This document shows positions 1-64,000 of a stretch of DNA of 64,000 nucleotides, in pieces; positions within the stretch are counted from its first letter, which is position 1; every line of letters begins with the position of its first letter. Under the pieces are notes generated by a model, which saw only the letters and a list, made by a program, of their open reading frames with translations, was not told the origin of the DNA and made no database searches. The position numbers and the translations under genes were made by a program. Source of the DNA: a bacterium (GTDB lineage Bacteria > Hinthialibacterota > Hinthialibacteria > OLB16); contig JAJVIK010000011.1 of the NCBI GenBank assembly GCA_022072055.1, positions 370,597-434,596 of the forward strand, read 5' to 3'.

Positions 1-202
1 CAATCACGGCAAGGAGCGCTCCGGATTGAATCACCACCTCAAAGGCATCCACACCGCGTTTGACGTCGGGGTCTTGGGTGTCGATCCCCAGCCATGCCGC
101 CGCCAGAATCAGGTGTCCGGTGGAGGAAACCGGGAGAAATTCCGTGAGTCCCTCAACAACGCCCAGGATCAGGGCTTCAACCGGAGAGATGGCTGGATTC
201 AT
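1..202 (-). CDS. uppP: Undecaprenyl-diphosphatase UppP, N-terminal part (cut by window start)
   Basis: Only the first 67 residues are present; the gene continues beyond position 1. The N-terminus reads [19 protein letters not shown], followed by [12 protein letters not shown], the conserved first motif of the BacA/UppP family (the E and the PVSSTGH stretch are part of the active site). This integral membrane enzyme removes a phosphate from undecaprenyl diphosphate and so recycles the lipid carrier for peptidoglycan and O-antigen synthesis. The ATG at 200-202 is the only start compatible with the family N-terminus. It faces away from the downstream metabolic genes and is a separate transcription unit. 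Confidence 0.93.
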
Positions 203-367
203 GGAGATCTTGTTCCTAACCCAGAACAGGCGCCATTTGAAGGGGAAGCAGGGATGGACCAAGATCACGCCGATTGAGTTCGCCATTCCCTCCCAGTACA
301 ATTCCTTCCTTGTAGGACGCATTGATCCCTCCAGCCGCCCTTGGAGGGAGTTTCCAAGGAGGCTCCC

Positions 368-1192
368 ATGGGCAAGGTCGCGATTGGCATCAACCTCGAA
401 TTCGTTCGTCATGAGGACAAACCCTTCGAGTGGGGGGTGGAGAAGGCCGCCGAGCTCGGCTACGAGTATGTCGAGCCGATGGTTCACTTGGGGCGTGAGC
501 TCCTGAGCGAGGCGGGCTATTTCCACAGCGTTTCCATGTGGGATGACCCGCTGCGGTTGCGCCGAGCCTGCGAAACGGCGGGAGTCAAATTGTCCGGTCT
601 TTCGGCCCATTGCCCTCTCTGCAAGCCCGAGGTGAGCACCGAATACCTGAAGCAAGCCATCCGGTTTGCCGCCGAGGCGGGTGCGCCGGTGATCAATTCC
701 GATGAAGGCCCGAAGCCCAAGTGGACCACCGAGGATGAGGACCATGTCCTCATGCGCTATGTCCTTAAAGAGGCCTCACTCCTCGCCGAGCCGCGCGGGA
801 TCCTGATCGGCCTGGAGCCACACCAGCAGTACAGCAAACACCCGGATGGTCTTGATCGCATCTACAGGCTAGTGGATAGCCCGGCCATCGGGATCAACTT
901 CGACACGGGCAACAGCTATCTTTGCGGGCATGACCCCTATGAGTGGTTGGAGCGAGTGAAAGATCGCCTCGTTCACCTCCACGCCAAGGACATCTCGGTC
1001 CAGCAGTCCGGCGCTGAGCGCGGCAAGGTGACCGGAACCCCGGTGGGCTGCGCTTGCGGCGAGGGGGTGATCGATTGGAAGCGGGTGGTCGATATCTGCA
1101 AGACCGCGCCAAGAGACATCGTGTTTTCAGTCGAATGCGGCACGGTTCCCCAGGCGGAGCGGAGCGTGAAACACTTGAAAGGCCTCTTGTAG
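368..1192 (+). CDS. Sugar phosphate isomerase/epimerase (xylose isomerase-like TIM barrel)
   Basis: This 274-residue protein has the pattern of the AP endonuclease family 2 / xylose isomerase-like TIM barrel. Candidate metal ligands sit in GLEPHQQ (Glu), INFDTGN (Asp), LVHLHAKD (His) and SVECG (Glu), the usual Glu-Asp-His-Glu set. Such enzymes isomerise or epimerise keto-sugars and inositol derivatives; the substrate cannot be read from sequence. The ATG at 368 is preceded by AAGGAGG at about 356-362, six bases upstream, so it is preferred over the in-frame start at 341. With the two Gfo/Idh/MocA oxidoreductases downstream, it fits a sugar or polyol catabolic set. Confidence 0.85.
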
Positions 1193-1319
1193 CGTAAACT
1201 GGTTGTCATTTCAGCCGACCCACTGTCCGTAGCCCTGACCTTCGGATATCCTCCCGGCTTGGTAGGATGAGGAAGGTGTGCCATTCCTTCCTAAGATTAA
1301 CGGCCGTGGAGACAGGATC

Positions 1320-2888
1320 GTGCTCAAGAGTCCGAACGCTCGTTTGCCCGCCCTCGCGTCGATCTTTCTGTCTTCATTGCTTGACGCGCCTGGTTTCGCC
1401 GCCACGGTCACCGTGGACCGTGGATCTCCCCAGGTTCCCGGGGTGAACTATCATGAGGTCTCCTCGGCCGTGGGCAACTTTCGGAAGGTCGATGTTTGGG
1501 GAAACGGGTCCGGGGACACGGTGCTCATTTCCCAAGGCTCTTACCGGATCGCCAATGAGCTCCTTCCCGGCTTTGTCACCAACAACGATGTGGACGAGGC
1601 CGTTCCAGGAGGAGATGGGACACTGACACTCCGAGCCGCGCCTGGCGCGACTCCGATCATTGCGCTGGATCCCGTCAATCCTGGAGTCCAGTTCTTCTAT
1701 TTCAAGAAGCAGGGGCGCTACATCCTCGAAGGTCTGACCTTTGTCGGTCCGGAGGGGCAACCCAACATCATGGGGGGAACAAACCGGGCCTGTCTGGCCG
1801 CCGACCCCTTTCAGATGGAAGGCGTGGCCATCCGGCTTGAAGTCCGAAACTGCGTGTTCACCAAGAACAACGGCTCCGATGGCGCGGTGATGGACTTTAC
1901 CGGATCCCCGCCGGACAACTCCACGCCGGGGGTCCTTCAGAGGATTCTGTATGTGGGCGATAACCAGTCCGTGGGAACGCTGGATGTTCTGTTCGAGGAC
2001 TGCGTGATTGCGTATTCGAACCACACCGAAGCAATCCGGATCGATCGAAATGTGGACGATCCCGCGCTGGACACCCGCTCATTCACCTTCAGGAATGTCT
2101 TGTTCGCCTCGAATCGAACGCGCCCCCTTCGCGTGACCAGCGCCTACGCCACGGCGGCCTTCACCTTTGAGAAGTGCTGTTTCATCAATTCACCAGGCGA
2201 GCTCGCGCGATTCACGGACACTCAGGCGGGCCCCTCGGTCCGGTTCAGCGATTGCATCTTCTCTTCCCTTCCCGCGGGCGGCGCCTCTGGGATTCGTCTT
2301 GAGGGGGGTGGATTTCTGAATCTGGTGGTGGAGCGCTGTACCTTCCATGGCGGGGCGGCGGACGCGATCCGTTTTCATGGCCCTGTGGGTCCGCTTCTCG
2401 GTCAAGACACCCTGGTCCTTCGCGACCTGATCGATGTCAACGGGAACGCCAGTCTGCTGCGGTATCAGCCCAGCGCGAGTGAGTTGCCCCCCGGTGGGCA
2501 GCCCGTGTCCCTTTCCGTGGAGGCCATCGCTTCCGACGGGGCGACCCCAGGTGATTCCCACCTCAGCATCGAAACCACCTTCAGCTCCTTGTACGGCGGA
2601 ACCGGCCCGATCTCGGATGTTCCCCTTTCGGATTTCGTTTCCACCAGTTTTGATTCCGCGACCTTTGCGGACATTCGTGCTTGGGATCCGGAAAGCAACG
2701 ATTTCTTTGACATTGCCCAGCATGCCGCTCCCAAGTACCGGGACATGGGGAGCGCCGGCGCCGATCTCACGGGCGGCGGTCAATGCGTGGGCTGCGACGC
2801 GATCGACCCCACTCCGACGGCCACGCCCAACCCAACGCCTACCCCAAATCCCTCCGGGATCGAGAATTGGATGTTGTATGCGGACTGA
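1320..2888 (+). CDS. Secreted right-handed parallel beta-helix protein with Thr/Pro-rich tail
   Basis: About 522 residues. From the GTG at 1320 (GGAG at 1308-1311) the N-terminus is a signal peptide: basic start, hydrophobic stretch LPALASIFLSSLLDAPGFAA, then mature sequence. The body carries repeated short beta-strands with Asn/Asp turns (for example RNCVFTKNNGSDGAVMDFTG and FEKCCFINS), typical of NosD/pectate-lyase-like right-handed beta-helices. The C-terminus is a Thr/Pro linker (PTPTATPNPTPTPNP) ending in a short tail, a style shared with the large secreted proteins at 38-46 kb. It probably binds or cleaves a polysaccharide outside the cell; no catalytic residue set can be named. A GTG at 1278 would be the longer alternative start, but its Shine-Dalgarno sequence is too close. 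Confidence 0.72.
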   Translation: MLKSPNARLPALASIFLSSLLDAPGFAATVTVDRGSPQVPGVNYHEVSSAVGNFRKVDVWGNGSGDTVLISQGSYRIANELLPGFVTNNDVDEAVPGGDGTLTLRAAPGATPIIALDPVNPGVQFFYFKKQGRYILEGLTFVGPEGQPNIMGGTNRACLAADPFQMEGVAIRLEVRNCVFTKNNGSDGAVMDFTGSPPDNSTPGVLQRILYVGDNQSVGTLDVLFEDCVIAYSNHTEAIRIDRNVDDPALDTRSFTFRNVLFASNRTRPLRVTSAYATAAFTFEKCCFINSPGELARFTDTQAGPSVRFSDCIFSSLPAGGASGIRLEGGGFLNLVVERCTFHGGAADAIRFHGPVGPLLGQDTLVLRDLIDVNGNASLLRYQPSASELPPGGQPVSLSVEAIASDGATPGDSHLSIETTFSSLYGGTGPISDVPLSDFVSTSFDSATFADIRAWDPESNDFFDIAQHAAPKYRDMGSAGADLTGGGQCVGCDAIDPTPTATPNPTPTPNPSGIENWMLYAD

Positions 2889-3032
2889 CCATCGCGAAAG
2901 CGCCGCTCCCCCCTCAATTCCGCCCCCCCTTTCATGTATCCTTATCCCCTGTTGGTTGACTAGGCTGTGACCGCCGCTTCGCTGTCGCCTTCTCCAACGC
3001 AATCCGTCGAAACCTGAACGAAAAGGACCGCA

Positions 3033-4445
3033 ATGATGGAAAAAGCCAACATCGGGTTGGTCGGACTCGCCGTTATGGGCGAGAACCTGGCCAGAAACAT
3101 CGAACGCAATGGATTCACCATTTCAGTCTGGAACCGGACGGTCTCCAAAGTGGACGAATTCGTGAACGCCCACCCCGAGGCCAAACGCCTGCGGGGAACC
3201 CACAGCGTCCAGGAATTCGTCGACAGCCTCGAGACCCCCCGGAAGATCATCCTCATGGTCAAGGCCGGAAATCCGGTCGACGACATGATCGCGCAGATCA
3301 AACCGCACCTTTCGCGCGGCGATATCCTCATCGATGGGGGCAACAGCTTCTTCCTGGACACCCGTCGTCGCCATGCCGAGCTCGCCAAGGAGGGGATTCT
3401 GTTCGTCGGTTCGGGGGTCTCCGGCGGCGAGGAGGGGGCCTTGTGGGGTCCCTCGCTGATGCCCGGAGGGCCGAAGGACGCCTACGCGCAGATCGAGCCG
3501 ATCTGGAAGAAGATCGCCGCGCAGGTGGATGCCAGCCCCTGCACCACCTATGTCGGGGCGGATGGGGCCGGACACTTCGTGAAGATGGTCCACAATGGGA
3601 TCGAATATGGCGATATGCAGCTCATCGCCGAGGTTTACGACCTGCTTCGGACCGCCCTCGGGATGAAAGCCTCGGAACTTGCCGAGGTCTTTGGCGAGTG
3701 GAATCGGGGGGTCCTGAGCTCCTACCTGATCGAGATCACCTCCAGAATCTTCACGAGGAACGATCCGGACACCGGTCAGCCACTGGTGGACCTGATTCTC
3801 GACAAGGCCGATCAAAAGGGGACCGGGAAGTGGACCACCCAGATTGCGCTCGATCTCGGGGTGGCCACGCCCACCATCAACTCCGCCGTGGAGGCGCGCA
3901 TCCTTTCGGGTCTCAAGGATGAGCGGGTGAGTGCTTCGGCCAAGCTCAAGGGTCCCAAGCCGGTTTACAAAGGGGACCGTCAGAAGCTGATCCAGGCCGC
4001 GCATGACGCCCTGTTCGCGAGCAAGATCTGCTCGTACGCTCAAGGGATGGCTCTGATCCGGACCGCGGGAGAGGAGTATGGCTGGAAGCTCGACCTGTCC
4101 GAAATCGCGCGCATTTGGCGCGGAGGGTGCATCATCCGGGCGCAATTCCTCGACACGATCCGGGAGGCCTTCGCAAAACGGAAGAAACTCCCCAACCTGA
4201 TGCTTGATCCGTACTTCAAGGGCGCGCTGCGCAAGGCCCAGCCGAAGTGGCGTTTCGCGCTCCAGACCGCGAACAAGCTGGGTGTCCCGACCCTGGCGAT
4301 GAGCGCGAGTCTCGCGTATTTCGACACTTACCGTCGCGCCGGCCTCCCGGCGAATTTGACTCAGGCTCAGCGCGACTACTTCGGCGCTCACACCTATGAG
4401 CGAACCGACAAGCCGGGGGTGTTCCACACCGAGTGGAGCCAGTAA
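3033..4445 (+). CDS. gnd: 6-phosphogluconate dehydrogenase, decarboxylating
   Basis: Oxidises 6-phosphogluconate to ribulose 5-phosphate and CO2 with NADP in the oxidative pentose phosphate pathway (cytosolic). At 470 residues it matches the long bacterial/eukaryotic form. Family landmarks: N-terminal dinucleotide-binding GLAVMGENL (about 11-19), GGNSFFLDT, the substrate loop GVSGGEEGALWGPSLMPGG, HFVKMVHNGIEYGDMQ with the catalytic Lys, KGTGKWT, and a C-terminal YFGAHTYER that reaches into the neighbouring subunit. The start has AAAGGAC just upstream. It stands between a secreted-protein gene and a small membrane-protein gene, with no sign of zwf or pgl nearby. Confidence 0.97.
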   Translation: MMEKANIGLVGLAVMGENLARNIERNGFTISVWNRTVSKVDEFVNAHPEAKRLRGTHSVQEFVDSLETPRKIILMVKAGNPVDDMIAQIKPHLSRGDILIDGGNSFFLDTRRRHAELAKEGILFVGSGVSGGEEGALWGPSLMPGGPKDAYAQIEPIWKKIAAQVDASPCTTYVGADGAGHFVKMVHNGIEYGDMQLIAEVYDLLRTALGMKASELAEVFGEWNRGVLSSYLIEITSRIFTRNDPDTGQPLVDLILDKADQKGTGKWTTQIALDLGVATPTINSAVEARILSGLKDERVSASAKLKGPKPVYKGDRQKLIQAAHDALFASKICSYAQGMALIRTAGEEYGWKLDLSEIARIWRGGCIIRAQFLDTIREAFAKRKKLPNLMLDPYFKGALRKAQPKWRFALQTANKLGVPTLAMSASLAYFDTYRRAGLPANLTQAQRDYFGAHTYERTDKPGVFHTEWSQ

Positions 4446-4495
4446 GTTGAAAACCCGCCGCCCAGGGTCATTGCGCTGGACCATGGGAGGAGATC

Positions 4496-4672
4496 ATGTC
4501 CGCTGAAAACGAGGTTGAGTTTCGGGCGTTTCGTAAACGGTTGCTTTGGGGAAGCTTCCTGATTTGCGCCGTGGCGGCGCCCCTGGGTCTCCTGCTCCAT
4601 CTGACGGCGGTGTGGATCTTGGGTCTGGCGGGAATCGTCATCGCGGGGATCAAAGTTCAACGGATGCACTAA
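4496..4672 (+). CDS. Small two-helix membrane protein, unknown function
   Basis: A 58-residue reading frame with a strong ribosome binding site (GGGAGGAG six bases before the ATG). A charged N-terminus (MSAENEVEFRAFRKR) is followed by two hydrophobic segments separated by a short turn (about residues 18-35 and 38-51), ending in a basic tail KVQRMH. This is the layout of a hairpin inner-membrane protein. It lies 50 bases after gnd and 51 bases before the Ldh-family gene, so it may be co-transcribed with them. No family is recognised; the ribosome binding site and amphipathic design are the main support that it is real. Confidence 0.6.
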   Translation: MSAENEVEFRAFRKRLLWGSFLICAVAAPLGLLLHLTAVWILGLAGIVIAGIKVQRMH

Positions 4673-4723
4673 CCGAGGAGCGGTTCCCCCTGTGTAATCC
4701 TTCCTTGAATTGAGGTTAGAGAA

Positions 4724-5776
4724 ATGGCTGAACCCATCATCATTCCCGCTCCCAAGCTTGTGGACTTCGGGGCGGAGATTCTGAGCAAAGTCGGCGTTCC
4801 CGAGGGGGATGCCCGAAAGGTGGCCGAGATCTTGGTCGAATCCAATCTTCGCGGGGTGGACACCCACGGGATCTACCTGGTCAATCTGTATTCCAAGCGG
4901 ATTGAAAAGGGGTTGGTCAATCCAAGCCCCTCGATGAAGTTTGAAAAGACCCGAGCGGCGACCGGAGTCCTGGACGCCGACACGGCCCTCGGGCAATTGG
5001 CCACACTCCGCGCGATGGAGCATGCCATGGAAATGGCCCGAGCGTGTGGAAGCGGAACAGTCCTGGTCAAGCGCTCGACCCACTTCGGCGCGGGGGCCTA
5101 TTACACGAATTACGCCGCCGAGCACGACATGATCGGCATCCTGATGTCCCAGAGCGAAACCGATGTGGTCCTCTTTGGAGGGAAGAAACCGTATCTCGGA
5201 ACCAACCCTTACAGCGTGGCCATTCCCGCCGGGAAACACAAACCGTTCCTGATGGACATGGCCACCAGCGAGGTCGCGTTCGGGAAGGTCCGCGCCGCCG
5301 CCGAGGCGGGTCAGACCATCCCCCCCAACTGGGCGGTGGACGAAAACGGAAACCCGGTCACCGACGCCACCCTGGCCAAGGCGGTGACCCCCATGAGCGG
5401 CGCCAAGGGGTACGCCATCGGACTCATGATCGAACTGTTTTCATCAGCCCTTTCCGGGATGGCCTTCGGTCCGGGGATTGTTCGTAAGTTCGATGATTGG
5501 GAGCGCCCCCAGCAACTCGGATATTTCGTTCAGGCCATCGATCCCACGGCGTGGTGCGACCTCGCAACCTTCAAGGCGCGGGCGGACAAGGTCATGGATG
5601 AGATCGCCGCGCAGCCGCCCGCGGAGGGGAATCCCTTCGGTCGTGTCCTGATTCCCGGCGAGCCTGAGTATGAACGGCGCGAGAAACGACTTATGGAGGG
5701 GTGTCCCGTCGCTCCGGTGATCGCGGCCCAGCTCGCCGAGCTCGGCTGGCGGCATGGCGTGCCCTGGCCTGGCTGA
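4724..5776 (+). CDS. Ldh family oxidoreductase (malate/L-lactate/ureidoglycolate dehydrogenase type)
   Basis: 350 residues, the normal length for the Ldh_2 (PF02615) family of NAD(P)-dependent 2-hydroxyacid dehydrogenases, which are unrelated to classical Rossmann lactate dehydrogenases. Visible landmarks are GVDTHGIYLVNLYSKRIEKG (the conserved His near residue 48), STHFGAGAYYTNYAA, GTNPYSVAIPAG and MDMATSEVAFGKVRAA. The enzyme interconverts a 2-oxoacid and a 2-hydroxyacid such as malate, lactate, ureidoglycolate or a sugar-derived ketogulonate. Its neighbours (Gfo/Idh/MocA, isomerase) favour a sugar-acid role, which is inference. The ATG follows a weak GAGGTTAG Shine-Dalgarno. Confidence 0.88.
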   Translation: MAEPIIIPAPKLVDFGAEILSKVGVPEGDARKVAEILVESNLRGVDTHGIYLVNLYSKRIEKGLVNPSPSMKFEKTRAATGVLDADTALGQLATLRAMEHAMEMARACGSGTVLVKRSTHFGAGAYYTNYAAEHDMIGILMSQSETDVVLFGGKKPYLGTNPYSVAIPAGKHKPFLMDMATSEVAFGKVRAAAEAGQTIPPNWAVDENGNPVTDATLAKAVTPMSGAKGYAIGLMIELFSSALSGMAFGPGIVRKFDDWERPQQLGYFVQAIDPTAWCDLATFKARADKVMDEIAAQPPAEGNPFGRVLIPGEPEYERREKRLMEGCPVAPVIAAQLAELGWRHGVPWPG

Positions 5777-5847
5777 GATTCTCCGCGCGATTTCGTGTAT
5801 CCTGTTCCCAGTCTTCTCGAACGCTCTTCGCCCTGGAGGTTGCTCCG

Positions 5848-7191
5848 ATGAAACGAAGGCAGTTCCTCAGAGACCTGGCATCCTCCGGCGCGGGCGCGGG
5901 CCTCGCAGTTATGGGTGCGCCGCTCCTCCTCTCCACCAACGCCTCGGCCGCCGAGGCCAACGAGCGGATCTCGGTCGCGGTGATCGGAATTCGAGGGCGT
6001 GGAAACGGCCTTCTGAAGACCTTCCGGAGCCGGTCGGATGTCGAGATTCGATACCTGTGTGATGTCGATTCCAATGTGCTTTCAAAGCGCACCGAGGAGA
6101 CCGAAAAGGACACCGGCCATCGCCCCAAGGCCATCAAGGACTTCCGAGAAGCCCTCGATGATCCCGCAGTCCATGCCGTTGTTCTCGGAACACCGGATCA
6201 CTGGCACGCGATTCCGACCATCATGGCCTGCCGGGCTGGGAAGGATGTCTATGTCGAGAAGCCGGATGGCCACAACATCCTGGAGGGCCGGACCATGGTC
6301 GAGGCCCAGCGAAAATATCAACGAGTCGTTCAGCTCGGCACCCAGTGGCGCTCCACCAGCCACCTTCTGAGCGCGATGGAGTACATCCGGAGCGGAAACC
6401 TGGGAAAGGTGCGTCTCGCCAAGGCCTGGGAGAGCGCGCGGCAAGGGACCATCGGCAAACCCGCCGACACCGAACCTCCCGAAGGGGTCGATTATGATTT
6501 CTGGCTGGGACCCGCCCCGAAACGCCCGTTCAATCCCAAGCGGTTCCATTCCACGTGGCGCTGGTTCTTCGATTACGGCACGGGCGACCTTGGGAATGAC
6601 GGGGTGCATCGGCTGGATAAAGCCCTCCGTTCCCTTCAGGAAGCGGCGCGAGCCGAAGGGAGAAGGGTTCCCCTTGTCCCACACAAGGTCGCGGCGATGG
6701 GCGGCAAGCTGTATTACGATGACGCCCAAGAGTGGCCCGACACCCAATTGGTCACCTACCAGTTTGAGGACTTTGTCCTCTCCTATGAACTGAGACTTTG
6801 GTCCCCCACCGCCATCTACGGGCTTGATGGAGAAGGCGCCGCGGTGTTCGGCGACAACGGGTATTTGGTGTTTAACCACAACGGGTGGCGAGCTTTTGAC
6901 GCGGACGAGAATCTGGTCAAGGAAGATTCCTCCGAGGACAGCGAGATGAACCATGTGGCCGACTTCCTCGATTGCGTTCGCTCCAGAACGAAGCCCAACG
7001 CGGATCTGGAGACGGTCGGTCACCCTTCCAGCCTGCTCTGCCATCTCGGCAACGTGGCTTGGCGCGCGGGCGAGGCGGTGGCCCTCGATCCCACAACCTA
7101 CACCTTCGGAGAGAACGACGCGGCCAATCAGTTCCTCACTCGACCTGTCTACCGTGAGCCCTGGGTCTTGCCGGAGCTTTCCAAGGTGTAA
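5848..7191 (+). CDS. Gfo/Idh/MocA family oxidoreductase with Tat signal peptide
   Basis: 447 residues. The N-terminus carries a twin-arginine signal (MKRRQFLRDLASSGAGAG, then a hydrophobic stretch and AxA-type cleavage near NASAAEA), so the folded, NAD(P)-loaded enzyme is probably exported to the periplasm. After it comes a Rossmann fold (VAVIGIRGRGNGLL), the EKPDGHN motif equivalent to the catalytic EKP, and the C-terminal beta-sheet domain. Exported members are common in PVC-type bacteria and act on sugars, inositols or glycosides. GGAGG at 5835-5839 supports the ATG at 5848. The Gfo/Idh/MocA gene 24 bases downstream is probably in the same operon. Confidence 0.88.
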   Translation: MKRRQFLRDLASSGAGAGLAVMGAPLLLSTNASAAEANERISVAVIGIRGRGNGLLKTFRSRSDVEIRYLCDVDSNVLSKRTEETEKDTGHRPKAIKDFREALDDPAVHAVVLGTPDHWHAIPTIMACRAGKDVYVEKPDGHNILEGRTMVEAQRKYQRVVQLGTQWRSTSHLLSAMEYIRSGNLGKVRLAKAWESARQGTIGKPADTEPPEGVDYDFWLGPAPKRPFNPKRFHSTWRWFFDYGTGDLGNDGVHRLDKALRSLQEAARAEGRRVPLVPHKVAAMGGKLYYDDAQEWPDTQLVTYQFEDFVLSYELRLWSPTAIYGLDGEGAAVFGDNGYLVFNHNGWRAFDADENLVKEDSSEDSEMNHVADFLDCVRSRTKPNADLETVGHPSSLLCHLGNVAWRAGEAVALDPTTYTFGENDAANQFLTRPVYREPWVLPELSKV

Positions 7192-7215
7192 TTTCCGACT
7201 CAAAGGAGACCGCCC

Positions 7216-8325
7216 ATGCCGGAAAGATTTCGTGTCGCGGTGATCGGCCACACCGGAAGAGGAAACTACGGGCACGGGATGGACACCGTGTGGTTGGACT
7301 TCCCTGACTGTGAGCTTGTCGCTGTCTCGGATCCCGATGAGGGTGGAAGGGGCGAGGCTCAGAAACGACTTGGCGTTGCGCGGGGCTACTCCGATTACCG
7401 TCGGATGTTGGAGGAAATCCGCCCCGACATCGTGGCCATCGGTCCGCGCTGGATCGACCAGCATCTGGAGATGTGCCTGGCCGCGATTGAGCGCGGTTGC
7501 CATATCTTCATCGAGAAGCCTTTCTGCCGCTCGCTCGAGGAGGCGGACAAGATTGTGGACGCCTGCGAGCGGAAGCATATCCAGCTGGCGATTGCCTTCC
7601 CCGCGCGTTACAGCCCGCGGGTGCACGCTGTGAAACGGCTGCTCGCGGAAGGCGCTATTGGGCGGGTGATCGAGCTTCACGGGCGAGGCAAGGAGGATCC
7701 GCGCGGCGGGGGAGAGGACCTGTGGGTCCTGGGTACACACGTGCTGAACGCAATGGCATTCCTTGCGGGATTTCCGGCTTGGTGCTACGCCACCGTCCTC
7801 CAAGACGGAGGATTGGCCGGGAAAGAGGATATCGTGGAGGGCCCCGAGGGGATCGGGCCACTACTGGGTGACACGGTGCAGGCGGTGTATGGAATGCCGG
7901 GTGGTGTCACTGCGCATTTCCATTCGGTTCGCAACGCCGGGCTCAAGGCATCGCGGTTTGGCATCCGGATTCACGGCGCAGAGGGGGTCGTTGAGATGGA
8001 GATGGGGGCCATGCCCAAGGTCCGTGTCTTGAGGAATCCGCGTTGGTCCACCGCGAACGGAGAGGGCAAGTGGGATGAGGTTTCCTCGGGTGGGATCGGA
8101 GTATCTGAACCGCTAACCGATCCCTTGGTCACGACATACAACGGGTTGGCGGTAAAGAACTTCCTCGAGGCGATTCAGACAGGGGGACAACCTCAGGCAA
8201 ACATGTACGAGGCGCGAAACACGATCGAGATGATCGCCGCGGTCTTTGAATCGCATCGCCTCGGGGCGCGAGTCTCGCTCCCGCTTGAGAACAGAAAGAA
8301 CCCGCTCGAGTTGATGAAGCGGTAA
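7216..8325 (+). CDS. Gfo/Idh/MocA family oxidoreductase (cytosolic)
   Basis: 369 residues with no export signal. The N-terminal Rossmann motif is VAVIGHTGRGNYGHG; the catalytic EKP motif is present as FIEKPFCRSLEEADK, followed by FPARYSPRVHAVK, typical of the hinge into the substrate domain. It oxidises or reduces a sugar, polyol or pseudo-sugar with NAD(P)(H); the exact substrate cannot be read. AAAGGAG nine bases upstream fixes the start. It directly follows the Tat-exported paralogue, suggesting a periplasmic/cytoplasmic pair working on the same compound. Confidence 0.87.
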   Translation: MPERFRVAVIGHTGRGNYGHGMDTVWLDFPDCELVAVSDPDEGGRGEAQKRLGVARGYSDYRRMLEEIRPDIVAIGPRWIDQHLEMCLAAIERGCHIFIEKPFCRSLEEADKIVDACERKHIQLAIAFPARYSPRVHAVKRLLAEGAIGRVIELHGRGKEDPRGGGEDLWVLGTHVLNAMAFLAGFPAWCYATVLQDGGLAGKEDIVEGPEGIGPLLGDTVQAVYGMPGGVTAHFHSVRNAGLKASRFGIRIHGAEGVVEMEMGAMPKVRVLRNPRWSTANGEGKWDEVSSGGIGVSEPLTDPLVTTYNGLAVKNFLEAIQTGGQPQANMYEARNTIEMIAAVFESHRLGARVSLPLENRKNPLELMKR

Positions 8326-8442
8326 ACGGTCTCCACCCCTTGGTTTTGAAAAGGTATAATCCCAGTTTGGGAGTCCAGATTCATGGCGACGGGTCTATGC
8401 ACTTGGTCGCCGGCTTGTCCACCGGGAAGGAATCCACCCGAT

Positions 8443-9798
8443 ATGTCCCAGAAGATATTCTTGAGAGATGATGAAATCCCACGCCAGTGGTACAACCTCC
8501 AGGCCGACATGCCGACCCCGCTGCGCTCCCCATTGGGCCGCGACGGAAAACCCATCGGACCGGAGGATCTCGCTTCGGTTTTCCCGATGAACCTGATTGA
8601 ACAGGAAATCTCCACCGAGCGCTGGATTGATATTCCCGAGGAGGTCTTGGACGCCTATTCGCTCTGGCGCCCTTCCCCGCTCTACCGCGCCACCGAATTC
8701 GAACGCGCCCTCGGCTGCCCGGTCAAGATTTACTACAAGAATGAGGGGGTTTCCCCAGCAGGGAGTCACAAGCCCAACACCGCCGTGGCTCAGGCCTATT
8801 ACAACAAGGCGTTTGGGATCAAACGTCTCACCACGGAGACCGGCGCGGGTCAGTGGGGCTGCGCCTTGGCGATGGCCTGCGCCCGCTTTGGACTGGAGTG
8901 CAAGGTGTTCATGGTGCGCATCAGTTTCGAGCAGAAGCCTTTTCGGAGGCTCATGATGGGTGTGTGGGGAGGGAATTGCGTGCCCAGCCCGAGCCAGGAG
9001 ACCCAAGCCGGGCGCAATGTCCTGGCGCGCGCCCCCGACACCCCCGGCTCGCTCGGGATCGCCATCAGCGAGGCGATCGAGCAGGCCATCGAGGATCCGA
9101 ACACACGCTATGCGCTGGGAAGCGTCCTCAATCATGTGATGCTCCACCAGACCGTGATCGGCCTCGAAGCCAGGAAGCAGATGGAGCGAGTGAACGCCTA
9201 CCCCGACATCATCATCGGCTGCGCGGGTGGAGGCTCCAACTTCGCCGGACTGGCCTTTCCCTTTGTGCTCGACAAGATTCATGGGAAAGAGATTGACTTC
9301 ATCCCAGCCGAACCGAAGGCTTGCCCGACACTCACTCGCGCCCCGTTCGCGTATGACCACGGGGACGAAGCGGGGATGACCCCGCTCATGCCGATGCATT
9401 CGCTGGGGCACAAGTTCATTCCCGCTCCCATTCATGCCGGGGGGCTTCGCTATCATGGGATGGCCCCCTTGGTCAGTCGGCTCGCCATGGATGGGCTGCT
9501 CCGTCCACAGTCTTACCACCAACGCGAGTGCTATGAGGCGGGCATCCTTTGGGCGCGGACCGAAGGGTTCATCCCCGCTCCGGAGACTTCGCACGCCATC
9601 GCCGCGGTCGTGGCGGAGGCTCGCAAGGCCAAGGAGGAGGGGAAGGAGAAGACCATTCTGTTCAACTGGTCGGGCCACGGGCTCCTGGACTTGATCGGGT
9701 ATGACAGGTTCATGCGAGGCGAGCTCCAGGATGTGGAGCTGTCCGAGGAGGAGCTCCGTGATTGTGTCCGGTGCATGGATTCACACCCGCGGCCGTAA
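8443..9798 (+). CDS. trpB2: Tryptophan synthase beta-like protein TrpB2
   Basis: 451 residues, the length of the TrpB2 class rather than TrpB1 (about 400). The PLP lysine is in PAGSHKPNTAVAQAYYN, followed by TETGAGQWGCALAMA; the phosphate-binding glycine loop is CAGGGSNFAGL. The class makes tryptophan from indole and serine, often independently of TrpA, and may salvage indole. The ATG at 8443 gives the usual N-terminus (MSQKIFLRDDEIPRQWYN); an in-frame ATG at 8383 adds 20 unlikely residues. A TATAAT hexamer at 8355-8360 may be its -10 box, without a convincing -35. No other trp genes are adjacent. Confidence 0.93.
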   Translation: MSQKIFLRDDEIPRQWYNLQADMPTPLRSPLGRDGKPIGPEDLASVFPMNLIEQEISTERWIDIPEEVLDAYSLWRPSPLYRATEFERALGCPVKIYYKNEGVSPAGSHKPNTAVAQAYYNKAFGIKRLTTETGAGQWGCALAMACARFGLECKVFMVRISFEQKPFRRLMMGVWGGNCVPSPSQETQAGRNVLARAPDTPGSLGIAISEAIEQAIEDPNTRYALGSVLNHVMLHQTVIGLEARKQMERVNAYPDIIIGCAGGGSNFAGLAFPFVLDKIHGKEIDFIPAEPKACPTLTRAPFAYDHGDEAGMTPLMPMHSLGHKFIPAPIHAGGLRYHGMAPLVSRLAMDGLLRPQSYHQRECYEAGILWARTEGFIPAPETSHAIAAVVAEARKAKEEGKEKTILFNWSGHGLLDLIGYDRFMRGELQDVELSEEELRDCVRCMDSHPRP

Positions 9799-9877
9799 AG
9801 CGAGATTCGGGAATTCCCGCCGGCTTCTTGGTGGGCATTGAAGGAAAGGGGCGGATGGGATAGATTAGTGGAGATGT

Positions 9878-9954
9878 CGGGGCGTGGCGCAGCCTGGTAG
9901 CGTACTTGACTGGGGGTCAAGTGGTCGCTGGTTCAAATCCAGTCGCCCCGACCA
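9878..9954 (+). tRNA. tRNA-Pro (GGG), intact copy with encoded CCA
   Basis: A full 77-nt cloverleaf: acceptor CGGGGCG/CGCCCCG, D-stem GCGC/GCGT, anticodon stem CTTGA/TCAAG with loop CTGGGGG (anticodon GGG at 9912-9914), T-stem GCTGG/CCAGT with TTCAAAT loop, discriminator A at 9951 and CCA at 9952-9954. Its 3' part is the integration target of the neighbouring element; the gene stays intact because the element supplies an identical 3' end. Confidence 0.96.
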
Positions 9955-9955
9955 T
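9920..9955 (+). repeat. attL: 36-bp direct repeat (tRNA-Pro 3' end)
   Basis: It covers the end of the anticodon stem, variable loop, T-arm, acceptor strand and CCA plus one T. It is identical to 18861-18896. Upstream, TGACTGGGGG (9907-9916) also matches attR but is separated by three extra bases (TCA), marking where the identity breaks. Confidence 0.93.
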
Positions 9956-10341
9956 CACAAAACCCAATAAACACGGGCCTTTCGTAGCGGTCCGAGCACT
10001 TCGCCCGATCCCTTCATTCCCCCTCCATTCCGGCCCGATCCCAGCCCCGTTTCCGGAAAGATTCTGGAAACGAATTTCTACACGTTTGAGAGAAGTTGTT
10101 CTCCGGTTCAAGTGATTCACCCGCGCGGTGGTCGGCAACCCCGCGCGGCGGTCCGGGGGGAACTGCATTGCGGGACCCCTCGGACCATCACTCAAGAATC
10201 GGCCTACAAGCCTCTGTGAGAAGACTTCCCTCTTCCTCCACCTTGAGGGGCGCGGGAAGGTGGGATCGTTCAACCTGGCCAATCGTAAGCGGAAGAACCA
10301 AGCGGTTGGACCTTGTAGGCGGAAATTCAAGGAGAGGTGCA
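9956..10341 (+). other. Left end of the element, non-coding
   Basis: 386 bases between attL and the first gene. No convincing reading frame is seen. It has short inverted repeats (TTTCCGGAAA near 10050; a GGTCC...GGACC stem at about 10151-10188) that could be arm-type integrase or excisionase sites. That role is a guess from position only. Confidence 0.4.
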
Positions 10342-10794
10342 ATGTCAGCCACACCCACTCTCGTTACGCGCGAGGTGCTCGATAACGATCCGAACTTCAC
10401 CCCTGGCCACCTGTTCAACCCCACTCTCGATCAACCGGTTTACGTGGTCACCTGGCCGGAGCACGTTCATTTCCACAAGTACAACGGCGATGCCACCTAC
10501 CACGGCTTCGATTCCGTTACCGAGGCGCTCGCGGTCTGGCCGGAGGCGGACGTGGACTACCAATCAATCGACCGACTTGGACCCTTGGCGCGCGACCGCT
10601 GGCTGGTCATGCGAGCCAAACCCGGCCCCCTGCCTGGAACGATCCTTGTCGGGCGAACCCCTCATCCGAGGGATGGCGAAGTCGGGGACGTGATTCGATT
10701 CAACGCAACGGGGATTGAGTCTCTGTACCTGGGAGGCGCGGTCCGGTCACTCCCCCACGATTGGCGCAAGACCCCCGGCGCGGTCGAATTCTGA
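10342..10794 (+). CDS. Hypothetical protein of the integrative element
   Basis: 150 residues, start fixed by AAGGAGAGG seven bases upstream. It is soluble, with no signal peptide or membrane segment and no recognised domain. The middle is aromatic and histidine-rich (YVVTWPEHVHFHKYNGDATYHG), which could bind metal or nucleic acid but matches no motif I can name. It is the first gene inside attL and is followed by an inverted repeat and a rho-independent terminator, so it forms its own transcription unit. Confidence 0.6.
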   Translation: MSATPTLVTREVLDNDPNFTPGHLFNPTLDQPVYVVTWPEHVHFHKYNGDATYHGFDSVTEALAVWPEADVDYQSIDRLGPLARDRWLVMRAKPGPLPGTILVGRTPHPRDGEVGDVIRFNATGIESLYLGGAVRSLPHDWRKTPGAVEF

Positions 10795-10814
10795 AAACGA
10801 TACGGCGTTGACGT

Positions 10815-10857
10815 TGACATAACCTCAAACCTCTTAGCATTCCGCGTGGTTATGTCA
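10815..10857 (+). promoter_or_regulatory. 10-bp inverted repeat upstream of hicBA
   Basis: TGACATAACC (10815-10824) and GGTTATGTCA (10848-10857) are perfect inverted copies separated by 23 bases. The left arm overlaps a TTGACA hexamer (10814-10819). It may be an operator or an RNA stem; HicB proteins often autoregulate, so it is a candidate HicB site. Confidence 0.45.
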
Positions 10858-10874
10858 CCGGCGGTTCGGTTTTG

Positions 10875-10910
10875 AGGCCGGGTGGGGAGACTCATCCGGC
10901 CTTTTCTTTT
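10875..10910 (+). terminator. Rho-independent terminator
   Basis: The stem starts AGGCCGG (10875-10881) paired with CCGGCCT (10896-10902), extends through G-U and A-T pairs to about 11 bp, and is followed by TTTTCTTTT. It ends transcription from the hypothetical gene at 10342. The core from 10879 to 10903 is repeated exactly at 13835-13859. Confidence 0.75.
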
Positions 10911-10916
10911 CCCCGC

Positions 10917-10945
10917 TTGCCGATCCGTCCCGATAGGCCGATACT
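10917..10945 (+). promoter_or_regulatory. Candidate promoter for hicBA
   Basis: TTGCCG (10917-10922) and GATACT (10940-10945) are spaced by 17 bases, just after the terminator and 30 bases before hicB. Four of six bases match each consensus; it is the best candidate here. Confidence 0.4.
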
Positions 10946-10974
10946 TCCAGGTGAAGAGGGGAGCGGAGCGACTC

Positions 10975-11211
10975 ATGAAAGTCTCATACACAATCCACCT
11001 GGAAGACGATGGCGATGGCGGTTTCATTGTCACGGTCCCAACTCTCCCCGGAGTCATCACCTTCGGTCAGACAATCGAGGAAGCCAAGGCGAACGCGGCG
11101 GAGGCGATTCTTTGCCACCTGGAAGGGATGCTTGCGGACGGCGAACCGATCCCGACTGAAAACCTCCCGATCCAAGAACGTCTTGAACTGGAAGTCCCGA
11201 TCCCCGCATGA
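10975..11211 (+). CDS. hicB: HicB-family antitoxin
   Basis: 78 residues forming the partial RNase H fold of HicB antitoxins: MKVSYTIHLEDDGDGGFIV, then TVPTLPGVITFGQTIEEAK and NAAEAILCHLEGM are diagnostic. It lacks the extra C-terminal DNA-binding helix bundle of longer HicB proteins, ending at residue 78. It neutralises HicA by covering its active site. The stop overlaps the hicA start (ATGA at 11208-11211), so the two are translationally coupled, with antitoxin first. A GAGGGGAGCGGAG stretch precedes the ATG. It probably stabilises the integrative element. Confidence 0.93.
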   Translation: MKVSYTIHLEDDGDGGFIVTVPTLPGVITFGQTIEEAKANAAEAILCHLEGMLADGEPIPTENLPIQERLELEVPIPA

Positions 11212-11432
11212 GTCCCCTTCCGGTCTTGACGGCGCGGGAGGTTATCGCGGTTTTCAAGCGGATCGGTTTCGAGGAATCCCGCCAAAGGGGAAGCCACCTT
11301 CGGATGAAACACCCGGACGGAAGGCGAGTCACCCTCCCGGTTCACTTCGGCAAGGACTACAACCGGAAGATGCTCAAGGCGATTCTGCTTCAGGCCGAAG
11401 TGTCCGAGGAAGAATTCACCCGCTTCCTCTGA
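11208..11432 (+). CDS. hicA: HicA-family mRNA interferase toxin
   Basis: 74 residues with the dsRBD-like HicA fold: LTAREVIAVFKRIGFEESRQ, then RGSHLRMKHPDGRRVTLPVH, in which the His of GSH is the catalytic residue of the family. It cleaves mRNA in a ribosome-independent manner when free of HicB. The sequence looks complete and functional. The downstream 189 bases stay open in the same frame after the TGA (see the small frame at 11505). Confidence 0.94.
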   Translation: MSPLPVLTAREVIAVFKRIGFEESRQRGSHLRMKHPDGRRVTLPVHFGKDYNRKMLKAILLQAEVSEEEFTRFL

Positions 11433-11440
11433 CCTCTACT

Positions 11441-11484
11441 CTACGAAATCCCCGAATTCCTTCGGCAACCGACGGGTTTCGTAG
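11441..11484 (+). repeat. Nested hairpin after hicA
   Basis: CTACGAAATCC (11441-11451 region) pairs with GGGTTTCGTAG (11474-11484) with one mismatch. Inside it is a second stem CCGAA/TTCGG. No T-run follows, so it is not a simple terminator; it could be an RNA-processing or protein-binding structure. Confidence 0.4.
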
Positions 11485-11504
11485 AGACTTCCCCGGATCG
11501 GGAA

Positions 11505-11621
11505 ATGCTGGCCCGCTTGGGGAAGCTCACCCGCAAGCAGGGGATCAAACCCGCTCATATCGCGGCCCTGGACCTCGGAGGGGATAAGGTGGTGAAGTTG
11601 CCGAAGAAACGGAGGGGATGA
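11505..11621 (+). CDS. Possible 38-residue basic peptide, unknown
   Basis: The frame MLARLGKLTRKQGIKPAHIA continues to a basic tail ending KKRRG. It is in the same frame as hicA and stays open back to the hicA stop, with coding-like composition, so it may be a small gene or the decayed end of a longer protein. The upstream GGGAA is a poor ribosome binding site. No family is recognised. Confidence 0.25.
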   Translation: MLARLGKLTRKQGIKPAHIAALDLGGDKVVKLPKKRRG

Positions 11622-11692
11622 GAATCCCCTCTTGCCGATCCATTCTCCCGGACCGACAATTCCCACCCTGACAAAGGACCGGGAGCGGAGGG

Positions 11693-12337
11693 GTGGACCG
11701 ACCGAAACTAAGCTGGACATACTGTTTAGTTGTTCTTGCACTTACCGCCCTTCCGACTGCCCCGGGGATTTCACGGAACGAAGGGGATAGCGGGGAGACC
11801 CTCTTCCAATTCTCGGTAAACTGGTCCAATGAAGGATACGAAGCCCCGGAGCTGCTCCTTCTTCTTGGGGGACAATACACCTTCCCAACTGAGACACCGA
11901 CAGTAACTGGAACCGCTACAGGGACAAGCTCCCAAACGCCTTCTCATACTCCGACTGAAACACCTTCGGCAAGCCCCACTTCGACTGTCACCTTGACACC
12001 CACGGTCACTGACACCCCCACTTTAACTCCCTCCTACACGGTGACCCAAACCGAGTCCCCGACCATCACACCTTCGCCCACGGTAACGGCTCCCCCCGCT
12101 GAATTCGCGGTGGGGGGAAGTTTCTCAGTTTGGAATCCGGTTCCAGTAAACAAGTTTCTCCGGGGGGATTCGATTGGACATGGCTTTTCAGTTTGGAACC
12201 CGGTTCCCCCGAAAAGAGATAGCAGTGGGGATGCAATTGGCCCCGGCTTCTCTGTCTGGAACCCGGTCCCCCCAAGCATGCTGAACAATGGGTTTGCGGT
12301 GGGGCCGTCTTTTTCGGTCCAAAACAATGGTCCATAA
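11693..12337 (+). CDS. Secreted Thr/Pro-rich protein with FSVWNPVP repeats
   Basis: 214 residues: a signal peptide (about 1-25, LVVLALTALPTAPG), a short folded part, a Thr/Pro/Ser-rich linker (about 66-138), then four C-terminal repeats of about 20 residues built on SFSVWNPVP or GFSVWNPVP (about 143, 164, 185 and a degenerate SFSVQNNGP at the end). The linker resembles those of the host's own secreted proteins at 38-46 kb, so the cargo is adapted to this lineage. The repeats have no recognised family and could form a beta-structured adhesive or anchoring tail. It lies 29 bases before the glycine-rich gene, probably as an operon. Confidence 0.65.
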   Translation: MDRPKLSWTYCLVVLALTALPTAPGISRNEGDSGETLFQFSVNWSNEGYEAPELLLLLGGQYTFPTETPTVTGTATGTSSQTPSHTPTETPSASPTSTVTLTPTVTDTPTLTPSYTVTQTESPTITPSPTVTAPPAEFAVGGSFSVWNPVPVNKFLRGDSIGHGFSVWNPVPPKRDSSGDAIGPGFSVWNPVPPSMLNNGFAVGPSFSVQNNGP

Positions 12338-12366
12338 CAAGTTTCTTCAAGAGGAGGATTTCTGAA

Positions 12367-13827
12367 ATGAGTGGATCGTTATGGTTTCGAGTGGATCAAG
12401 ATGGTAGGAACCACACTCTATCTTGTCTCCGGTGGCTTACCCCGACCTTGGCGGTTTCCTTCCTCCTGAATTGTGGACTGCCAGAAGCGGCACACGCCCA
12501 ACCTTTCTCAAGCGGCTCGACCGGGGTTGACGGCCCTCTGGAATACAATCTTCCCGGCCCGATTCAAGATATCGTTTTTGATCCCTCCACCTTCCCTACT
12601 CCGCTCGATCAAGATGGAGACGGTGTTTACCACTTCACCACGATCCATATTCCCGCAAACGTTCACTTGATCCTCTCAGCGGAGATACTTGGAACCACTC
12701 CCGTGGTCTGGCTTGCACAAGGGGATGTTATGATTGAAGGGATAATTGACTTGACCGGCGCGAACGGTCACGGACCTTCCGACCCACGCCTTCCGGCTAA
12801 AGGGGGAGCGGGAGGATATGATGGTGGAGTTGGCGGAACTGCCTTGGAGATTCCGCTAGCTGGCAGTGGACCTGGGGGAGGATCGGGTGGAGGAATCGGG
12901 AGCGGTTCCGGTGCGGGCGCTGGACATTTCCAGGTTGGCGCTGCGGGAGGTGGGACATCCTTCGGGGGAATAGCCTATGGAAACACACATTGTCTACCGC
13001 TCGTGGGAGGGTCTGGGGGTGGTGGAGGTGATGGGTCTGTAATCCCTGCAGGAGGTGGTGGTGGTGGTGGTGGTGGTGGTGCGATTCTGATTGCAACGTC
13101 AAATGATACTGCCATAAACGGATCGATTCTCGCCTCAGGCGGTCCGGGTGGAGGAAGCACTGCGGGGGGCGGAGGAGGGAGTGGGGGAACGATACGTTTA
13201 ACTGCGAATCGTGTATTAGGGAATGGAACCGTAAATGCTGCAGGGGGAAGCGCACCCTTTGGGGGTGTAGGTTCAGTCGGTCGAATCCGGATCGAGTCGT
13301 TTATTGACGAATTCAATGGAACCGTTTCCCCCCTTCCCATCCGATCCTCTCCGGGGGTGGTTTTCCCTCCCTCCAACTATCCCATTTTGAAGGCTACAAC
13401 CATCGGAGGGACGGGGGTTCCAGAGTCACCGCAAGATGATCCTTCAAGCCCGGATGTTATCCTGAACGCAGAATCCCCAGTGACACTAAACCTTGAAGCG
13501 ATGAATATCCCGGTGGGAACCACGGTCCGAGTCCGAGTGGTTTCCGAGGAATCGCCCCAACAGATAATCACTTCCTCCGGCCTTGCAGGATCATTCCTCA
13601 GTTCCACCGCCCAAGCCACGATCAATCTTCCCCTTGGACTTTCGCGGATATATCTGTATGCGTCATGGGACCTTTCCAAGAGCGGAGAGGAATCGGGCTT
13701 CCTGAAAGAATTCCCGGATGATCCGATTGAAAGGATAGAAACCGAGGCGGGTGAAGGCGCTGGGGAAACAGTGACAAGGTATCGCCTGAAATCGGGACGG
13801 ACGGTGGAGGTTCCGGGGGGAGAATGA
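12367..13827 (+). CDS. Secreted glycine-rich protein
   Basis: 486 residues with an N-terminal signal sequence (hydrophobic stretch about 25-37 and AHA-Q type cleavage near residue 45). Residues about 150-310 are extremely glycine-rich (GSGPGGGSGGGIGSGSGAG and similar), interspersed with beta-strand units such as AILIATSNDTAINGSILASGG and GTIRLTANRVLGNGTVNAAG, suggesting a glycine-laced beta-helix or adhesin. A run of nine GGT codons (13054-13080) is a slippage-prone microsatellite that would change the Gly count without a frameshift. The C-terminal third is ordinary globular sequence. It is element cargo, and its function is unknown. Confidence 0.65.
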   Translation: MSGSLWFRVDQDGRNHTLSCLRWLTPTLAVSFLLNCGLPEAAHAQPFSSGSTGVDGPLEYNLPGPIQDIVFDPSTFPTPLDQDGDGVYHFTTIHIPANVHLILSAEILGTTPVVWLAQGDVMIEGIIDLTGANGHGPSDPRLPAKGGAGGYDGGVGGTALEIPLAGSGPGGGSGGGIGSGSGAGAGHFQVGAAGGGTSFGGIAYGNTHCLPLVGGSGGGGGDGSVIPAGGGGGGGGGGAILIATSNDTAINGSILASGGPGGGSTAGGGGGSGGTIRLTANRVLGNGTVNAAGGSAPFGGVGSVGRIRIESFIDEFNGTVSPLPIRSSPGVVFPPSNYPILKATTIGGTGVPESPQDDPSSPDVILNAESPVTLNLEAMNIPVGTTVRVRVVSEESPQQIITSSGLAGSFLSSTAQATINLPLGLSRIYLYASWDLSKSGEESGFLKEFPDDPIERIETEAGEGAGETVTRYRLKSGRTVEVPGGE

Positions 13828-13833
13828 TTGGAG

Positions 13834-13866
13834 TCGGGTGGGGAGACTCATCCGGCCTTCTTTTTT
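13834..13866 (+). terminator. Terminator after the cargo operon, copy of the one at 10875
   Basis: TCGGGTG...CATCCGG stem followed by TTCTTTTTT. The 25 bases 13835-13859 are identical to 10879-10903. The opposite-strand gene ends inside it, so it probably serves both directions. Confidence 0.65.
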
Positions 13867-14567
13867 GTGGCCCTTCCCGATTTTTTCGCGGCCTTCTCTG
13901 GTTTCGACAAAGAAACCCACGGTCCTATCCCGGACCGGAAAGTAAGCTTAACGGTCTCGCCTTCCGTTTCCAGTCCCACGATTTCAACCGGGGGATTGAA
14001 GTCATCCCACTTGAGCGGATTGCGGTTCCGCAGCTTCGCCCATGCCTTCGGCTGGTTTCGGATGAGGCGCTGTATGAGGCTTTCCTTACTATATGGAGTG
14101 TGCCATTCATGCGGCCCCCTATAGCGTTTCGGCGTTTCGATTGCTTCGAGCAGGCGAAACAAACAATCACAGGCGGCGCTCCTTGATATTTGTTTTCCGG
14201 ACTTCCGAACAATGGCGTGCTGCATGAGAAGATCGAGGAGATGCAAGGCGGCTCTTTCTTGTAGTTGGTTCCCAGTGAGGGAGAAAGGCGCGAGGATCGT
14301 TTCGTATCTCTGTCTCATCTTCGCAAGATCAACCGGCGGACCTCCCGGAAAACCCGTCGATTGTTTCCCCCAGTGGCCTATTTTCTTCGCGGCGCGCTTC
14401 GCCCCCATGCGGATTTCCTGAAGGCGCGCACCTTCCTCTTTCGCTTCGATTCTCAAGACGCTGAGGTGTTCGCCCATCTTCCGGACAGTCTCCTCCGGAA
14501 TTAGAAGATCATCCTTGCCGCCCTCGAGAAACATTTTGAAAAGCCCAATGCTAAAACCAATTCTCAT
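13848..14567 (-). CDS. Hypothetical protein of the integrative element (convergent)
   Basis: 239 residues from the ATG at 14567; an upstream in-frame start at 14666 would run through the operator-like repeat and is less likely. It is soluble, highly charged and mostly helical, with a basic C-terminus (KAAKKSGRATKKKAG) encoded by the shared terminator. It is the only gene of the element on this strand and is divergent from the HTH gene across the palindrome at 14592-14624. By position it may be a regulator or helper of the replication module. No family is recognised. Confidence 0.55.
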   Translation of the reverse strand: MRIGFSIGLFKMFLEGGKDDLLIPEETVRKMGEHLSVLRIEAKEEGARLQEIRMGAKRAAKKIGHWGKQSTGFPGGPPVDLAKMRQRYETILAPFSLTGNQLQERAALHLLDLLMQHAIVRKSGKQISRSAACDCLFRLLEAIETPKRYRGPHEWHTPYSKESLIQRLIRNQPKAWAKLRNRNPLKWDDFNPPVEIVGLETEGETVKLTFRSGIGPWVSLSKPEKAAKKSGRATKKKAG

Positions 14568-14591
14568 GCCAACCCGCCCCGAAAAGTTATG

Positions 14592-14624
14592 ACATTTTGC
14601 CCCCCGAAAATGAACGCAAAATGT
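14592..14624. promoter_or_regulatory. Operator-like inverted repeat between divergent genes
   Basis: ACATTTTGC (14592-14600) and GCAAAATGT (14616-14624) are perfect 9-bp inverted copies 15 bases apart, midway between the convergent-strand gene (start 14567) and the HTH gene (start 14690). It is a natural operator for a switch controlling both units. Confidence 0.6.
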
Positions 14625-14689
14625 CCTTAGATTCTCAAGGGAGGGTATGCCTAAACTACTCCACAATCAACAGAGGAAGGGGATACGAT

Positions 14690-14899
14690 ATGGAATTCAA
14701 ACCGGCTGAGCTGGCAAGGATCACGGGGTTCTCAAAGACTTCAGTTCTTCGTGTGTCGAATGAGCTCGGAATTAAACCCAAGCGGCGCGGTGTACTGAAT
14801 GAACGGCGCTACTCAAAAGGCCAAGCGAGAAAGATTATTGCCGAAATCGAGCGACGCCGAAATCCGGCTCTTGCGCTGGGCGCGAGGGGGCGGGGATGA
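14690..14899 (+). CDS. Small helix-turn-helix DNA-binding protein
   Basis: 69 residues; AGAGGAAGGGG just upstream fixes the ATG at 14690. The N-terminal half, MEFKPAELARITGFSKTSVL, followed by RVSNELGIKPKRRG, reads as a MerR/excisionase-type winged HTH, and the C-terminal helix is strongly basic. The stop overlaps the primase start (ATGA, 14896-14899), so the two are translationally coupled. Likely roles are the element's replication or excision switch, binding the palindrome upstream. In phage satellites the equivalent slot holds a master regulator; this is inference. Confidence 0.65.
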   Translation: MEFKPAELARITGFSKTSVLRVSNELGIKPKRRGVLNERRYSKGQARKIIAEIERRRNPALALGARGRG

Positions 14900-16935
14900 T
14901 GCCTGGAAAAACGAACGCCCCGGAGGTCACCGAGGCGCGGGAAAGACAGCAACTGCAACGCAACAAGATGATGCCCGGGGATGCTGATCTTGTCAACCTG
15001 GGCGGCCCGGTTGAGACAGTGTTGCGTGAGCTCACCGCGCGCGGCTGCAATCCGCGCCGGAGCGGCTCCGGATGGCAAGCGCGTTGCCCCTCGCACGGGG
15101 ACAGCACACCGAGCTTATCGATATCGGAAGGCGCGGACGGGCGCGCCCTACTCAAGTGTCATGCCGGGTGTGAGCTCGGATCAATTCTTTCCACGATCAA
15201 CCTAAAGGCCACTGACCTCTTCCCGGAGGAACCCCAGCGCGCGCGGCGCAACGGTCACCCCACGTCGCGCAAGGAGACCAAGCAGCTCCGGCCCGACCTT
15301 GAGCCAGTTATTGAGGCGCTCCACCAAGCTCTGCGGCGCGATGAATCGGCGCAACGCCTGCTCTTGGAGTCGCGCGGAATAACGCTCGAGACCGCAAAGC
15401 GCTACCGAATCGGCTGGGATGCGAAACAGCGGCGGTGGTCCATTCCGATCCGAAGGCCGGACGGGGTGGCGGTCGGATTGAAGTACCATCGATCCGATAG
15501 CGGCCAATCCCCAAAAGTTATTTCCGAGTCTGGCTCTTCGGTTGCTTTGTTCGGCGCGGATCATTTACTCGCCGATGGCTCACTTGTTGTTATTACTGAG
15601 GGTGAACTTGATTCGGCGGTGGTCTGGCAAGCCAGTGGACTGCACGCGGTCTCCGGATCGGGCGGCGCGGCGGCGGTCAAGGCCGAGTGGATCAAGCTCC
15701 TCCACGGTCACCCTGTGGTCTTGTGGCCCGATAATGATGAACGCGGGCGCGAGGGGTTGAGCCGATGGCTCGATCACTTGGGACCGGATGTGCGCAACGG
15801 CGCGATAACCTCGGTTCGGATCGTTAGGAAGCGCCTGCCCGAATGCAAGGACGCGACCGACTGTTTGCTCAAGCACGGCCCTGAAATCATCCGCGCGCTG
15901 ATCGAATCGGCGTTCGCCGAGGTGCATTCCGCCCCGGAGACCAAGCCCCGCGAGGCGGTGAGGCCATTTCTGGTTAATCTGGCCAAAGTCGAACCGGAGG
16001 CGGTTTCTTTTTTATGGGAGCCATACTTTCCGAGGGGCAAAGTCACCCTACTTGAAGGCGAACCCGGCGATGGCAAAACGACCTTCGCGCTCATGGTTTG
16101 CGCTCACGTGACCAATGGGCGCGGTTGGCCTGGCCCCGATGGCGAGTTGGGACCCCGGCGCGAACCTGGCCGGGTGTTGTATCTGAGCTGCGAGGATGGC
16201 CTGGCTGACACGATCCGGCCCCGCCTGGATCGAGCAGGCGGCGACCCGACCCGGTTTGTGGCGCTCACGGGTTTGACCAACGGCGAACCGATCTTCCTTT
16301 CGGACCACACGATGGTCGAGGCCGCGATGGCCGAGGTACGGCCCGCGCTCATGGTGGTCGATCCCATTCAGGGATTCTTGGGCGCGCGGGTGGACATGCA
16401 TCGGGCGAATGAGGTTCGCCCCCTCATGGCTCGTTTGGGCAACCTGGCCGAGACTTACGGTTGCGCGGTGGTGGTGATTCGCCACTTGCGCAAGTCATCC
16501 GGAGACCATCGGCTTCATCGTGGGCTTGGCTCAATCGACTTCACGGCTCACGCGCGGTCAATTCTCCGGATTGGCCGGGACCCGAACGACTCGGAGGCGC
16601 GCGCCGCAATCCAGGTGAAAGCTTCGTGCTCGGCTGAAGGCCCCGCCATTGGCTTTCGGATCACTGACCGGGGATTCGAGTGGACCGGGGTCTCCTCCCT
16701 TTCAATCCAGGACATGGAGGCGGGGGAGACCGACCGCTCCGCGCGGGATGAGGCGATGGACTTCCTCAAGGAGGCCCTGGCCGAGGGACCCGTCCCGGTT
16801 CGGGACCTTCGGGGGGACGCCGAAGGAGCCGGACTCGCGTGGAGAACAATCGAACTCGCTAAGCGCGCGCTCGGCGTACGCGCAATGAAGTCCGGGTTCG
16901 GACGGGGGGGGACGTGGCAATGGCATCTCCCCTGA
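14896..16935 (+). CDS. Primase-helicase (CHC2 zinc finger, TOPRIM, RepA-like ATPase)
   Basis: 679 residues. The N-terminal zinc-binding site is C64-x2-H67 ... C88-x3-C92 (CPSHGDSTPSL ... LKCHAGC). A TOPRIM domain follows (VVITEGELDSAVVWQASG with the catalytic Glu; VVLWPDNDERGREG with the DxD-like acid pair). From about residue 370 is a RepA/RecA-like ATPase: Walker A GEPGDGKT (about 388-395), Walker B ALMVVDPIQGF. The C-terminal 80 residues look like a winged helix. It should prime and unwind DNA to replicate the excised element from the repeat cluster just downstream. Confidence 0.9.
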   Translation: MMPGKTNAPEVTEARERQQLQRNKMMPGDADLVNLGGPVETVLRELTARGCNPRRSGSGWQARCPSHGDSTPSLSISEGADGRALLKCHAGCELGSILSTINLKATDLFPEEPQRARRNGHPTSRKETKQLRPDLEPVIEALHQALRRDESAQRLLLESRGITLETAKRYRIGWDAKQRRWSIPIRRPDGVAVGLKYHRSDSGQSPKVISESGSSVALFGADHLLADGSLVVITEGELDSAVVWQASGLHAVSGSGGAAAVKAEWIKLLHGHPVVLWPDNDERGREGLSRWLDHLGPDVRNGAITSVRIVRKRLPECKDATDCLLKHGPEIIRALIESAFAEVHSAPETKPREAVRPFLVNLAKVEPEAVSFLWEPYFPRGKVTLLEGEPGDGKTTFALMVCAHVTNGRGWPGPDGELGPRREPGRVLYLSCEDGLADTIRPRLDRAGGDPTRFVALTGLTNGEPIFLSDHTMVEAAMAEVRPALMVVDPIQGFLGARVDMHRANEVRPLMARLGNLAETYGCAVVVIRHLRKSSGDHRLHRGLGSIDFTAHARSILRIGRDPNDSEARAAIQVKASCSAEGPAIGFRITDRGFEWTGVSSLSIQDMEAGETDRSARDEAMDFLKEALAEGPVPVRDLRGDAEGAGLAWRTIELAKRALGVRAMKSGFGRGGTWQWHLP

Positions 16936-16943
16936 CCGGGGCA

Positions 16944-17047
16944 AAGACCGCTAAGACCGCAAAGATTCCCTATATGGCGGTCTTAGCGGTCTTAGGCAAA
17001 ACCCCAATAAAAACCATAGTCCGCAAAACTGCCTTTGCGGTCTTAGC
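16944..17047. repeat. Origin-like repeat cluster downstream of the primase
   Basis: AAGACCGCTAAGACCGC (16944-16960) and its exact inverse GCGGTCTTAGCGGTCTT (16977-16993) form a perfect 17-bp stem around a 16-base loop. A third GCGGTCTTAGC follows at 17037-17047, with A-rich sequence between (17000-17020). Each arm is itself a tandem of the GCGGTCTTA unit, so there are five copies in two orientations. Iteron-like repeats plus an AT-rich stretch directly after a primase-helicase are the usual layout of a replication origin. The rest of the gap to 17186 shows nothing else recognisable. Confidence 0.6.
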
Positions 17048-17186
17048 AGAGGCGTCCCAAGTGATAACAGCTCCCCGGCAAGGGGCTAGGCGGGGGGAGG
17101 GGGATCGAAAGTTTATGCCCGAAACGGCTAGGAACGTGGCGTGTGCCGAGTAAAAAAACGCCCCCACAAAAAGCGCGAGCTAAATC

Positions 17187-17483
17187 ATGATCGAGATTCA
17201 CCCAAACCGATTCTACACGCGCGGTGACTTGGCGGAGCTACTCGCCCCCGCCGGGGTGGACGTGGATCACTTCATTGCGACGGTCAAGCCGAGGCGGGTT
17301 CTTAAGGCCCTCTACCGTGGGAGCGACTTGCTCACCGGCTGGGACCGCGCGCGGGAGCTGGGTGAACCCGTCCCGATCCCCCAGGCGAAGAATTCCGGTG
17401 GACGGCGGAGGAAGACCGGCCCAAACGGATCGGAAGACAGGTTGATTGGAGGCATCTTCTCACGGGAGGAAATAGGCTTGTGA
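17187..17483 (+). CDS. Small protein, probable excisionase or HTH accessory factor
   Basis: 98 residues. The first 60 (RFYTRGDLAELLAPAGVDVD, then HFIATVKPRRVLKALYRGSD) look like a small winged helix as in AlpA/Xis proteins, with the basic RPRR-like turn in the expected place. The C-terminus is polar and basic. It lies immediately upstream of the integrase, the usual place for a recombination directionality factor. Assignment is by size, composition and position, not by a firm motif. The upstream ribosome binding site is weak. Confidence 0.5.
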   Translation: MIEIHPNRFYTRGDLAELLAPAGVDVDHFIATVKPRRVLKALYRGSDLLTGWDRARELGEPVPIPQAKNSGGRRRKTGPNGSEDRLIGGIFSREEIGL

Positions 17484-17635
17484 GTGAAGAGAAAAAATTC
17501 CCGCTTGACTCGGACCCCCGACCCGGCTCTACGATGGAGGCGGTTGAAGGGGTTGCCATGATCGAGAGCGGAGCGGTTTCCATCCTGCCTTGTTCGCCGT
17601 TGCAAGTCTCGCCTCGGATCGGAGGTGAAACTGAA

Positions 17636-18820
17636 ATGGCGAAGAAACCATCCTTTCGGATCGGCAAAGTTACGATCCGACAGTTGCGCCCAGGAACCCA
17701 TGAGCTTCGGTGGAGCGACCCGGTTGAAAGACGGGACGTGAAGCGAAGAGTTTACGGCGCGCTTTCGGATGCCAAAAAATCAGCCGAGCATATCAACCTG
17801 TTGATCCACCAAGGCAAGGGTTATCTCCCAGGAAGGAAGGTGGCCCCGACCCTCAAGCAAGGTTTCGCGGAATGGCTCCGGCTATCGAGCATGCGGGAGG
17901 AAACCAAGCGGGACACGGCCTTCGTAATCGGGCGGTTCTTGCGTTGGGCGGAGAGCAACTATCCGGGGGTTTCGGATTGGTCTCTCATCCGACCCAAGAT
18001 GGTTCAAGAAATGATCCTGTTCCTGAAACGGGAGGGAAAGGCTTTCGACACCCAGCGGCTCTACTTGCGGCCCGTGCTGGGTGCTTGGAGGTATGTCCGG
18101 GAGAACTATGGCGAGAGTGTGCCACCTGTTCCGAGGATTACTCTGAAACGGCCCCCACGGGAAGAGATAAGCATTCTCCACCCCGTGGAAGTCCATTCCT
18201 TGCTTGCATGGCTCAAAGACCACGCCCGGCACCTGTGGAGCATCGGAACCTTGCAGGCAACCTGTGGGCTTCGGATGTGGGAGGCGGCCTTCCTTCGCAA
18301 GTCGGACATAGACTTCGAGCTGGGGACCGTGACCGTTACGAAGACTCCATACCATGAGCCAAAGAACCGGAACAGCTATCGGACCCTCCCGATCCCCGTG
18401 GAGGCGATGAAGGCAATCGAGCAGACCCTCTCCCATGCGAGAGTGTGTTCTCTGTCCGAGGTTTTCCTGTCACCCACGGGAAGGGTCTGGAACCGGACTT
18501 CACTGGCTTCGGCATGGCGGCGGGCGCTGGAACGGGCGAGCCGAGACCTCGGAAACCCCCGCCTCTTGGGGATACCCCCCCGGAAACTTCGGGGGTTCTT
18601 TGCGACTTCGGCTTCTCGACTTGGAGCCAGTGACCGCGTGTTGAAGCGATACCTTGGGCATGCTCAAGGAGACATACTTGGCGAGCATTACCGAGCTGTG
18701 GACTTGGCCGAGCTGCGGGAGGTTTCGAGCCGGATGGAATCATGGCGGAGCCTGATTTCGGGAACCGAGTCCGGAAACATTCCGGAAACCGGTTTTCGTG
18801 GAAAGGCTCTATCCCTTTGA
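17636..18820 (+). CDS. Tyrosine recombinase (integrase) of the element
   Basis: 394 residues from the ATG at 17636, which has GGAGGTGA upstream; a longer version from a GTG at 17480, overlapping the previous stop, is possible. The N-terminal part binds arm sites, the middle is a SAM-like core-binding domain, and the catalytic domain has Arg213 (TCGLRMWEA), Lys in the KNRNSYRTLPI hairpin, Arg319 (RKLRGFFATSA; the box II His is Arg and the second His is Gly) and Tyr352 in GEHYRAV after LGHAQGD. It integrates and excises the element at tRNA-Pro. It ends 40 bases before attR. TTGACT at 17505-17510 may belong to its own promoter. Confidence 0.92.
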   Translation: MAKKPSFRIGKVTIRQLRPGTHELRWSDPVERRDVKRRVYGALSDAKKSAEHINLLIHQGKGYLPGRKVAPTLKQGFAEWLRLSSMREETKRDTAFVIGRFLRWAESNYPGVSDWSLIRPKMVQEMILFLKREGKAFDTQRLYLRPVLGAWRYVRENYGESVPPVPRITLKRPPREEISILHPVEVHSLLAWLKDHARHLWSIGTLQATCGLRMWEAAFLRKSDIDFELGTVTVTKTPYHEPKNRNSYRTLPIPVEAMKAIEQTLSHARVCSLSEVFLSPTGRVWNRTSLASAWRRALERASRDLGNPRLLGIPPRKLRGFFATSASRLGASDRVLKRYLGHAQGDILGEHYRAVDLAELREVSSRMESWRSLISGTESGNIPETGFRGKALSL

Positions 18821-18860
18821 GTCCTGTGGGGTTATGGAAGGATCGTAGAGTGACTGGGGG

Positions 18861-18896
18861 AGTGGTCGCTGGTTCAAATCCAGTCGCCCCGACCAT
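18861..18896 (+). repeat. attR: 36-bp direct repeat
   Basis: Exact copy of 9920-9955, the T-arm and acceptor strand of tRNA-Pro without the 5' half, so it is not a functional tRNA. TGACTGGGGG directly before it (18851-18860) also matches the tRNA, minus three bases. Confidence 0.93.
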
Positions 18897-18910
18897 TCAA
18901 AACATTAGAG

Positions 18911-20106
18911 TTACGATGCGTGGAGAGGAATGACAGATTGAGCGCCGTAACCTCTTTCGTAACCTTTTTCGAGCCATCCCGCCGTTGCCGCGTCAGTCCG
19001 GGAGACCACTTGGTCCCGGAGTAGAGGGTACCGGACCTCCTCCTCGGCGTTGTACGATTGACCCGTGACTGTCCCCGGCGTGTGACCGAGGTAACGTTCG
19101 ACCGGGTAACCGCTCCACCCGTTAATTTCCGCCTCCATGGAGAGAGTTCTGCGCAACCCCCTGGGTTCGGGCGCCTGGAGTCCAAACGTGACGCACAGGG
19201 CATTGTGGAGGACCTTGGAGTAGGCTATTCGGTCGGTCCATGCGGTGACAACGCGAGCCTCGGATCGGCGGACCTCCGCAAGGAGGCCCCCCACGATTGC
19301 CGGCAAGGGTAATACTCTCTCCGAGTATCGGTTCTTGACCGCTCCACGAATCCAGATTCGGTCCGCGCCAACCTCCGCCCACTGGAGGCGGAGCACCTCC
19401 AGGATTCGCAGCCCCATGACTCCCTGCAATGCGATGGGCAGCCGCAACTCAACTGGACACGATTCGAGCAGGGTGAGGACCTCGGCAAAGGCGAGGATCT
19501 TTCGTTATCACGCTGGACCGCGCGCTTGGCGAACGTTGAAGCCTTGGGCGAAGTCTTGCAGCCCCCACTGAGGCAAAACGAATACGGAGGCTGACCGAAC
19601 CACGAAAATGCAGCGCTTGATTGTGGAGGGGGAACTCCCCTGCCTCGACAGGAAATGGGTGTTTTCGGCAAGGGGTTGATACCACAACCCAGCCCAATTT
19701 CGGATCCGCGTGTACCCAGACCAAAGGATAAAGGACTTACAGTACGCCGCGCAATTCGACGGGGTATACTCGCGCACCCGTCGGAGTGGCAGCCATGCCG
19801 CGAAGACAGCCTCAACGTGCAAGTCGGCAGAGTGTTCCGAATATCCTTGGCTGGGATCCGATAAACCGTGTTCCATGCCTCGAGCATCCGCTCGACCCGA
19901 TCGGAATACACCCACCAACTCGGGACATCGATCACCAAATCAGATCCCGTACGATCTTCTTTCAAGCGCCACAGATCGGTGAGCGTCTGAACGACGAACC
20001 CGGATAACGGAACTTCCCGGATCCGGGGTTCGTTCTTGACCCCGGCATTGCGCGAGTCTCGATCTTCCACCTCCAGGGTCTTTCTCCAGGCGCGCCTGGC
20101 TTCCAT
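18911..20106 (-). pseudogene. Decayed tyrosine recombinase(s)
   Basis: Read on the minus strand, three frames carry pieces of phage-type integrases. The 5' piece (20106 to about 19830) has a hairpin region followed by AKDIRNTLPT, a box II-like motif. The middle (about 19900-19500, another frame) resembles a core-binding domain (SSPSTIKRCIFVVRSASVF). The 3' piece (19447-18911) has GLRILEVLRLQW (box I Arg), RGLRRTLSMEA (box II) and YLGHTPGTVTGQSYN with the nucleophile region. Several frameshifts are needed to join them, and there may be two original genes. It sits beside attR, as expected for an older insertion at the same tRNA. Confidence 0.75.
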
Positions 20107-20110
20107 CCTC

Positions 20111-22756
20111 TCACGAAGGGGGAAGTCCGGACGGCCTCAAGAAACACACCGCTCGTTGCGCTTGTGGATCCGCCGCCAGCTGGATGACGAATCCCGGCGC
20201 GGCCTCCTCCACATCGATCAAACGCACCATGGACTCGTAAGCGCCGGCATCCGGGAGGAGGCGAGTGAGGCAATTGGGCGACTCAGAAAAAAAACGCGCA
20301 TGAAACTGATCGCGAGTATCCGAAGGGTACACCGGCAAATAAATGATCTGAGACTCAACCAAATCCTGGAAGAAGTGTGTCCCATAGGAGACTTCGGGAG
20401 CATGACCAGCTTCCTCCAGCGCCATTTCGACCAGGACCGATGTGTTGTTGATATCCGAGTAAGAAACGCTTACACCGAGATCGATGTGGCTGGTTCCCCA
20501 TCTTCCAGGCCCTAACATCATGCACTTACCGTGCTGGACTGAGGGATGCCTGTTGATACGCCCCACCAGTCGACCCACGCCTCTTTTTTCCTCCGCGTGC
20601 GGGAGGTTGGCGTACGCCAGGGGGTCGATATACAGGGCGTATCGGATCTCCGGAACCACTCCGCCACAGACAAGTCTGTGCGCGCGGAATAACACTCGGT
20701 CCTCAGGAAATTCCCGCGGAATATCCACCACCACGCCTTCCGTGCCAGGGAGATTCATCGGGCGGCATTGCACCAGGTTGATGCGAATCTCACGATCGGG
20801 TCCGATAAACGCGGTAAACTCCACATCAAGAGGAATACAGTAGGCTTTCTCGATCACCTCCAGGATCCGTCCGACCAGCGAAACAAAGTTCGTGCGCTTG
20901 ATCAGGTTATTGAATGTCAGCACAAGGGAATCAGCATCCGAATCGATGAACAACGAGGTGGGGTCGGAGACGAAACCATCCTTCATCAGCGAAACGAAGA
21001 GATCCTGATTTGGGTAATCGAATCCACCCAAGACCACCCTTGCGGTCCGGGTGACCAATGCGCCGCCGTCAAGATCCAGTAGGTCCACTTCGCGCTGCGA
21101 ATACCGCGCGATTGCATTTCCCACCTCGGGGCGGAGATCCGGATGGCTGACCGAAATAAGCCTGGGGTAGTCACTGCTAGTCCTGTCGACGGCCCGTGTG
21201 CCTAACCCGAAAACCAGCCGGATGAAACCCTTTGTTCTGTCAATTCGATCACTCCATGCATACAGATTCTTTGAAAACGCCACTCCCGCCAAAGTGGGAA
21301 AAAAGGAGCGCTTATAGGGAGCGCCGGAAACCCGCTGGATCAGAAGTGCCATCTGCTCATCACTCTCAGCCAGCCCCCGTTTCCGACGATAGGACAGCGC
21401 ATCCGGATTAAGCGCGCTTGCGTAGACAAGGCGAACGCACCGAAGGAAGGTCTCCAAGCGCTGTTCGGGGGTTCCCTGGTTGACACAGAACTCGCTCCTG
21501 TATTTCCCGGCAAACGCGTTTCCAAAACTGTCCTCGAGAAGACTGCTACTCCGAACGATGATTGGGGCCTGTCCGAAATAATCGAGCATGTTTTCAAACT
21601 GGGCCATCACCTCCGGGGGAAACGAGCCGCGCAGGAATCGCTCCTCGATCTCCTCGAATTCCGCATGGCTAACCGACTCCCCTTGAGTGAGCTGCAGACG
21701 CAGGCGGAACAAATCGTTATTGACTAGAAACGTGTAAAACACATCCGAACCGACATAAAAGGAATCGTGGCTTTCCATGATTCGGTCATATTCTTCCGGG
21801 CCGAGATGGCGGCGAAGGATTGAGCGAGCAAGCAACATGCCGAGGGCTTTCCCGCCGATCCTGCCCGACCCAACAACCCTCCGTCTAATCTCGAACAGGT
21901 CATCCAGGCCGAGGTATTCCTCCACGAGTTGCATGAATCTGGGATGCGCGCCCAAAAGCATGAGCGCAAACTCCTGCCTGAGGAGAACAAACTCGGGATC
22001 GGATGAAAGTTGGGCCTCGTTCATTCCTTCGTACTGGAGTAGCCTGCGATAAATCGATTCCCATGGAGCAATCGATTCCGAGCCCAACCTGAGGGGCTCC
22101 CGTCGCGCCCGCGCGACAACCGCGGCCGCCTCTCCGCTGAATATCACCGGCGAGAGCCCATCGTTGGAGACAAGATGGGGAAGGAACATCTTGGATGAAT
22201 AACGATCCCACACTTTGAGCGCGTGGAAAAACTTCTGTCCACCCACTCGATAGACATTAATCAGTATCTGCGTGGTGTCACGGATGCGCGCCACCGCTCG
22301 GTCCTGATGGTTGCCCAGCTTGAGTCCAAAAAAGGCCACCGTGTCGAGCTCAAACAGAAACGGACAGGTAACCTGGAAGAAATTGGCAAGGAGCTCATCG
22401 GTTGCCCATTCTGCGACCAGGTCTGAAATGTTATCGAACACAAAATGGCACTCTCTGCCCCGCTCCTCGATGACACGGTGCAGTCTTGAACAGAACGGGT
22501 CAAAACCGGCGGAGGGATCCAGTTCGATGATTTCCAGTCCCGGCTGAGGCGTGAGAATCGGGGCATGGGCGGCAAAGCGGACATACACACACGCGAACCC
22601 ATCTCGAATAGCCTGAGCGGCGAAGGGCTGGGCGAAAATGCGGTAGTCTTCGAGTTCATTCACCTGCCAGACAACGTTGTCTCCCAGGTGGATCCCTAGA
22701 AGCGTGTCGTCCAACGAAGGGTTCCCGCTTCGTATGGTCCGTGTGGCGGGGGACAT
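20111..22756 (-). CDS. KaiC-like / PEP-synthase-type ATP-grasp fusion protein A
   Basis: 881 residues in three parts. Residues about 1-230 resemble a KaiC/RecA domain: SLDDTLLGIHLGDNVVWQV at the usual start and a Walker B-like CHFVFDNISDL, but no Walker A GKT/S, so it probably does not hydrolyse ATP. About 295-680 is a PPDK_N ATP-grasp domain (GSGRIGGKALGMLLARS; IIVRSSSLLEDSFGN with FAGKY; EIRINLVQCRP). The last 200 residues are a further domain (GPGRWGTSHIDLGVSVSYSD). The phosphohistidine and PEP-binding TIM-barrel domains of PEP synthase are missing, so it is not a PEP synthase. It is last in the GDH operon and paralogous to the protein at 27873. Confidence 0.75.
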   Translation of the reverse strand: MSPATRTIRSGNPSLDDTLLGIHLGDNVVWQVNELEDYRIFAQPFAAQAIRDGFACVYVRFAAHAPILTPQPGLEIIELDPSAGFDPFCSRLHRVIEERGRECHFVFDNISDLVAEWATDELLANFFQVTCPFLFELDTVAFFGLKLGNHQDRAVARIRDTTQILINVYRVGGQKFFHALKVWDRYSSKMFLPHLVSNDGLSPVIFSGEAAAVVARARREPLRLGSESIAPWESIYRRLLQYEGMNEAQLSSDPEFVLLRQEFALMLLGAHPRFMQLVEEYLGLDDLFEIRRRVVGSGRIGGKALGMLLARSILRRHLGPEEYDRIMESHDSFYVGSDVFYTFLVNNDLFRLRLQLTQGESVSHAEFEEIEERFLRGSFPPEVMAQFENMLDYFGQAPIIVRSSSLLEDSFGNAFAGKYRSEFCVNQGTPEQRLETFLRCVRLVYASALNPDALSYRRKRGLAESDEQMALLIQRVSGAPYKRSFFPTLAGVAFSKNLYAWSDRIDRTKGFIRLVFGLGTRAVDRTSSDYPRLISVSHPDLRPEVGNAIARYSQREVDLLDLDGGALVTRTARVVLGGFDYPNQDLFVSLMKDGFVSDPTSLFIDSDADSLVLTFNNLIKRTNFVSLVGRILEVIEKAYCIPLDVEFTAFIGPDREIRINLVQCRPMNLPGTEGVVVDIPREFPEDRVLFRAHRLVCGGVVPEIRYALYIDPLAYANLPHAEEKRGVGRLVGRINRHPSVQHGKCMMLGPGRWGTSHIDLGVSVSYSDINNTSVLVEMALEEAGHAPEVSYGTHFFQDLVESQIIYLPVYPSDTRDQFHARFFSESPNCLTRLLPDAGAYESMVRLIDVEEAAPGFVIQLAADPQAQRAVCFLRPSGLPPS

Positions 22757-22809
22757 GTCAGCCCCTTGGATGCCGAGATGCGGCTAGCGCTTCGCCGGCG
22801 AGCATTCCG

Positions 22810-24057
22810 TCAGATTCTGCCACGAATCCGCATTGAATCAACCACGCGGGTCACCGCCACGACATAGGCGGCCTTGCGCATGGTGATGTTGAAGCGCTGG
22901 GAGGCATCCTGGACAGCGTGATAGGAGGCGGTTTGCTTCTTGTCCAGACGATCGTAGATCATCTCCTTGTCCCAATGAAACATGTACGAGTTCTGGACCA
23001 TCTCAAAATAAGACACGGTCACCCCACCGGCGTTGCAGAGCACATCCGGAAGATGGTGGATTCCCTTGCGATGAAGGAGGACATCCGCTTCAGGAGTGGT
23101 CGGGCCATTCGCGAGTTCAGCGAGAATCTTGGCCTTGATTCGTGGGGCGTTGGCTTCGGTGATGACGTTCTCAATCGCGGCCGGAATCAGGATGTCCACA
23201 TCGAGTTCGAGGAGATCCTCATTGGAGATCGCCTCGGTTTTCGGCATTCCTATCACGGAACCGGTCATTCCCTTGTATTTCCTGACCGCTTCCGGGTCGA
23301 GGCCATCCCGGTTGAAAACGCCTCCCTTGCTGTCACTGACCGCGACCACTTTCGCGCCGAATAGGCTTCCGCACAGGAGCGCCGCGAAGTAGCCCGCATT
23401 GCCGAATCCTTGAATCGCCACGCGCGAGCGAGACAGCTCGATCCCTCGGGTCTGGGCGGCCTCGCGCAGGACGAACATGCCCCCTCTCGCGGCCGCATCC
23501 GCCCGCCCCACCGAGCCTCCTACCGCAAGCGGTTTGCCCGTGATCACGCCGAACTGGCTCTGACGGCTGAGCTTGAAGTATTCGTCCATCATCCAGGCCA
23601 TGACCTGGGGATCCGTGTAGATGTCAGGGGCCGGAATGTCCTTCTCGGGGCCGAGATATTCAAACAGGGCATCCACATACGCTCGGCTTAACCGCTCCAG
23701 CTCATTACGCGACATTTCCTTGGGATTGCACATGATCCCGCCCCCCGCTCCCCCGAGCGGCAGATCGAGCAGCGCGCATTTCCAGGTCATCCAGGCCGAT
23801 TGCGCCCGTATGGCGTCCACGGTCCGGTCAGGGTGAAAACGAATTCCCCCTTTTGTAGGGCCACGGGCATCGTTGTATTGCACCCGGCATCCCTGGAAGA
23901 CCTTGAGTGTTCCATCATCCATACGGATGGGGAGGGAGACATGAACTTCACGCATCGGAGAGCGAAGCACCGCGTGGACATCCGGATCCAATCGCAGAAT
24001 GTCGGCGCATTCCGCCAACTGCCTGTTGGCCACATCGAAAGAACTTACCTCAGGCAT
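22810..24057 (-). CDS. Glu/Leu/Phe/Val dehydrogenase homologue lacking the catalytic lysine
   Basis: 415 residues, the length and pattern of hexameric NAD-type glutamate dehydrogenases: GPTKGGIRFHP (Lys69), Lys93, DIPAPDIYTDP (Asp145), and a Rossmann motif VAIQGFGNAGYFAA. The GGGKGG/GGAKGG motif, whose Lys is the catalytic residue, reads LGGAGGGIMCNP: Gly105 stands in its place (codon GGG at 23743-23745). It may be inactive or act as a regulatory partner of the intact GDH two genes upstream; paired catalytic/regulatory GDH subunits are known in Thermus thermophilus. It lies 53 bases before the ATP-grasp fusion gene. No insertion or frameshift is seen, so this is not simple decay. Confidence 0.85.
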   Translation of the reverse strand: MPEVSSFDVANRQLAECADILRLDPDVHAVLRSPMREVHVSLPIRMDDGTLKVFQGCRVQYNDARGPTKGGIRFHPDRTVDAIRAQSAWMTWKCALLDLPLGGAGGGIMCNPKEMSRNELERLSRAYVDALFEYLGPEKDIPAPDIYTDPQVMAWMMDEYFKLSRQSQFGVITGKPLAVGGSVGRADAAARGGMFVLREAAQTRGIELSRSRVAIQGFGNAGYFAALLCGSLFGAKVVAVSDSKGGVFNRDGLDPEAVRKYKGMTGSVIGMPKTEAISNEDLLELDVDILIPAAIENVITEANAPRIKAKILAELANGPTTPEADVLLHRKGIHHLPDVLCNAGGVTVSYFEMVQNSYMFHWDKEMIYDRLDKKQTASYHAVQDASQRFNITMRKAAYVVAVTRVVDSMRIRGRI

Positions 24058-24122
24058 TTGATTCTCCTCCTCTCATCCGCGGCTCTCGCCTCTCCATCGG
24101 CAACCCTTCCGTTCGCCTGCCC

Positions 24123-25004
24123 CTATCGGGATGCCTTTCTGGGACGCCACAAATCCGGTCCATCCTCGCACGGGCCCCCTTCGGATTCCTCCTTCAAATG
24201 TGTGTGCGGATCGTTCCGAATGAGACCTGAAGCCAGGCGGCCGATCACGGCGGGACGCCAAGCCTCCTCGTAAAGGTAAGCCAGAATATCACTCTCCGGA
24301 CTCAGGTGGGCGGGGCGATTCCGGATCCCAGATCCCGCCCAGATAACGGCTCCTAGAAACTCTCGTTGGAGCTCCTGAGCACAGAGGTTCAGCATCCATC
24401 GGCAGGTCGCCAGCCCATCGTGATGGCGGCCACCATGGCAGCACTCCACCGATAGGCTCTGGAATTCCGAGGTTAGGTCCCGTCCTCCCGGCCCCAAGAT
24501 TCGGCCGACCTCCTCCGAGGCTTGCTGACAAAGCCGAAGGGCCTCATCGGACTTCCCCTGGATGCACTTTATGATGGACAAGTGGTGGAGGCTCATATAG
24601 TGAGTCTTGGTGCTGGTTGAGGGGATCTTCGCGAAGGCGGCGTTCTTCTGGATGGCCAGGGATTCCGTGTATGCCTCCTCCGCGCGATCATAGTCCTCGA
24701 CGAATTGGTATAGCAGGCCCATCAAGTTGAGCCCGCTTGCCGCCTCTAAAGACTCCGCGCCGAAGATTTGCCGCTCAATGGTCAGGGATTCAAGGAAGTA
24801 ATCCCGCGCCTCCGCGAATCGGGTCAACGCAAAGTAGTAAACTCCCACTGTGCGCAGCATCAGCACGGTGTAGGCGTTTGGCTGGTGGAATTTCCTCGCC
24901 TCCGCGAGCGCCGCCAGGAAATCCGTCTCCGCGGCGGCAAAATCTCCCTTCCGCAGGGAATCCTTTCCCGCGCCCTTTCGGCGCATCATCAGGTCGTAGC
25001 TCAC
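24123..25004 (-). CDS. Tetratricopeptide-repeat protein
   Basis: 293 residues starting at a GTG (25002-25004) with AGGAGG seven bases before it. Residues about 15-190 contain four to five TPR-type helical pairs (for example GDFAAAETDFLAALAEARKF and EDYDRAEEAYTESLAIQKNA), which bind partner proteins. No signal peptide or membrane segment is present, so it is cytosolic. It sits between the two GDH genes in one minus-strand operon, 58 and 65 bases from each, which suggests a scaffold or adaptor for them or for the ATP-grasp fusion. The partner is unknown. Confidence 0.75.
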   Translation of the reverse strand: MSYDLMMRRKGAGKDSLRKGDFAAAETDFLAALAEARKFHQPNAYTVLMLRTVGVYYFALTRFAEARDYFLESLTIERQIFGAESLEAASGLNLMGLLYQFVEDYDRAEEAYTESLAIQKNAAFAKIPSTSTKTHYMSLHHLSIIKCIQGKSDEALRLCQQASEEVGRILGPGGRDLTSEFQSLSVECCHGGRHHDGLATCRWMLNLCAQELQREFLGAVIWAGSGIRNRPAHLSPESDILAYLYEEAWRPAVIGRLASGLIRNDPHTHLKEESEGGPCEDGPDLWRPRKASR

Positions 25005-25062
25005 CTGAAAACCTCCTCGCGGAACCCGACAGTCGGGGGGAGAGCCCCGTGGTTGAGCCGAC

Positions 25063-26510
<1,448 letters not shown>

Positions 26511-26514
26511 GAAA

Positions 26515-26543
26515 AGAATACCCGTCCTCTCCCCCTGTGTCAA
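26515..26543 (-). promoter_or_regulatory. Sigma70-type promoter of the gdhA operon
   Basis: On the minus strand, TTGACA (26543-26538) and TATTCT (26520-26515) are separated by exactly 17 bases: a perfect -35 and five of six bases of the -10. Transcription would begin near 26508, about 105 bases before the gdhA ATG. Confidence 0.75.
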
Positions 26544-26818
26544 GATGAATACTCTAAACGGAACCACAATGCCTGAAACCGGCGGACGTGGCCTTCCTCT
26601 TCGGAAATCATTGAGGAATTCGCTTCACAGGCCATCGTCGGATTTGATGCGGTCGTTCCCCAACCGACCCCTGCGGCAGGCCAATCTGGACCTGAGAGAA
26701 CCTGCCGGAGTGAACGTGCCGGCGCCAGGATTGCGCGCGTACTTCCGTTAATCACTTGAATTCCGCCCGGTCGCGTGGCAGTATTCAGGTGCTTATTCGC
26801 CACTTACGGCCCGCATTC

Positions 26819-27838
26819 ATGCGAGAACCTCTTTCACGCCAGAGAGTCGCCATTCTTCGAATCCTCCAGGACGCTCACGAGCCGATCGGGAGCGGTCGCA
26901 TCGCGGAGGAGATGAAGATTCAGGGCTATGACCTTTCGGACCGAACCATTCGATTCCACCTCCTCGAGCTCGAGAAGGAGGGGCTCGTTTCCGAGGGTCG
27001 ACGCGGCAGGGATGGGGGACGGACTCTCACATATCAAGGTTCAGAGGAAGTCCGCAATTCACTCGTCCAGGAGCGGGTCGGGTTTATCGCCACGCGGGTC
27101 GAAGCGATGGCTTCCCAGGTGACACTCTCGCCCGAAACTCGTCAAGGGCTGGTGGTGGTCAATGTGGGACTGATTGACCGAACCCATCTGACCAGCGCCA
27201 TGCGCGAGATGATCCCGGTCTACCGAACCGGGTTGGGGATGGGTCAATACGGCGCCCTTGTAAAGCCGGGGGAGAAGGTGGGGGGAGTTTCCATCCCTCC
27301 CGGGAAAGTAGGGGTGGCGACTGTCTCAAGCGTCACAATCAATGGTGTCTTACTTGGATCTCGAATTCCAACTTGGTCCATCTTCGGGGGAGTGCTGGAG
27401 ATATCCGAAAAAGAGCCGGTGCGGTTTACGGATGTTATCCATTACAATGGCACCTCTCTCGATCCCCTGCAGGTTTTCATCCGTGGCAAGCTCACCAATG
27501 TCCGACGCGCGGCGCGAACCGGGACCGGCCGAATAGGCGCCAGCTTTCGCGAATTCCCCACGACCGCGTATCATGAGGTGGAGCGCTTGATCGGGCTTCT
27601 CGCGGGAATGGGCCTCGATGGATGCCACCAGATCGGCAAGCCGAACCAGGCTTTTCTTGGATTTGGAGTCCATGAAGGCATGACAGGTCTGCTGGTCAAA
27701 GGCGGGATGAATCCGCTTGCCGCGGTGGAGGAAGCGGGTATCCCGGTTCTGATCCATCCACTCTGCGCCATGGCTTTTTTTGAGACACTGGTGCATTACG
27801 AGGAAATGGCCCACCAATCATCCCGAGAGGATTTCTGA
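26819..27838 (+). CDS. nrpR: NrpR-type nitrogen regulator (winged HTH plus DUF128 domain)
   Basis: 339 residues from the ATG at 26819; in-frame GTG (26789) and TTG (26756) starts are possible. Residues about 5-75 form a winged helix (RVAILRILQDAHEPIGSGRI ... RTIRFHLLELEKEGLV). The rest is one NrpR regulatory domain (DUF128): GLVVVNVGLI, GQYGALVKPGEKVGG, GVATVSSVTINGVLL, GASFREFPTTA, GKPNQAFLGFGVHEGMTGLL. NrpR represses nitrogen-assimilation genes in methanogens and is released by 2-oxoglutarate. Here it faces gdhA and is followed after 34 bases by ATP-grasp fusion B, so it probably controls both units. Confidence 0.88.
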   Translation: MREPLSRQRVAILRILQDAHEPIGSGRIAEEMKIQGYDLSDRTIRFHLLELEKEGLVSEGRRGRDGGRTLTYQGSEEVRNSLVQERVGFIATRVEAMASQVTLSPETRQGLVVVNVGLIDRTHLTSAMREMIPVYRTGLGMGQYGALVKPGEKVGGVSIPPGKVGVATVSSVTINGVLLGSRIPTWSIFGGVLEISEKEPVRFTDVIHYNGTSLDPLQVFIRGKLTNVRRAARTGTGRIGASFREFPTTAYHEVERLIGLLAGMGLDGCHQIGKPNQAFLGFGVHEGMTGLLVKGGMNPLAAVEEAGIPVLIHPLCAMAFFETLVHYEEMAHQSSREDF

Positions 27839-27872
27839 TTGTTCTCCGGGACCCCGGCGCCGGGGACATGGA

Positions 27873-30521
27873 ATGATCGAAATGAGAGACCCCGGTTCCC
27901 CCTCGGATCCCCCCGAGGAATCTGTCCGACACAGTACAGGTCTTCCCGGCTTGGATGTAGTCCTTCAGAAGCTTCTGCCCGGCGACAATGTCGTTTGGCA
28001 AGTTGACGACATCGGGGATTTCCATGACTTCGTGGTCCCCTTCTGCTCGGCGGCCGCCGTGGAGGGGCAGAAGCTCACTTACTTCCGTTTCGCGTGGCAT
28101 ACACCCCTGGTTTCGGACTCTCACGCCGAGGTTGTGGAACTGCGTCCCACGGAGGGATTTGAGGCTTTCATCGCCGAAATCCATCAGGTCATCCGGAGGA
28201 ATGGCCCCGGGGGATTCTATGTATTCGACTCCTTGTCGGAGCTGGCTCTGGAGTGCTTCAGCGACCAGATGGTGGGCAACTTCTTCATGCTGACCTGCCC
28301 CTTTCTTCTGAAGCTTAAGGCTGTGGCTTACTTTGGGGTGCTCCGCCACTACCACTCTCCACAGGCCGCTCAACCCATCGCCGAGACCACTCAGATTCTC
28401 ATTGATGTGTATCGATCTCAAGGAAATCTGTACGTGTATCCCAGGAAGGTCGCGGGTCGGACTTCACCCACCATCCACCTACTTCACGCTTGGGAGGGGG
28501 ATAGGTTCAGACCCATCACCAGTAGCGCGGGAACCGCCGAAGTGCTCACCGCGGTTCCCTGGTCGGGAATCCAGACGCCCCCTTACGGCATGGGAGTATG
28601 GAATCATGCCTTTTTCCACGCGGAGGAAGTTTGGCGAGCCCAACTCCGCAAAGAAATCCCTCGCGAAAAGGTGCGTGAAGCCTTTCGAGGGTTGTTCCGA
28701 CTCATCATTTCACGCGAAGAACGTCTGCTCGAACTGGCCGAGAAGCACCTTTCTCCTCGGGATATCCTCGGCATTCGCGCGCGGATGATAGGAACCGGAT
28801 ACATTGGGGGAAAAAGCGCCGGAATGCTTGTAGCTCGGTCGATCCTGTTAGGAGAAAACCCAGAGTGGGAGGGGAAACTCGAGGCGCTGGACGCATTCTA
28901 TATTCCATCGGATGTGTTCTACACCTACCTCATCATCAACGACTGTTGGTGGATCCGGAGGCGACAGCGTGATCCGGAGAACTTCCTCGAGTTCGCGGAC
29001 GAGGCCCGCCGGCGTATCCTGACAGGGAGCTTTCCTCAAAGCATTTTGGACGGCTTTGAGCGTATGCTGGAATACTTCGGCCAATCGCCAATCATCGTTC
29101 GTAGCAGCAGCCTTCTTGAGGACAGCTTCGGTAATACGTTCGCCGGGAAATACGAGAGTGTCTTTTGCGCGAATTCCGGCAAGAAGGAGGAGCGTATGGA
29201 ACAGTTCCTCCAAGCCGTCCGGATTGTGTATGTCAGCAGCATGAGCGAGGAGGCCCTCCGTCATCGGGCCGAACGAGGGGTGTTGGACCAGGATGAACAG
29301 ATGGCGCTTCTGGTCCAACGAGTTTCCGGCGCTCAATATGGAGACATGTTCTACCCACAGGTCGCCGGCGTGGGTTTTTCTTTCAACCCCTATGCTTGGA
29401 GTCAGTTGATTGACCCCAAAGCAGGCATGGTAAGACTTGTGTTCGGGCTTGGAACACGGGCTGTTTCCACCAAGGTTGACGACTACACCAGACTCGTGGC
29501 CCTGAACGCGCCCCACCTTCGTCCTGAAACCGGAATCGATGAGGTTCGTCGGTACACTCAGCGACTTGTTGATGTTCTCGATCTTGACCGCCAGGAGGTC
29601 AGGAGCATTCCCTTCGAGGAAGTCATCGCCACAAGCCCCGGGTTGGACTCAGATCTGTTTGTCGCGGTTGATGAGACCGCCGGGCTATACCAACGCGATC
29701 GAGGAAGCGCGGCCATTCCCTTCAAATCCCTCTCGCTTGATCGTCTGATACAGGAAACCCCGCTGGCCAAGGACCTCAAGAGCATGCTCGCGACACTTGA
29801 GGAAGCCTATGACCAGCCCGTGGATATAGAGTTCACCGTCAACCTGAGGCAGGGCGGTGATTATCGGATCAACCTGCTGCAATGCAGGCCCCTCCTCATC
29901 CGTGAGGAGAGCCTGTCGACCCGGATCCCCGAGGATATACCCGACCAGGACTTGGTGTTCCAGGGACGGGGGGCCGTGGTCGGAACCAGCCGCGCTTTCC
30001 CGGTTGATCGCTTCATTTTTGTTGTTCCGTCTTTGTACAGCCAGGCTCCGCTCCAGGAAAGGTATTCTGTCGCGCGCTTGCTCGGGAAGCTGAACCGTCT
30101 CCAATCACGGAATTCCCGTGTCGTTCTGATGGGACCCGGGAGGTGGGGAACCTCGACCCCTTCCCTCGGAATTCCGGCGTGCTTTGCTGAAATCAGCCGC
30201 ATGAGCGTCGTCTGTGAATTAGTGACTATGCGTGAGGGATTCAGCCCCGATGTGTCTCTCGGCACTCATTTCTTGAGCAATCTTGTCGAAACCGACATCC
30301 TGTATGTGGCTCTTTTCCCGGAGAGGCGAGAGACGGTTTTGACAGAAGAGTTTTTTCTTTCGAGGCCGAACCGCCTCGCGGATTTTCTTCCCAATGAAAC
30401 CCGTCTGAAGGAAATGGTGCGGGTGGTGGAACCCACTGAAAACGGCGAGGAGATTTGGTTTTACGCCGATTGCTTGACCCAAAGCATGCTCTGCTTTCGC
30501 CGCTATAGGGACAAGTCTTGA
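27873..30521 (+). CDS. KaiC-like / PEP-synthase-type ATP-grasp fusion protein B
   Basis: 882 residues from the ATG at 27873, one residue longer than its paralogue at 20111-22756 and with the same three parts: a KaiC-like domain without Walker A (GLPGLDVVLQKLLPGDNVVW; FYVFDSLSEL as Walker B), a PPDK_N ATP-grasp domain (GTGYIGGKSAGMLVARS, IIVRSSSLLEDSFGN with FAGKY, YRINLLQCRP) and a C-terminal domain (MGPGRWGTSTPSLGIPACFA). No phosphohistidine domain is present. The pair has diverged considerably but kept both outer domains. Co-transcription with nrpR suggests a nitrogen-linked role; the reaction is unknown. Confidence 0.75.
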   Translation: MIEMRDPGSPSDPPEESVRHSTGLPGLDVVLQKLLPGDNVVWQVDDIGDFHDFVVPFCSAAAVEGQKLTYFRFAWHTPLVSDSHAEVVELRPTEGFEAFIAEIHQVIRRNGPGGFYVFDSLSELALECFSDQMVGNFFMLTCPFLLKLKAVAYFGVLRHYHSPQAAQPIAETTQILIDVYRSQGNLYVYPRKVAGRTSPTIHLLHAWEGDRFRPITSSAGTAEVLTAVPWSGIQTPPYGMGVWNHAFFHAEEVWRAQLRKEIPREKVREAFRGLFRLIISREERLLELAEKHLSPRDILGIRARMIGTGYIGGKSAGMLVARSILLGENPEWEGKLEALDAFYIPSDVFYTYLIINDCWWIRRRQRDPENFLEFADEARRRILTGSFPQSILDGFERMLEYFGQSPIIVRSSSLLEDSFGNTFAGKYESVFCANSGKKEERMEQFLQAVRIVYVSSMSEEALRHRAERGVLDQDEQMALLVQRVSGAQYGDMFYPQVAGVGFSFNPYAWSQLIDPKAGMVRLVFGLGTRAVSTKVDDYTRLVALNAPHLRPETGIDEVRRYTQRLVDVLDLDRQEVRSIPFEEVIATSPGLDSDLFVAVDETAGLYQRDRGSAAIPFKSLSLDRLIQETPLAKDLKSMLATLEEAYDQPVDIEFTVNLRQGGDYRINLLQCRPLLIREESLSTRIPEDIPDQDLVFQGRGAVVGTSRAFPVDRFIFVVPSLYSQAPLQERYSVARLLGKLNRLQSRNSRVVLMGPGRWGTSTPSLGIPACFAEISRMSVVCELVTMREGFSPDVSLGTHFLSNLVETDILYVALFPERRETVLTEEFFLSRPNRLADFLPNETRLKEMVRVVEPTENGEEIWFYADCLTQSMLCFRRYRDKS

Positions 30522-30718
30522 AAGACTCACCGGTAAGCATTCGCGCTTGAGGTTTTGCCGTCCGAAACTGCCTCCGAGTCGCCCCCATTGGGGTCCCCGG
30601 AGAATCCCCTCCCTCGGACGGTAGGGGGTGGCGGTGGTCTCCTGTGTCTCTGGAGTTCTTTTTGTGTATCCTTCACCCTGGCCCGCCCGTAGCCCAGCAA
30701 AGGAAGGTGTTTTTGCCC

Positions 30719-32449
30719 ATGAACATCAGTCCGGTCGACGCGGGGATAGTGCTCGTTTATCTGGTCTTGATGCTGGCGGTGGGGGTTTACCTCGAGCGCC
30801 GCGCCGGGAAGAACATGGAAGCCTATTTCCTGGGGGGGCGCTCGATCCCCTGGTGGCTGTTGGGGATGAGCGGCAGCGGAAGTTACTTCGACATCACCGG
30901 AACCATGTGGATGGTGTCGGTGTTCTATCTCCTGGGGATGCGCGGGATGTGGGAGCACTGGTTCTGGTGCTTCCCAGTGGCCGGTTTCATGATGGCCTAC
31001 AAGGCCAAGTGGGCCTATCGCAGCGGGGTGCTCACCGGGCTTGAGTGGCTGATCTTCCGCTACGGTCCCGGCAAGGCGGGACAGTCCGCTCGATTTGTCG
31101 CGCTTTCGATAGCCATCCTCGGCATGGTCTTCATGATCGGTTACGCCGGAGTGGGGGTCGCCAAGTTCGTGGAGGAGTTTGTCCCCATCCCGAAATCGAT
31201 CTCCATCCCGATCCTCTTCGGCATCACGGGGGTCTACACCGCGCTGGGGGGGTTCTTCAGCGTGGTGATCTCCGACCTGTATCAGACCACGCTGCTCACC
31301 TTCGCGGCCATTTACATCGCGGTGGTGGCCTTCATCCAGATCGACCCGGCGGCCTTTCGGGCGACCGTGGGAGATGACTGGTTTAGCCTCGCCCCGGTGA
31401 TGCATCTGGCAAATCCTCCCGAGGAGTATCCCGATCCCTTCGGGCTGCTGGTGATGATGTGGGTCGCCAAGGGACTTCTTGGCTTGGTGGCGGCGGGCGG
31501 GGGTGGAACCGATTTCCAACGATTCCGGGCCGCGCGCAACGAGGGGGAGGCTTGCAAGATCGGCATGGCCTGGGGGGTGTTCCTGAGTGTGCGCTGGAGC
31601 CTGGTGATGGCGTTTACCGTGTTCGGGCTTTCGATTCTTTCGCAGGATCAGGGCGCGGTGGACAGCGAGCGGGTTCTCCCGATCGTGCTCAATCGAGTGA
31701 TCCCGGTCGGGATCAAGGGGATCATTCTGGCGGGATTGCTTTCGGCCTTCATGAACTCCGTGGACTCGATGCTCAATGTGGCCGCCTCCTTCCTGGTCAA
31801 CGATTTCGTGAAGCCGGTGTGGAAGAACGCGACCGCAAAGGGGCTGGTGTGGGCCAGTTACATTTCCACCCTCTCGGTCATGACCTTGGGAATTGTGGTG
31901 AGTTTTCAAACCGAGCGGATCGCGGCGATCTGGAACCCGATCAATTTCGCGCTTGGCGCGGCCTTGCTCGCCCCTGGGCTGTTGGCCCCATACTGGTGGC
32001 GGATCGGGGGCTGGGCGATGTGCGCCTCGGCGGTCTGCACTCTCCCCGCCGCGCTGTATGTCAAGGTGTTCACCGACATGCGCGAGCTCCAGTACTTCCC
32101 GATTCTGGCCGGGATCAGCGCGCTCTCCGCCGTGGTGGCCGCGCACGTGTTCCCCCCAGCGCCGGAGGCGACCTTGATGGACTTCTACCGCAAGGTCCGC
32201 CCCTTTGGGTTCTGGGGACCGGTGCGGAGGATGCTGGAGAGGAACGGGGAGGACTCGGCCCGGTTCGAGCGCGACCGCCTGGATATTCCGATTGCCCTCA
32301 TCGGGACCACCTCCTTCGTGTTCCTGTATGTCTTGATGATGGACCTGGTGCTGCACAACTGGCCCCGCGCCGCGGTTCTTGCGACGGGAGTCCTGCTCGG
32401 GGTGGGGTTTCTTTACAAGCTTTGGTGGCGGAGGCTGGGGGAGGAGTGA
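30719..32449 (+). CDS. Sodium:solute symporter family transporter
   Basis: 576 residues with about 13-14 hydrophobic segments, typical of the SSS family (PF00474). Landmarks include the N-terminal AYFLGGRSIPWW (the family's YFLAGRS-like loop), GSGSYFDITGTMWMV, GFFSVVISDLYQTTLL and GGGGTDFQRFRAARNEGEA. It carries a solute (sugar, carboxylate or other) into the cell with sodium. The ATG at 30719 is preceded by AAGGAAGG. Its stop overlaps the start of the small downstream gene (TGATG). The upstream 197 bases contain only an imperfect CCGTCCGA/TCGGACGG inverted repeat. Confidence 0.88.
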   Translation: MNISPVDAGIVLVYLVLMLAVGVYLERRAGKNMEAYFLGGRSIPWWLLGMSGSGSYFDITGTMWMVSVFYLLGMRGMWEHWFWCFPVAGFMMAYKAKWAYRSGVLTGLEWLIFRYGPGKAGQSARFVALSIAILGMVFMIGYAGVGVAKFVEEFVPIPKSISIPILFGITGVYTALGGFFSVVISDLYQTTLLTFAAIYIAVVAFIQIDPAAFRATVGDDWFSLAPVMHLANPPEEYPDPFGLLVMMWVAKGLLGLVAAGGGGTDFQRFRAARNEGEACKIGMAWGVFLSVRWSLVMAFTVFGLSILSQDQGAVDSERVLPIVLNRVIPVGIKGIILAGLLSAFMNSVDSMLNVAASFLVNDFVKPVWKNATAKGLVWASYISTLSVMTLGIVVSFQTERIAAIWNPINFALGAALLAPGLLAPYWWRIGGWAMCASAVCTLPAALYVKVFTDMRELQYFPILAGISALSAVVAAHVFPPAPEATLMDFYRKVRPFGFWGPVRRMLERNGEDSARFERDRLDIPIALIGTTSFVFLYVLMMDLVLHNWPRAAVLATGVLLGVGFLYKLWWRRLGEE

Positions 32450-32667
32450 TGTTTCGGATTCAATTCGCCAAGGGGGTGGACCGCGAATCCATTGCGCTGA
32501 GCGCTCACCCCGGCTTCTTGGAGATCATCGCTCGGTCACGGGAGGAATTTCGCCGTGGGGAAACCCTCTCTCTGGCCGAGATGAGAGCTGCGTTCGGGGA
32601 AACTGCGGCGCGAGGTCCACGCCGGATGGCGGCGAAACCTCGACCGAAACCCATCAACCATCGGTAG
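32449..32667 (+). CDS. Small hypothetical protein coupled to the symporter
   Basis: 72 residues beginning at an ATG that shares a base with the symporter stop (TGATG) and has GGGGGAGGAG upstream, so it is translationally coupled. The sequence FLEIIARSREEFRRGETLSL followed by AEMRAAF resembles the C-terminal half of small antitoxin-like proteins, but no toxin gene follows. The C-terminus is basic. Function unknown. Confidence 0.6.
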   Translation: MFRIQFAKGVDRESIALSAHPGFLEIIARSREEFRRGETLSLAEMRAAFGETAARGPRRMAAKPRPKPINHR

Positions 32668-32673
32668 GCCCCC

Positions 32674-33261
32674 TCACGGTCCCCAGAAGTTGATGTCCCC
32701 GCGGCTGGTGGTCCCATTGGTTGGGGAGTACGGCAGGATCAGGGGATAGGAGGCCGGTTCGAGGATGTCGAAGTGGCGGTCCGGACCGATGCTCCGGATC
32801 GAATACTGGTACTTCAGCTTGATGTCGAAGAAGTCCCTCCAGAATTGCCCCGGCGGATCATACGAGGTCCGGCTTCCGTAGGCGTAGGCGTCCGCCTGAA
32901 ATCCGGGAATCTCGCGCGACAGATCGAAAGCCTCCGGGGGAACCTCGGCGATGAACCGGATCGGCGTGGTGAGAGGCAGAAGCCGGTGCGAGGTGATGCT
33001 GTTGGGATCATACCCGGGCCCCCAGCTCGCGGTCTGAAAGAGGTTCAGGTATTTCCGGAACTGGGTCTGATAAGCCTCGAGCGCGGTGACCAGCGATTTG
33101 AGGTCGGACTGCGCGCGAGTCACCTTGGCGCGCTGTTGCGCCTCCAGGAAATTGGGCAACGCGATGGCGATCAGGATCAGGATGATGGCGATCACAATCA
33201 AGAGTTCGATGAGGGTGAAGGCGCGGACCGGATTCGACACAACGCGTTGTGACACGGGCAT
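32674..33261 (-). CDS. Type II secretion pseudopilin-like protein (prepilin N-terminus)
   Basis: 195 residues. A short basic leader ends in VRA-FTLIELLIVIAIILILIAIALP, the prepilin peptidase site and hydrophobic helix, followed by NFLEAQQRAKVTRAQSDLK as in GspG/PulG-type pseudopilins. The C-terminal 130 residues form a larger globular part than in classical GspG. Many PVC-type genomes carry dozens of such stand-alone pseudopilins, so a role in the main secretion apparatus is uncertain. It converges on the small gene at 32449 with six bases between stops. Confidence 0.85.
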   Translation of the reverse strand: MPVSQRVVSNPVRAFTLIELLIVIAIILILIAIALPNFLEAQQRAKVTRAQSDLKSLVTALEAYQTQFRKYLNLFQTASWGPGYDPNSITSHRLLPLTTPIRFIAEVPPEAFDLSREIPGFQADAYAYGSRTSYDPPGQFWRDFFDIKLKYQYSIRSIGPDRHFDILEPASYPLILPYSPTNGTTSRGDINFWGP

Positions 33262-33387
33262 GGCAAGGCTCCTTTTACCGCAGGGAATGTAGACTCGCGG
33301 GAACAGACGGGCAAGCGGAATCTCGAGGGAGGCTTTCGGGGATGCAATCCGCTGGGAAGCCCGCTCCTGTGTGGGGCGCGGTCAAGA

Positions 33388-34371
33388 CTACCGGGCCGGT
33401 GAGGTCAAAGAAGTTTCCGGCAGCAGTTGGTTGGCCTTCAGGAAGGCCAGGATTTGTTCCGCCATCAGACGGTGCCCCTCCTGATTCGGGTGGAAAGCAT
33501 CCTCCGTGAAAATGTCCAGCGAATCGGTCTTATCGGTCCTCATGTCCAGGTAGGGGGTTCCTGTCTCCTCGGAAATCTCCTTGAGTTTTGGGGCAAGCGC
33601 GTAGTAGCACCGAAAATAGGACAGCATCATCGCCCGTGCGCCGGAATCCCGGATCACCTCAAGGATGGACTTGTAGTTCAACTCCAATTGATCCAAAAAA
33701 CTGATGTTCTGGATCCACTCTCCGCTGGGGGATTTCTGGCTTTCATCCACGGCGATCCAGGCCCCCTCGGGTTTGATCTCCGGATGGAGCAAGACATAGT
33801 CGCGAAACACACAGGCGAGACGATAGGTTCGCAGGTCCGCGATGGAGTCGGGAACATGGAAACCGAAGAGACGTCGGGAACTCATGTCATTGAGAGCCTC
33901 GTTCAAGTCGTTGGCCCCAAAGAGACAGATCACCAGATGAGGATGGTACTTCTCCATCTGGTAGCGGATGTTCCGAAGAATGGAGGTGCTGGTCTGCCCC
34001 GGGACGCCGGTGTTGAAGACCACAAAGCTCCCCTTCCCTTCCTCATTCAGCATGCGCCCCAAGACCTCGGGATATGCTTCCTCGCGTTTGACCCCCAACC
34101 CGAAAGTCGTGGATTCGCCGATGGCGAGAATCCGGAATTCCCCTTCGGTGGGGACGCGTGCGAGGTCCACGATCTGACGCGGGGCGAGGATCAAGAGTCC
34201 GGCAAGACGCAGCGATATTTCCGTGGCCACAAACAGGAGAAAGACAAAGCTTGCCTCGAAGGCGGCGCGCTTGAGGAGCGCGCGCCACCGGATGCCGGAA
34301 AAATCCACGGGTTCAAAAAGAACCTTCCATCCCATCGCCTGACTGTGCGTCCCTCGCGGCCTTGACGGCAT
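33388..34371 (-). CDS. Membrane-anchored SGNH/GDSL hydrolase
   Basis: 327 residues from the ATG at 34371, supported by GGAG seven bases upstream. One N-terminal transmembrane helix (ASFVFLLFVATEISLRLAGL) anchors a catalytic domain with block I GESTTFGLG (nucleophile Ser), FGANDLNE (block III Asn) and DAFHPNQEGHRLMA (block V Asp-x-x-His). It should deacylate a lipid or polysaccharide at the cell envelope. The substrate is unknown. It may belong to the same minus-strand run as the transporter operon, but the 138-base gap suggests separate expression. Confidence 0.82.
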   Translation of the reverse strand: MPSRPRGTHSQAMGWKVLFEPVDFSGIRWRALLKRAAFEASFVFLLFVATEISLRLAGLLILAPRQIVDLARVPTEGEFRILAIGESTTFGLGVKREEAYPEVLGRMLNEEGKGSFVVFNTGVPGQTSTSILRNIRYQMEKYHPHLVICLFGANDLNEALNDMSSRRLFGFHVPDSIADLRTYRLACVFRDYVLLHPEIKPEGAWIAVDESQKSPSGEWIQNISFLDQLELNYKSILEVIRDSGARAMMLSYFRCYYALAPKLKEISEETGTPYLDMRTDKTDSLDIFTEDAFHPNQEGHRLMAEQILAFLKANQLLPETSLTSPAR

Positions 34372-34509
34372 CCGGTTCTCCACCCGACGCGGAGACACGG
34401 ATGGAACGGTCGCTTCAACACTCAGGAGAGGGATTGTAAGATGCCCACAGTAACACGGCAAGTATGGTTTAGCAGATACGAAGGACAAGAATCCGGTTGA
34501 GGGATCCGG

Positions 34510-35874
34510 TCAAGCCGAGTTTCCTCCCCCCTCGCGCCCTTCTATCTCGTCGCGGATACGGCTGTAAAGCGCGCGGTCGATGGGATAGCGCCAAGCCACC
34601 AACATGGCCACGAAGGTGCAGAAACAAGGCACCCCGGCATAGAGGAGGGTCAGGGTCCAGATCACTGTGGGGCTTTGCGCCTCGTTGGGCACATATCCCA
34701 TTCGGTCAAGAATCGGAAAGGCGACACCCGCGCCGAGCGCGCGGGCGAGCTTGCGCGCGATCAGCCAGAAGCCGACAAATTGCCCCTCTCGGCGAGTGCC
34801 GCTACGCCATTCCTCATAGTCGATGACATCCGCTTGCATGGAGGAGGGAATCGCCAAAGTGGCTCCATAGCCAACCGCCGAAAGGCAAATCAGAACCGTG
34901 TAGAGCTCTGTGTCTCCCGGCCCGAGGAACAGCACCAGGCTGAAGGCCCCGGTGTTGATCGCCATCGCCAGCATCCAGGTCTCCTTTTTTCCAATCTTCC
35001 CGGCGAGGCGTATCCAGAAGGGGAGCAGCGCGAATCCGATTCCGAAATAGAGCGCGAGAAACAGCGAGGCGTTCTCGCTCCCGAGGACATACTTCACATA
35101 GTAGAGCAGCAGGGTGGCGGGCAGCTCCCCGCCGAAGGCCATGATCGTGTAGGCGAGGAGGAGGATGGCGAAAGGGCGGTTCGCCAACGCGCTGGTGATG
35201 TCTCCAAGAAGCGCCCCCTTGGGACGGCGGGCCTCGCCCCAGTGGCGCTCCTCAACCTTGAGCAGACAACCGACCAAGAGCACAACCAGGAGGAGGGAGT
35301 AGCTGATCGCCAGGATTTCCAGTTTGTGCCTTTCGGTGTCGCCATCCGCGCCACCCGCCCAGTTCTCAAGGATCGCGGGAAAAAGGGCGGAAAACAGGGT
35401 CCCCAGGATGAGCAGGCCATCTCGGAGCCCGAGCAGGCGCGTTCGCTCGTCATAATCCGCCGAAATTTCCGCCCCGAAGGCCTCGTAGGGAACGGTCACC
35501 ATTCCCCAGAAGAAGAAGAACAGGAAAGTCCATAGGGTGAGCCACAAGGTCGCTCCGGCGGCATCCAGACCCACTGGCGGAACCAGGAGGAAGGTGAAGG
35601 CGATGCCGGTGGGGATGGCGGCGGCGGCGAGCCAAGGCTTGCGACGTCCCCAGCGGGCGCGCGTTCGGTCGGAGAGCATGCCAAGCGCGGGATCGATGAT
35701 CGCGTCAAACACGCGCGAAAGAAGGATGATCCAGCCCAACTGCGCGAGCGGGACTCCGACCACATCCGAATAGAAACGCGGGAGGTACACATAGAAGGTG
35801 ACCCCCATCAGCGCGAGCGCCAAGGCGGGCGCGCCATAGGCGATCTGAACGGACTTGGGGACTGGGCGCTCCAC
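34510..35874 (-). CDS. MFS transporter of the GPH glycoside:cation symporter family
   Basis: 454 residues with about 12 hydrophobic segments. The N-terminal signature RVFDAIIDPALGMLSDRTRARWGRRKPWL is the MelB/GPH family motif (cation-coordinating Asp residues and the D-R-T-R-x-x-x-G-R-R-x-P loop). It imports glycosides or glucuronides with Na+ or H+. It is the last gene of an operon with a uronate isomerase homologue, a Rid protein and RimI, which fits uptake of uronic acids or glucuronides (inference). Confidence 0.9.
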   Translation of the reverse strand: MERPVPKSVQIAYGAPALALALMGVTFYVYLPRFYSDVVGVPLAQLGWIILLSRVFDAIIDPALGMLSDRTRARWGRRKPWLAAAAIPTGIAFTFLLVPPVGLDAAGATLWLTLWTFLFFFFWGMVTVPYEAFGAEISADYDERTRLLGLRDGLLILGTLFSALFPAILENWAGGADGDTERHKLEILAISYSLLLVVLLVGCLLKVEERHWGEARRPKGALLGDITSALANRPFAILLLAYTIMAFGGELPATLLLYYVKYVLGSENASLFLALYFGIGFALLPFWIRLAGKIGKKETWMLAMAINTGAFSLVLFLGPGDTELYTVLICLSAVGYGATLAIPSSMQADVIDYEEWRSGTRREGQFVGFWLIARKLARALGAGVAFPILDRMGYVPNEAQSPTVIWTLTLLYAGVPCFCTFVAMLVAWRYPIDRALYSRIRDEIEGREGGGNSA

Positions 35875-35890
35875 GATCTCGGCCCCTTGC

Positions 35891-36331
35891 TTACTTCTCC
35901 TCTAGTCGCTTCTCCAGGATGAGACCATCCTCGGTGGGCAGTTCATAGTAGTTCTTGCGGATTCCGACCACCTCAAAGCCCGCGCTCAGGTAGAGGGCGC
36001 GGGCGGCGGCATTGGAGGATCGGACCTCGAGCAAGGAGCGCTCGGCACGCGCCCCCCGGGCCCACTCGAGGGCGTGGCGGAGCAAGTTGCGGGCGATGCC
36101 TCGACCGCGCGCCTCGGGGGACACCGCCAGATTGATGATGTGGAAGTCCTCGAAGGATTTCCAGGCGATTAAGTATCCCAGGACCCGATCCCCCTCCAAC
36201 CAGCACCAGCTCTTGCCGTAGGGGAGCGAGAGTTCGCCGAGGAATGCCTCGCGCGGCCAGGGCAGTGGGAAACTGACCTTCTCAATCGCGCACACCTGGT
36301 CGATGTGTGACTCCTCAAGCGGCGCGATCAT
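35891..36331 (-). CDS. rimI: Ribosomal protein S18-alanine N-acetyltransferase RimI
   Basis: 146 residues, the standard RimI length. This GNAT enzyme acetylates the N-terminal Ala of S18, and some family members act on other N-termini. Motifs: N-terminal FPLPWPREAFLGEL, acetyl-CoA-binding SPEARGRGIARNLL, and EVRSSNAAARALYLSAGF near the C-terminus, all diagnostic of RimI rather than generic GNATs. It sits 28 bases after the Rid gene and 16 bases before the transporter on the same strand. No tsaB/tsaD is adjacent, unlike many genomes. Confidence 0.93.
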   Translation of the reverse strand: MIAPLEESHIDQVCAIEKVSFPLPWPREAFLGELSLPYGKSWCWLEGDRVLGYLIAWKSFEDFHIINLAVSPEARGRGIARNLLRHALEWARGARAERSLLEVRSSNAAARALYLSAGFEVVGIRKNYYELPTEDGLILEKRLEEK

Positions 36332-36359
36332 GGATCCGGCATTCCCAAGGGAACCGACC

Positions 36360-36791
36360 TCAGGCCGGACGGATGTCGGCCACGACGGCGTCCGCCTCGA
36401 TCTCGATCAGCGCGGCGTCATCAATCAGGCGCGCGACCTCGACAATGCTGGTGGCGGGACGAATCTCGCCAAACACCTCGCCGTGAGCCTTGGCGACCTC
36501 CTCCCAACGCGAAACATCGGAGACAAACATCCGGGTGCGGATCACATCCTCAATCCGGCCGCCGAGGGCCTCGATGGCCGCGCGAACAATCGCGAGCGAG
36601 CGTCGAGTCTGTTCCTCCAGCGAGGACGGATAGGTCCCGTCGGCGTTGATCCCCACGCTTCCCGTGACCGCGATGATGCTCCCGCTTCGGACCGCGCGGG
36701 AGTACCCCATGATAGGCTCCCACTTGGAGCCGGAGCTCGCGGTGAGACGACCCGCGCGCTCGGCGACCGTGATGTGAATGTCGTTCGGCAT
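36360..36791 (-). CDS. Rid family protein (RidA-like deaminase)
   Basis: 143 residues from the ATG at 36791, with AAGGGGG seven bases upstream. It has the YjgF/RidA trimeric fold pattern: YSRAVRSGSIIAVTGSVGIN, EEQTRRSLAIVRAAIEALGG, VIRTRMFVSDVSRWEEVAKA and a C-terminal EIEADAVV. RidA proteins hydrolyse reactive enamines/imines made by PLP enzymes. The usual RidA arginine appears to be in VIRTRMFV. It lies between the uronate isomerase homologue and rimI in one operon, so it may clear by-products of that pathway or be a divergent Rid subfamily. Confidence 0.88.
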   Translation of the reverse strand: MPNDIHITVAERAGRLTASSGSKWEPIMGYSRAVRSGSIIAVTGSVGINADGTYPSSLEEQTRRSLAIVRAAIEALGGRIEDVIRTRMFVSDVSRWEEVAKAHGEVFGEIRPATSIVEVARLIDDAALIEIEADAVVADIRPA

Positions 36792-36802
36792 GCAAGTCCC
36801 CC

Positions 36803-38056
36803 TTAAGGTTTCCATTCAAGGAATCGTTCGAAATTGCCGCCGAGCAGGAGGGCCGCATCGCGGCGAACCTCCTCCTCGGTCACTTTCCAGCCCGTGGCGG
36901 CGACATCCTCATATTTGTCCGCGAGGACCTCGGCGATAATCCCCCTCGAGTGCTTCCACTTGTAGATCACTTGATCCAAGACCCGCGCATCCGAGTGCTG
37001 CGGGATCATCGAAAGGCCCAGGAGCTCGATGCGTTCGCGGGTGATCTCTTCGATGATGCTCGGATTGTTCATGAACCACCAGCAGCCGAAGATCATCAGG
37101 TTCGGGAATTTTCGCGCCGCGACACACAGTTCATGCTGATTTTCGCGCGAGAGCATGGTCACCAGGAACTTGTTGGCGGGGTAGCGCTCGCAGATATGCT
37201 CCACCGCGGAAACATCCGCGCGCCCCACCGCGTCGCCGGCGAGCTTGAGATTCGGATTCACCTGTCGCTTGACCCCGATCATCATCGCGAAGGGGAGGTT
37301 GTATTCCCGCGCGACCGGGAGAATGCAGCGGTCGAGCAAGGTCGTGGTCGCCGAGAAATCCGGGAACGAGAAGTCCGGGGTGAGCGAAACCGCCATGTAG
37401 ATCGGCCTCATTCGCCGGATCCAATCCTCGAGGAAGCGGCGGACTTCCTCCTGGTCCTCGTTGTCCAGCCCGCGCGCGGTTTTGTACCCCCAAGATTGGA
37501 GCATTTCCGCGGCCTTGTCCCAGCCGATCAGGAGCGGATCCATGCGCAGCACCGGCTTGAAGCGAGGGTCCAAAACGACTCCTTTCTCCCAGACCGGGCG
37601 CTCAATCGGATCGAAGGGGTCGTTGGTCATGACCACCTCACGCAGGTTCGCGAGTTTGAAAACACGGTCGATGTGGTCCTTGGCGTTGGTCGAGCGGAAG
37701 AACTCCCGGTAGGCATTCAGGTCCCTCGCGCCGACATCCAGGTCGAGTTCCGAGAGCGTGGTGAGGACCCCACGGCAAGCCTCCGAGACCGGGGAGCGCT
37801 CCAGGAAAAGGTGTCTCCAAATGTGGTCCGCCTGGTTCTGCTTGGACATGGACCAGAAGGCTCCATAGGGCATCGGGGCAACTCGAAAGGCTTCGGCGAT
37901 GAGATAGTGGTAGGTGATGAGTTCATCCACCCCCCAGAGCAGGAGGTCCCCGAAGGGCAGGTCGTAAAGGTGGGTATGAATATCCAGAACAGGGGTCTCC
38001 CTGACAATTCGTCCGACCTCCGCGCGAATGCTCGTGGCAGGAATGGGTTGACTCAT
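36803..38056 (-). CDS. Uronate isomerase (UxaC)-like amidohydrolase
   Basis: 417 residues from the ATG at 38056 (AGGAG eight bases upstream), shorter than classical UxaC (about 470). The metal-binding HxH is in VLDIHTHLYDLPFGDLL, and the C-terminal IPQHSDARVLDQVIYKWKHS corresponds to the UxaC LTDSRSF-type segment carrying the metal Asp. UxaC converts glucuronate to fructuronate. The short form may use a related uronate or a different sugar acid. It leads an operon with Rid, RimI and a GPH symporter, supporting uptake and isomerisation of a uronic acid or glucuronide. Confidence 0.82.
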   Translation of the reverse strand: MSQPIPATSIRAEVGRIVRETPVLDIHTHLYDLPFGDLLLWGVDELITYHYLIAEAFRVAPMPYGAFWSMSKQNQADHIWRHLFLERSPVSEACRGVLTTLSELDLDVGARDLNAYREFFRSTNAKDHIDRVFKLANLREVVMTNDPFDPIERPVWEKGVVLDPRFKPVLRMDPLLIGWDKAAEMLQSWGYKTARGLDNEDQEEVRRFLEDWIRRMRPIYMAVSLTPDFSFPDFSATTTLLDRCILPVAREYNLPFAMMIGVKRQVNPNLKLAGDAVGRADVSAVEHICERYPANKFLVTMLSRENQHELCVAARKFPNLMIFGCWWFMNNPSIIEEITRERIELLGLSMIPQHSDARVLDQVIYKWKHSRGIIAEVLADKYEDVAATGWKVTEEEVRRDAALLLGGNFERFLEWKP

Positions 38057-38148
38057 GGCCGCGCTCCTCAACTCGGATGGGATGGGGGAAAGATACGACC
38101 TGGGGGGGATCGAATCCAGGGTTTGAGGGGACGATCCCGGTGGAAGCG

Positions 38149-40884
38149 CTACTGCCCCACCTTGGTGGTCCAATCCAAGGCGAACTCGATCAGGACCTCC
38201 TGCGAATTGGCGTCCTTCCGCGCCGAATTGAGAATCCACAACAGGTCCTTGGCGTTCACGATCCCATCCCCATTGGCATCCATGTCGAGCGTCCTTCCGG
38301 CAAAGGTGTTCTCCAGGCGCAAAGTGTTGCCTTGGTCATCCACAAGGCAGATGTCGTAGTAGTACACCGTGTCGGACAAGAGGTCGCGGTCCACCACCGA
38401 AACCTCTCCAGCCGAAACTTCCGCCACTATGGTTCCCGGGTTCTCGCCGCAGTCCCCAAGCTGTTCCCTGTTGGCGGCGCGACGAACCAGGAAGCCGAGC
38501 GTGTTCGGATCGTTGTCGCTCTCCCAGGTGACCCGCATCTGAGTCTGCGAAAGCGCCTCGGCGCGACCGTTGGCGAGCTTCGCCAGGGTCCTACCGTCAA
38601 ACGTGTTCGTGAGCTGGCGGACTGTCGATCCGCCTCCTTTATTCAATGAAACCTCATAGATGCGATAGAAGTACATTGTATCGCTCGATAAACCCAAGTG
38701 AACGAACGCATCCTGAAGCGAACCTACTCCGGTCACGACGTTGTAGGGTCCCTCAGGCTGAGGCGCACTACCGATGATGTGTCCAGAAACGCCAGGATTC
38801 CCGGACCGATCCCATTCCATTGCCAGAGCGTTGATCGCCTCGTCCGTGATCCGCCCCTCCGTGAGCTCACCTGGGTCTTGTTTGAGCACACGAAAATAGT
38901 GGTCCGTGTCTCGAGGGATCATAAAGCCCGTTCGTGTGCGCGCCCCTGAGACTCCCAGAGTGTATAGACCATCTTCAATTAGGTTCGTTATCACTATGCC
39001 CCCGTGCCAGGTAAAGTCGTCGACCCATCCTGGAGAAGGGGCGAACGAGAATCCTATGTTATACGGTGGCTGAGCGCCAAACGTGACTGTTGGATTGACC
39101 GAAGCATCCATTTCGTGCGAGAAGGTGAATTCAAAAATGGCTGTTCCTAAGCCCATTGTGGTCGACTCATCCGGAACAACGTCAATAAGTCGGGGAACCG
39201 CGGTCTCCGTTGGAGAGGCGGTAGTCGTAGGCGAGGGAACGGGCGTTTCCGTCACACTCGGGAAGGGTGTACGCGTGGTAGTACCTGTCGGCGATGCTGT
39301 TGAGCTTGCTGTTCCAGTTCGGCTCGGAGTTCCCGTTAGACCTAGCGTATTGGTGCGTGTCGGAGTTTTCGTGGAAGTTGGTGTCAATGTGTCTGGAAGG
39401 ATAACCGGGTAGAAGCCGGTACGGTGATTGTTGAAGTGAAACGTCATCCATGAAGGGAAACGACCTTCGGGGGATCTGGCGCCGGTTTCGAGGCAGTAAA
39501 TCTTTCCGTCCGCCGAGCCAAAGGCGACGTCCAGAATCCCATCCATATCGATATCAGCCGCCGCCGGACTGCCATCGATTATACCACCCGTTTCAAAAGG
39601 CCACCCAGCAGCAACCGATCCCGTATTGTTGATCGTGTACAGTCTCCCATTCCGGTGTCCCACAACTATCTCCGGCTGGCCATCTTCGTTAATATCCACA
39701 CATATCGGTGAGGAGAGGTTGAAGTAAGGCCCAGCCTGGAATGGAAATCCTGGTACAATTGTACGATTTCGCTTGATGGCATAGACCCAGCCTAGCGGAG
39801 CGGCATCAGGATCATCACGGCTTGCCACAATAATCTCAAGTTGCCCGTCTCCATCGATGTCACCCACAGCCGGTGACGATTCATGCCTCTTTACATTCAC
39901 AGGCCACCCTGGCTCCAGGTTCCCGTAGCTATCAAGAAGATAAATCCTATTGTCATTGTATTCACCACAAACAATGATCTCCTTCGAGCCATCCTCATCG
40001 AAATCCACGATGACAGGAGATGCGTTAATGTAATTAGCAGGTTCAAATTGGTTGAAGCCCGGCATGAAGCTCCCGTCGGTCTCAAATGCGTAGACACGCC
40101 CATTCCATGTACCTCTCGCACAGTTTACTATCTCCAAGTTACCATCGCTGTCCAAGTCCGCCACTGCCGGCGTTGCAAGCAAGCCATAATTTGATGGGAT
40201 ACTGGCGGGCCACCCTCCAATCCATGCTGCGCCAGAGATTTCGAAAACCCGCATTGAGCTAGCACTTGTAATGAGTATCTCAAGATCCGGATCCTCATCA
40301 AGGTTCGCAATTACCGGCGACGGGCAGAAACTATCCAATTCATACAACGAGCTCGCGCCCACGAATTGTGGCCATCCTGAGAAAATCGAGCCATTCCCAT
40401 CTAGTACGTATACGTTCCCGGTGTGTGTCATGACCACGATCTCATCCTGGTTATCTGCGTCTAGGTTTGCCAAGGCGGGGGCACCAACAGCATTCCCAGA
40501 GAGCGACACGGGCCAACTCCCCTCGACTTGGCTCCCATCGGCATGAATGGCATATAGCTTTCCATTCAACGCACCCACAACAATTTCCAGTGACTCATCT
40601 CCTTCGATATCCGCGATTCCAACTGAACCCAATACTGCAGCTCCTGTAACCACTGGCCATCCAGGCTTCGATCGAGGTCCGCCCACTGGTGTGGCTGTGA
40701 GCGTAGGTGTTTGACCAGCTGACTGGGTCACGGGAACAGAGAGAACTATCGGAGCCACGGTAACGAAGAGCAGAAGGAACTTGGACTTAAGGTAGAAAGC
40801 TCGTGGCAAACAGGAGGTGACCCGGAACTTATCGGACCCCATTGCTGAGCCCTTGGAAGTTCCAGGGGCGGACTTGGCTTGCAT
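38149..40884 (-). CDS. Secreted FG-GAP/VCBS repeat protein with dockerin-like C-terminus
   Basis: 911 residues. A signal peptide (hydrophobic stretch about 33-55) is followed by about ten FG-GAP-type beta-propeller repeats with Ca-binding DxDxDG-like loops (for example ADLDSDGNLEIVNC and VDFDEDGSKEIIVC). Then come a Thr/Pro-rich linker (about 505-570), an Ig/fn3-like region and a C-terminal dockerin-like motif MDANGDGIVNAKDLLWIL. The ATG overlaps the stop of the upstream gene by one base (TAATG), with GGAGG inside that gene, so they are translationally coupled. The last 400 bp are nearly identical to the two upstream secreted-protein genes. Probably a cell-surface or scaffold-bound structural protein. 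Confidence 0.82.
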   Translation of the reverse strand: MQAKSAPGTSKGSAMGSDKFRVTSCLPRAFYLKSKFLLLFVTVAPIVLSVPVTQSAGQTPTLTATPVGGPRSKPGWPVVTGAAVLGSVGIADIEGDESLEIVVGALNGKLYAIHADGSQVEGSWPVSLSGNAVGAPALANLDADNQDEIVVMTHTGNVYVLDGNGSIFSGWPQFVGASSLYELDSFCPSPVIANLDEDPDLEILITSASSMRVFEISGAAWIGGWPASIPSNYGLLATPAVADLDSDGNLEIVNCARGTWNGRVYAFETDGSFMPGFNQFEPANYINASPVIVDFDEDGSKEIIVCGEYNDNRIYLLDSYGNLEPGWPVNVKRHESSPAVGDIDGDGQLEIIVASRDDPDAAPLGWVYAIKRNRTIVPGFPFQAGPYFNLSSPICVDINEDGQPEIVVGHRNGRLYTINNTGSVAAGWPFETGGIIDGSPAAADIDMDGILDVAFGSADGKIYCLETGARSPEGRFPSWMTFHFNNHRTGFYPVILPDTLTPTSTKTPTRTNTLGLTGTPSRTGTASSTASPTGTTTRTPFPSVTETPVPSPTTTASPTETAVPRLIDVVPDESTTMGLGTAIFEFTFSHEMDASVNPTVTFGAQPPYNIGFSFAPSPGWVDDFTWHGGIVITNLIEDGLYTLGVSGARTRTGFMIPRDTDHYFRVLKQDPGELTEGRITDEAINALAMEWDRSGNPGVSGHIIGSAPQPEGPYNVVTGVGSLQDAFVHLGLSSDTMYFYRIYEVSLNKGGGSTVRQLTNTFDGRTLAKLANGRAEALSQTQMRVTWESDNDPNTLGFLVRRAANREQLGDCGENPGTIVAEVSAGEVSVVDRDLLSDTVYYYDICLVDDQGNTLRLENTFAGRTLDMDANGDGIVNAKDLLWILNSARKDANSQEVLIEFALDWTTKVGQ

Positions 40885-43800
40885 TATTGTCTAGCCTCCT
40901 GATTCCATTGAAGTGTGAAGTCGACTAGGACATGTTGCGGGTTGAGATCCTTCCGCGCCGAATCGAGAATCCACAACAGGTCCTTGGCGTTCACGATCCC
41001 ATCCCCATTGGCATCCATGTCGAGCGTCCTTCCGGCAAAGGTGTTCTCCAGGCGCAAGGTGTTGCCTTGGTCATCCACAAGGCAGATGTCGTAGTAGTAC
41101 ACCGTGTCGGACAAGAGGTCCCGGTCCACCACCGAAACCTCTCCAGCCGAAACTTCCGCCACTATGGTTCCCGGATTCTCGCCGCAGTCCCCAAGCTGTT
41201 CCCTGTTGGCGGCGCGACGAACCAGGAAGCCGAGCGTGCTCGGATCGTTGTCGCTCTCCCAGGTGACCCGCATCTGAGTCTGCGAAAGCGCCTCGGCGCG
41301 ACCGTTGGCGAGCTTCGCCAGGGTGCGGCCCCCGAACGGGAGCGTGAGTTGACGGTTCTCGCGCAGTTCGGGGAAGTTCTGGTCGAAGAGCAGCTCATAC
41401 ACTCGGTAGACATAGAATGTCTCCTCCGCAAGGCCCGTGTCCACAAACTCCGTGCTGTTGGGGAGTGTGAACCCGGCGAAGGAATACGGACCGGCCTCCG
41501 CGGGCGCGCGCAGGACAAAATACCCCAGCAGCCCGGTGGTCCCCTTAGCCGCCGAGGGTTGCCATTCCAACGCCAGGGCGTCCGTGAAGGCCTCCGTGAC
41601 CATTCCCTCGGTGAGCGTGCTCGGATCCTGTTTCACAATCCGAAAGCGATGAGCGGTGTCCTCCGGAATCTCAAATCCGCTCGCGCTCATCGTCGGACTG
41701 ATCCGGAGTGTATACGTTCCGTCAGGGATCGCTTCCGTAACTTCGAAAGCTCCATGCCAAGTCCCATCGCCCGTCCACCCTGGCGAGGCGTTGAGAACAT
41801 GATCCGTATATGGGGCCACGAGGCCAAAGGTGACATTCAGGTCCGTATCCGTGTTCATCGCCTCGGAATAGGTGAATGAGAACAGAGTGACTCCGACATC
41901 AATCGGAAAGCGCTCATCGGGCCAGACCGAGACCAGATGCGGCGTGGGGGTCGGCGAGGGACTTGCGGTTGCCGTGCGCGTTCTCGTCAGAGAAGCTGTT
42001 GACGTGGGTGTGGACGTATGTGTGGCCGATTCTGAAGCGGCCCGTGTTTCCGTGGCGGTCGGACCAGCCGTTTCCGTGACCGACGCGGTCGCGGTTTCCC
42101 TCGTGGTGGAACTCGCCGTCGGCGTCGCCGAGGCGGTAGGCGCCGATGTTTCCGTCATGCTCGGTTCCGGGGTCACGCTTGGCGTTAGAGTGGCGGACTC
42201 TGATGGAGTCACCGTTTCAGTCGGCGTCCCGCTGTCGGTCGGGGTGGAGGTCGGCGTCGATGAAACCGTTGGAGTCGCTGACTCTGACGGAGTCCCTGTG
42301 ACAGTCGGACTCTCCGTATCCGTGGGGGTTGCGGTTCCCGTCTCGCTATCTGTTGCGGTTTCCGTCGGACTTGGGCTGGTCGAAAATGTTGGCGTTGCGG
42401 TCGTGGTTCCAGTCGGGCTTGGGGCCTCGGTTTGTGTGCCGGTTTCGGTGGGAGAGGCCGTAAAGGTCCGAGTGGGAAGCAACGCGCCGTATTCATCGGC
42501 TCCGATGTCGAAACCCGCTCCAGCTGGGCGGGACTGACTGTCCACGTCCAGGAAAGGGGCGTCAACCGACGTTCCCGAGTCTATCGCGGGGGAGGCGATC
42601 ATCAGGTGAAGATCGCCATTCGTCGGGTCCACGAAAAAGGGATTCCCCTCCAAATTATCCGAATTTCCGGGCATCGTGTTCAGGAATCCGATATCCGCCA
42701 CGCTTACGCTCCCCTCGTCCAGGAGGATTCCAAGCGAGTTGTTGAAGAACAAATTGTTGACAATCGTCATCTCGGCATTGGTCGTTCCCTCTGCCACCCC
42801 ATAGAAGGAGTTACCTGAAATAATGTTGTTTGAAACGGATAGCGATGCGGCGCCGTCCGCAAGATAGATTCCATTCTGTCCATTTCCATGAATACTATTA
42901 TTACGAACCCTTCCTGGATCAGCATTGTTGTTTATATAAACACCTTGTGAGCCATTGTTGGCGATAAAGTTGTTCACAACATCCAGATTCGAGCCATTTC
43001 CCCGATTTGCATACACCCCATAATACCAGTTATTCACAATCACATTTTCGGACACTACAGCATTCGCGGTCAGCAAGTTTATCCCATCCTCCGCATTTGA
43101 GTCAATAAAGTTCCTTTCAATCAAAACCGATCCATCCACAATGAAGATACCACGTCCAAAGTTATTGGATACGATATTGCCGCTCAGAGAACTGAACGTT
43201 CCACCACTGATGTAAATGGTATAGCCCTGATAAATGTCCCCATTGCCGGTCATCGTATTGTTGTTGACGATTGAGATCCCACACTGGATCAGAGTAATGG
43301 CGTTACCTTCCCCGGAGAGAACATTGTTGCCGACAAACGTGTTGTCCGTGATGGTCGGATTATCCCCTCCTATAATATAAATCCCTCCCCCAATGTTATT
43401 GGTGAAGGTGCATCCGGAGATTGTCGGGGAACCGGCTCCGGATAGAGCCACGCCGCCGCCATATTGATTCGACGTGGTGTTCGAGTGAATGATACAGTTA
43501 TGGATGAGCGTGGACCCACCATGCAAAAGGATTCCCGCTCCGCCGAAGAGCGACGGAAGGGCGTTCGTGACCGTCAGTCCCTGAATCCGATCCTCAGGGG
43601 ACTGACCGTATGCCTGAATCACTCGCTCCGACTGCTGGGCGTCAAGAAACGTGACTTGAGGTCCCTGGTCTCCCACGAGCGAAATCCCCGCCTGCAAAGT
43701 GATGGGAAAAATCTCCGAGATCCCATCCCCGTCCTGCGCGAGGTTGTAAGTCCCTGGAGCCACATGAATGGTGTGGCTGGACCCTAAAATCTGAGTGAGC

Positions 43801-43949
43801 GCATACGTGATGTTCCGCCAGGGGTCTTCCGCTGTTCCACTGCCCAAGAGGTTCTTCCCATTCTGAATGTCCACATAGTAATGGGCGGAAAACGTGGTGG
43901 AGGAAAAGATCAAAACACAGAATGGAATTAGCAAGGGCCGCGCAATCAT
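40884..43949 (-). CDS. Secreted parallel beta-helix protein with shared C-terminal module
   Basis: 1021 residues: signal peptide (PLLIPFCVLIFSSTTFSA), a DUF1565-like start (YYVDIQNGKNLLGSGTAEDPW), some 15 right-handed beta-helix turns (about 60-480, with recurrent N-x-I/F-x-x-N units), a Thr/Pro/Ser-rich linker of about 170 residues, and a C-terminal module (about 675-1000) ending in a dockerin-like MDANGDGIVNAKDLLWIL. The C-terminal module is almost the same at DNA level as in the next gene upstream (44141-45143). Substrate binding or polysaccharide cleavage is likely, but no catalytic set is identified. It probably forms an operon with the FG-GAP protein. Confidence 0.85.
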   Translation of the reverse strand: MIARPLLIPFCVLIFSSTTFSAHYYVDIQNGKNLLGSGTAEDPWRNITYALTQILGSSHTIHVAPGTYNLAQDGDGISEIFPITLQAGISLVGDQGPQVTFLDAQQSERVIQAYGQSPEDRIQGLTVTNALPSLFGGAGILLHGGSTLIHNCIIHSNTTSNQYGGGVALSGAGSPTISGCTFTNNIGGGIYIIGGDNPTITDNTFVGNNVLSGEGNAITLIQCGISIVNNNTMTGNGDIYQGYTIYISGGTFSSLSGNIVSNNFGRGIFIVDGSVLIERNFIDSNAEDGINLLTANAVVSENVIVNNWYYGVYANRGNGSNLDVVNNFIANNGSQGVYINNNADPGRVRNNSIHGNGQNGIYLADGAASLSVSNNIISGNSFYGVAEGTTNAEMTIVNNLFFNNSLGILLDEGSVSVADIGFLNTMPGNSDNLEGNPFFVDPTNGDLHLMIASPAIDSGTSVDAPFLDVDSQSRPAGAGFDIGADEYGALLPTRTFTASPTETGTQTEAPSPTGTTTATPTFSTSPSPTETATDSETGTATPTDTESPTVTGTPSESATPTVSSTPTSTPTDSGTPTETVTPSESATLTPSVTPEPSMTETSAPTASATPTASSTTRETATASVTETAGPTATETRAASESATHTSTPTSTASLTRTRTATASPSPTPTPHLVSVWPDERFPIDVGVTLFSFTYSEAMNTDTDLNVTFGLVAPYTDHVLNASPGWTGDGTWHGAFEVTEAIPDGTYTLRISPTMSASGFEIPEDTAHRFRIVKQDPSTLTEGMVTEAFTDALALEWQPSAAKGTTGLLGYFVLRAPAEAGPYSFAGFTLPNSTEFVDTGLAEETFYVYRVYELLFDQNFPELRENRQLTLPFGGRTLAKLANGRAEALSQTQMRVTWESDNDPSTLGFLVRRAANREQLGDCGENPGTIVAEVSAGEVSVVDRDLLSDTVYYYDICLVDDQGNTLRLENTFAGRTLDMDANGDGIVNAKDLLWILDSARKDLNPQHVLVDFTLQWNQEARQ
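40948..41950 (-). repeat. 1003-bp duplicated C-terminal module, copy 1
   Basis: It aligns without gaps with 44141-45143 (offset 3193) with only scattered substitutions by eye, and the encoded 330 residues are the same. Identity stops sharply at the Thr/Pro linker on one side and after LLWILDSARKD on the other. The last third is also shared with 38208-38590. Confidence 0.88.
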
Positions 43950-44079
43950 GCTCCGAACCAGCGCCTCCTCTTCTCATATCCGTTTCGCCCCCCACGGGGG
44001 TCGGGTGCGAGCGAGGGTTCACGCGCAAGCAGAGTGCCCCTCATTGGAGACAGGAATTCAACCTGTCCGTTGTTCCACA

Positions 44080-46176
44080 TCACTCCACCAACCTGGTCCA
44101 ATCCAAGGCGAACTCGATCAGGACCTCCTGCGAATTGGCGTCCTTCCGCGCCGAATCGAGAATCCACAACAGGTCTTTGGCGTTCACGATCCCATCCCCA
44201 TTGGCATCCATGTCGAGCGTCCTTCCGGCAAAGGTGTTCTCCAGGCGCAAGGTGTTGCCTTGGTCATCCACAAGGCAGATGTCGTAGTAGTACACCGTGT
44301 CGGACAAGAGGTCCCGGTCCACCACCGAAACCTCTCCAGCCGAAACTTCCGCCACTATGGTTCCCGGATTCTCGCCGCAGTCCCCAAGCTGTTCCCTGTT
44401 GGCGGCGCGACGAACCAGGAAGCCGAGCGTGCTCGGATCGTTGTCGCTCTCCCAGGTGACCCGCATCTGAGTCTGCGAAAGCGCCTCGGCGCGACCGTTG
44501 GCGAGCTTCGCCAGGGTGCGGCCCCCGAACGGGAGCGTGAGTTGACGGTTCTCGCGCAGTTCGGGGAAGTTCTGGTCGAAGAGCAGCTCATACACTCGGT
44601 AGACATAGAATGTCTCCTCCGCAAGGCCCGTGTCCACAAACTCCGTGCTGTTGGGGAGTGTGAACCCGGCGAAGGAATACGGACCGGCCTCCGCGGGCGC
44701 GCGCAGGACAAAATACCCCAGCAGCCCGGTGGTCCCCTTAGCCGCCGAGGGTTGCCATTCCAACGCCAGGGCGTCCGTGAAGGCCTCCGTGACCATTCCC
44801 TCGGTGAGCGTGCTCGGATCCTGTTTCACAATCCGAAAGCGATGAGCGGTGTCCTCCGGAATCTCAAATCCGCTCGCGCTCATCGTCGGACTGATCCGGA
44901 GTGTATACGTTCCGTCAGGGATCGCTTCCGTAACTTCGAAAGCTCCATGCCAAGTCCCATCGCCCGTCCACCCTGGCGAGGCGTTGAGAACATGATCCGT
45001 ATATGGGGCCACGAGGCCAAAGGTGACATTCAGGTCCGTATCCGTGTTCATCGCCTCGGAATAGGTGAATGAGAACAGAGTGACTCCGACATCAATCGGA
45101 AAGCGCTCATCGGGCCAGACCGAGACCAGATGCGGCGTGGGGGTTCGCGTCGGGGTCGGCTCGCCGGGACGAAGGGTGTTGGTGATCGTGGGCGTGGGGG
45201 TGATGGAGCGAGTGGCGCTGGCGCTTCGGGTGGAGGTCGGCGTGCCCGTGAGAGCGAGCGTCGCACTCGGCGTGGCGCTATTCGTGGCGGTTGGTGTTTC
45301 GGAGCGGGTGCGGGTCACTGTTGCCGTGGTGGTGGGAGTTGTCGTGGAAGAGGGAGTGGCTGTGACCGTCACCGTCGGAACCGGAGTGGAGGTTCCCGTG
45401 GAGGCCACCGTGGGGGATTCCGTCGGAACCGGAGTGGAGGTTTCCGTGATGGTTGCTGTCGGAGTGAATGATGGGGGAAGATCGGTGTTTGAGGAGGTCG
45501 GAGAAGCAGTCGAGCTCGGTGATGGAGTTGAGGTCGGGGATGCGGTCGCTGATGGGGTCGCAGTCGCAACGGCCGTATCGGTGTGAGTCGGGGAAAGGGT
45601 CGAGGTCGGAGGCGCCGTATCGGTAACGGTTGGCGTGGCCGTGGCGGAGTTCGTGGGGGTCCACGTGGGGATCTCAGTCGGGCTGAAGGTCTGGGTCGGA
45701 GTGCTCGTGCCGGTGTCGCTTGGAGTGGGGGTGTGCGACGGGGTATATGTCCGGGTCTCGGTCTCGGTCGGTGTGAGGGAGGCCGAGGGGCTGGGGGTTG
45801 GGGTCGCGGTGAAACTGACGGTGGGGGTCGGGGTCGGCGGCGTGCCGTTGATCAGTCCGCCGGGCCAGAAGCCATATTCGGCGGAATAGGAGACGCTCGT
45901 GGCCGTTCCGCTCCCACCCTCCTCGGCGAGTGAGGCGTTCAGGTCATAAGACGCGCTGGAGGCAGGCTCGCCGCCGCCGTTGAGCTCGTATGGATGAAGG
46001 GAATACGGCCCACCGGTAAGGGGGGCGGAAAGGACGGCGGGGGTGTAGGTGAGCAGGAGAATGCTGAACCACGGAGAACGGATTCGGAACGGTCGGAAAT
46101 TTCGGAAAACGGAAGTGTGGACTGGACGCTTCCTTCCGACCCCGCCGATGGTTCCGAGAGTTCCGTGGTTCAACAC
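44080..46176 (-). CDS. Secreted Thr/Pro-rich protein whose 5' end lies in a palindromic repeat
   Basis: 698 residues if started at the GTG 46174-46176. The first about 37 residues are encoded by the repeat at 46063-46174; a signal peptide-like stretch SPWFSILLLTYTPAVLSA spans its edge. A short repeat-containing folded part follows, then a very long Thr/Pro/Ser linker (about 115-350) and the shared 330-residue C-terminal module with a dockerin-like end. The start overlaps the GxxExxY stop (GTGTTGA), so translation may be coupled. Either the gene gained its start from the repeat or the repeat destroyed the native start; the sequence cannot tell which. Confidence 0.75.
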   Translation of the reverse strand: MLNHGTLGTIGGVGRKRPVHTSVFRNFRPFRIRSPWFSILLLTYTPAVLSAPLTGGPYSLHPYELNGGGEPASSASYDLNASLAEEGGSGTATSVSYSAEYGFWPGGLINGTPPTPTPTVSFTATPTPSPSASLTPTETETRTYTPSHTPTPSDTGTSTPTQTFSPTEIPTWTPTNSATATPTVTDTAPPTSTLSPTHTDTAVATATPSATASPTSTPSPSSTASPTSSNTDLPPSFTPTATITETSTPVPTESPTVASTGTSTPVPTVTVTATPSSTTTPTTTATVTRTRSETPTATNSATPSATLALTGTPTSTRSASATRSITPTPTITNTLRPGEPTPTRTPTPHLVSVWPDERFPIDVGVTLFSFTYSEAMNTDTDLNVTFGLVAPYTDHVLNASPGWTGDGTWHGAFEVTEAIPDGTYTLRISPTMSASGFEIPEDTAHRFRIVKQDPSTLTEGMVTEAFTDALALEWQPSAAKGTTGLLGYFVLRAPAEAGPYSFAGFTLPNSTEFVDTGLAEETFYVYRVYELLFDQNFPELRENRQLTLPFGGRTLAKLANGRAEALSQTQMRVTWESDNDPSTLGFLVRRAANREQLGDCGENPGTIVAEVSAGEVSVVDRDLLSDTVYYYDICLVDDQGNTLRLENTFAGRTLDMDANGDGIVNAKDLLWILDSARKDANSQEVLIEFALDWTRLVE
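44141..45143 (-). repeat. 1003-bp duplicated C-terminal module, copy 2
   Basis: Partner of 40948-41950. A recognisable difference is GGTCTTTGG (44176 region) against GGTCCTTGG in copy 1. Upstream linkers differ completely, so the match is confined to the module. Confidence 0.88.
46063..46174. repeat. Palindrome-ended intergenic repeat, copy A
   Basis: About 112 bp with ends GCTGAACCACGGA and TCCGTGGTTCAAC (one mismatch in the inverted ends). Its inner 71 bp (46104-46174) differ from copy B at one position. It lies at the 3' end of the GxxExxY gene and supplies that gene's stop codon. Confidence 0.85.
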
Positions 46177-46571
46177 TTCTCTTTCCTCATTTCATCCAGT
46201 TTCAACCGCTTCACCTCAATCCTGTCTGATCCGAAATTGATCAGAAGTGCGAGTTTGTATTCCGTGGCCTTGAGGTACCCGAGAGTCTGAACGACATCCA
46301 CTTTCTCAATGGCGGCCTTGGCCTTGGTCTCGATCAGGACATCCTCCACCAGGAAATCCACCCTTCGCCTGTCCACCCGCTTGCCCTTGTAGAGAATCGG
46401 CACGGTGCATTCCCTGGTGAATTCCAGCCCCTCCGCTTGCAGCTCAAGAGCAAGCGCAGTCTGGTAAGTGGTCTCCATGAAGAAGGGGCCGAGCTCCTTG
46501 TGAACCTCCACCGCGCATTTCAGGATGCGGTCGGTGACGGCGCCGAAGTCATAACCCTTGTGGGAGCGCAT
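46170..46571 (-). CDS. GxxExxY protein (PD-(D/E)XK nuclease-like)
   Basis: 133 residues, ATG at 46571 with AAGGAGAA nine bases upstream. It carries the GxxExxY-type motif (LGPFFMETTYQTALALEL) and the nuclease-like VDFLVEDVLIETKAKAAIE (Asp ... Glu-x-Lys). Function is not established for the family; the fold suggests DNA or RNA cleavage or binding. The gene is framed exactly by palindromic repeats (copy A at its 3' end, copy B 42 bases before its start), and its stop TGA is part of the repeat terminus. Such bracketing suggests the gene and repeats move together. Confidence 0.88.
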   Translation of the reverse strand: MRSHKGYDFGAVTDRILKCAVEVHKELGPFFMETTYQTALALELQAEGLEFTRECTVPILYKGKRVDRRRVDFLVEDVLIETKAKAAIEKVDVVQTLGYLKATEYKLALLINFGSDRIEVKRLKLDEMRKEKC

Positions 46572-46613
46572 GGCAGAGGGTTCTCCTTTCCTGGGTGATG
46601 GGAGAGGAACGGT

Positions 46614-46721
46614 GTTGAATCACGGAGGATTCGGAAAGGTCGGAGGGATTGGAAAACGGAAGTGTGGACTGGACGCTTCCTTCCGACCCCTCCGATGGTT
46701 CCGAGAGTTCCGTGGTTCAAC
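46614..46721. repeat. Palindrome-ended intergenic repeat, copy B
   Basis: 108 bp, ends GTTGAATCACGGA and TCCGTGGTTCAAC. Its 71-bp right part (46651-46721) matches copy A at 70 positions. It lies between the tail-collar gene and the GxxExxY gene. Confidence 0.85.
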
Positions 46722-46732
46722 ATCGCATCCCC

Positions 46733-47722
46733 CTACGTCTTGATGATGAAAACAACCGCAAAGTACGGGTCGAGTACGTTGTGGGGCTGGCCGCCGCCGG
46801 TGGAGTCCGTGAAAAGCTGCGTTGTTCGACCAGGGGTATAGGAAGCGGAGGGTTCATTGTAGGATCCCCCAGTTCCACTAAAGCCCCACGGGCCATTAAA
46901 AACTTGCCCATGAGAGTGGGCAGGGATTTCACTCTCCGTCAACGTATGTGTCGCCTCGCCTCCAGTCTGCGTCAGCGCCCCTGTCACATTCGTCTTTGGC
47001 ACACCCGAATCATCCTGCCTCGCACCCATCGGCGAACGGTCGCGGAGGTCAGGCAGGTTGAAGGTCGTAGTGCCATCGCCGATGCCGTAGATGGTTCCGA
47101 GAACTCCAAACAGATTCGCGTAGGTGGTCCGGGAAATTGCCGAACCGTCGCAGAGCAGCCAGCCGGAAGGGATCGCGCTGATCGGCCCGGCCCACATGCG
47201 GACTTCACCGGTGAGCAAGAGCGCACTGGCTTGAATTCCGTTCACTGTATCCGCGTCCCCCGCCGTCTCCGCCCTCACCGCATGAAACGCATACCCCGCG
47301 CTGGTCACCTTCTGATCCGGCATCAGCTGTTGATTTCCATTCGCTGTTCCGTCATCAAACCAGACCCGCAGGACAATGTTGTCATCGTCGAACACACTGC
47401 TCTGAATTGGGATCATGTTGGTCAGGGAAGCGTCTCCCAGGCGAACATTGTAGATTCCATTTATGACTGGTAGGTTGACCGGATTCGTGGGTGTCCCCAC
47501 GGCATTCAGTTGCGTGCCATCATTCGTCCACCGGTTGAGACCCGTGTCCGGATCGATCAGCGCGAAGCGGAAATCCCCGTTGCCGTTGAACGGGTTCCCG
47601 CCCACCTTGATGACCCCCTGGTGGTTCATCTGCAAGGGGATCGCGGCGAAAGAATGGGGAATTGGGAAGAGAGAATGGAGAAAGAACAGCAGGGTTCCCA
47701 GGGGGACAGAGAGACGGGTCAT
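46733..47722 (-). CDS. Secreted protein with phage tail-collar domain
   Basis: 329 residues from the ATG at 47722 (GAAGGAGG seven bases upstream). Residues 1-28 are a signal peptide (MTRLSVPLGTLLFFLHSLFP...SFA). A region with QMNHQGVIKVGGNPFNGNGDF is followed by a C-terminal tail-collar domain: GEVRMWAGPISAIPSGWLLC, DGSAISRTTYANLFGVLGTI, YGIGDGTTTFNLPDLRDRSP, then His-rich THTLTESEIPAHSH. Such domains are found in phage short-tail fibres and in many exported bacterial proteins. With a signal peptide and no phage genes nearby, it is probably a surface or secreted protein. Confidence 0.85.
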   Translation of the reverse strand: MTRLSVPLGTLLFFLHSLFPIPHSFAAIPLQMNHQGVIKVGGNPFNGNGDFRFALIDPDTGLNRWTNDGTQLNAVGTPTNPVNLPVINGIYNVRLGDASLTNMIPIQSSVFDDDNIVLRVWFDDGTANGNQQLMPDQKVTSAGYAFHAVRAETAGDADTVNGIQASALLLTGEVRMWAGPISAIPSGWLLCDGSAISRTTYANLFGVLGTIYGIGDGTTTFNLPDLRDRSPMGARQDDSGVPKTNVTGALTQTGGEATHTLTESEIPAHSHGQVFNGPWGFSGTGGSYNEPSASYTPGRTTQLFTDSTGGGQPHNVLDPYFAVVFIIKT

Positions 47723-47749
47723 GACTAAGCCTCCTTCGATGGGATGGGT

Positions 47750-47860
47750 GTTGAACCACGGAATTGCCGGAACCCTCGGAGGAGTCGGAAGAGGGCCTCG
47801 AGGGCATCGGTCCGTTTTCCGATCCTTCCGAACCTTCCGATTCCGTTTCCGTGGTTCAAC
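47750..47860. repeat. Palindrome-ended intergenic repeat, copy C
   Basis: 111 bp with perfect 13-bp inverted ends GTTGAACCACGGA (47750-47762) and TCCGTGGTTCAAC (47848-47860). The interior differs from copies A and B but keeps their CGGAA/TTCCG-rich self-complementary style. It sits upstream of the tail-collar gene. Confidence 0.8.
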
Positions 47861-47968
47861 AAGATTCCGTTCACCGTGGTACACCGTCGTTCCCCGGAAT
47901 CCGGGAATCTTACCAGGAACCCTAGCCGTTGTCCCACGCGTTTTCACGTCTCTGACAAAATGTGACAC

Positions 47969-48283
47969 TCATGCCGCCGCGGCGACAAGTTCCAGCTCGC
48001 ATCCGTCGTAACCCCGCGGACGTCCCGTAAGGGACCGAACCAGCGGCTGGAGCGGGGAGTAGATGAAACTCTGACCGGCCTCCTCCAGCGCTTCGATCAG
48101 CGCGCTGAAATGCTCCGGCCTCTCCGCCAGAAGCAGGCCGCCGTTCGAGCGCGCCTCAGCCGCCAGGCGCTCTGCCTCGAAGCGGGTCCAGGCGTCTCGA
48201 GTGGGAACCTCGGTCCCTTCCACATCGAATTCGGGGTCCAGCGAACCCCATTCGCAACTCTCCACGTCAATCCAATAGCTCAT
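47969..48283 (-). CDS. Hypothetical protein, 104 residues
   Basis: The start has GGGAGG eight bases upstream, so translation is likely. It is an acidic, soluble protein without a signal peptide: MSYWIDVESCEWGSLDPEFD at the start, and a central helical stretch (RFEAERLAAEARSNGGLLLA) before a basic C-terminal part. No family is recognised. It stands alone between repeat copy C and gcvPB. Confidence 0.6.
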   Translation of the reverse strand: MSYWIDVESCEWGSLDPEFDVEGTEVPTRDAWTRFEAERLAAEARSNGGLLLAERPEHFSALIEALEEAGQSFIYSPLQPLVRSLTGRPRGYDGCELELVAAAA

Positions 48284-48448
48284 GATTCAGTCCTCCCTTG
48301 TGTGTCTGGGTGGCAATGCATTCACTTCTCTCTTACGGAGGAATGGGAGAGAACCTTACATCTCTTTTCATCCCGGAAAGCCCGGCTCCCCTAGCCAAGA
48401 GAGAACTGTTTCAAGAGAATCCCCCATTCACACCTTGAGGGGATTTCG

Positions 48449-49930
48449 ATGCAGCCAGTCACACCCACCAGCGCGCGGCTGGAGCCGACGCTCTTTGAAT
48501 TGTCACGCCCGGGACGTCCGGGATACCGCCTTCCGATCTCCGGGGTTCCCGCCGGGATTGGAGCCAGCGCCATCCCAGCCGCCCAGCAGCGCGCATCCGG
48601 ACCGGCCCTTCCGAGCCTCGCGGAGCCGCAAGTGGTCCGTCACTACACCCGCCTTTCGCAGCTCAATCTGTGCATCGACAGCCAGTTTTACCCGCTCGGC
48701 TCCTGCACCATGAAGTACAACCCGAAGATCAACGACGAGCTCGCTTCCCTTCCCGGTTTCGCGGACCTGCACCCGATGTCCGACTCGGAGAGCTGCCAGG
48801 GGGCGCTCGCGCTGATCCACGGGCTGCAGGAGGCGCTGTGCGCCTTAGCGGGGATGGATGGGTTCAGCCTCGCGCCGCTTGCGGGCGCGCAGGGAGAGTT
48901 CGCGGGGCTGCTGGTGATCCGCGAGCACCTTCGCCGCAAGGGAGAGACCGGGCGCGACACCATCCTCGTGCCGGATTCGGCGCATGGGACCAATCCGGCG
49001 AGCGCGACCCTCGCCGGATTCAACACACTCCAAGTCCCCTCCAACGATCGGGGGCGTGTGGACCTCGGCAAGCTCAAGGAGGCCCTCAACGACCGAGTGG
49101 CCGGCTTGATGATGACCAACCCGAGCACGCTCGGGCTGTTCGAGTCGGAGATCCTCGCGATCGCCGACTTGGTCCATCAAGCGGGAGGTCAGCTCTACTA
49201 TGACGGCGCAAACCTGAACGCCATCGCCGGAATCGCCCGCCCCGGAGACATGGGATTTGATGTGGTCCATATCAACCTGCACAAAACCTTTTCCACGCCG
49301 CATGGCGGCGGCGGTCCCGGAGGCGGACCTGTGGGGGTCAAGGCGCACCTCATCCCCCATCTTCCCTCGCCGCGCGTGGAGCGGATCGAGACCGACGCGG
49401 GCGCGCGGTATGAATTCCGATTCGACATCGATACCTCGATTGGGGCGCTTTCGTGCTTTTGGGGAAACTTCGGGGTCCTCGTCCGCGCTTACACCTATAT
49501 CCGCCACCATGGCGCGGAGGGAATCCGCGACAACAGCCGCTGCGCGGTCCTCAACGCCAACTACTTGAAGGCGCTCGTGGCGAAGCATTTTCCGCCCGCG
49601 TATTCGGGGGTCTGCATGCACGAGTTTGTGCTCAACTTGCGCGAGGCGGACATCGGCGGCCAGCGCGCGATTGGAGTGGCCAAGCGCTTGCTCGATTACG
49701 GGGTCCACGCCCCCACCGTGTATTTCCCGCTGGTGGTCCCGGAGGCGTTCATGGTTGAACCGACCGAAACGGAGACCCCCGAGACTTTGGAGCAGTTCGC
49801 CGCGGCGCTCGAGAAGGTCCGTGAGGAGTGCCTGACCCAGCCGGAAGTCATCGATGGCGCGCCCTGGACCACACCGGTGCGGAGACTCGATGAGGTGACC
49901 GCGGCAAGGAACCCGGTGTTGGTGGAGTAG
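48449..49930 (+). CDS. gcvPB: Glycine dehydrogenase (decarboxylating) subunit 2
   Basis: 493 residues, the normal size of the C-terminal half of the split P protein of the glycine cleavage system. It decarboxylates glycine with PLP and passes the aminomethyl group to the H protein. The PLP Lys lies in HINLHKTFSTPHGGGGPG; other signatures are PLGSCTMKYNPKIN, DSAHGTNPASATLAGF and YYDGANLNAI. The partner genes gcvPA, gcvT and gcvH are not in this window. The 165 bases upstream contain no glycine riboswitch that I can see. Confidence 0.95.
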   Translation: MQPVTPTSARLEPTLFELSRPGRPGYRLPISGVPAGIGASAIPAAQQRASGPALPSLAEPQVVRHYTRLSQLNLCIDSQFYPLGSCTMKYNPKINDELASLPGFADLHPMSDSESCQGALALIHGLQEALCALAGMDGFSLAPLAGAQGEFAGLLVIREHLRRKGETGRDTILVPDSAHGTNPASATLAGFNTLQVPSNDRGRVDLGKLKEALNDRVAGLMMTNPSTLGLFESEILAIADLVHQAGGQLYYDGANLNAIAGIARPGDMGFDVVHINLHKTFSTPHGGGGPGGGPVGVKAHLIPHLPSPRVERIETDAGARYEFRFDIDTSIGALSCFWGNFGVLVRAYTYIRHHGAEGIRDNSRCAVLNANYLKALVAKHFPPAYSGVCMHEFVLNLREADIGGQRAIGVAKRLLDYGVHAPTVYFPLVVPEAFMVEPTETETPETLEQFAAALEKVREECLTQPEVIDGAPWTTPVRRLDEVTAARNPVLVE

Positions 49931-50028
49931 GCCTTCATCAACGGACTGGTCTGGCCGGACAGCGCGCGCCCCGACCGCTTGCTCGCGCATGGTTGCGCGG
50001 CAAGCCACTCACCGGAACCGACCCGGCG

Positions 50029-50487
50029 CTAACGGTACTCGGCAAGTTCCAGGAGCACCCCATCCGGATCATGGAAGTAGCAAAGGATCTTTTCGCCCGC
50101 GGAGTGGGTGATGACCTCGGAGGGGACATGCACCGGGGGGCCGACCAGCGGGACCCCAGCCTTGCGGAGCTTTTTGCAGGTGGCCTCGATGTCGTTCACC
50201 CGAAAGGCGATATGACGCAACCCCCGGGTGTTGGGCAGCGCGCATTCGGGCAGCGATGTTCCTTGCGGCGCGAGGTATTGGAGGAGCTCAATGCGTGGTT
50301 CGCCCGCCTCGGCCAGGACATAGGCCACCTCGGCGCGCACCCCGGAAAGTCCCACAATCCGCTCGATCCACTCGCCCGAAAGGCTCGCGCGGCGAATCTC
50401 ACGCATCCCCAGGACCTCGGTGTAGAAACGGACCGACCGTTCCAGGTCGGAGACCACGATGTTGATGTGATCGATGGCGTGAATCAT
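50029..50487 (-). CDS. VOC family metalloenzyme (glyoxalase/epimerase-like)
   Basis: 152 residues from the ATG at 50487; an in-frame GTG at 50502 would add five residues. Two vicinal-oxygen-chelate repeats are visible: HAIDHINIVVSDLERSVRFYTEVLG (first metal His) and RHIAFRVNDIEATCKKLRKAG (second His), with Glu ligands likely in IELLQY and LLELAEYR. Members include methylmalonyl-CoA epimerase, glyoxalase I and dioxygenases, and this one cannot be narrowed further. It is convergent with gcvPB. Confidence 0.88.
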   Translation of the reverse strand: MIHAIDHINIVVSDLERSVRFYTEVLGMREIRRASLSGEWIERIVGLSGVRAEVAYVLAEAGEPRIELLQYLAPQGTSLPECALPNTRGLRHIAFRVNDIEATCKKLRKAGVPLVGPPVHVPSEVITHSAGEKILCYFHDPDGVLLELAEYR

Positions 50488-50647
50488 GGAGCGGGGATGC
50501 ACTTGAGCGCTTCAATGACGGGGTCGGTGTATCTTTCCGTGGGCATGCTCTATTCTAGCCTTGGTCGGAATGGCCTGCAAACCCGCGTGGACCGGCTGGG
50601 CGCCTCCAAGCCGCGCGCGTGGGTGCAAGTCAAGCAGGGAGCACTAC

Positions 50648-51145
50648 GTGGAAGCAACCATCCAAGTCTTGAATGAGTTGGAGAAGGAAGGGGTGATCTC
50701 CCGCTACGCCATCGGCGGGGGAGTCGGGGCGATCTTTTACATCGAACCATTCCTCACCTATGATCTGGATGTCTTCGTTATACTCCCGGTGTCCACTGGA
50801 GGCCTGCTGACGCTTGGGCCGGTCTATGAGGCTCTTCAAAAGCGTGGATACCTCGCGGAGAAGGAATGCGTCCAAGTTGAAGGCGTGCCCGTCCAGTTTC
50901 TCCCCGCGTACAATGCCCTGGTGGAAGAGGCTCTTTCGGAGGCGCGGAGTTTGACCTATGGGGTGACTCCGACCCGGGTGCTTCAACCGGAACATCTCGT
51001 GGGGATCATGCTTCAGACGGGACGCGACAAGGACCGTGAGCGATTCGCCGCGTTCTTAAGGCAGGCAAATCTGGACCAGGAGCGTCTGCAGGATATACTC
51101 AAGCGGTATCAACTCGAAGGAGTGTGGAACCAATGGAAGGGCTGA
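50648..51145 (+). CDS. Nucleotidyltransferase-like protein (AbiEii/MNT type)
   Basis: 165 residues from the GTG at 50648, preceded by GGGAG. The pattern YAIGGGVGAIFYIEPFLTYDLDVFVIL has the GG and DxD features of minimal nucleotidyltransferases (nucleotide-binding GG, then a DLD metal pair). It lacks the longer C-terminal half of full AbiEii toxins. It overlaps the next small gene by 13 bases, as in toxin-antitoxin operons. It could be a toxin-like NTase with its partner downstream; no firm assignment is possible. Confidence 0.7.
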   Translation: MEATIQVLNELEKEGVISRYAIGGGVGAIFYIEPFLTYDLDVFVILPVSTGGLLTLGPVYEALQKRGYLAEKECVQVEGVPVQFLPAYNALVEEALSEARSLTYGVTPTRVLQPEHLVGIMLQTGRDKDRERFAAFLRQANLDQERLQDILKRYQLEGVWNQWKG

Positions 51146-51342
51146 ACCCGACGGATTTGGAAAAACTTTTCGCCGCCAAGGAGGCGCGCCGACAGAAGCT
51201 TGCCACCGCAAGTTTCCCGGAGAAGATCATGATGCTGGTGCGGCTCCAGGAAATGGCGGCGCCGATCCTGAACGCGCGCGGAATCCATGTGCGACCCTGG
51301 AAGATCGCCCCACCCGCTCGCGTGGCCAAGCCGCGCGCGTGA
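51133..51342 (+). CDS. Small partner protein of the nucleotidyltransferase
   Basis: 69 residues, overlapping the previous gene by 13 bases, with AAGGAG about 11 bases before the ATG. It is highly helical and basic: NPTDLEKLFAAKEARRQKLA then SFPEKIMMLVRLQEMAAPIL. Proteins of this look are often found next to AbiEii-like nucleotidyltransferases. It is a candidate antitoxin or adaptor; it has no recognised domain. Confidence 0.6.
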   Translation: MEGLNPTDLEKLFAAKEARRQKLATASFPEKIMMLVRLQEMAAPILNARGIHVRPWKIAPPARVAKPRA

Positions 51343-51367
51343 GCAAGCGGGCGCGATGGAAGAGTAG

Positions 51368-51646
51368 TTGACCAAGGGTGTAGGCGCTGGATCGTTGGAG
51401 TTCGAGTTAAGCCAACACGCGAAAGACACGATTCGGGAACGGGGAATATCCTCCTCCTGGATCGAGCGGATACTCGCAAATCCGGCGCGACGAGAACCCG
51501 ATCGGCAGGATCCGACTCCTTAACACGTGATGGGGCCCTTTGAGGAATACGGGCATCGCGTCTTGCGGGTTGTCGTTAACCCGACGGAGGTTCCCATCCG
51601 TGTGGTCACGGTGGATTTTGATCGTAGGTTGAAAGGAATCCTGTAA
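51368..51646 (+). pseudogene. DUF4258 toxin-like gene interrupted by a stop codon
   Basis: The translated frame has the DUF4258 pattern: FELSQHAKDTIRERGISSSW, RILANPARREPDRQDPTP, then an in-frame TAA (51521-51523), and after it VLRVVVNPTEVPIRVVTVDF and a final FDRRLKGIL. Family members read through this point (DPELEH... type), so a single nonsense change has broken it. The start is probably the TTG at 51368. Its likely antitoxin (DUF2283) begins three bases after the final stop and is intact. Confidence 0.8.
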
Positions 51647-51648
51647 CC

Positions 51649-51849
51649 ATGCGACTCCATATCGACCCAGGAGCGGACGCCCTATACCTCCGTCTGGACG
51701 ATTCGAGGATTCTGGAATCCGAGGAGGTCTCACCCGGTGTGGTGCTCGACTTCAATGAGGCCGGGGAGGTCGTGGGGGTGGAAATGCTTCACCTATCCAA
51801 ACGCACCTCCGCGCCAAACTTGAAAGAGATCCAGCTCCAAACCGCCTGA
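51649..51849 (+). CDS. DUF2283 family protein, probable antitoxin
   Basis: 66 residues with the DUF2283 pattern: IDPGADALYLRLDDSRILES, then GVVLDFNEAGEVVGVEMLHLS. DUF2283 proteins are regularly paired with DUF4258 proteins, and this pair is thought to be toxin-antitoxin-like. Here the antitoxin frame is intact while the toxin is broken. It starts three bases after the toxin frame ends, and translation may be coupled to it. Confidence 0.88.
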   Translation: MRLHIDPGADALYLRLDDSRILESEEVSPGVVLDFNEAGEVVGVEMLHLSKRTSAPNLKEIQLQTA

Positions 51850-51890
51850 AAACCCGCAGGGTCCGGGCGCGCCGCGCGGGTGAGTGCGGC

Positions 51891-52541
51891 TTACCCAGTC
51901 GCGTGACGCATCCTCCACCGCGCGAGGTGGTAACACAGGAAACCCAACCCAACAAGCAGCACAGGCATGAGGGGCAAAACCACAGTCGGCTTCCCCATCA
52001 TCACTTGCGGCGTCAGGAGCCCCACCGCAATCGAGGCAATCAGCGCGGGAACCATCGGAGGGATGAGGAGCATCATGACCTGGACCAGGAGGAAAGTGGC
52101 CGGGGCGATGAATAGCCAGTGTATTTGCCATTCGATCAACCACTGGACTCCCTCGATGGGCTTGGATTGATAGGCCAAGAACCCCGCGATTCCACCGGCT
52201 TGAAGCGCTGCTGCAATCCCCACCGCCCATGCACCGCTTAACCCGATGAGCGCCTTGACCAAAAAGACGCGTGTGTGGGATATCGGACGCGTGCACAAAT
52301 AGGCCGAGGTTCTTTCGTTAAACTCCAGACCGTACGATTGAATACCGAGGCCAATGCAGGCGAGGACCGATGCGGTTGGGAGGAAAGCGAGGATCAAGTC
52401 CAAGACTCGGCTCTCCCAAAAGAGGATCGCGAGGAAGCATGGAGACACCACAAGGGCAAGACAAAGGATGACCACATCGCGGATGGCGCGCCATTCCTTC
52501 CAGAGCAGGTTGCGGATCTGCTGTTTCTCGAAGTCGGTCAT
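51891..52541 (-). CDS. ABC-2 type permease protein (third permease of the operon)
   Basis: 216 residues from the ATG at 52541 (GGGGGAGA upstream), with about six hydrophobic segments and no long extra domain. The N-terminus NLLWKEWRAIRDVVILCLAL is typical of ABC-2 permeases. The start overlaps the stop of the upstream gene (ATGA, 52538-52541). It completes the GntR-ATPase-permease operon. Substrate unknown. Confidence 0.8.
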   Translation of the reverse strand: MTDFEKQQIRNLLWKEWRAIRDVVILCLALVVSPCFLAILFWESRVLDLILAFLPTASVLACIGLGIQSYGLEFNERTSAYLCTRPISHTRVFLVKALIGLSGAWAVGIAAALQAGGIAGFLAYQSKPIEGVQWLIEWQIHWLFIAPATFLLVQVMMLLIPPMVPALIASIAVGLLTPQVMMGKPTVVLPLMPVLLVGLGFLCYHLARWRMRHATG

Positions 52542-54544
52542 GAGGGTTTCTCCCCCGCTGCCTGGTGGTCGCGGGACGGTTGGGTTGTCGGCGCGTGGGT
52601 TTTCATGAGCGCGGGGAATTCGAGCCAGACCGGGCCCAAGTGGGTGACATATCCGATCGCGCCATCGGAGCGAATGAGCGGACTTGTCGGGAGGGAAATC
52701 CCATAGACTGTCGGGTAGTAATGATCGAACTGATCTGAAGCGTTCAATGGAATCCCAAGATGGTACGCAATGGGCGCGCAACCGAGGGGTTGTATCTTCT
52801 CTGGCTGACTCACGTCCCAGACAATGATCCGGCCATAACCGCCAAGCCACGCGCACAACATGCCGGACCCCAGGAACAGCCGAACCTCGGGAAGGTCGTC
52901 GTGGTTTGTCCCGAGCATCGTATCCTGGAGATAGGCCGCAACGCGGACTCGCATGGGCAGATCAATGTAAACCCGACGAAGTTCATTCGGATCGGTCAGG
53001 TCGTACAGAACCACACGGTCAAAACGTATCTGGTGGTAAGTTTTCCGGTCGCCCCAAGTCCATCGCATCCCCAGGCCCGCCGGCTTCGCGGAGGGGGCCT
53101 CTTCTTGTCTTACAGATTGGGTCTCAAATCCGGCGATCAGCCTCCCATCGGAGACCGTATTGATGAGGAGCGGCACCTTTCCCAAGGGCGCGTCGCCATC
53201 GTCGGCATCGTGGGCGAGCACATGAACTGAGGGTATTTCTCCCGTAACTGAGGCAATCCGGAATCTGTACTCTCCACAAACAACATCATTCTTCAAAATC
53301 GTGGGAGGCTCCACCGTCGAATCCGAGACAAGCCCGGCCTGGAGATCGAGGGACCGCCACGTGTCGCTCATGTCCTGGACAAAATATCCTCCGCTCGAAG
53401 CCTTCATGCTCTCCTTGATCTCCTCCAGAGGCTTGCCTTCCAGGGTGATCGGAATCCGCTTTCCATCGGGGAGACCGACCATCCGAATTGCCTTACGTTT
53501 CTCCCTCCAATGGTCCAACAGGAGGAGCACACGGTCTTCCTCGAAATTGACACCGAGCGAAGCGTCATTCTGGAATCCGTGGGTGGGGCACAAGACAGCC
53601 ACGCGATGCGGGACAGCCTCGGGGTTTGAGTAGTCAAACGAATACAGAAGCGCTCGAGATTGTAGTGGAGAGCTTCCAAGGAGGTATTGCACCTGAACCG
53701 TCCAGAGCTTGTCTTTCCAAACCGCCGCGCTCGTGACAATACCGGGAAACGATGAAGGCATGTCCAATTGCGCCATCGTCCTTCCCTCATTCCAGGCAAT
53801 ACATATTGCTCCCGCTGTAATGAGGGCGAAGACGCCGGTGCAAACGGAACTCGCCATGGAAAGTGACAGATGGTGTGTGTGCATTCGGCGATGAACGATC
53901 TCAAGGATAGCAAACAACAGGAACGGCGAGCTCAAGAGAAGAGCTAGATTCAGGAACAGAATCAGGCCAGTAATCCACTCCCCACCAAGTGGACCCTGTG
54001 GGACCTTTGTGATCCAGGAATGACGCTCAATAGCGAATTCGTACCAACACACACCCGCGACTGGGAGAAGCGTGGCGACCCCCAATAGCAGCCCTCCCAC
54101 AATGTCTCGACGAAGAATAGTTGCGGCACTGCACCAGAAGAGGACATCGAGGTATAGAATGAACCCGACCCAAAAGGACACATTGCGGATTGCTTTGGGA
54201 ATATCCCATTCCAATCCAACGAAACAGAGGACCGAGTAGGCAAAAAAACCGAACAGGACCAATCCCCCGACTTTGGTCCAGAACACCTTTCTTACTTGGA
54301 TGGGGCGAGTGGCCAGGTAATCGCGTGCCCCTTCCACGAACTCAGCCCCGAAGACAAGTGGACCGGAGATCCATGCGAGAAGCGCGGACCCAAGAATCCA
54401 GATGGCGGGGATCAAATCTTGGAGCATCCCACGCCCGGTGAACTCGTTAATCAGGAAGCACGCGAACACAGCGCCAATCGCCGCCACCGTCGGCCAGAGG
54501 AGGTGGCGCAACTGAATTCTTAACAAGGTCATGGCCGCGTTCAT
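52538..54544 (-). CDS. ABC permease with long C-terminal soluble region (second permease)
   Basis: 668 residues from the ATG at 54544, preceded by GGGGGAGGTGG. The first about 270 residues have six hydrophobic segments in ABC-2 style (QLRHLLWPTVAAIGAVFACF ... ILEIVHRRMH). One more hydrophobic segment (about 285-305) leads into about 360 soluble residues with a beta-rich, WD/propeller-like look (WTVQVQYLLG, GLPDGKRIPITLEGKPLEE, ending in WLEFPALMKTHAPTTQPSRD). The paralogue at 54541 has the same design and ending. The large region is probably exposed outside the membrane and may sense or bind the substrate. It overlaps both neighbours by ATGA. Confidence 0.78.
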   Translation of the reverse strand: MNAAMTLLRIQLRHLLWPTVAAIGAVFACFLINEFTGRGMLQDLIPAIWILGSALLAWISGPLVFGAEFVEGARDYLATRPIQVRKVFWTKVGGLVLFGFFAYSVLCFVGLEWDIPKAIRNVSFWVGFILYLDVLFWCSAATILRRDIVGGLLLGVATLLPVAGVCWYEFAIERHSWITKVPQGPLGGEWITGLILFLNLALLLSSPFLLFAILEIVHRRMHTHHLSLSMASSVCTGVFALITAGAICIAWNEGRTMAQLDMPSSFPGIVTSAAVWKDKLWTVQVQYLLGSSPLQSRALLYSFDYSNPEAVPHRVAVLCPTHGFQNDASLGVNFEEDRVLLLLDHWREKRKAIRMVGLPDGKRIPITLEGKPLEEIKESMKASSGGYFVQDMSDTWRSLDLQAGLVSDSTVEPPTILKNDVVCGEYRFRIASVTGEIPSVHVLAHDADDGDAPLGKVPLLINTVSDGRLIAGFETQSVRQEEAPSAKPAGLGMRWTWGDRKTYHQIRFDRVVLYDLTDPNELRRVYIDLPMRVRVAAYLQDTMLGTNHDDLPEVRLFLGSGMLCAWLGGYGRIIVWDVSQPEKIQPLGCAPIAYHLGIPLNASDQFDHYYPTVYGISLPTSPLIRSDGAIGYVTHLGPVWLEFPALMKTHAPTTQPSRDHQAAGEKPS

Positions 54545-56436
54545 GATTCCACCTCCCCCGCTTCCGTACGGTCGCGGCTCGGCTGGGTTGTCGGGGCGTG
54601 GATTTTCGTCAGCGCGGGGAATTCGAGCCAGAACACGCCATCGTAGGTGAAGTACCCGAGCGCGCCGTCCTCGCGCCGGATTGGAGCCGTAGGGAAGTTG
54701 GAATCGCCCGGATACCCCGGTTTCACCGATCCCAGGTAAACGCCATCCGCCGGGGCGATCCCAAGAAACCGAGGTTCCGAAATATCCGACACGTCCCACG
54801 CGAGAAGTCGCCCCCAAGCCACGAAACAGAGGATCCCATCCCCGATGACCAGACAACGGAACGGGTAACTCGTTTTGGCCTGTCTCGAAGCTTCGAGACC
54901 AAGTGCTTCCAGGGTGGTTCTCGTCAAATCGAAAAGCGCGAACGCCCTCCACGGGGGAACAAGCTCCATCACGCTTGGATTGCGAGGATCTCGGGAATCG
55001 CAGAGAACAATCTTGGTTTCCGCAAGCCCCTCTTCCAGGACTTGAGCGTTTGAAAAGCCGACCAGGAGATCGCCCTCCAGCACCCAAGGAAGCATCCGTG
55101 GAAGGATTGCAGGGGGCTCCGTTCGCGAGGAGTCCCAAACATCCTTCACGTGGATTCCGTCGTGGCTTTGAAGATACTTCCGATCCCCTCTCACAATCCA
55201 GGTATTGGACGACTCCGGGATAGCGGTCTCTTTGAGAATCCGGCACTCAGCAAAGTCCACGATTGTGAGCCATCGCGCGCGACTTTTCTCAGATATCGGA
55301 CCCTCGTAATCGAGTTGAAGCCTATTCCCATCGAGTGGAGTAAACGAATGGAAATACCACTGCCGCGAGTCCGGCTGACTCACTCCCATAGGGAGGACCG
55401 TGCAGGTCTCTGAGGAAGAGGGCACTCCCTCGGTGGGTAAGGTGTACTTGTCAACGGCAAATCCCTCATCGGTCCATTTGTCCATGCTGACCAGCTCCCT
55501 GCCGCCTTGAATCCAAGTCACTCCTGGATGAATCTGATGGGAGACCGAGAGATAGCCTGTTCTTCCCTTTGAGGGATTGCTCGCATTGAATGACCACAAA
55601 TTCCCTTCTTCCACGGTAAACACCCGGTCGCTCTCGATGTCCACCGCCACGACATTGCCGGCGAGACGGACAACTGAGATAAGACCCTCGGAATGGAGGG
55701 TGTACGTGCACAGCGCGCCGTAAAGACTGAATAACATGAATAGCGAAAAGGACAGCAACGGTACACGGATGGTTTGGTAGCGCAACGATTGGTGGATTCC
55801 GATCAACACCGCGAGGAACAGAAGCGGAGACAGGACCACCGTTCCAAGCCGAAGGATGTCTTCAAAGAACGGATCGTTGCCGGTGAGTATGTACTGGTTA
55901 TCGGCACTGCGCGAACCGGCGCCACTGAACAGACGCCACGTCGCATAAACACAAACACAGATCAAAATGAAGGTTGGCGGCCCATAGAGAGCGCCTCGGA
56001 TCATGTCACGCAGGAGGAGCGTTGCTCCCGCGCAGGTGAGCGCGAGTGAGGTGAGCCATGCCCATGTGATGGGGGTAAGGCGTTCATAGACCACCCCCGG
56101 CCACCAGGAATGCATGTCTTCAAGTCCGCGGTCCACGATGGGGGCGGAGACGGTGCAATAGAACAACACGGTCACAGCCTTGAGAAGGAATACGAGGTTT
56201 CCGGGAATCGGCCTGGTCTTCAGGAAATCATGCGAGCCTTCAAAGTGTTCATGGCCGAACAAGAGAGGACCGCATAGCGCGGCGCCGATGGTGAGAAGGA
56301 AGGCGGAGGCGGTCGCGATTAGGCCAGAGAAGTCGGATTTTGGAAGAGAACTCGCAACCAGGCAAACCACCAGTACAACCAGAGGCCACGTAAGGACGCG
56401 CGCCTGGACTCTGAGTACGACAACAGTCGCGTTCAT
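54541..56436 (-). CDS. ABC permease with long C-terminal soluble region (first permease)
   Basis: 631 residues; start at 56436 near the ATPase gene (70-base gap). Residues about 1-245 contain about six hydrophobic segments (VLTWPLVVLVVCLVASSLPK at the start). The remaining about 380 residues are soluble and beta-rich, ending in VFWLEFPALTKIHAPTTQPS, nearly the same ending as its paralogue. N-terminal NATVVVLRVQARVL resembles the paralogue's MNAAMTLLRIQLRHL. Probably a duplication; the pair may form a heterodimeric transporter core. The C-terminal part is not a known permease domain. Confidence 0.78.
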   Translation of the reverse strand: MNATVVVLRVQARVLTWPLVVLVVCLVASSLPKSDFSGLIATASAFLLTIGAALCGPLLFGHEHFEGSHDFLKTRPIPGNLVFLLKAVTVLFYCTVSAPIVDRGLEDMHSWWPGVVYERLTPITWAWLTSLALTCAGATLLLRDMIRGALYGPPTFILICVCVYATWRLFSGAGSRSADNQYILTGNDPFFEDILRLGTVVLSPLLFLAVLIGIHQSLRYQTIRVPLLSFSLFMLFSLYGALCTYTLHSEGLISVVRLAGNVVAVDIESDRVFTVEEGNLWSFNASNPSKGRTGYLSVSHQIHPGVTWIQGGRELVSMDKWTDEGFAVDKYTLPTEGVPSSSETCTVLPMGVSQPDSRQWYFHSFTPLDGNRLQLDYEGPISEKSRARWLTIVDFAECRILKETAIPESSNTWIVRGDRKYLQSHDGIHVKDVWDSSRTEPPAILPRMLPWVLEGDLLVGFSNAQVLEEGLAETKIVLCDSRDPRNPSVMELVPPWRAFALFDLTRTTLEALGLEASRQAKTSYPFRCLVIGDGILCFVAWGRLLAWDVSDISEPRFLGIAPADGVYLGSVKPGYPGDSNFPTAPIRREDGALGYFTYDGVFWLEFPALTKIHAPTTQPSRDRTEAGEVES

Positions 56437-56506
56437 GATTTCACCTCCACCGCTATCTCACCGTCGCGGCGCGGATGAAAGCAGCTCGGATGGGGATGGC
56501 GCGGCT

Positions 56507-57397
56507 TCATTTCTTCCCCCACGCCGTGTATTCCGCGAAGACATCATCGAGCGGCATCTCGATCACGGTGGGTTCCGCTCCAAACCACTCCCGGAGCAGG
56601 CCAAGCTTCGAGCTGTCCAGATCGCGCGCGATGAGTTGGATCTCCCCATCGGTCTGTCGGCTCGCGAGAACCCACGGCTGACCGTTCAGTGCGAGGGGCC
56701 GCTCCCGCGCGGCGACAATCACTCGCTTGAGCGAGCCGCGGACCGTGTCCTTGTCGCCGAGTGCGATGAGTCGCCCCCGGCACAAGATGGCGATTTGCTC
56801 GGCCACTCGATCCACTTCCTCAAGCAGGTGCGAGGAAAGGAAGATGGTGGTCCCCTCCCGGGAAGCCACGTCGATCAGCTTCTCTAGTATCATTCGGCGC
56901 ACAATCGGATCGAGGCCGCTGGAGGCTTCATCGAGGATAAGGAGCTCGGGATGCGGGGCGAGAGCGCAAAGCAGCGCGAGCTTGGCGATCTGCCCGCGTG
57001 AGAGGCTCCTCACCTTGGCTCGCGGATCGAGCTCGAACTCCTCGCGCATCCGTTCGGCGTAAGCGCTGTCCCACTTGCGAAAAAGCCCACGGTTGAAGCG
57101 CAGGATTTCGGAGACCCGCATCCAGCGGTACATCGCGCGGTCATCGGAGACATATCCGATCCGCTGTAGGAGCTCGGCGTTCCCGCCGAGAGGGTCTTCC
57201 CCAAGCACCCGCACCCCGCCTGAGGTTGGGCGGAGCAACCCCATCAGCACCCGGATGGTGGTGGTCTTCCCAGCCCCATTCTCTCCAAGGAAACCGAAGA
57301 TCCTCCCGCGCGGAACCTCCAAGGCGAGGTCCTGAACCGCCACGGTCTTCCCGAAGCGCACGGAGAGGTGGTCGATCACAATCGCGGGACCGCTCAT
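56507..57397 (-). CDS. ABC transporter ATP-binding protein
   Basis: 296 residues. Walker A GENGAGKTTT (about 37-46), Q-loop region RIGYVSDDRAMYRW (no clear Gln), signature SLSRGQIAKLALL, Walker B PELLILDEASSGLDP and the H-loop in SSHLLEEVDRV are all visible. It is like the ATPases of YtrB/BcrA-type exporters. The ATG overlaps the GntR stop (ATGA, 57394-57397), and three permease genes follow. It drives export or lipid/peptide handling; the substrate is unknown. Confidence 0.92.
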   Translation of the reverse strand: MSGPAIVIDHLSVRFGKTVAVQDLALEVPRGRIFGFLGENGAGKTTTIRVLMGLLRPTSGGVRVLGEDPLGGNAELLQRIGYVSDDRAMYRWMRVSEILRFNRGLFRKWDSAYAERMREEFELDPRAKVRSLSRGQIAKLALLCALAPHPELLILDEASSGLDPIVRRMILEKLIDVASREGTTIFLSSHLLEEVDRVAEQIAILCRGRLIALGDKDTVRGSLKRVIVAARERPLALNGQPWVLASRQTDGEIQLIARDLDSSKLGLLREWFGAEPTVIEMPLDDVFAEYTAWGKK

Positions 57398-57777
57398 GGG
57401 TGGTTCTCCTTCAGGTATCGGTCGATGCCCTGTTTGACATCCTCGGCGGTGAAGCCGAGTTCGAGTGCGGCTGAGAGAAGTTCGGCGACGCGGGAGTCGA
57501 GCAGCGCGCGCCGCTCACGCATGGGGAGCTGCCCGTTGTTCGAGGCGGAAACGAAGTACCCCATGCCGCGACGGGTCTCCACCAAGCCATCGCGCTCCAG
57601 CTCCTGGTACGCCTTGGCGACCGTGTTGGGGTTGACCCGGAGCTCGACCGCGAGATCGCGGATGCTGGGGATGCGGTCGCCACCCTTGACCCTCCCGGTG
57701 GCCACTGCGAGACGCACCCCCTCCATGATCTGGGTGAAGATCGGAAAGGGGCGGTTGGGATCGATCTTGATGAACAT
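57394..57777 (-). CDS. GntR family regulator, YtrA type
   Basis: 127 residues, the short form typical of YtrA-like GntR regulators (no large effector domain). The winged HTH covers PIFTQIMEGVRLAVATGRVK ... IRDLAVELRVNPNTVAKAYQ, followed by a short dimerisation helix pair. Such regulators repress the ABC operon they lead and respond to cell-envelope agents. A perfect palindrome covers its promoter -10 box, as expected for autorepression. It overlaps the ATPase gene by four bases. Confidence 0.93.
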   Translation of the reverse strand: MFIKIDPNRPFPIFTQIMEGVRLAVATGRVKGGDRIPSIRDLAVELRVNPNTVAKAYQELERDGLVETRRGMGYFVSASNNGQLPMRERRALLDSRVAELLSAALELGFTAEDVKQGIDRYLKENHP

Positions 57778-57797
57778 CGGGCGTGCTCTTGTGTATT

Positions 57798-57837
57798 AGT
57801 GTACTGGTACACTACGCCGAGCAAGGTGGGATGTCAA
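57798..57837 (-). promoter_or_regulatory. Promoter and palindromic operator of the GntR-ABC operon
   Basis: On the minus strand, TTGACA (57837-57832) lies 17 bases from TAGTGT (57814-57809). AGTGTACCAGTACACT (57813-57798) is a perfect inverted repeat with a two-base centre, overlapping the -10 box. It fits the palindromic operators of YtrA-type regulators. Confidence 0.7.
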
Positions 57838-57885
57838 GGGGGGAACCTCGGTCAGATCATGGCAGCCTCAGGCCGAGGAAACCAC

Positions 57886-58287
57886 TCAGAAGAGAATCTC
57901 AGAGCCCGCCGCCCGGAAATGGCGATCATTCGTAAAGGCGCGTGTCAGACCGAGCCTGCGCATCACAACGAAGGAAACCTGATCCACGACGCCCGCCCCT
58001 CCCGCATCGTTTCGGGAATACGCACTCCATGCCGCCTCCCAATCCGCACCCGTGGGGATTACCAAGGTTTCCGATTTCTCCATCTTCTCGCGGAGCTCGG
58101 CGGCAGCTGACCGGTAGGGCTTCTTGGCCGCTGAGTTTGCGCATTCAAGGAGAACGTACGCGGTCGTTATGAGGGGAGACTTCTCTTCCACGAGAGGCAT
58201 GAACGCACTCTCGGCGGCCAAGTGCCACTGGTCGCTGACGTCCCACAGCGCGAGCAGCCCGACCGTGTCAAGGAAAACTGGGGTCAC
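57886..58287 (-). CDS. PIN-domain toxin (VapC type)
   Basis: 133 residues, PIN fold: the first acidic position is in VFLDTVGLLALWD, then YVLLECANS with the second acid, and VDQVSFVVMRRLGLTRAFTN and DRHFRAAG at the C-terminal end. These residues hold the metals for ribonuclease activity. It begins at a GTG overlapping the stop of the DUF104 gene (GTGA), so the pair is translated together. VapC toxins cleave tRNA or rRNA, and antitoxin binding holds them inactive. It faces the GntR operon promoter. Confidence 0.88.
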   Translation of the reverse strand: MTPVFLDTVGLLALWDVSDQWHLAAESAFMPLVEEKSPLITTAYVLLECANSAAKKPYRSAAAELREKMEKSETLVIPTGADWEAAWSAYSRNDAGGAGVVDQVSFVVMRRLGLTRAFTNDRHFRAAGSEILF

Positions 58288-58499
58288 GGCTGGTGTTCAT
58301 TGTGCCGCTCGGCGATATCCGTCTCCCCACCGGAAAATCTGCGCGAGAGGATGTCGTAGATCTCATCCTGGGCTGTCCCCAGAGGAGCAGTCGTATGGAC
58401 CAAACGAGGCTCGAACTCCACCTCACACCTCTCCGGCAGGTCCACGGGGTGGCTGGGTTTGAAGACTCCATCCTGGAAAACAGCATGCACCGCGGCCAT
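58284..58499 (-). CDS. DUF104 family antitoxin-like protein
   Basis: 71 residues with the DUF104 pattern: VHAVFQDGVFKPSHPVDLPE, then CEVEFEPR. Proteins of this family precede PIN toxins in many genomes. GGAG six bases before the ATG supports the start. It is probably the antitoxin of the VapC-like protein it overlaps. The C-terminal region (DEIYDILSRRFSGGETDIAE) would bind the toxin. Confidence 0.85.
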   Translation of the reverse strand: MAAVHAVFQDGVFKPSHPVDLPERCEVEFEPRLVHTTAPLGTAQDEIYDILSRRFSGGETDIAERHNEHQP

Positions 58500-58711
58500 T
58501 CTTCACTCCAGCACTCTGGTCGTTCTGGATCGTGGGGCTGTGGGAAACATCCCACCCTAAAAGGATACCCGGGCGTCACACCGACAGGAAGTCTTTTCTT
58601 CTGAGTGGTCAATCCTCACTGAGCCCGTGGTCCGGCCCAAAGTGATTGACAGACCCGGGCAAACCTTAAACCATCGGCCTATTCTGTTTCTGACTTGAGC
58701 GAGGGTGGTGG

Positions 58712-60799
58712 ATGGTTCGGTGGATTGGGGGGGGATTCCTCCTCGCTTGTCTTGTTTTCGGTCCACCCGGGGCGTGGGGGCAAGGGCTTTCGAGCGCCGA
58801 GGTGAGCGCTCTGGTCGGCGCGGCGGCGAAGGTCTTCGACCTCCCCTTCACGGTGGCGGTGGTGAGCCGGGATGGGACCCTTCTTGGGGTCTACTCCAAG
58901 ACCGGCGCGCCGTCATTGTCCGCCGCCAACTTCGGCGAGCTCGAACCGAGCGAGGATGTGGCCGCGGCGCTCGCGCGCACCGGGGCATTCTTCAGCAACA
59001 ACCAGGCCCCGCTCTCTTCGCGCACTATCCGCTTCATCAGCGGCATCCACTTCCCGCCGGGAATCGCCAACACCCCCAACGCAGCGCTTTATGGGATCGA
59101 AAACACGAATCGGGGCTGCCTGCTGCTCCCCCCGGCGGAGTTCTTTCCGGGGAAGGAACTCCCTCGCTCAGGGCGGGCAAACGGAACCTTTCCCGGTCTT
59201 GGCGTTCTGACCGGCAAAGCGGGGATCCGGGACATCACCCAGCAGTATCCCATCGCGGTGAACGGCGGCGGGATTCCGATCTATCGCGGCTCGACCCTGG
59301 TGGGAGGGATCGGGGTCGCCGGTCTGGACAGCCTGGGCGCGCTCTCGGGGCGAGCCTCCGAGTTCGCTGCGATCCGTGGGGTGATTGAATCCGGACTCCC
59401 ACTCGGTCCGGTCCCCAGCCCGCTTCCCCGTCCGGGGCAGGTCTTTGTCGATGGCATCCGCCTCCCCTTTGTCGGCTCCACCCTTTCCGAGCGCAATCGC
59501 ATCCTTCGGGGGAAGCGTATCCGCGGCACACCCGGTCCGGACCTGTTCCCCGGTCCGCTACCGCCGGGAACCTGGATCGTGGGACCGATTTCCAGCCCGC
59601 GCGACCAACCCCCGGAGGGGTGGCTGGCCCTGCCCCGGGATGGAGTCGGGCCGGACTTCCTGACCGCCGCCGAGGTGGACCGGATCATCGCCGCCTGTGT
59701 AAACCGCGCAAATCGCACCCGCGCCGCGATTCGCCTCCCGCCCGGGCGGCCCTCCAAGATGGCGATCGCGGTGGGGGACCTCGCGGGGCGGGTGATCGGT
59801 CTCTATCGAATGCCGGACTCCACCGTGTTCAGCGTGGATGTGGCGGTCACCAAGGCGCGTAACGCGGTCTATTTCTCCAGCCCGGCGCGCGCCCCGGGGG
59901 ACCTACCGGGGCTGCCGGTCGGAACCGCGATCACCGCGCGGACTCTTTCCTTTGGGAGTCAGCCGCTTTATCCGCCGGGAATCAACGGTTCCGGTCCCGG
60001 ACCTTTCTTTGAGAGCCTGTTTGTTCCCGACCTGCTCAATCCCTGCACTCAGGGGAGCCAACCGCCGGGAGGATTCCTCCAAAGCGGGATCGTGTTCTTC
60101 CCCGGCAGCACACCGCTCTACAAGAACGGGGTGCTCGTGGGGGGCCTTGGAGTGAGCGGGGATGGGGTCGAACAGGATGATTTTGTCACCGCGGCGGGTT
60201 TCGAGGGTTTCGAGCCGAGCGCGAATCTGCGCGCCGACCACCATTTTGTGGATGGGGTGCGCTTGCCGTATTTCAAGTTCCCGCGCAACCCGACCACCGG
60301 GGTGTATCGGGACACATCGCCGCCGAGGGTCGTCGCCGCCGCGATTATTCCAGGAAACACCACTGTGCTCGTGGAGGTTGTCGCGGGGTCTGAGATCGAC
60401 CAGGCCCAGACCTTGGCGACCCTGGAGGTGGAGGTGGGCAACCCGCTCGGACCGCCGCCGGCGGGAACGGTGATCGATTTTGCCTTCACCCATGTTTACC
60501 GTATCACCTTCCCCGCGCCCTTGGCGTCAGGGACCCCGGTTCGAGTGCGTGTCGAACCCCAGGATGTGCGCGGGCAGAGCGGAGGGCTCCAAACCCTCGA
60601 CCTTGTCGCCGCCAAAGCGCATGGAGGCCCGGATTTCACATTCGACAACAGGGTGGATGCCGCCGACCTCCTTTCCTTGCTGAGCGCCACGATCAAACGG
60701 GAGAAAGTGGAGGATCACGACCTCACGGGCGACACTCGGCTGGACTTCTCGGACCAGTTTGAATTCTCGCGCCACTGGCATGGGGAACCGGACCGATGA
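58712..60799 (+). CDS. Secreted protein with two GlcG/HbpS-like heme-binding domains
   Basis: 695 residues: signal peptide (MVRWIGGGFLLACLVFGPPG, cleavage near AWGQG), then a GlcG/HbpS domain at about 26-230 (LSSAEVSALVGAAAKVFDLP; GGGIPIYRGSTLVGGIGVAG) and a second at about 310-510 (LTAAEVDRIIAACVNRANRT; LYKNGVLVGGLGVSGDGVEQ). Such domains can bind heme. A C-terminal beta region and a dockerin-like stretch (FDNRVDAADLLSLLSATIKR and DLTGDTRLDFSDQFEFSRHW) follow. It overlaps the barrel gene by four bases (ATGA), suggesting a joint envelope function with the cytochrome downstream. Confidence 0.82.
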   Translation: MVRWIGGGFLLACLVFGPPGAWGQGLSSAEVSALVGAAAKVFDLPFTVAVVSRDGTLLGVYSKTGAPSLSAANFGELEPSEDVAAALARTGAFFSNNQAPLSSRTIRFISGIHFPPGIANTPNAALYGIENTNRGCLLLPPAEFFPGKELPRSGRANGTFPGLGVLTGKAGIRDITQQYPIAVNGGGIPIYRGSTLVGGIGVAGLDSLGALSGRASEFAAIRGVIESGLPLGPVPSPLPRPGQVFVDGIRLPFVGSTLSERNRILRGKRIRGTPGPDLFPGPLPPGTWIVGPISSPRDQPPEGWLALPRDGVGPDFLTAAEVDRIIAACVNRANRTRAAIRLPPGRPSKMAIAVGDLAGRVIGLYRMPDSTVFSVDVAVTKARNAVYFSSPARAPGDLPGLPVGTAITARTLSFGSQPLYPPGINGSGPGPFFESLFVPDLLNPCTQGSQPPGGFLQSGIVFFPGSTPLYKNGVLVGGLGVSGDGVEQDDFVTAAGFEGFEPSANLRADHHFVDGVRLPYFKFPRNPTTGVYRDTSPPRVVAAAIIPGNTTVLVEVVAGSEIDQAQTLATLEVEVGNPLGPPPAGTVIDFAFTHVYRITFPAPLASGTPVRVRVEPQDVRGQSGGLQTLDLVAAKAHGGPDFTFDNRVDAADLLSLLSATIKREKVEDHDLTGDTRLDFSDQFEFSRHWHGEPDR

Positions 60800-62595
60800 G
60801 TCGCGTGGGTCCGTTGCTCGCGGGCGCGCTTGTCTTGTTCGCGGGGAGCGCGAGCGGGGCCCCCGAATTCGAGGAGATGCTTCCGGTTTTCCCCAAGCGA
60901 GCCATCGCGGTGGAGACCTCGACTCCTTCACTCGAAACCGATCTGCTTGAGCTCGAGCCGCGCCGACCTTCGCTCCTCGACGAGGATATCCCACGTCTCG
61001 TGGCCTCGAAGTGGGAAAAACCCTTCGACCCCAATGTCCCGGATTTTGAGCCGATGCCCAACCGTTGGGACATCCAGCCGCCGCCCTATGAGAAGAATGA
61101 CCGTTCTTTCGGCTGCCTGGACCCGTACCACCAGAACAAGCTCAAGGGGGACTTCCCATTTCTTGGGGATGACTATTTCCATGTCCTCACGGTCACCAGC
61201 CAGTCGCTTTTCGAGAGCCGTGAGGTCCCGATACCGAGCGGGGTGAGCGCGCAGGACCCGGGGTCCTTCGATTTCTTCGGCGAGGACCGTCAGGATGTCT
61301 TCGTGGAAAACCTCCGGATCAGCATCGACATTTACAAAGGGCAAACCTCTTTCCGGCCCCCGGACTGGCGGCTGCGTTACACGCATGTGTTCAACTATAA
61401 CGACATCGCCTCCCAGGAGCTCGGGGTGGTCAGCCCGGATGTGCGTCGGGGAAGGCATCGGGACCGCAGGGACAACTCGATAGAGGAGCTGTTCTTCGAG
61501 CTCCTCTTAGAAGGCCGCCCTCCCAAATATGACTTCACCTCGGCGCGGATTGGGATTCAGCCGTTTGTCTCCGATTTTCGGGGATTTGTGTTCAACGACA
61601 CCAACCTGGGGTACCGTCTCTTCGGAAGCCGAGACAACAACAAGCTGCAATGGAACCTGGCGTGGTTCGATCAGCTCGAAAAGGAAACCAACAGCGAACT
61701 GAACACCTTTGAATCGCGCGGCCAACAGGTGTTCGTGGCCAACGTGTACCGTCAGGACTTCCTCTGGCTGGGATATACCGGGCAGCTTTCCTTTCACGCC
61801 AATTGGGATGATCCGAGCGTGAAATATGACAAGAACGGGTTTCTGGTGCGACCGGACCCCATCGGCTCCTTCCAGCGCCATGAGATCGACGCCTATTACT
61901 TCGGTTGGGCCGGTGAGGGGCACATTGGGGAACTCAACATCTCGCACCAGTTCTATCAGGTGTGCGGCGAGGATGAGCTCAATCCCATCGCCGGAACGAA
62001 GCAGGAGATCGATGCTCAGCTTTTCGCCTTGGAGCTTTCAATCGATCGCGATTGGTTTCGACCGAAGGCGTCCTTCCTCTATCAATCCGGGGACAAGAAC
62101 CCGCTCGATTCGCGCGCGAAGGGCTTTGACGGCATCCTCGAGAACCCCAATTTCGCGGGCGGCCCCTTCAGTTACTGGGGACGTCAGGCGCTGCGCCTGA
62201 GCGGGACCGCGGTCGGTCTGGTTCAACGCAATAGCCCCTACTCGGATCTCACCACCAGCAAAATCCAGGGGCAGTCCAACCATGTGAATCCGGGATTGTT
62301 CCTCTACAACGCGGGCTTCGATATCGATTGGACCCCGCGCCTCAAGACCCTGTTCAACGCGAGCTACCTCCGCTTTGATCACACCGAGCCGATCGAATTG
62401 GCGCTCCAGCAACCGGGGATCGACGAAGAGATCGGGTGGGACCTTTCGCTCGGATTCCAGTATCGTCCCTATTTCACGAACAATGTCATCTTTACGGGCG
62501 GGGTATCGACTCTGATCACCGGAGACGGATTCGAGGAGATCTCCACGAAGGGCAGCCTTTATGCGGGTTTCTTGGAAGTCGCGGTCACTTTCTAG
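60796..62595 (+). CDS. Outer-membrane beta-barrel protein
   Basis: 599 residues. After a signal peptide (VGPLLAGALVLFAGSASGAP) there are many alternating strands with aromatic girdles (WRLRYTHVFNYNDIAS, WNLAWFDQLEK, LWLGYTGQLSFHANWDD), and the chain ends in FLEVAVTF, a C-terminal Phe as required for Bam insertion. Strand count is not determined. Its gene overlaps the GlcG/HbpS-like gene and is followed after seven bases by the multiheme cytochrome. By position it could hold the cytochrome in the outer membrane, as in porin-cytochrome conduits. It has no close resemblance to known conduit porins that I can see. Confidence 0.8.
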   Translation: MSRVGPLLAGALVLFAGSASGAPEFEEMLPVFPKRAIAVETSTPSLETDLLELEPRRPSLLDEDIPRLVASKWEKPFDPNVPDFEPMPNRWDIQPPPYEKNDRSFGCLDPYHQNKLKGDFPFLGDDYFHVLTVTSQSLFESREVPIPSGVSAQDPGSFDFFGEDRQDVFVENLRISIDIYKGQTSFRPPDWRLRYTHVFNYNDIASQELGVVSPDVRRGRHRDRRDNSIEELFFELLLEGRPPKYDFTSARIGIQPFVSDFRGFVFNDTNLGYRLFGSRDNNKLQWNLAWFDQLEKETNSELNTFESRGQQVFVANVYRQDFLWLGYTGQLSFHANWDDPSVKYDKNGFLVRPDPIGSFQRHEIDAYYFGWAGEGHIGELNISHQFYQVCGEDELNPIAGTKQEIDAQLFALELSIDRDWFRPKASFLYQSGDKNPLDSRAKGFDGILENPNFAGGPFSYWGRQALRLSGTAVGLVQRNSPYSDLTTSKIQGQSNHVNPGLFLYNAGFDIDWTPRLKTLFNASYLRFDHTEPIELALQQPGIDEEIGWDLSLGFQYRPYFTNNVIFTGGVSTLITGDGFEEISTKGSLYAGFLEVAVTF

Positions 62596-62602
62596 CGCGC
62601 GG

Positions 62603-64000
62603 ATGGGGGAGAACCGAAGGGCCTTCTTCCACTCACGTGGGGGCGCCCTCATCTGTCTCCTCCTGTCGGGGAGCTGCTTTCTTGATCCCCGCGCGCGCGC
62701 CAACCCGGAAGACCTCATCCGCCAGTCGCCGGAGGCGGCGGCGGCCAAGAGCGCAAGCTGCCTCCTGTGCCATCAGGGCATCGATGACCCCGACATGCAC
62801 GAGTCGGTGAGCCTCAACTTGGGATGCACGGATTGCCATGGGGGGAACCCCCAGACCCGAGCGTTTCAGGCCCCTCCGATGGGGTCGCCGGAACACCTTG
62901 CGATGAAGCTTGCCGCCCATGTCCGGCCGAGCCACCCTGAATGCTGGCCCACCTCCGCAAACCCGGAACGGACATACACCTTGCTGAACAAGGAGAGTCC
63001 TGAGTTTATCCGCTTCATCAATCCGGGAGACCTGCGAGTGGCGGAGATTTCGTGCGGCTCCTGTCACGCGCGGGTGGTGTACAACATGCAGAAAAGCATG
63101 ATGACCACCGGCGCGCTGCTGTGGGGGTCCGCCGCCTACAACAACGGCATCCTGCCGGTCAAGAATTACATTCTGGGTGAGAGCTACGGTCCCGATGGGC
63201 TCGCGCGGAAGGTCAACACAGTCCCCGCGCCGACTCCGGCGGAGCTCGCGCGCGGAGTACTCCCCTCCCTGCTCCCGCTGCCGCGCTGGGAGATTGTGCA
63301 GCCCGGAGACATCTTTCGGGCCTTCGAGCGAGGCGGCAAAGCCAATCGCCTGTTTGTGACCGACTCGGTGGGACTTCCAAACCCCTTTGAGGAGCCGGGC
63401 AAACCCGACAATCGCTTGGGAGATCGGGGGCTTGGAACCCAACTTAACATCAGCGTTCCGGTCTTGAACATCCACAAGACCCGTCTCAACGATCCCTTCC
63501 TCTCCTTCATGGGAACTTGCGACCATCCGGGAGATTATCGCTCCTCGGGCTGCACCGCCTGTCACTCGGTCTACGCCAACGACCGCTCGTGGCTGGCCTC
63601 GGGGCCTTGGGCGCCCTATGGGCATCAAGGGCTGTCCTATTCCAATGACCCGACCATCCCCAAGAACGAGCGCGGGCATCCGATTAAGCACCAGTTCACC
63701 AAGGCCATCCCGAGTTCCCAGTGCCTGACCTGCCACCACCATCAGCCCAACGCGTTTGTGAACACCTACCTGGGCTTCCAGATGTGGGATTATGAGAGCG
63801 ACGCGAAATGGATGTATCCCCACACGGGCCACGAACCGAGCGAGGAGGAGCGCCGGCTCACCGCGCTGCACAACCCCGAGGCCGCCGCGGTTCGAGGGAA
63901 TTGGAGGAATCGAGAGTTTCTCGAACGCGCCGCCGATCTCAACCCGAACCTGGAGCACACCCAATTCGCGGACTATCACGGGCATGGATGGATCTTTCGC
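62603..64000 (+). CDS. Multiheme cytochrome c, N-terminal part (cut by window end)
   Basis: 466 residues are visible; the frame is open at the window end. An N-terminal export signal (GALICLLLSGSCFLDPRARA) precedes five CxxCH heme sites: CLLCH (residue 53), CTDCH (75), CGSCH (151), CTACH (317) and CLTCH (374). Histidine-rich stretches (CHHHQPN, PHTGHE) may supply distal ligands. No strong ribosome binding site precedes the ATG at 62603, so coupling to the barrel gene seven bases upstream is likely. It probably carries electrons in the periplasm or on the outer surface. Confidence 0.88.
   Translation, partial: MGENRRAFFHSRGGALICLLLSGSCFLDPRARANPEDLIRQSPEAAAAKSASCLLCHQGIDDPDMHESVSLNLGCTDCHGGNPQTRAFQAPPMGSPEHLAMKLAAHVRPSHPECWPTSANPERTYTLLNKESPEFIRFINPGDLRVAEISCGSCHARVVYNMQKSMMTTGALLWGSAAYNNGILPVKNYILGESYGPDGLARKVNTVPAPTPAELARGVLPSLLPLPRWEIVQPGDIFRAFERGGKANRLFVTDSVGLPNPFEEPGKPDNRLGDRGLGTQLNISVPVLNIHKTRLNDPFLSFMGTCDHPGDYRSSGCTACHSVYANDRSWLASGPWAPYGHQGLSYSNDPTIPKNERGHPIKHQFTKAIPSSQCLTCHHHQPNAFVNTYLGFQMWDYESDAKWMYPHTGHEPSEEERRLTALHNPEAAAVRGNWRNREFLERAADLNPNLEHTQFADYHGHGWIFR

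Follow-up and report, generated by a model that had tools for sequence, protein, structure and literature searches.

To our knowledge, the post-translational control of glutamate dehydrogenase (GDH) is poorly understood in most bacteria. Yamamoto and co-workers reportedly observed in 1987 that an agent of unknown nature reversibly inactivates GDH in living Bacteroides fragilis, and Baggio and Morrison are said to have found in 1996 that B. thetaiotaomicron depends for its GDH activity on trans-acting genes, then unidentified, in the vicinity of gdhA. In Thermus thermophilus, one type of GDH subunit is catalytically inactive and regulatory (PMC9570180), and the title of a work cited in PMC12364357 indicates that AMP activates by way of a heterocomplex between the enzyme and another protein. 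Archaeal NrpR is a nitrogen repressor that senses 2-oxoglutarate (PMC11957540).

Here we describe a protein (gene A) encoded in a 64,000-nucleotide stretch of bacterial DNA (the window). Judged by sequence comparison, gene A is no isolated curiosity but belongs to a large family, as yet uncharacterised, that is linked to nitrogen assimilation. The initial annotation of this DNA had read the sequence features of the protein correctly; it overlooked a paralog, an NrpR-like regulator, the nitrogen-gene neighbourhood and an inactivated GDH paralog.

Domain composition of gene A

The reading frame of 881 codons runs from an ATG at 22756 to a stop at 20111 (Table 1), and the plus strand of this interval is interrupted by stops; the initial annotation had given the coordinates exactly and left the strand unsaid. 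An end-to-end alignment of 865 residues with relatives from several phyla (37-70% identity) shows that gene A is not a chance open reading frame. A single-sequence search of the PDB gave no relative, and the sole Pfam match was PPDK_N (147 bits, cut-off 27).

Table 1. Coordinates of features in the window and, for the last two rows, at related loci
Feature	Position	Strand	Remarks
Gene A	20111..22756	-	881-aa KaiC-like + PPDK_N + GPGRWG protein
KaiC-fold domain, residues 1-218	22103..22756	-	P-loop absent, GDNVVWQVNELED instead; Walker-B-like FVFD108
PPDK_N ATP-grasp, residues 299-668	20753..21862	-	Pfam; PPDK/PpsA active-site set intact
C-terminal domain, residues 669-881	20111..20752	-	Conserved G749PGRWG754, E777, S790-x-G-x-H794-F
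His794, candidate acceptor	20375..20377	-	99% conserved; helix start in model
GDH1, ELFV dehydrogenase	22810..24057	-	Pfam; 53 bp upstream of gene A
TPR-repeat protein	24123..24989	-	Between GDH2 and GDH1; internal ATG 24989, longest ORF from 25181
GDH2, NADP-GDH type	25063..26403	-	Catalytic Lys125 intact (26029-26031)
NrpR-like nitrogen regulator (HTH_12 + NRD1_2)	26756..27838	+	Divergent from GDH2
Gene B, 882-aa paralog of A	27873..30521	+	Same architecture, 37-40% identity, directly after NrpR
GGCAA-N(2-4)-TTGCC palindromes	L109 4058-4337, L113 4225-4353, L114 4908, L119 4220, L121 4717-4846, L122 15046, L084 10427, L088 11314		
Fic-domain gene	L076 8723-9799, L077 4863-5936, L080 4969-5979		PF02661 in L076, L077; also matched L078, L081, L087

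A full-length AlphaFold model, built from five sequences, was confident for the N-terminal ~218 residues (pLDDT mostly 80-92) and poor at residues 487-552 and 750-813. In a Foldseek search of the PDB with the N-terminal domain, the best E was 5.5e-9 and the top 50 matches were mostly KaiC, plus FlaH and PH0284; the TM-score against a single KaiC C1 domain was 0.66-0.68 (Foldseek, normalised to C1). The earlier description of this region as KaiC-like without Walker A is thus borne out: GxxxxGK[ST] is absent from this domain in every one of the 62 relatives that share the architecture; GDN[VIL]V[WFL] takes its place throughout, and 60 keep the Walker-B-like FD. In gene A, GDNVVWQVNELED follows the first strand, where the P-loop would stand.

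The ATP-grasp motifs pointed out previously were found at residues 399-405 (IIVRSSS) and 415-419 (FAGKY). Residues K303, R402, S403-S405, E408, D409, E646, Q663 and R665 correspond to the nucleotide-site residues of PPDK; across 106 relatives drawn from every architecture, each shows at least 99% conservation. A profile alignment with E. coli PpsA (probability 98.8%, E 8.8e-17, 316 columns) brings RSSS...ED, DVEF/DIEW and QCRP/QARP into register. The domain looks catalytically competent, as predicted from these residues.

The NCBIfam PEP-synthase models all scored gene A far under their cut-offs (best 52.9 bits against 883). The phosphohistidine motif (GGxTxH) occurred in none of 110 family ORFs, Pfam gave no PF00391 match in gene A, and by Pfam scan there is no PEP/pyruvate-binding TIM barrel; the C-terminal 213 residues form a different domain. 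With these key domains absent, gene A is, on the sequence evidence, not a PEP synthase. The initial annotation had likewise noted that the swivelling phosphohistidine domain and the PEP barrel are lacking, and had rejected a PEP synthase identity. Its expectation that automatic annotation would assign that name did not hold, as NCBI calls a distant relative a 'PEP/pyruvate-binding domain-containing protein'.

In the C-terminal domain, G749PGRWG754, G761, E777, P787, S790, G792, H794 and F795 are conserved, and the motif reported earlier, GPGRWGTSHIDLG, was found at residues 749-761. The initial annotation had proposed structure prediction of the parts, which gave the KaiC fold described above, and a profile search of the C-terminal residues. 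No Pfam family matched this domain in any of 51 diverse members, and no PDB sequence matched it even by profile search. Folded alone, it was modelled better than in the full-length protein (pLDDT 82, pTM 0.83; the model rests on five sequences), with the GPGRWG loop after a strand, E777 within a strand and H794 opening a helix. Foldseek gave no significant fold match in the PDB (best E 0.07, probability 0.21), and a search of a viral fold library gave nothing. This model makes a new fold possible. As for the suggestion that the domain may be a new family, it does lie outside Pfam, but it is not special to gene A, being present in ~100 relatives from at least five phyla.

By eye, GTHFF resembles GGxTSHAA, and its spacing from QxRP looks similar. 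The possibility of a diverged phosphohistidine domain was rejected: hhalign against PEP-utilizer domains from the same phylum, E. coli PpsA and a PPDK gave a probability of 0.2%, equal to that of reversed and unrelated controls. EIN-Ntr appeared in the Foldseek results only at E 1.3. Because hhalign behaved as with the controls and Foldseek gave no significant match, we do not claim that the domain is a phosphohistidine domain. From its conservation, we infer that His794 is a candidate phosphoryl acceptor.

Distribution and gene neighbourhood of the family

The ATP-grasp + GPGRWG core was found in about 100 relatives from at least five phyla, including Bacteroidota, in five architectures; our literature search found no paper on this family. 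It is present in 9 of 14 genomes examined from the small phylum to which this bacterium belongs, and also in Bacteroidota. Samples of three other phyla had it in 62/247, 48/195 and 36/300 genomes. Genomes that carry the family include those of Bacteroidota, Kiritimatiellota/Verrucomicrobiota-type, delta-proteobacterial and Bacillota bacteria. Class 1, as in gene A, has the KaiC-like domain before the core, class 2 (mostly ~770 aa) has another N-terminus, and class 5 (~1000 aa, the Bacteroidota type) has response-regulator-like N-terminal domains. Class 3 (~1065 aa) carries an extra C-terminal nucleotidyltransferase with GSTxNxxAGPGSDIDLL, and class 4 (mostly ~580 aa, Bacillota) consists of the core alone.

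In the class 3 members at L141, L143, L144, L122, L130, L131 and L142, the nucleotidyltransferase with its GS...DIDL motif occupies the C-terminal ~150 aa; it might nucleotidylate GDH or else a protein of the PII-like kind. Of the class 4 members (L145-L151, L172), some adjoin a gene for an ECF riboflavin-type transporter and none has nitrogen genes nearby; the role of this class may differ from that of the rest. At L010/L164, in a genome of the same family (G013), the gene A orthologue is split into two overlapping ORFs, by a frameshift or an assembly error. No relative of gene A was found in the viral contigs searched. Class-5-like relatives, with 25-27% identity over residues 303-827, are encoded in two records from human faeces that bear the name 'Bacteriophage sp.' and no annotation (MT835667.1 and MT835811.1); these records are possibly mis-binned Bacteroidota DNA.

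To examine the neighbourhoods, ~100 family loci, picked without regard to context, were compared with 40 regions taken as controls from the genomes that hold them. GDH genes lay within ~6 kb in 63 of the 94 loci of classes 1, 2, 3 and 5 and in 0/40 controls (Fisher p 6e-15). When the count was widened to all the nitrogen genes considered (GDH, GOGAT, GlnK, AmtB, GSIII, GlnD or NrpR), the figures were 72/94 and 1/40, respectively. These counts are of non-independent events, as some loci are mutually close relatives, and some flanks end at contig ends. By class, GDH was nearby in 40/62, 7/10, 6/6 and 10/16 loci of classes 1, 2, 3 and 5, and any nitrogen gene in 49/62, 7/10, 6/6 and 10/16; both counts were 0/8 in class 4. 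The linkage of the family to nitrogen-assimilation genes is thus above background, as shown statistically. It extends to 25%-identical relatives in Bacteroidota, where the Parabacteroides gene has gdhA 166 bp away, and class 3 genes always adjoin GDH1. The 31 of 94 loci with no GDH in reach, some with flanks ended by contig ends, include six with glutamate synthase (L085, L086, L092, L120, L138, L139) and three with AmtB-GlnK plus GSIII or GlnD (L089, L110, L111).

The type of GDH tracks the family tree (6 changes, against a minimum of 16 and a mean of 21.8 in 200 shuffles), a pattern that indicates co-inheritance, not contact. Co-occurrence over genomes was uninformative, since 177 of 195 sampled genomes carry an ELFV dehydrogenase. 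No modifiable residue marked family-linked GDH2 relative to unlinked GDH2; only two prolines and a terminal valine emerged.

In the window, the minus-strand order is GDH2, TPR protein, GDH1 and gene A, with gaps of 53-73 bp when the TPR gene starts at its internal ATG; this is an apparent operon with gene A last. A TPR protein recurs in loci of the same phylum. The NrpR-like regulator was recognised by Pfam at 1.7e-70 (NRD1_2) and 1.2e-15 (HTH_12); its pairing with gene B recurs in the phylum (L162, L165, L166, L169, L170), and NrpR recurs with family and GDH2 genes in other phyla. Fic proteins and sigma-54 activators are, with NrpR, among the regulators that recur in family loci. Six loci of one phylum have, between the family gene and GDH2, a Fic-domain gene in the opposite orientation (Table 1), possibly encoding another protein-modifying enzyme at GDH.

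The archaeal NrpR operator is GGAA-N6-TTCC, and a search found no enrichment of it. In several phyla, the interval from GDH2 to NrpR holds clusters of short palindromes GGCAA-N(2-4)-TTGCC, in many cases CGGCAATATTGCCG, which are a candidate bacterial NrpR operator unlike the archaeal one; in the window, GGCAA/TTGCC occurs only as separated half-sites (26466-26517). Just downstream of gene A, reading by eye revealed a primase/helicase-like ORF (14896-16935), a tyrosine-recombinase-like ORF (17480-18820) and a recombinase-like fragment on the minus strand (18911-19447), so that 14896-19447 is likely the remains of a mobile element.

The GDH1 of the window has LPLGGAGGG where active GLFV dehydrogenases have GG[SAG]K, with Gly105 at the position of the catalytic lysine (23743-23745, minus strand). 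Glycine stands there in all five relatives from the same phylum. In the phylum sampled through G014, the lysine is replaced by serine in four genes (at L115, L118 and L122) and by glutamate at L119; GDH1 retains it next to genes of classes 2 and 3, as it does in the phylum sampled by way of L004. Parsimony on a quick tree requires two changes when scored as lysine or not, and three by letter. GDH2 keeps the lysine in 41/41 sequences. A GDH paralog thus appears to have been repeatedly inactivated beside an intact GDH2.

Proposed function and alternatives

We propose, at about an even chance, that the product of gene A uses ATP to regulate ammonium assimilation and that its most likely target is GDH. 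The architecture, the ATP-grasp conservation, the absence of PEP-synthase domains, the nitrogen linkage and the GDH1 lysine loss were computed; we infer that the protein turns over ATP, accepts the phosphoryl group on His794, acts directly on GDH and is a regulator, not a metabolic enzyme, and also in which direction it exerts control. The P-loop-less KaiC fold would be a docking or sensing module, and the PPDK-type ATP-grasp would bind and cleave ATP. The C-terminal GPGRWG/GTHFF domain, in the place of the phosphohistidine domain of PEP synthase, would take the phosphoryl group, with His794 as the candidate acceptor, or present it to the target. The cognate partner of gene A would probably be GDH1, which lacks its catalytic lysine and could serve the active GDH2 as a regulatory subunit, and paralog B would work with the NrpR/GDH2 unit. 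The previous choice of GDH and 2-oxoglutarate for an assay fits the gene context.

A regulator is favoured by the modular fusions with response-regulator-like N-termini and the class 3 nucleotidyltransferase, which are typical of signalling, and by the ATP-grasp conservation, the GDH linkage reaching Bacteroidota, the other nitrogen genes beside several GDH-less loci, the agreement of GDH type with the family tree, the GDH1 lysine loss and the Thermus precedent. Against it, gene linkage is no proof of physical action on GDH, 31/94 loci are GDH-less, class 4 has no nitrogen genes (0/8), and linked GDH2 has no distinguishing modifiable residue; the dissimilarity of the C-terminal domain to the PEP-utilizer domain, by profile and fold, counts against His794 as acceptor. 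The conserved ATP-grasp residues would be just as expected in a metabolic enzyme. One alternative, which we regard as rather unlikely, is an ATP-dependent ligase or kinase acting on glutamate, 2-oxoglutarate or ammonia in a pathway with GDH: the wider PPDK_N superfamily has bond-makers (the PigC, RedH and rifamycin phosphotransferase models match weakly), and pathway enzymes commonly share operons with dehydrogenases, but the partners vary as for a regulator (GDH1, GDH2, GOGAT, AmtB-GlnK, GSIII), the N-terminal modules vary, one partner is a pseudo-GDH, and NrpR, Fic and sigma-54 activators recur in the loci.

Alternatively, the ATP-grasp might only bind ATP or ADP and control GDH allosterically in a complex, as a non-catalytic energy sensor. 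A P-loop-less KaiC fold already makes up the N-domain, GDH1 lacks the catalytic lysine, and Thermus offers a precedent in an inactive GDH subunit with, as far as the cited title tells, an AMP-sensing partner. We regard this, too, as rather unlikely: all architectures keep the full ATP-grasp set, among it the acidic residues that should bind metal, beyond the needs of binding, and the C-terminal Arg, Glu and His are also kept. It is highly improbable that gene A is a PEP synthase or pyruvate phosphate dikinase, be it complete or divided among several genes. The PPDK_N domain, weak NCBIfam matches and a relative at L005 that follows, at a short distance downstream, an 884-aa gene taken for PPDK speak for it; besides the lack of the motif, of PF00391 similarity and of the barrel and the low scores given above, the missing domains were not seen encoded next door, and two separate PF00391 genes lie elsewhere in the genome.

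Returning to the ATP-using regulator, a wider form of the proposal can be offered only tentatively: the whole family may be a dedicated ATP-driven GDH/ammonium switch that has so far escaped recognition, in which the ATP-grasp would load a new phospho-carrier domain (His794) and the group would be handed on to GDH or a catalytically dead GDH subunit, with interchangeable sensor inputs (KaiC-like, REC-like and others). If so, a common 'PEP/pyruvate-binding' annotation would gain a function and a domain outside Pfam a role, and the old Bacteroides GDH observations would become testable. The repeated loss of the GDH1 catalytic lysine points to pseudo-enzyme regulation beyond Thermus.

Comparison with known systems

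Gene A shares the PPDK_N ATP-grasp and its catalytic residues with PEP synthase and PPDK (PpsA, PPDK), but has neither the phosphohistidine domain nor the PEP/pyruvate barrel; it has instead a different C-terminal domain and a P-loop-less KaiC-fold N-terminus. Residues 1-218 have the fold of the KaiC/RadA/FlaH RecA-like ATPases, whereas the domain in the class of gene A has no P-loop (62/62), is present in a single copy and is fused to an ATP-grasp. The Bacteroidota 'PEP/pyruvate-binding domain-containing protein' (WP_041525632, Parabacteroides) has the same core and GDH neighbourhood, with a response-regulator-like N-terminus instead of the KaiC-like one and ~25% identity to gene A. With covalent control by GlnD/GlnE the family shares the nitrogen linkage, and class 3 relatives have an active-looking nucleotidyltransferase; gene A itself has no such domain. 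The heteromeric GDH of Thermus thermophilus also has an inactive GDH paralog, regulatory there, and a nucleotide-binding partner; that partner is a phosphoribosyltransferase homolog, not an ATP-grasp protein, and the arrangement described here is known from its genes.

What the first reader, a model, noticed from the sequence alone, without database searches (positions are those of the whole stretch)
46063..46721. GxxExxY gene framed by palindrome-ended repeats as a possible mobile cassette
Seen: repeats A and B (70 of 71 matches in the shared part) bracket a single GxxExxY gene; the repeat terminus supplies its stop codon, and ends are inverted GTTGAACCACGGA/TCCGTGGTTCAAC. Known: the protein is PD-(D/E)XK-like and of unknown role. 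Inference: the protein acts on the repeat, or the unit is a minimal self-spreading element.
Basis: partly seen in the sequence, partly recalled or inferred. Interest (0 to 1): 0.62.

Follow-up and report, generated by a model that had tools for sequence, protein, structure and literature searches.

The report
Nuclease gene living among hairpin repeats
A small nuclease-like bacterial gene of unknown role turns out, in many distant bacteria, to sit inside or between DNA hairpins built from short repeated words, and matching gene-less hairpins are scattered through the same genomes, which looks like an unrecognised family of repeat-spreading elements.

Summary
The repeats are real: 70 of 71 identical bases in the shared part. 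The genome holds about 10 such hairpins and one GxxExxY gene; three hairpins lie within 1.8 kb of it.

The link is general. Of 68 non-redundant GxxExxY loci from several phyla, 52 have complementary arms within 250 nt on both sides. Random positions give 0.2-0.5%, and the signal is gone beyond 500 nt. Arms are tandem 7-nt words about 9 nt apart, and the word differs per element. Gene-less hairpins are dispersed, nested, polymorphic between sister species, and nearly absent from most gene-free relatives.

[quoted passage not shown] A scan without preset words finds paired arms almost only at periods 7 and 9.

Best reading: a REPIN/RAYT-like pair, with a RecB/Cas4-like nuclease replacing the HUH transposase. 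That the protein acts on the hairpins is inferred. No transposition event or target duplication was seen.

The parts
46170..46571 (-). GxxExxY gene (PF13366 / TIGR04256), PD-(D/E)XK protein of 133 aa; D72, E81-x-K83, Q95xxxY99 present
46061..46176 (.).
46612..46723 (.).
47748..47862 (.).
46733..47968 (-). Upstream neighbour: phage-tail-collar-domain ORF, same strand; its 5' part reads through R3, so the true start is probably about 47722
   Evidence: start inferred from the sequence
44080..46176 (-). Downstream neighbour: Thr/Pro-rich secreted-type ORF, same strand; its listed 5' end reads through R1
   Evidence: no Pfam match; reading from the sequence

Best explanation
GxxExxY genes are the coding partner of a family of word-arm hairpin elements. 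Shown: (1) the gene lies in the loop of a hairpin whose two arms are made of tandem 7-nt words roughly 9 nt apart, or, as in this window, between two complete such hairpins; (2) gene-less hairpins of the same kind are dispersed in the same genomes, with arms pointing inward, often nested in each other's loops, and differing in presence between sister species; (3) the word differs from element to element but is shared by both arms; (4) the element sits in sense within host operons; (5) the protein is under purifying selection with an invariant nuclease site. Inferred: the protein is a small RecB/Cas4-type nuclease that recognises its word array in the hairpin (as extruded cruciform, as single-stranded DNA at the replication fork, or as RNA) and cuts at or near the loop. 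Repair of the cut copies the hairpin into another hairpin loop or operon gap. Internal deletion of the gene turns a full element into a solo hairpin. The relation of gene to solo hairpins would then be that of RAYT to REPIN, with an unrelated enzyme.
For: Flank complementarity: in 41 loci, true upstream/downstream pairs score 23.0 on average against 9.3 for mismatched pairs, 0 of 100,000 permutations as good. Independent set of 29 Bacteroidota loci: 17.6 against 9.4, 0 of 20,000. Distance decay: 78% of 65 loci at 0-250 nt, 5% at 250-500, none beyond; random positions 0.17-0.47% of 3000 in each of four genomes. Solo hairpins: triple-word matches in 14 of 26 gene-bearing genomes (up to 251) and 4 of 19 gene-free (at most 5), Mann-Whitney p = 0.005. 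Word matches gene: per 400 kb, G068 (genes with ACAGGAT- and CGCGGAG-type arms) has 53 ACAKGAT and 37 CGCRGAG pairs; G070 (genes with CACAGAG and CGCAAAG arms) has 1 and 1 of those, but 33 CACAGAG (G068: 8) and 23 CGCAAAG (G068: 14). Polarity: 29 of 31 two-strand clusters are purely inward, none outward. Gene-deleted intermediates between intact arms: L120, L109. Nesting. Sense orientation: both neighbours on the gene's strand in 40 of 79 loci, both opposite in 1. Protein: D72, E81, K83 in 81 of 81, Q95 80 of 81, Y99 79 of 81, dN/dS 0.05-0.33 in the 7 of 10 pairs that could be computed. Fold nearest Cas4 SSO0001. Periods: PF05635 elements have strict period 7, and a scan with no preset word finds paired arms at 7 and 9.
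Against: No transposition event, target duplication or circular intermediate was seen; the sister-species flanks compared are roughly 71-92% alike, so element ends cannot be fixed. G067 has an intact ACAGGAT-type gene but only 14 ACAKGAT pairs, while G023, with only a gene remnant, has 192. CACGAAG solos abound in G023 without an intact gene of that word. Several gene-bearing genomes, the window's own included, give no hit to the word pattern, and the window's genome gives none in the motif-free scan. 16 of 70 loci lack arms above threshold, and 5 of 8 plasmid copies do too. Foldseek TM-scores are about 0.43, so the RecB/Cas4 reading rests mainly on motifs recalled from memory plus a modest fold match. 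That two unrelated proteins occupy such hairpins fits equally well with both being passengers.
Confidence: 0.5

Rival explanations
1. Passenger model: the hairpins are spread by some other enzyme or by replication-repair of palindromes, and GxxExxY and PF05635 genes are passengers that survive in hairpin loops because loops tolerate insertions and operon sites give transcription.
For: Two unrelated proteins occupy hairpins of the same plan. Hairpins nest in hairpin loops without any gene. G023 has many CACGAAG and ACAGGAT solos without an intact gene of that word.
Against: Arm period follows the protein family (7 for PF05635, about 9 for PF13366), which a passenger would not dictate. Gene-free relatives mostly lack the hairpins. 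Abundant solo words match gene words in G068/G070. The nuclease site is invariant and under purifying selection.
Confidence: 0.25
2. RNA-level model: the arms act in the mRNA. Flanking arms pair and let RNase III or the protein itself cut the gene out of the operon transcript, as for intervening sequences of 23S rRNA; the dispersed hairpins are operon processing or stability elements and any spread is through RNA.
For: Strong sense bias inside operons. The Coxiella intervening sequence has the S23 ORF in sense in the loop, is cut by RNase III, and carries tandem heptamers GACAGAT (PMC4990558, Discussion and passages), the same period as the PF05635 elements here. Hairpins begin at upstream stop codons.
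Against: Nothing here tests transcripts. Sense bias can also come from the need for a host promoter. The nearest solved folds are mainly DNA nucleases, although RNA splicing endonucleases also appear in the list.
Confidence: 0.15
3. Ordinary repeats: the hairpins are common intergenic palindromes or terminators and the GxxExxY gene is next to them by chance or because both prefer intergenic space.
For: The motif count alone in the window is not significant when 2 mismatches are allowed. Some gene-bearing genomes show few repeats.
Against: Matched-pair and distance tests in two independent sets and random-position rates of 0.2-0.5%. In the window's genome 3 of about 10 hairpins lie within 1.8 kb of its only GxxExxY gene.
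Confidence: 0.04
4. Conventional mobile cassette (IS-like element with terminal inverted repeats, GxxExxY as transposase, solos as MITEs).
For: Arms bracket the gene with inward polarity; internally deleted copies exist; polymorphic sites.
Against: No target duplication could be shown. Rare on plasmids (8 of 72,556) and no match in phages. Most loci compared in sister species are orthologous and resident. The arm sequence varies from element to element, unlike the fixed ends of an IS. In the window and five other loci of 70, complete hairpins lie on both sides as well.
Confidence: 0.06

Closest known systems
REPIN / RAYT (REP doublets forming hairpins and the REP-associated tyrosine transposase)
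   Same: Dispersed extragenic hairpins of inverted doublets; one or few chromosomal, mostly vertically kept genes next to the cognate repeat; more repeats in genomes with the gene (PMC3116915 abstract; PMC8049555 Introduction part 1).
   Different: The protein is PD-(D/E)XK (PF13366), not a Y1 HUH enzyme; arms are tandem 7-nt words whose sequence changes from element to element; the gene often sits between the two arms of one hairpin; hairpins nest in loops.
23S rRNA intervening sequence (IVS) with the S23 / IVP ORF (PF05635)
   Same: ORF in the loop of a terminal-inverted-repeat hairpin, sense to the host transcript; tandem heptamers in the Coxiella IVS (PMC4990558); loops as insertion place.
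   Different: Sits between protein genes, not in rRNA; unrelated protein; word period about 9 instead of 7. The window's genome has no PF05635 match.
RecB/Cas4-type nucleases (Cas4, MGME1, AddB, lambda exonuclease)
   Same: Best fold matches (4ic1, Foldseek E 9.8e-5; VIA Z 8.5 over 103 residues, rmsd 4.4); D, ExK and QxxxY positions conserved. One GxxExxY gene was called cas4 by another pipeline (PMC8934634 passage).
   Different: About 115-130 aa with no extra domain; TM-score only about 0.43; no sequence match in the PDB.
MITEs and IS elements with terminal inverted repeats
   Same: Full elements, internally deleted derivatives and solo palindromes.
   Different: No DDE transposase; arm sequence not fixed; target duplication not seen.

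Membership tests
GxxExxY protein (TIGR04256 / PF13366) | HMM match above curated cut-off | tested here: met
   116.4 bits vs 35; 113.2 bits vs 22
PD-(D/E)XK nuclease | Catalytic D and ExK residues | tested here: met
   D72, E81, K83 in 81 of 81 aligned proteins
PD-(D/E)XK nuclease | Nuclease activity | not testable with these tools
   Needs purified protein
RecB/Cas4-type branch | QxxxY motif and RecB-like fold | tested here: inconclusive
   Q95/Y99 conserved (that this motif marks the branch is recalled, not from a call); nearest folds Cas4 and MGME1 but TM about 0.43
REPIN/RAYT | Dispersed hairpins of inverted repeat doublets in extragenic space | tested here: met
REPIN/RAYT | Associated Y1 HUH (tyrosine) transposase gene | tested here: not met
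   The associated gene is PF13366; whether RAYT genes lie elsewhere in these genomes was not tested
REPIN/RAYT | More repeats in gene-bearing than gene-free genomes | tested here: met
   26 vs 19 genomes, p = 0.005; exceptions told
23S rRNA IVS | Stem-loop with an ORF in the loop | tested here: met
   34 of 70 loci have split arms only; in the window the gene lies between two whole hairpins
23S rRNA IVS | Location in rRNA and S23/IVP ORF | tested here: not met
   Between protein genes; no Rfam family above its cut-off in 44000-49000; ORF is PF13366; 0 PF05635 matches in G000
IS / MITE | Target-site duplication and clean empty site | tested here: inconclusive
   Seven short hairpin-free gaps at orthologous sites, two with possible remnants; divergence too high to read duplications

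The most novel reading that the evidence does not exclude
A widespread class of bacterial gene-in-hairpin elements in which a small resident protein sets the period of the word array that builds the hairpin arms: about 9 nt for the GxxExxY nuclease, 7 nt for the PF05635 four-helix protein. The protein acts on hairpin loops, so copies spread into operon gaps and into each other's loops, producing nested hairpins. The word itself turns over in concert in both arms. rRNA intervening sequences would be the few members that landed in rRNA, and the abundant CACAGAG/CACGAAG/ACAGGAT-type intergenic repeats of many bacteria would be their gene-less offspring.
Probability: 0.4. Interest if true: 0.92.

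Novelty: new variant of a known kind. Interest (0 to 1): 0.8.

Why it matters
GxxExxY proteins are common and have no assigned role. This ties them to a repeat class found in many genomes and gives a concrete substrate to test. It would be a resident repeat-plus-enzyme pair like REPIN/RAYT but built on a different enzyme, and it would give the origin of rRNA intervening sequences, debated since 1990 according to PMC4990558, a wider family to be compared with. The family-specific word period (7 or 9) and the concerted change of words in both arms are unexplained, and they can be tested directly.

Tried and rejected
Exact 11-mer inverted pairs as a hairpin detector: too strict for imperfect arms; replaced by local alignment of the flanks. 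Broad 9-sequence alignment as scan query: no conserved stretch. PDB sequence search: no hit. Rfam: one chance match below cut-off. Plasmid and phage searches for recent movement: too few and too diverged. The triple-word pattern misses degenerate words such as those of the window's own genome. Chance adjacency: rejected.

Loci left out before counting: in the first set (41 loci) I left out second copies of a locus already present (L025-L027, L044, L045, L047, L048, L051, L053, L057, L058, L069) and contig-end or gene fragments (L024, L061, L068). Two further redundant loci were found later and removed (L042 same as L038; L035 like L034), giving 68 of 70. The second set is the 29 new loci the tool returned out of the roughly 115 matches listed for 61 genomes. 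PF05635: 30 loci returned out of the roughly 58 matches listed. The 19 loci are not in these counts except L046 and L067; 18 of the 19 have arms scoring 21 or more, one remnant (L114) has none. The orientation count (79 loci) adds 9 of the loci to the 70; strands were called by a simple ORF-length and GC3 rule, with 21 upstream and 16 downstream neighbours not callable.

Literature: searches for GxxExxY, PF13366 (19), PDDEXK_3 with repeat (21), REPIN/RAYT (20), IVS/S23 (67, 107), nested palindromic intergenic repeats (84), four helix bundle protein with inverted repeat (85) and extragenic palindromic with PDDEXK (106) found no paper linking GxxExxY to repeats. Only open-licence PMC papers are held. 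Of papers, I saw single passages of PMC8934634, PMC12085832 and PMC3936711, two passages of PMC11270868, outline and abstract of PMC3116915, part 1 of the Introduction of PMC8049555, and passages plus the whole Discussion of PMC4990558; the other papers of the search calls only as listings.
Full report
Observation. The window holds three hairpins, R1 46061-46176, R2 46612-46723 and R3 47748-47862, and a GxxExxY gene on the minus strand at 46170-46571 between R1 and R2. R1 and R2 are direct copies; 70 of the last 71 bases agree. Each is a complete hairpin with ends TGTTGAACCACGGA / TCCGTGGTTCAACA in variants, and CGGA recurs about every 9 nt in the arms. The gene's stop codon is in the R1 terminus. 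The genome (5.86 Mb) has one PF13366 gene and, from three searches, about ten distinct hairpin places: R1, R2, R3, C2:605569, C6:73987, C14:86138, C1 near 477 kb, and partial or diverged ones on C7, C16 and C22. Three of the ten are within 1.8 kb of the gene.

Relatives. In the same phylum 8 of 14 genomes have PF13366. Reading the flanks showed hairpins beside the gene in most of them, with a different word in each: CACAAAG/CACGAAG, CGCAGAG, CACAGAT, CCCGGAT, CAGGAT. A scan of genome contigs gave 15 loci, in records titled Omnitrophota, Armatimonadetes, Bacteroidetes, Chloroflexi, Gammaproteobacteria, Rhizobacter, Thioalkalivibrio, Geobacteraceae, Desulfuromonadaceae and Planctomycetes. There the gene often lies between the two arms of one hairpin, for instance GCCACAGAGGACACGGAGG - gene - CCTCTGTGTCCTCTGTGGC between glyQ and glyS (gene names here and below are my reading of the flanks unless annotated).

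Statistics of the arms. For 41 loci the local complementarity of the 250 nt upstream with the 250 nt downstream averages 23.0, against 9.3 for mismatched loci and 8.8 (maximum 14) for windows 750-1000 nt away (35 of the 41 loci had such windows). 34 of 41 exceed that maximum and 0 of 100,000 permutations reach the observed sum. A second set, 29 Bacteroidota loci, gives 17.6 against 9.4, 20 of 29 above 14, 0 of 20,000 permutations. Together 54 of 70 reach 15, or 52 of 68 without redundancy; random positions in four genomes reach it in 0.17-0.47% of 3000 each. The signal is present at 0-250 nt (78% of 65), nearly gone at 250-500 (5% of 64) and absent further out. Ten of 70 loci have neither arms nor a hairpin; six, the window among them, have arms plus hairpins on both sides. 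A third small set, eight plasmid-borne copies, has arms in 3 of 8: Bacteroides finegoldii beside radA, Bernardetia, and Sphingomonas parapaucimobilis between fabD and fabG.

Solo hairpins. In Thioalkalivibrio denitrificans (G023) the triple-word pattern occurs 251 times; over 45 genomes of known gene status it occurs in 14 of 26 with and 4 of 19 without the gene (p = 0.005). In 400-kb stretches, word clusters number 37 in G068, 17 in G070 and 1 in gene-free G026; 29 of 31 two-strand clusters point purely inward and none outward. Solos are nested: CACGAAG outside, CTCTCGCAAAG inside it, and GTAGGTTGGGGTGAG or TAGGGCGCCC innermost; CGCGGAG outside and ACAGGAT inside in G068. Some nested composites recur, so a composite may also spread as a unit. 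Between G068 and G070, 20 and 11 sites could be compared. Seven G068 hairpins face short gaps of 31-93 nt in G070 (two with possible remnants), and at several others the same gap holds a hairpin with a different word. At carA-carB two species have the gene element, two have a solo hairpin with another word, and G026 has neither. Gene-deleted elements with both arms exist (L120; L109).

Word and gene. G068 carries genes with ACAGGAT- and CGCGGAG-type arms and is rich in those solos; G070 carries CACAGAG and CGCAAAG genes and is rich in those. A later test on whole genomes was mixed: ACAKGAT pairs are 240 in G068, 215 in G069, 192 in G023 (gene remnant only), 14 in G067 although its gene is intact, 15 in G070 (no such gene found), 0-3 in the 13 gene-free relatives. 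So the match of word and gene holds in part.

A second protein. [quoted passage not shown] Thirty loci give matched 20.0 against mismatched 8.5, 0 of 20,000 permutations, 22 of 30 above the control maximum. Their arms repeat with period 7 (identity 0.73 at lag 7, 0.71 at lag 14), those of PF13366 most at lag 9 (0.40), also 8 and 10 (34 of 54 PF13366 elements show no single clear lag). A scan with no preset word for tandem triples with an inverted partner finds, in G068 and G070, 17 and 19 at period 7 and 8 and 5 at period 9, at most 1 at periods 5, 6, 8, 10 and 11; G026 and G000 have none (long arrays are counted more than once, and G000's own words are too degenerate for this test; the PF05635 status of G026 was not tested). 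The Coxiella intervening sequence has tandem heptamers before the S23 ORF (PMC4990558 passages), so it fits the period-7 class.

Protein and context. The AlphaFold2 model (pLDDT 89.5) is nearest to Cas4 SSO0001 and next to MGME1 and AddAB by Foldseek. D72, E81 and K83 are invariant in 81 proteins, Q95 in 80, Y99 in 79; dN/dS is 0.05-0.33 in the 7 of 10 pairs that could be computed, the other three being saturated. Both neighbours lie on the gene's strand in 40 of 79 loci and both opposite in 1; in all 6 annotated plasmid records both neighbours are on the same strand. Elements often begin at the upstream stop codon. The gene matches 8 of 72,556 plasmid records and no phage record.

Mechanism. 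I think it most likely (0.5) that the nuclease acts on its word hairpin near the loop and that repair copies hairpins into loops and operon gaps, with solos as gene-less offspring. The architecture, link, nesting, polarity, polymorphism and conservation are shown; recognition, cutting and copying are inferred. The passenger model is the main rival (0.25). The RNA-level model (0.15) is kept open by the sense bias.

Novelty. It works like REPIN/RAYT but is not a member, since the HUH transposase is replaced. It resembles rRNA intervening sequences but is not one. Nine literature searches gave no paper that links GxxExxY to repeats; only open-licence papers were searchable.

Noticed in passing
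L255-L284: PF05635 (S23/IVP four-helix) genes outside rRNA sit between arms of tandem heptamers, a different heptamer in most elements (GGGTGTT, CTAGGGG, AGTGCTA, TTCAAGA and others).
   Followed up: partly
L155-L166 (G023): Innermost hairpins of classes GTAGGTTGGGGTGAG..CTCACCCCAACCTAC and TAGGGCGCCCCATGGGCGCC..GCCCGCCCTA sit in the loops of word-arm hairpins; their partner gene, if any, is unknown.
   Followed up: no
G023:C21:62984-63167, G068 sites 205530 and 357529 of the 400-kb stretch: A composite of outer GGACAGGATGAACAGGAT-type and inner GACAGGATTAACATGATTTACAGGAT-type hairpins recurs in several places, as if the nested pair spread as one unit.
   Followed up: no
L031 and L037: GxxExxY elements occupy the same glyQ-glyS gap in a gammaproteobacterial MAG and in Thioalkalivibrio; either very old residence or a favoured site.
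   Followed up: partly
L038, L039: A GxxExxY element sits between what read as sbcD and sbcC, the genes of the nuclease that cuts DNA hairpins (role recalled, not from a call).
   Followed up: no
G097:C9:91047, G109:C22:338274, G125:C1:72351: PF13366 lies inside an 883-aa open frame in three Bacteroidota genomes, possibly a fusion protein.
   Followed up: no
window 44080-46176 (-): Neighbour ORF has a long Thr/Pro repeat region and ends in a dockerin-like DANGDGIVNAKDLLWILDSAR segment (resemblance recalled); no Pfam match.
   Followed up: no
PMC3936711 and PMC8934634 (one passage each): PF05635 genes were reported within cas loci, often with Cas4, and one gene called cas4 by one tool was GxxExxY by another; some 'cas4' calls near repeats may be GxxExxY.
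   Followed up: no
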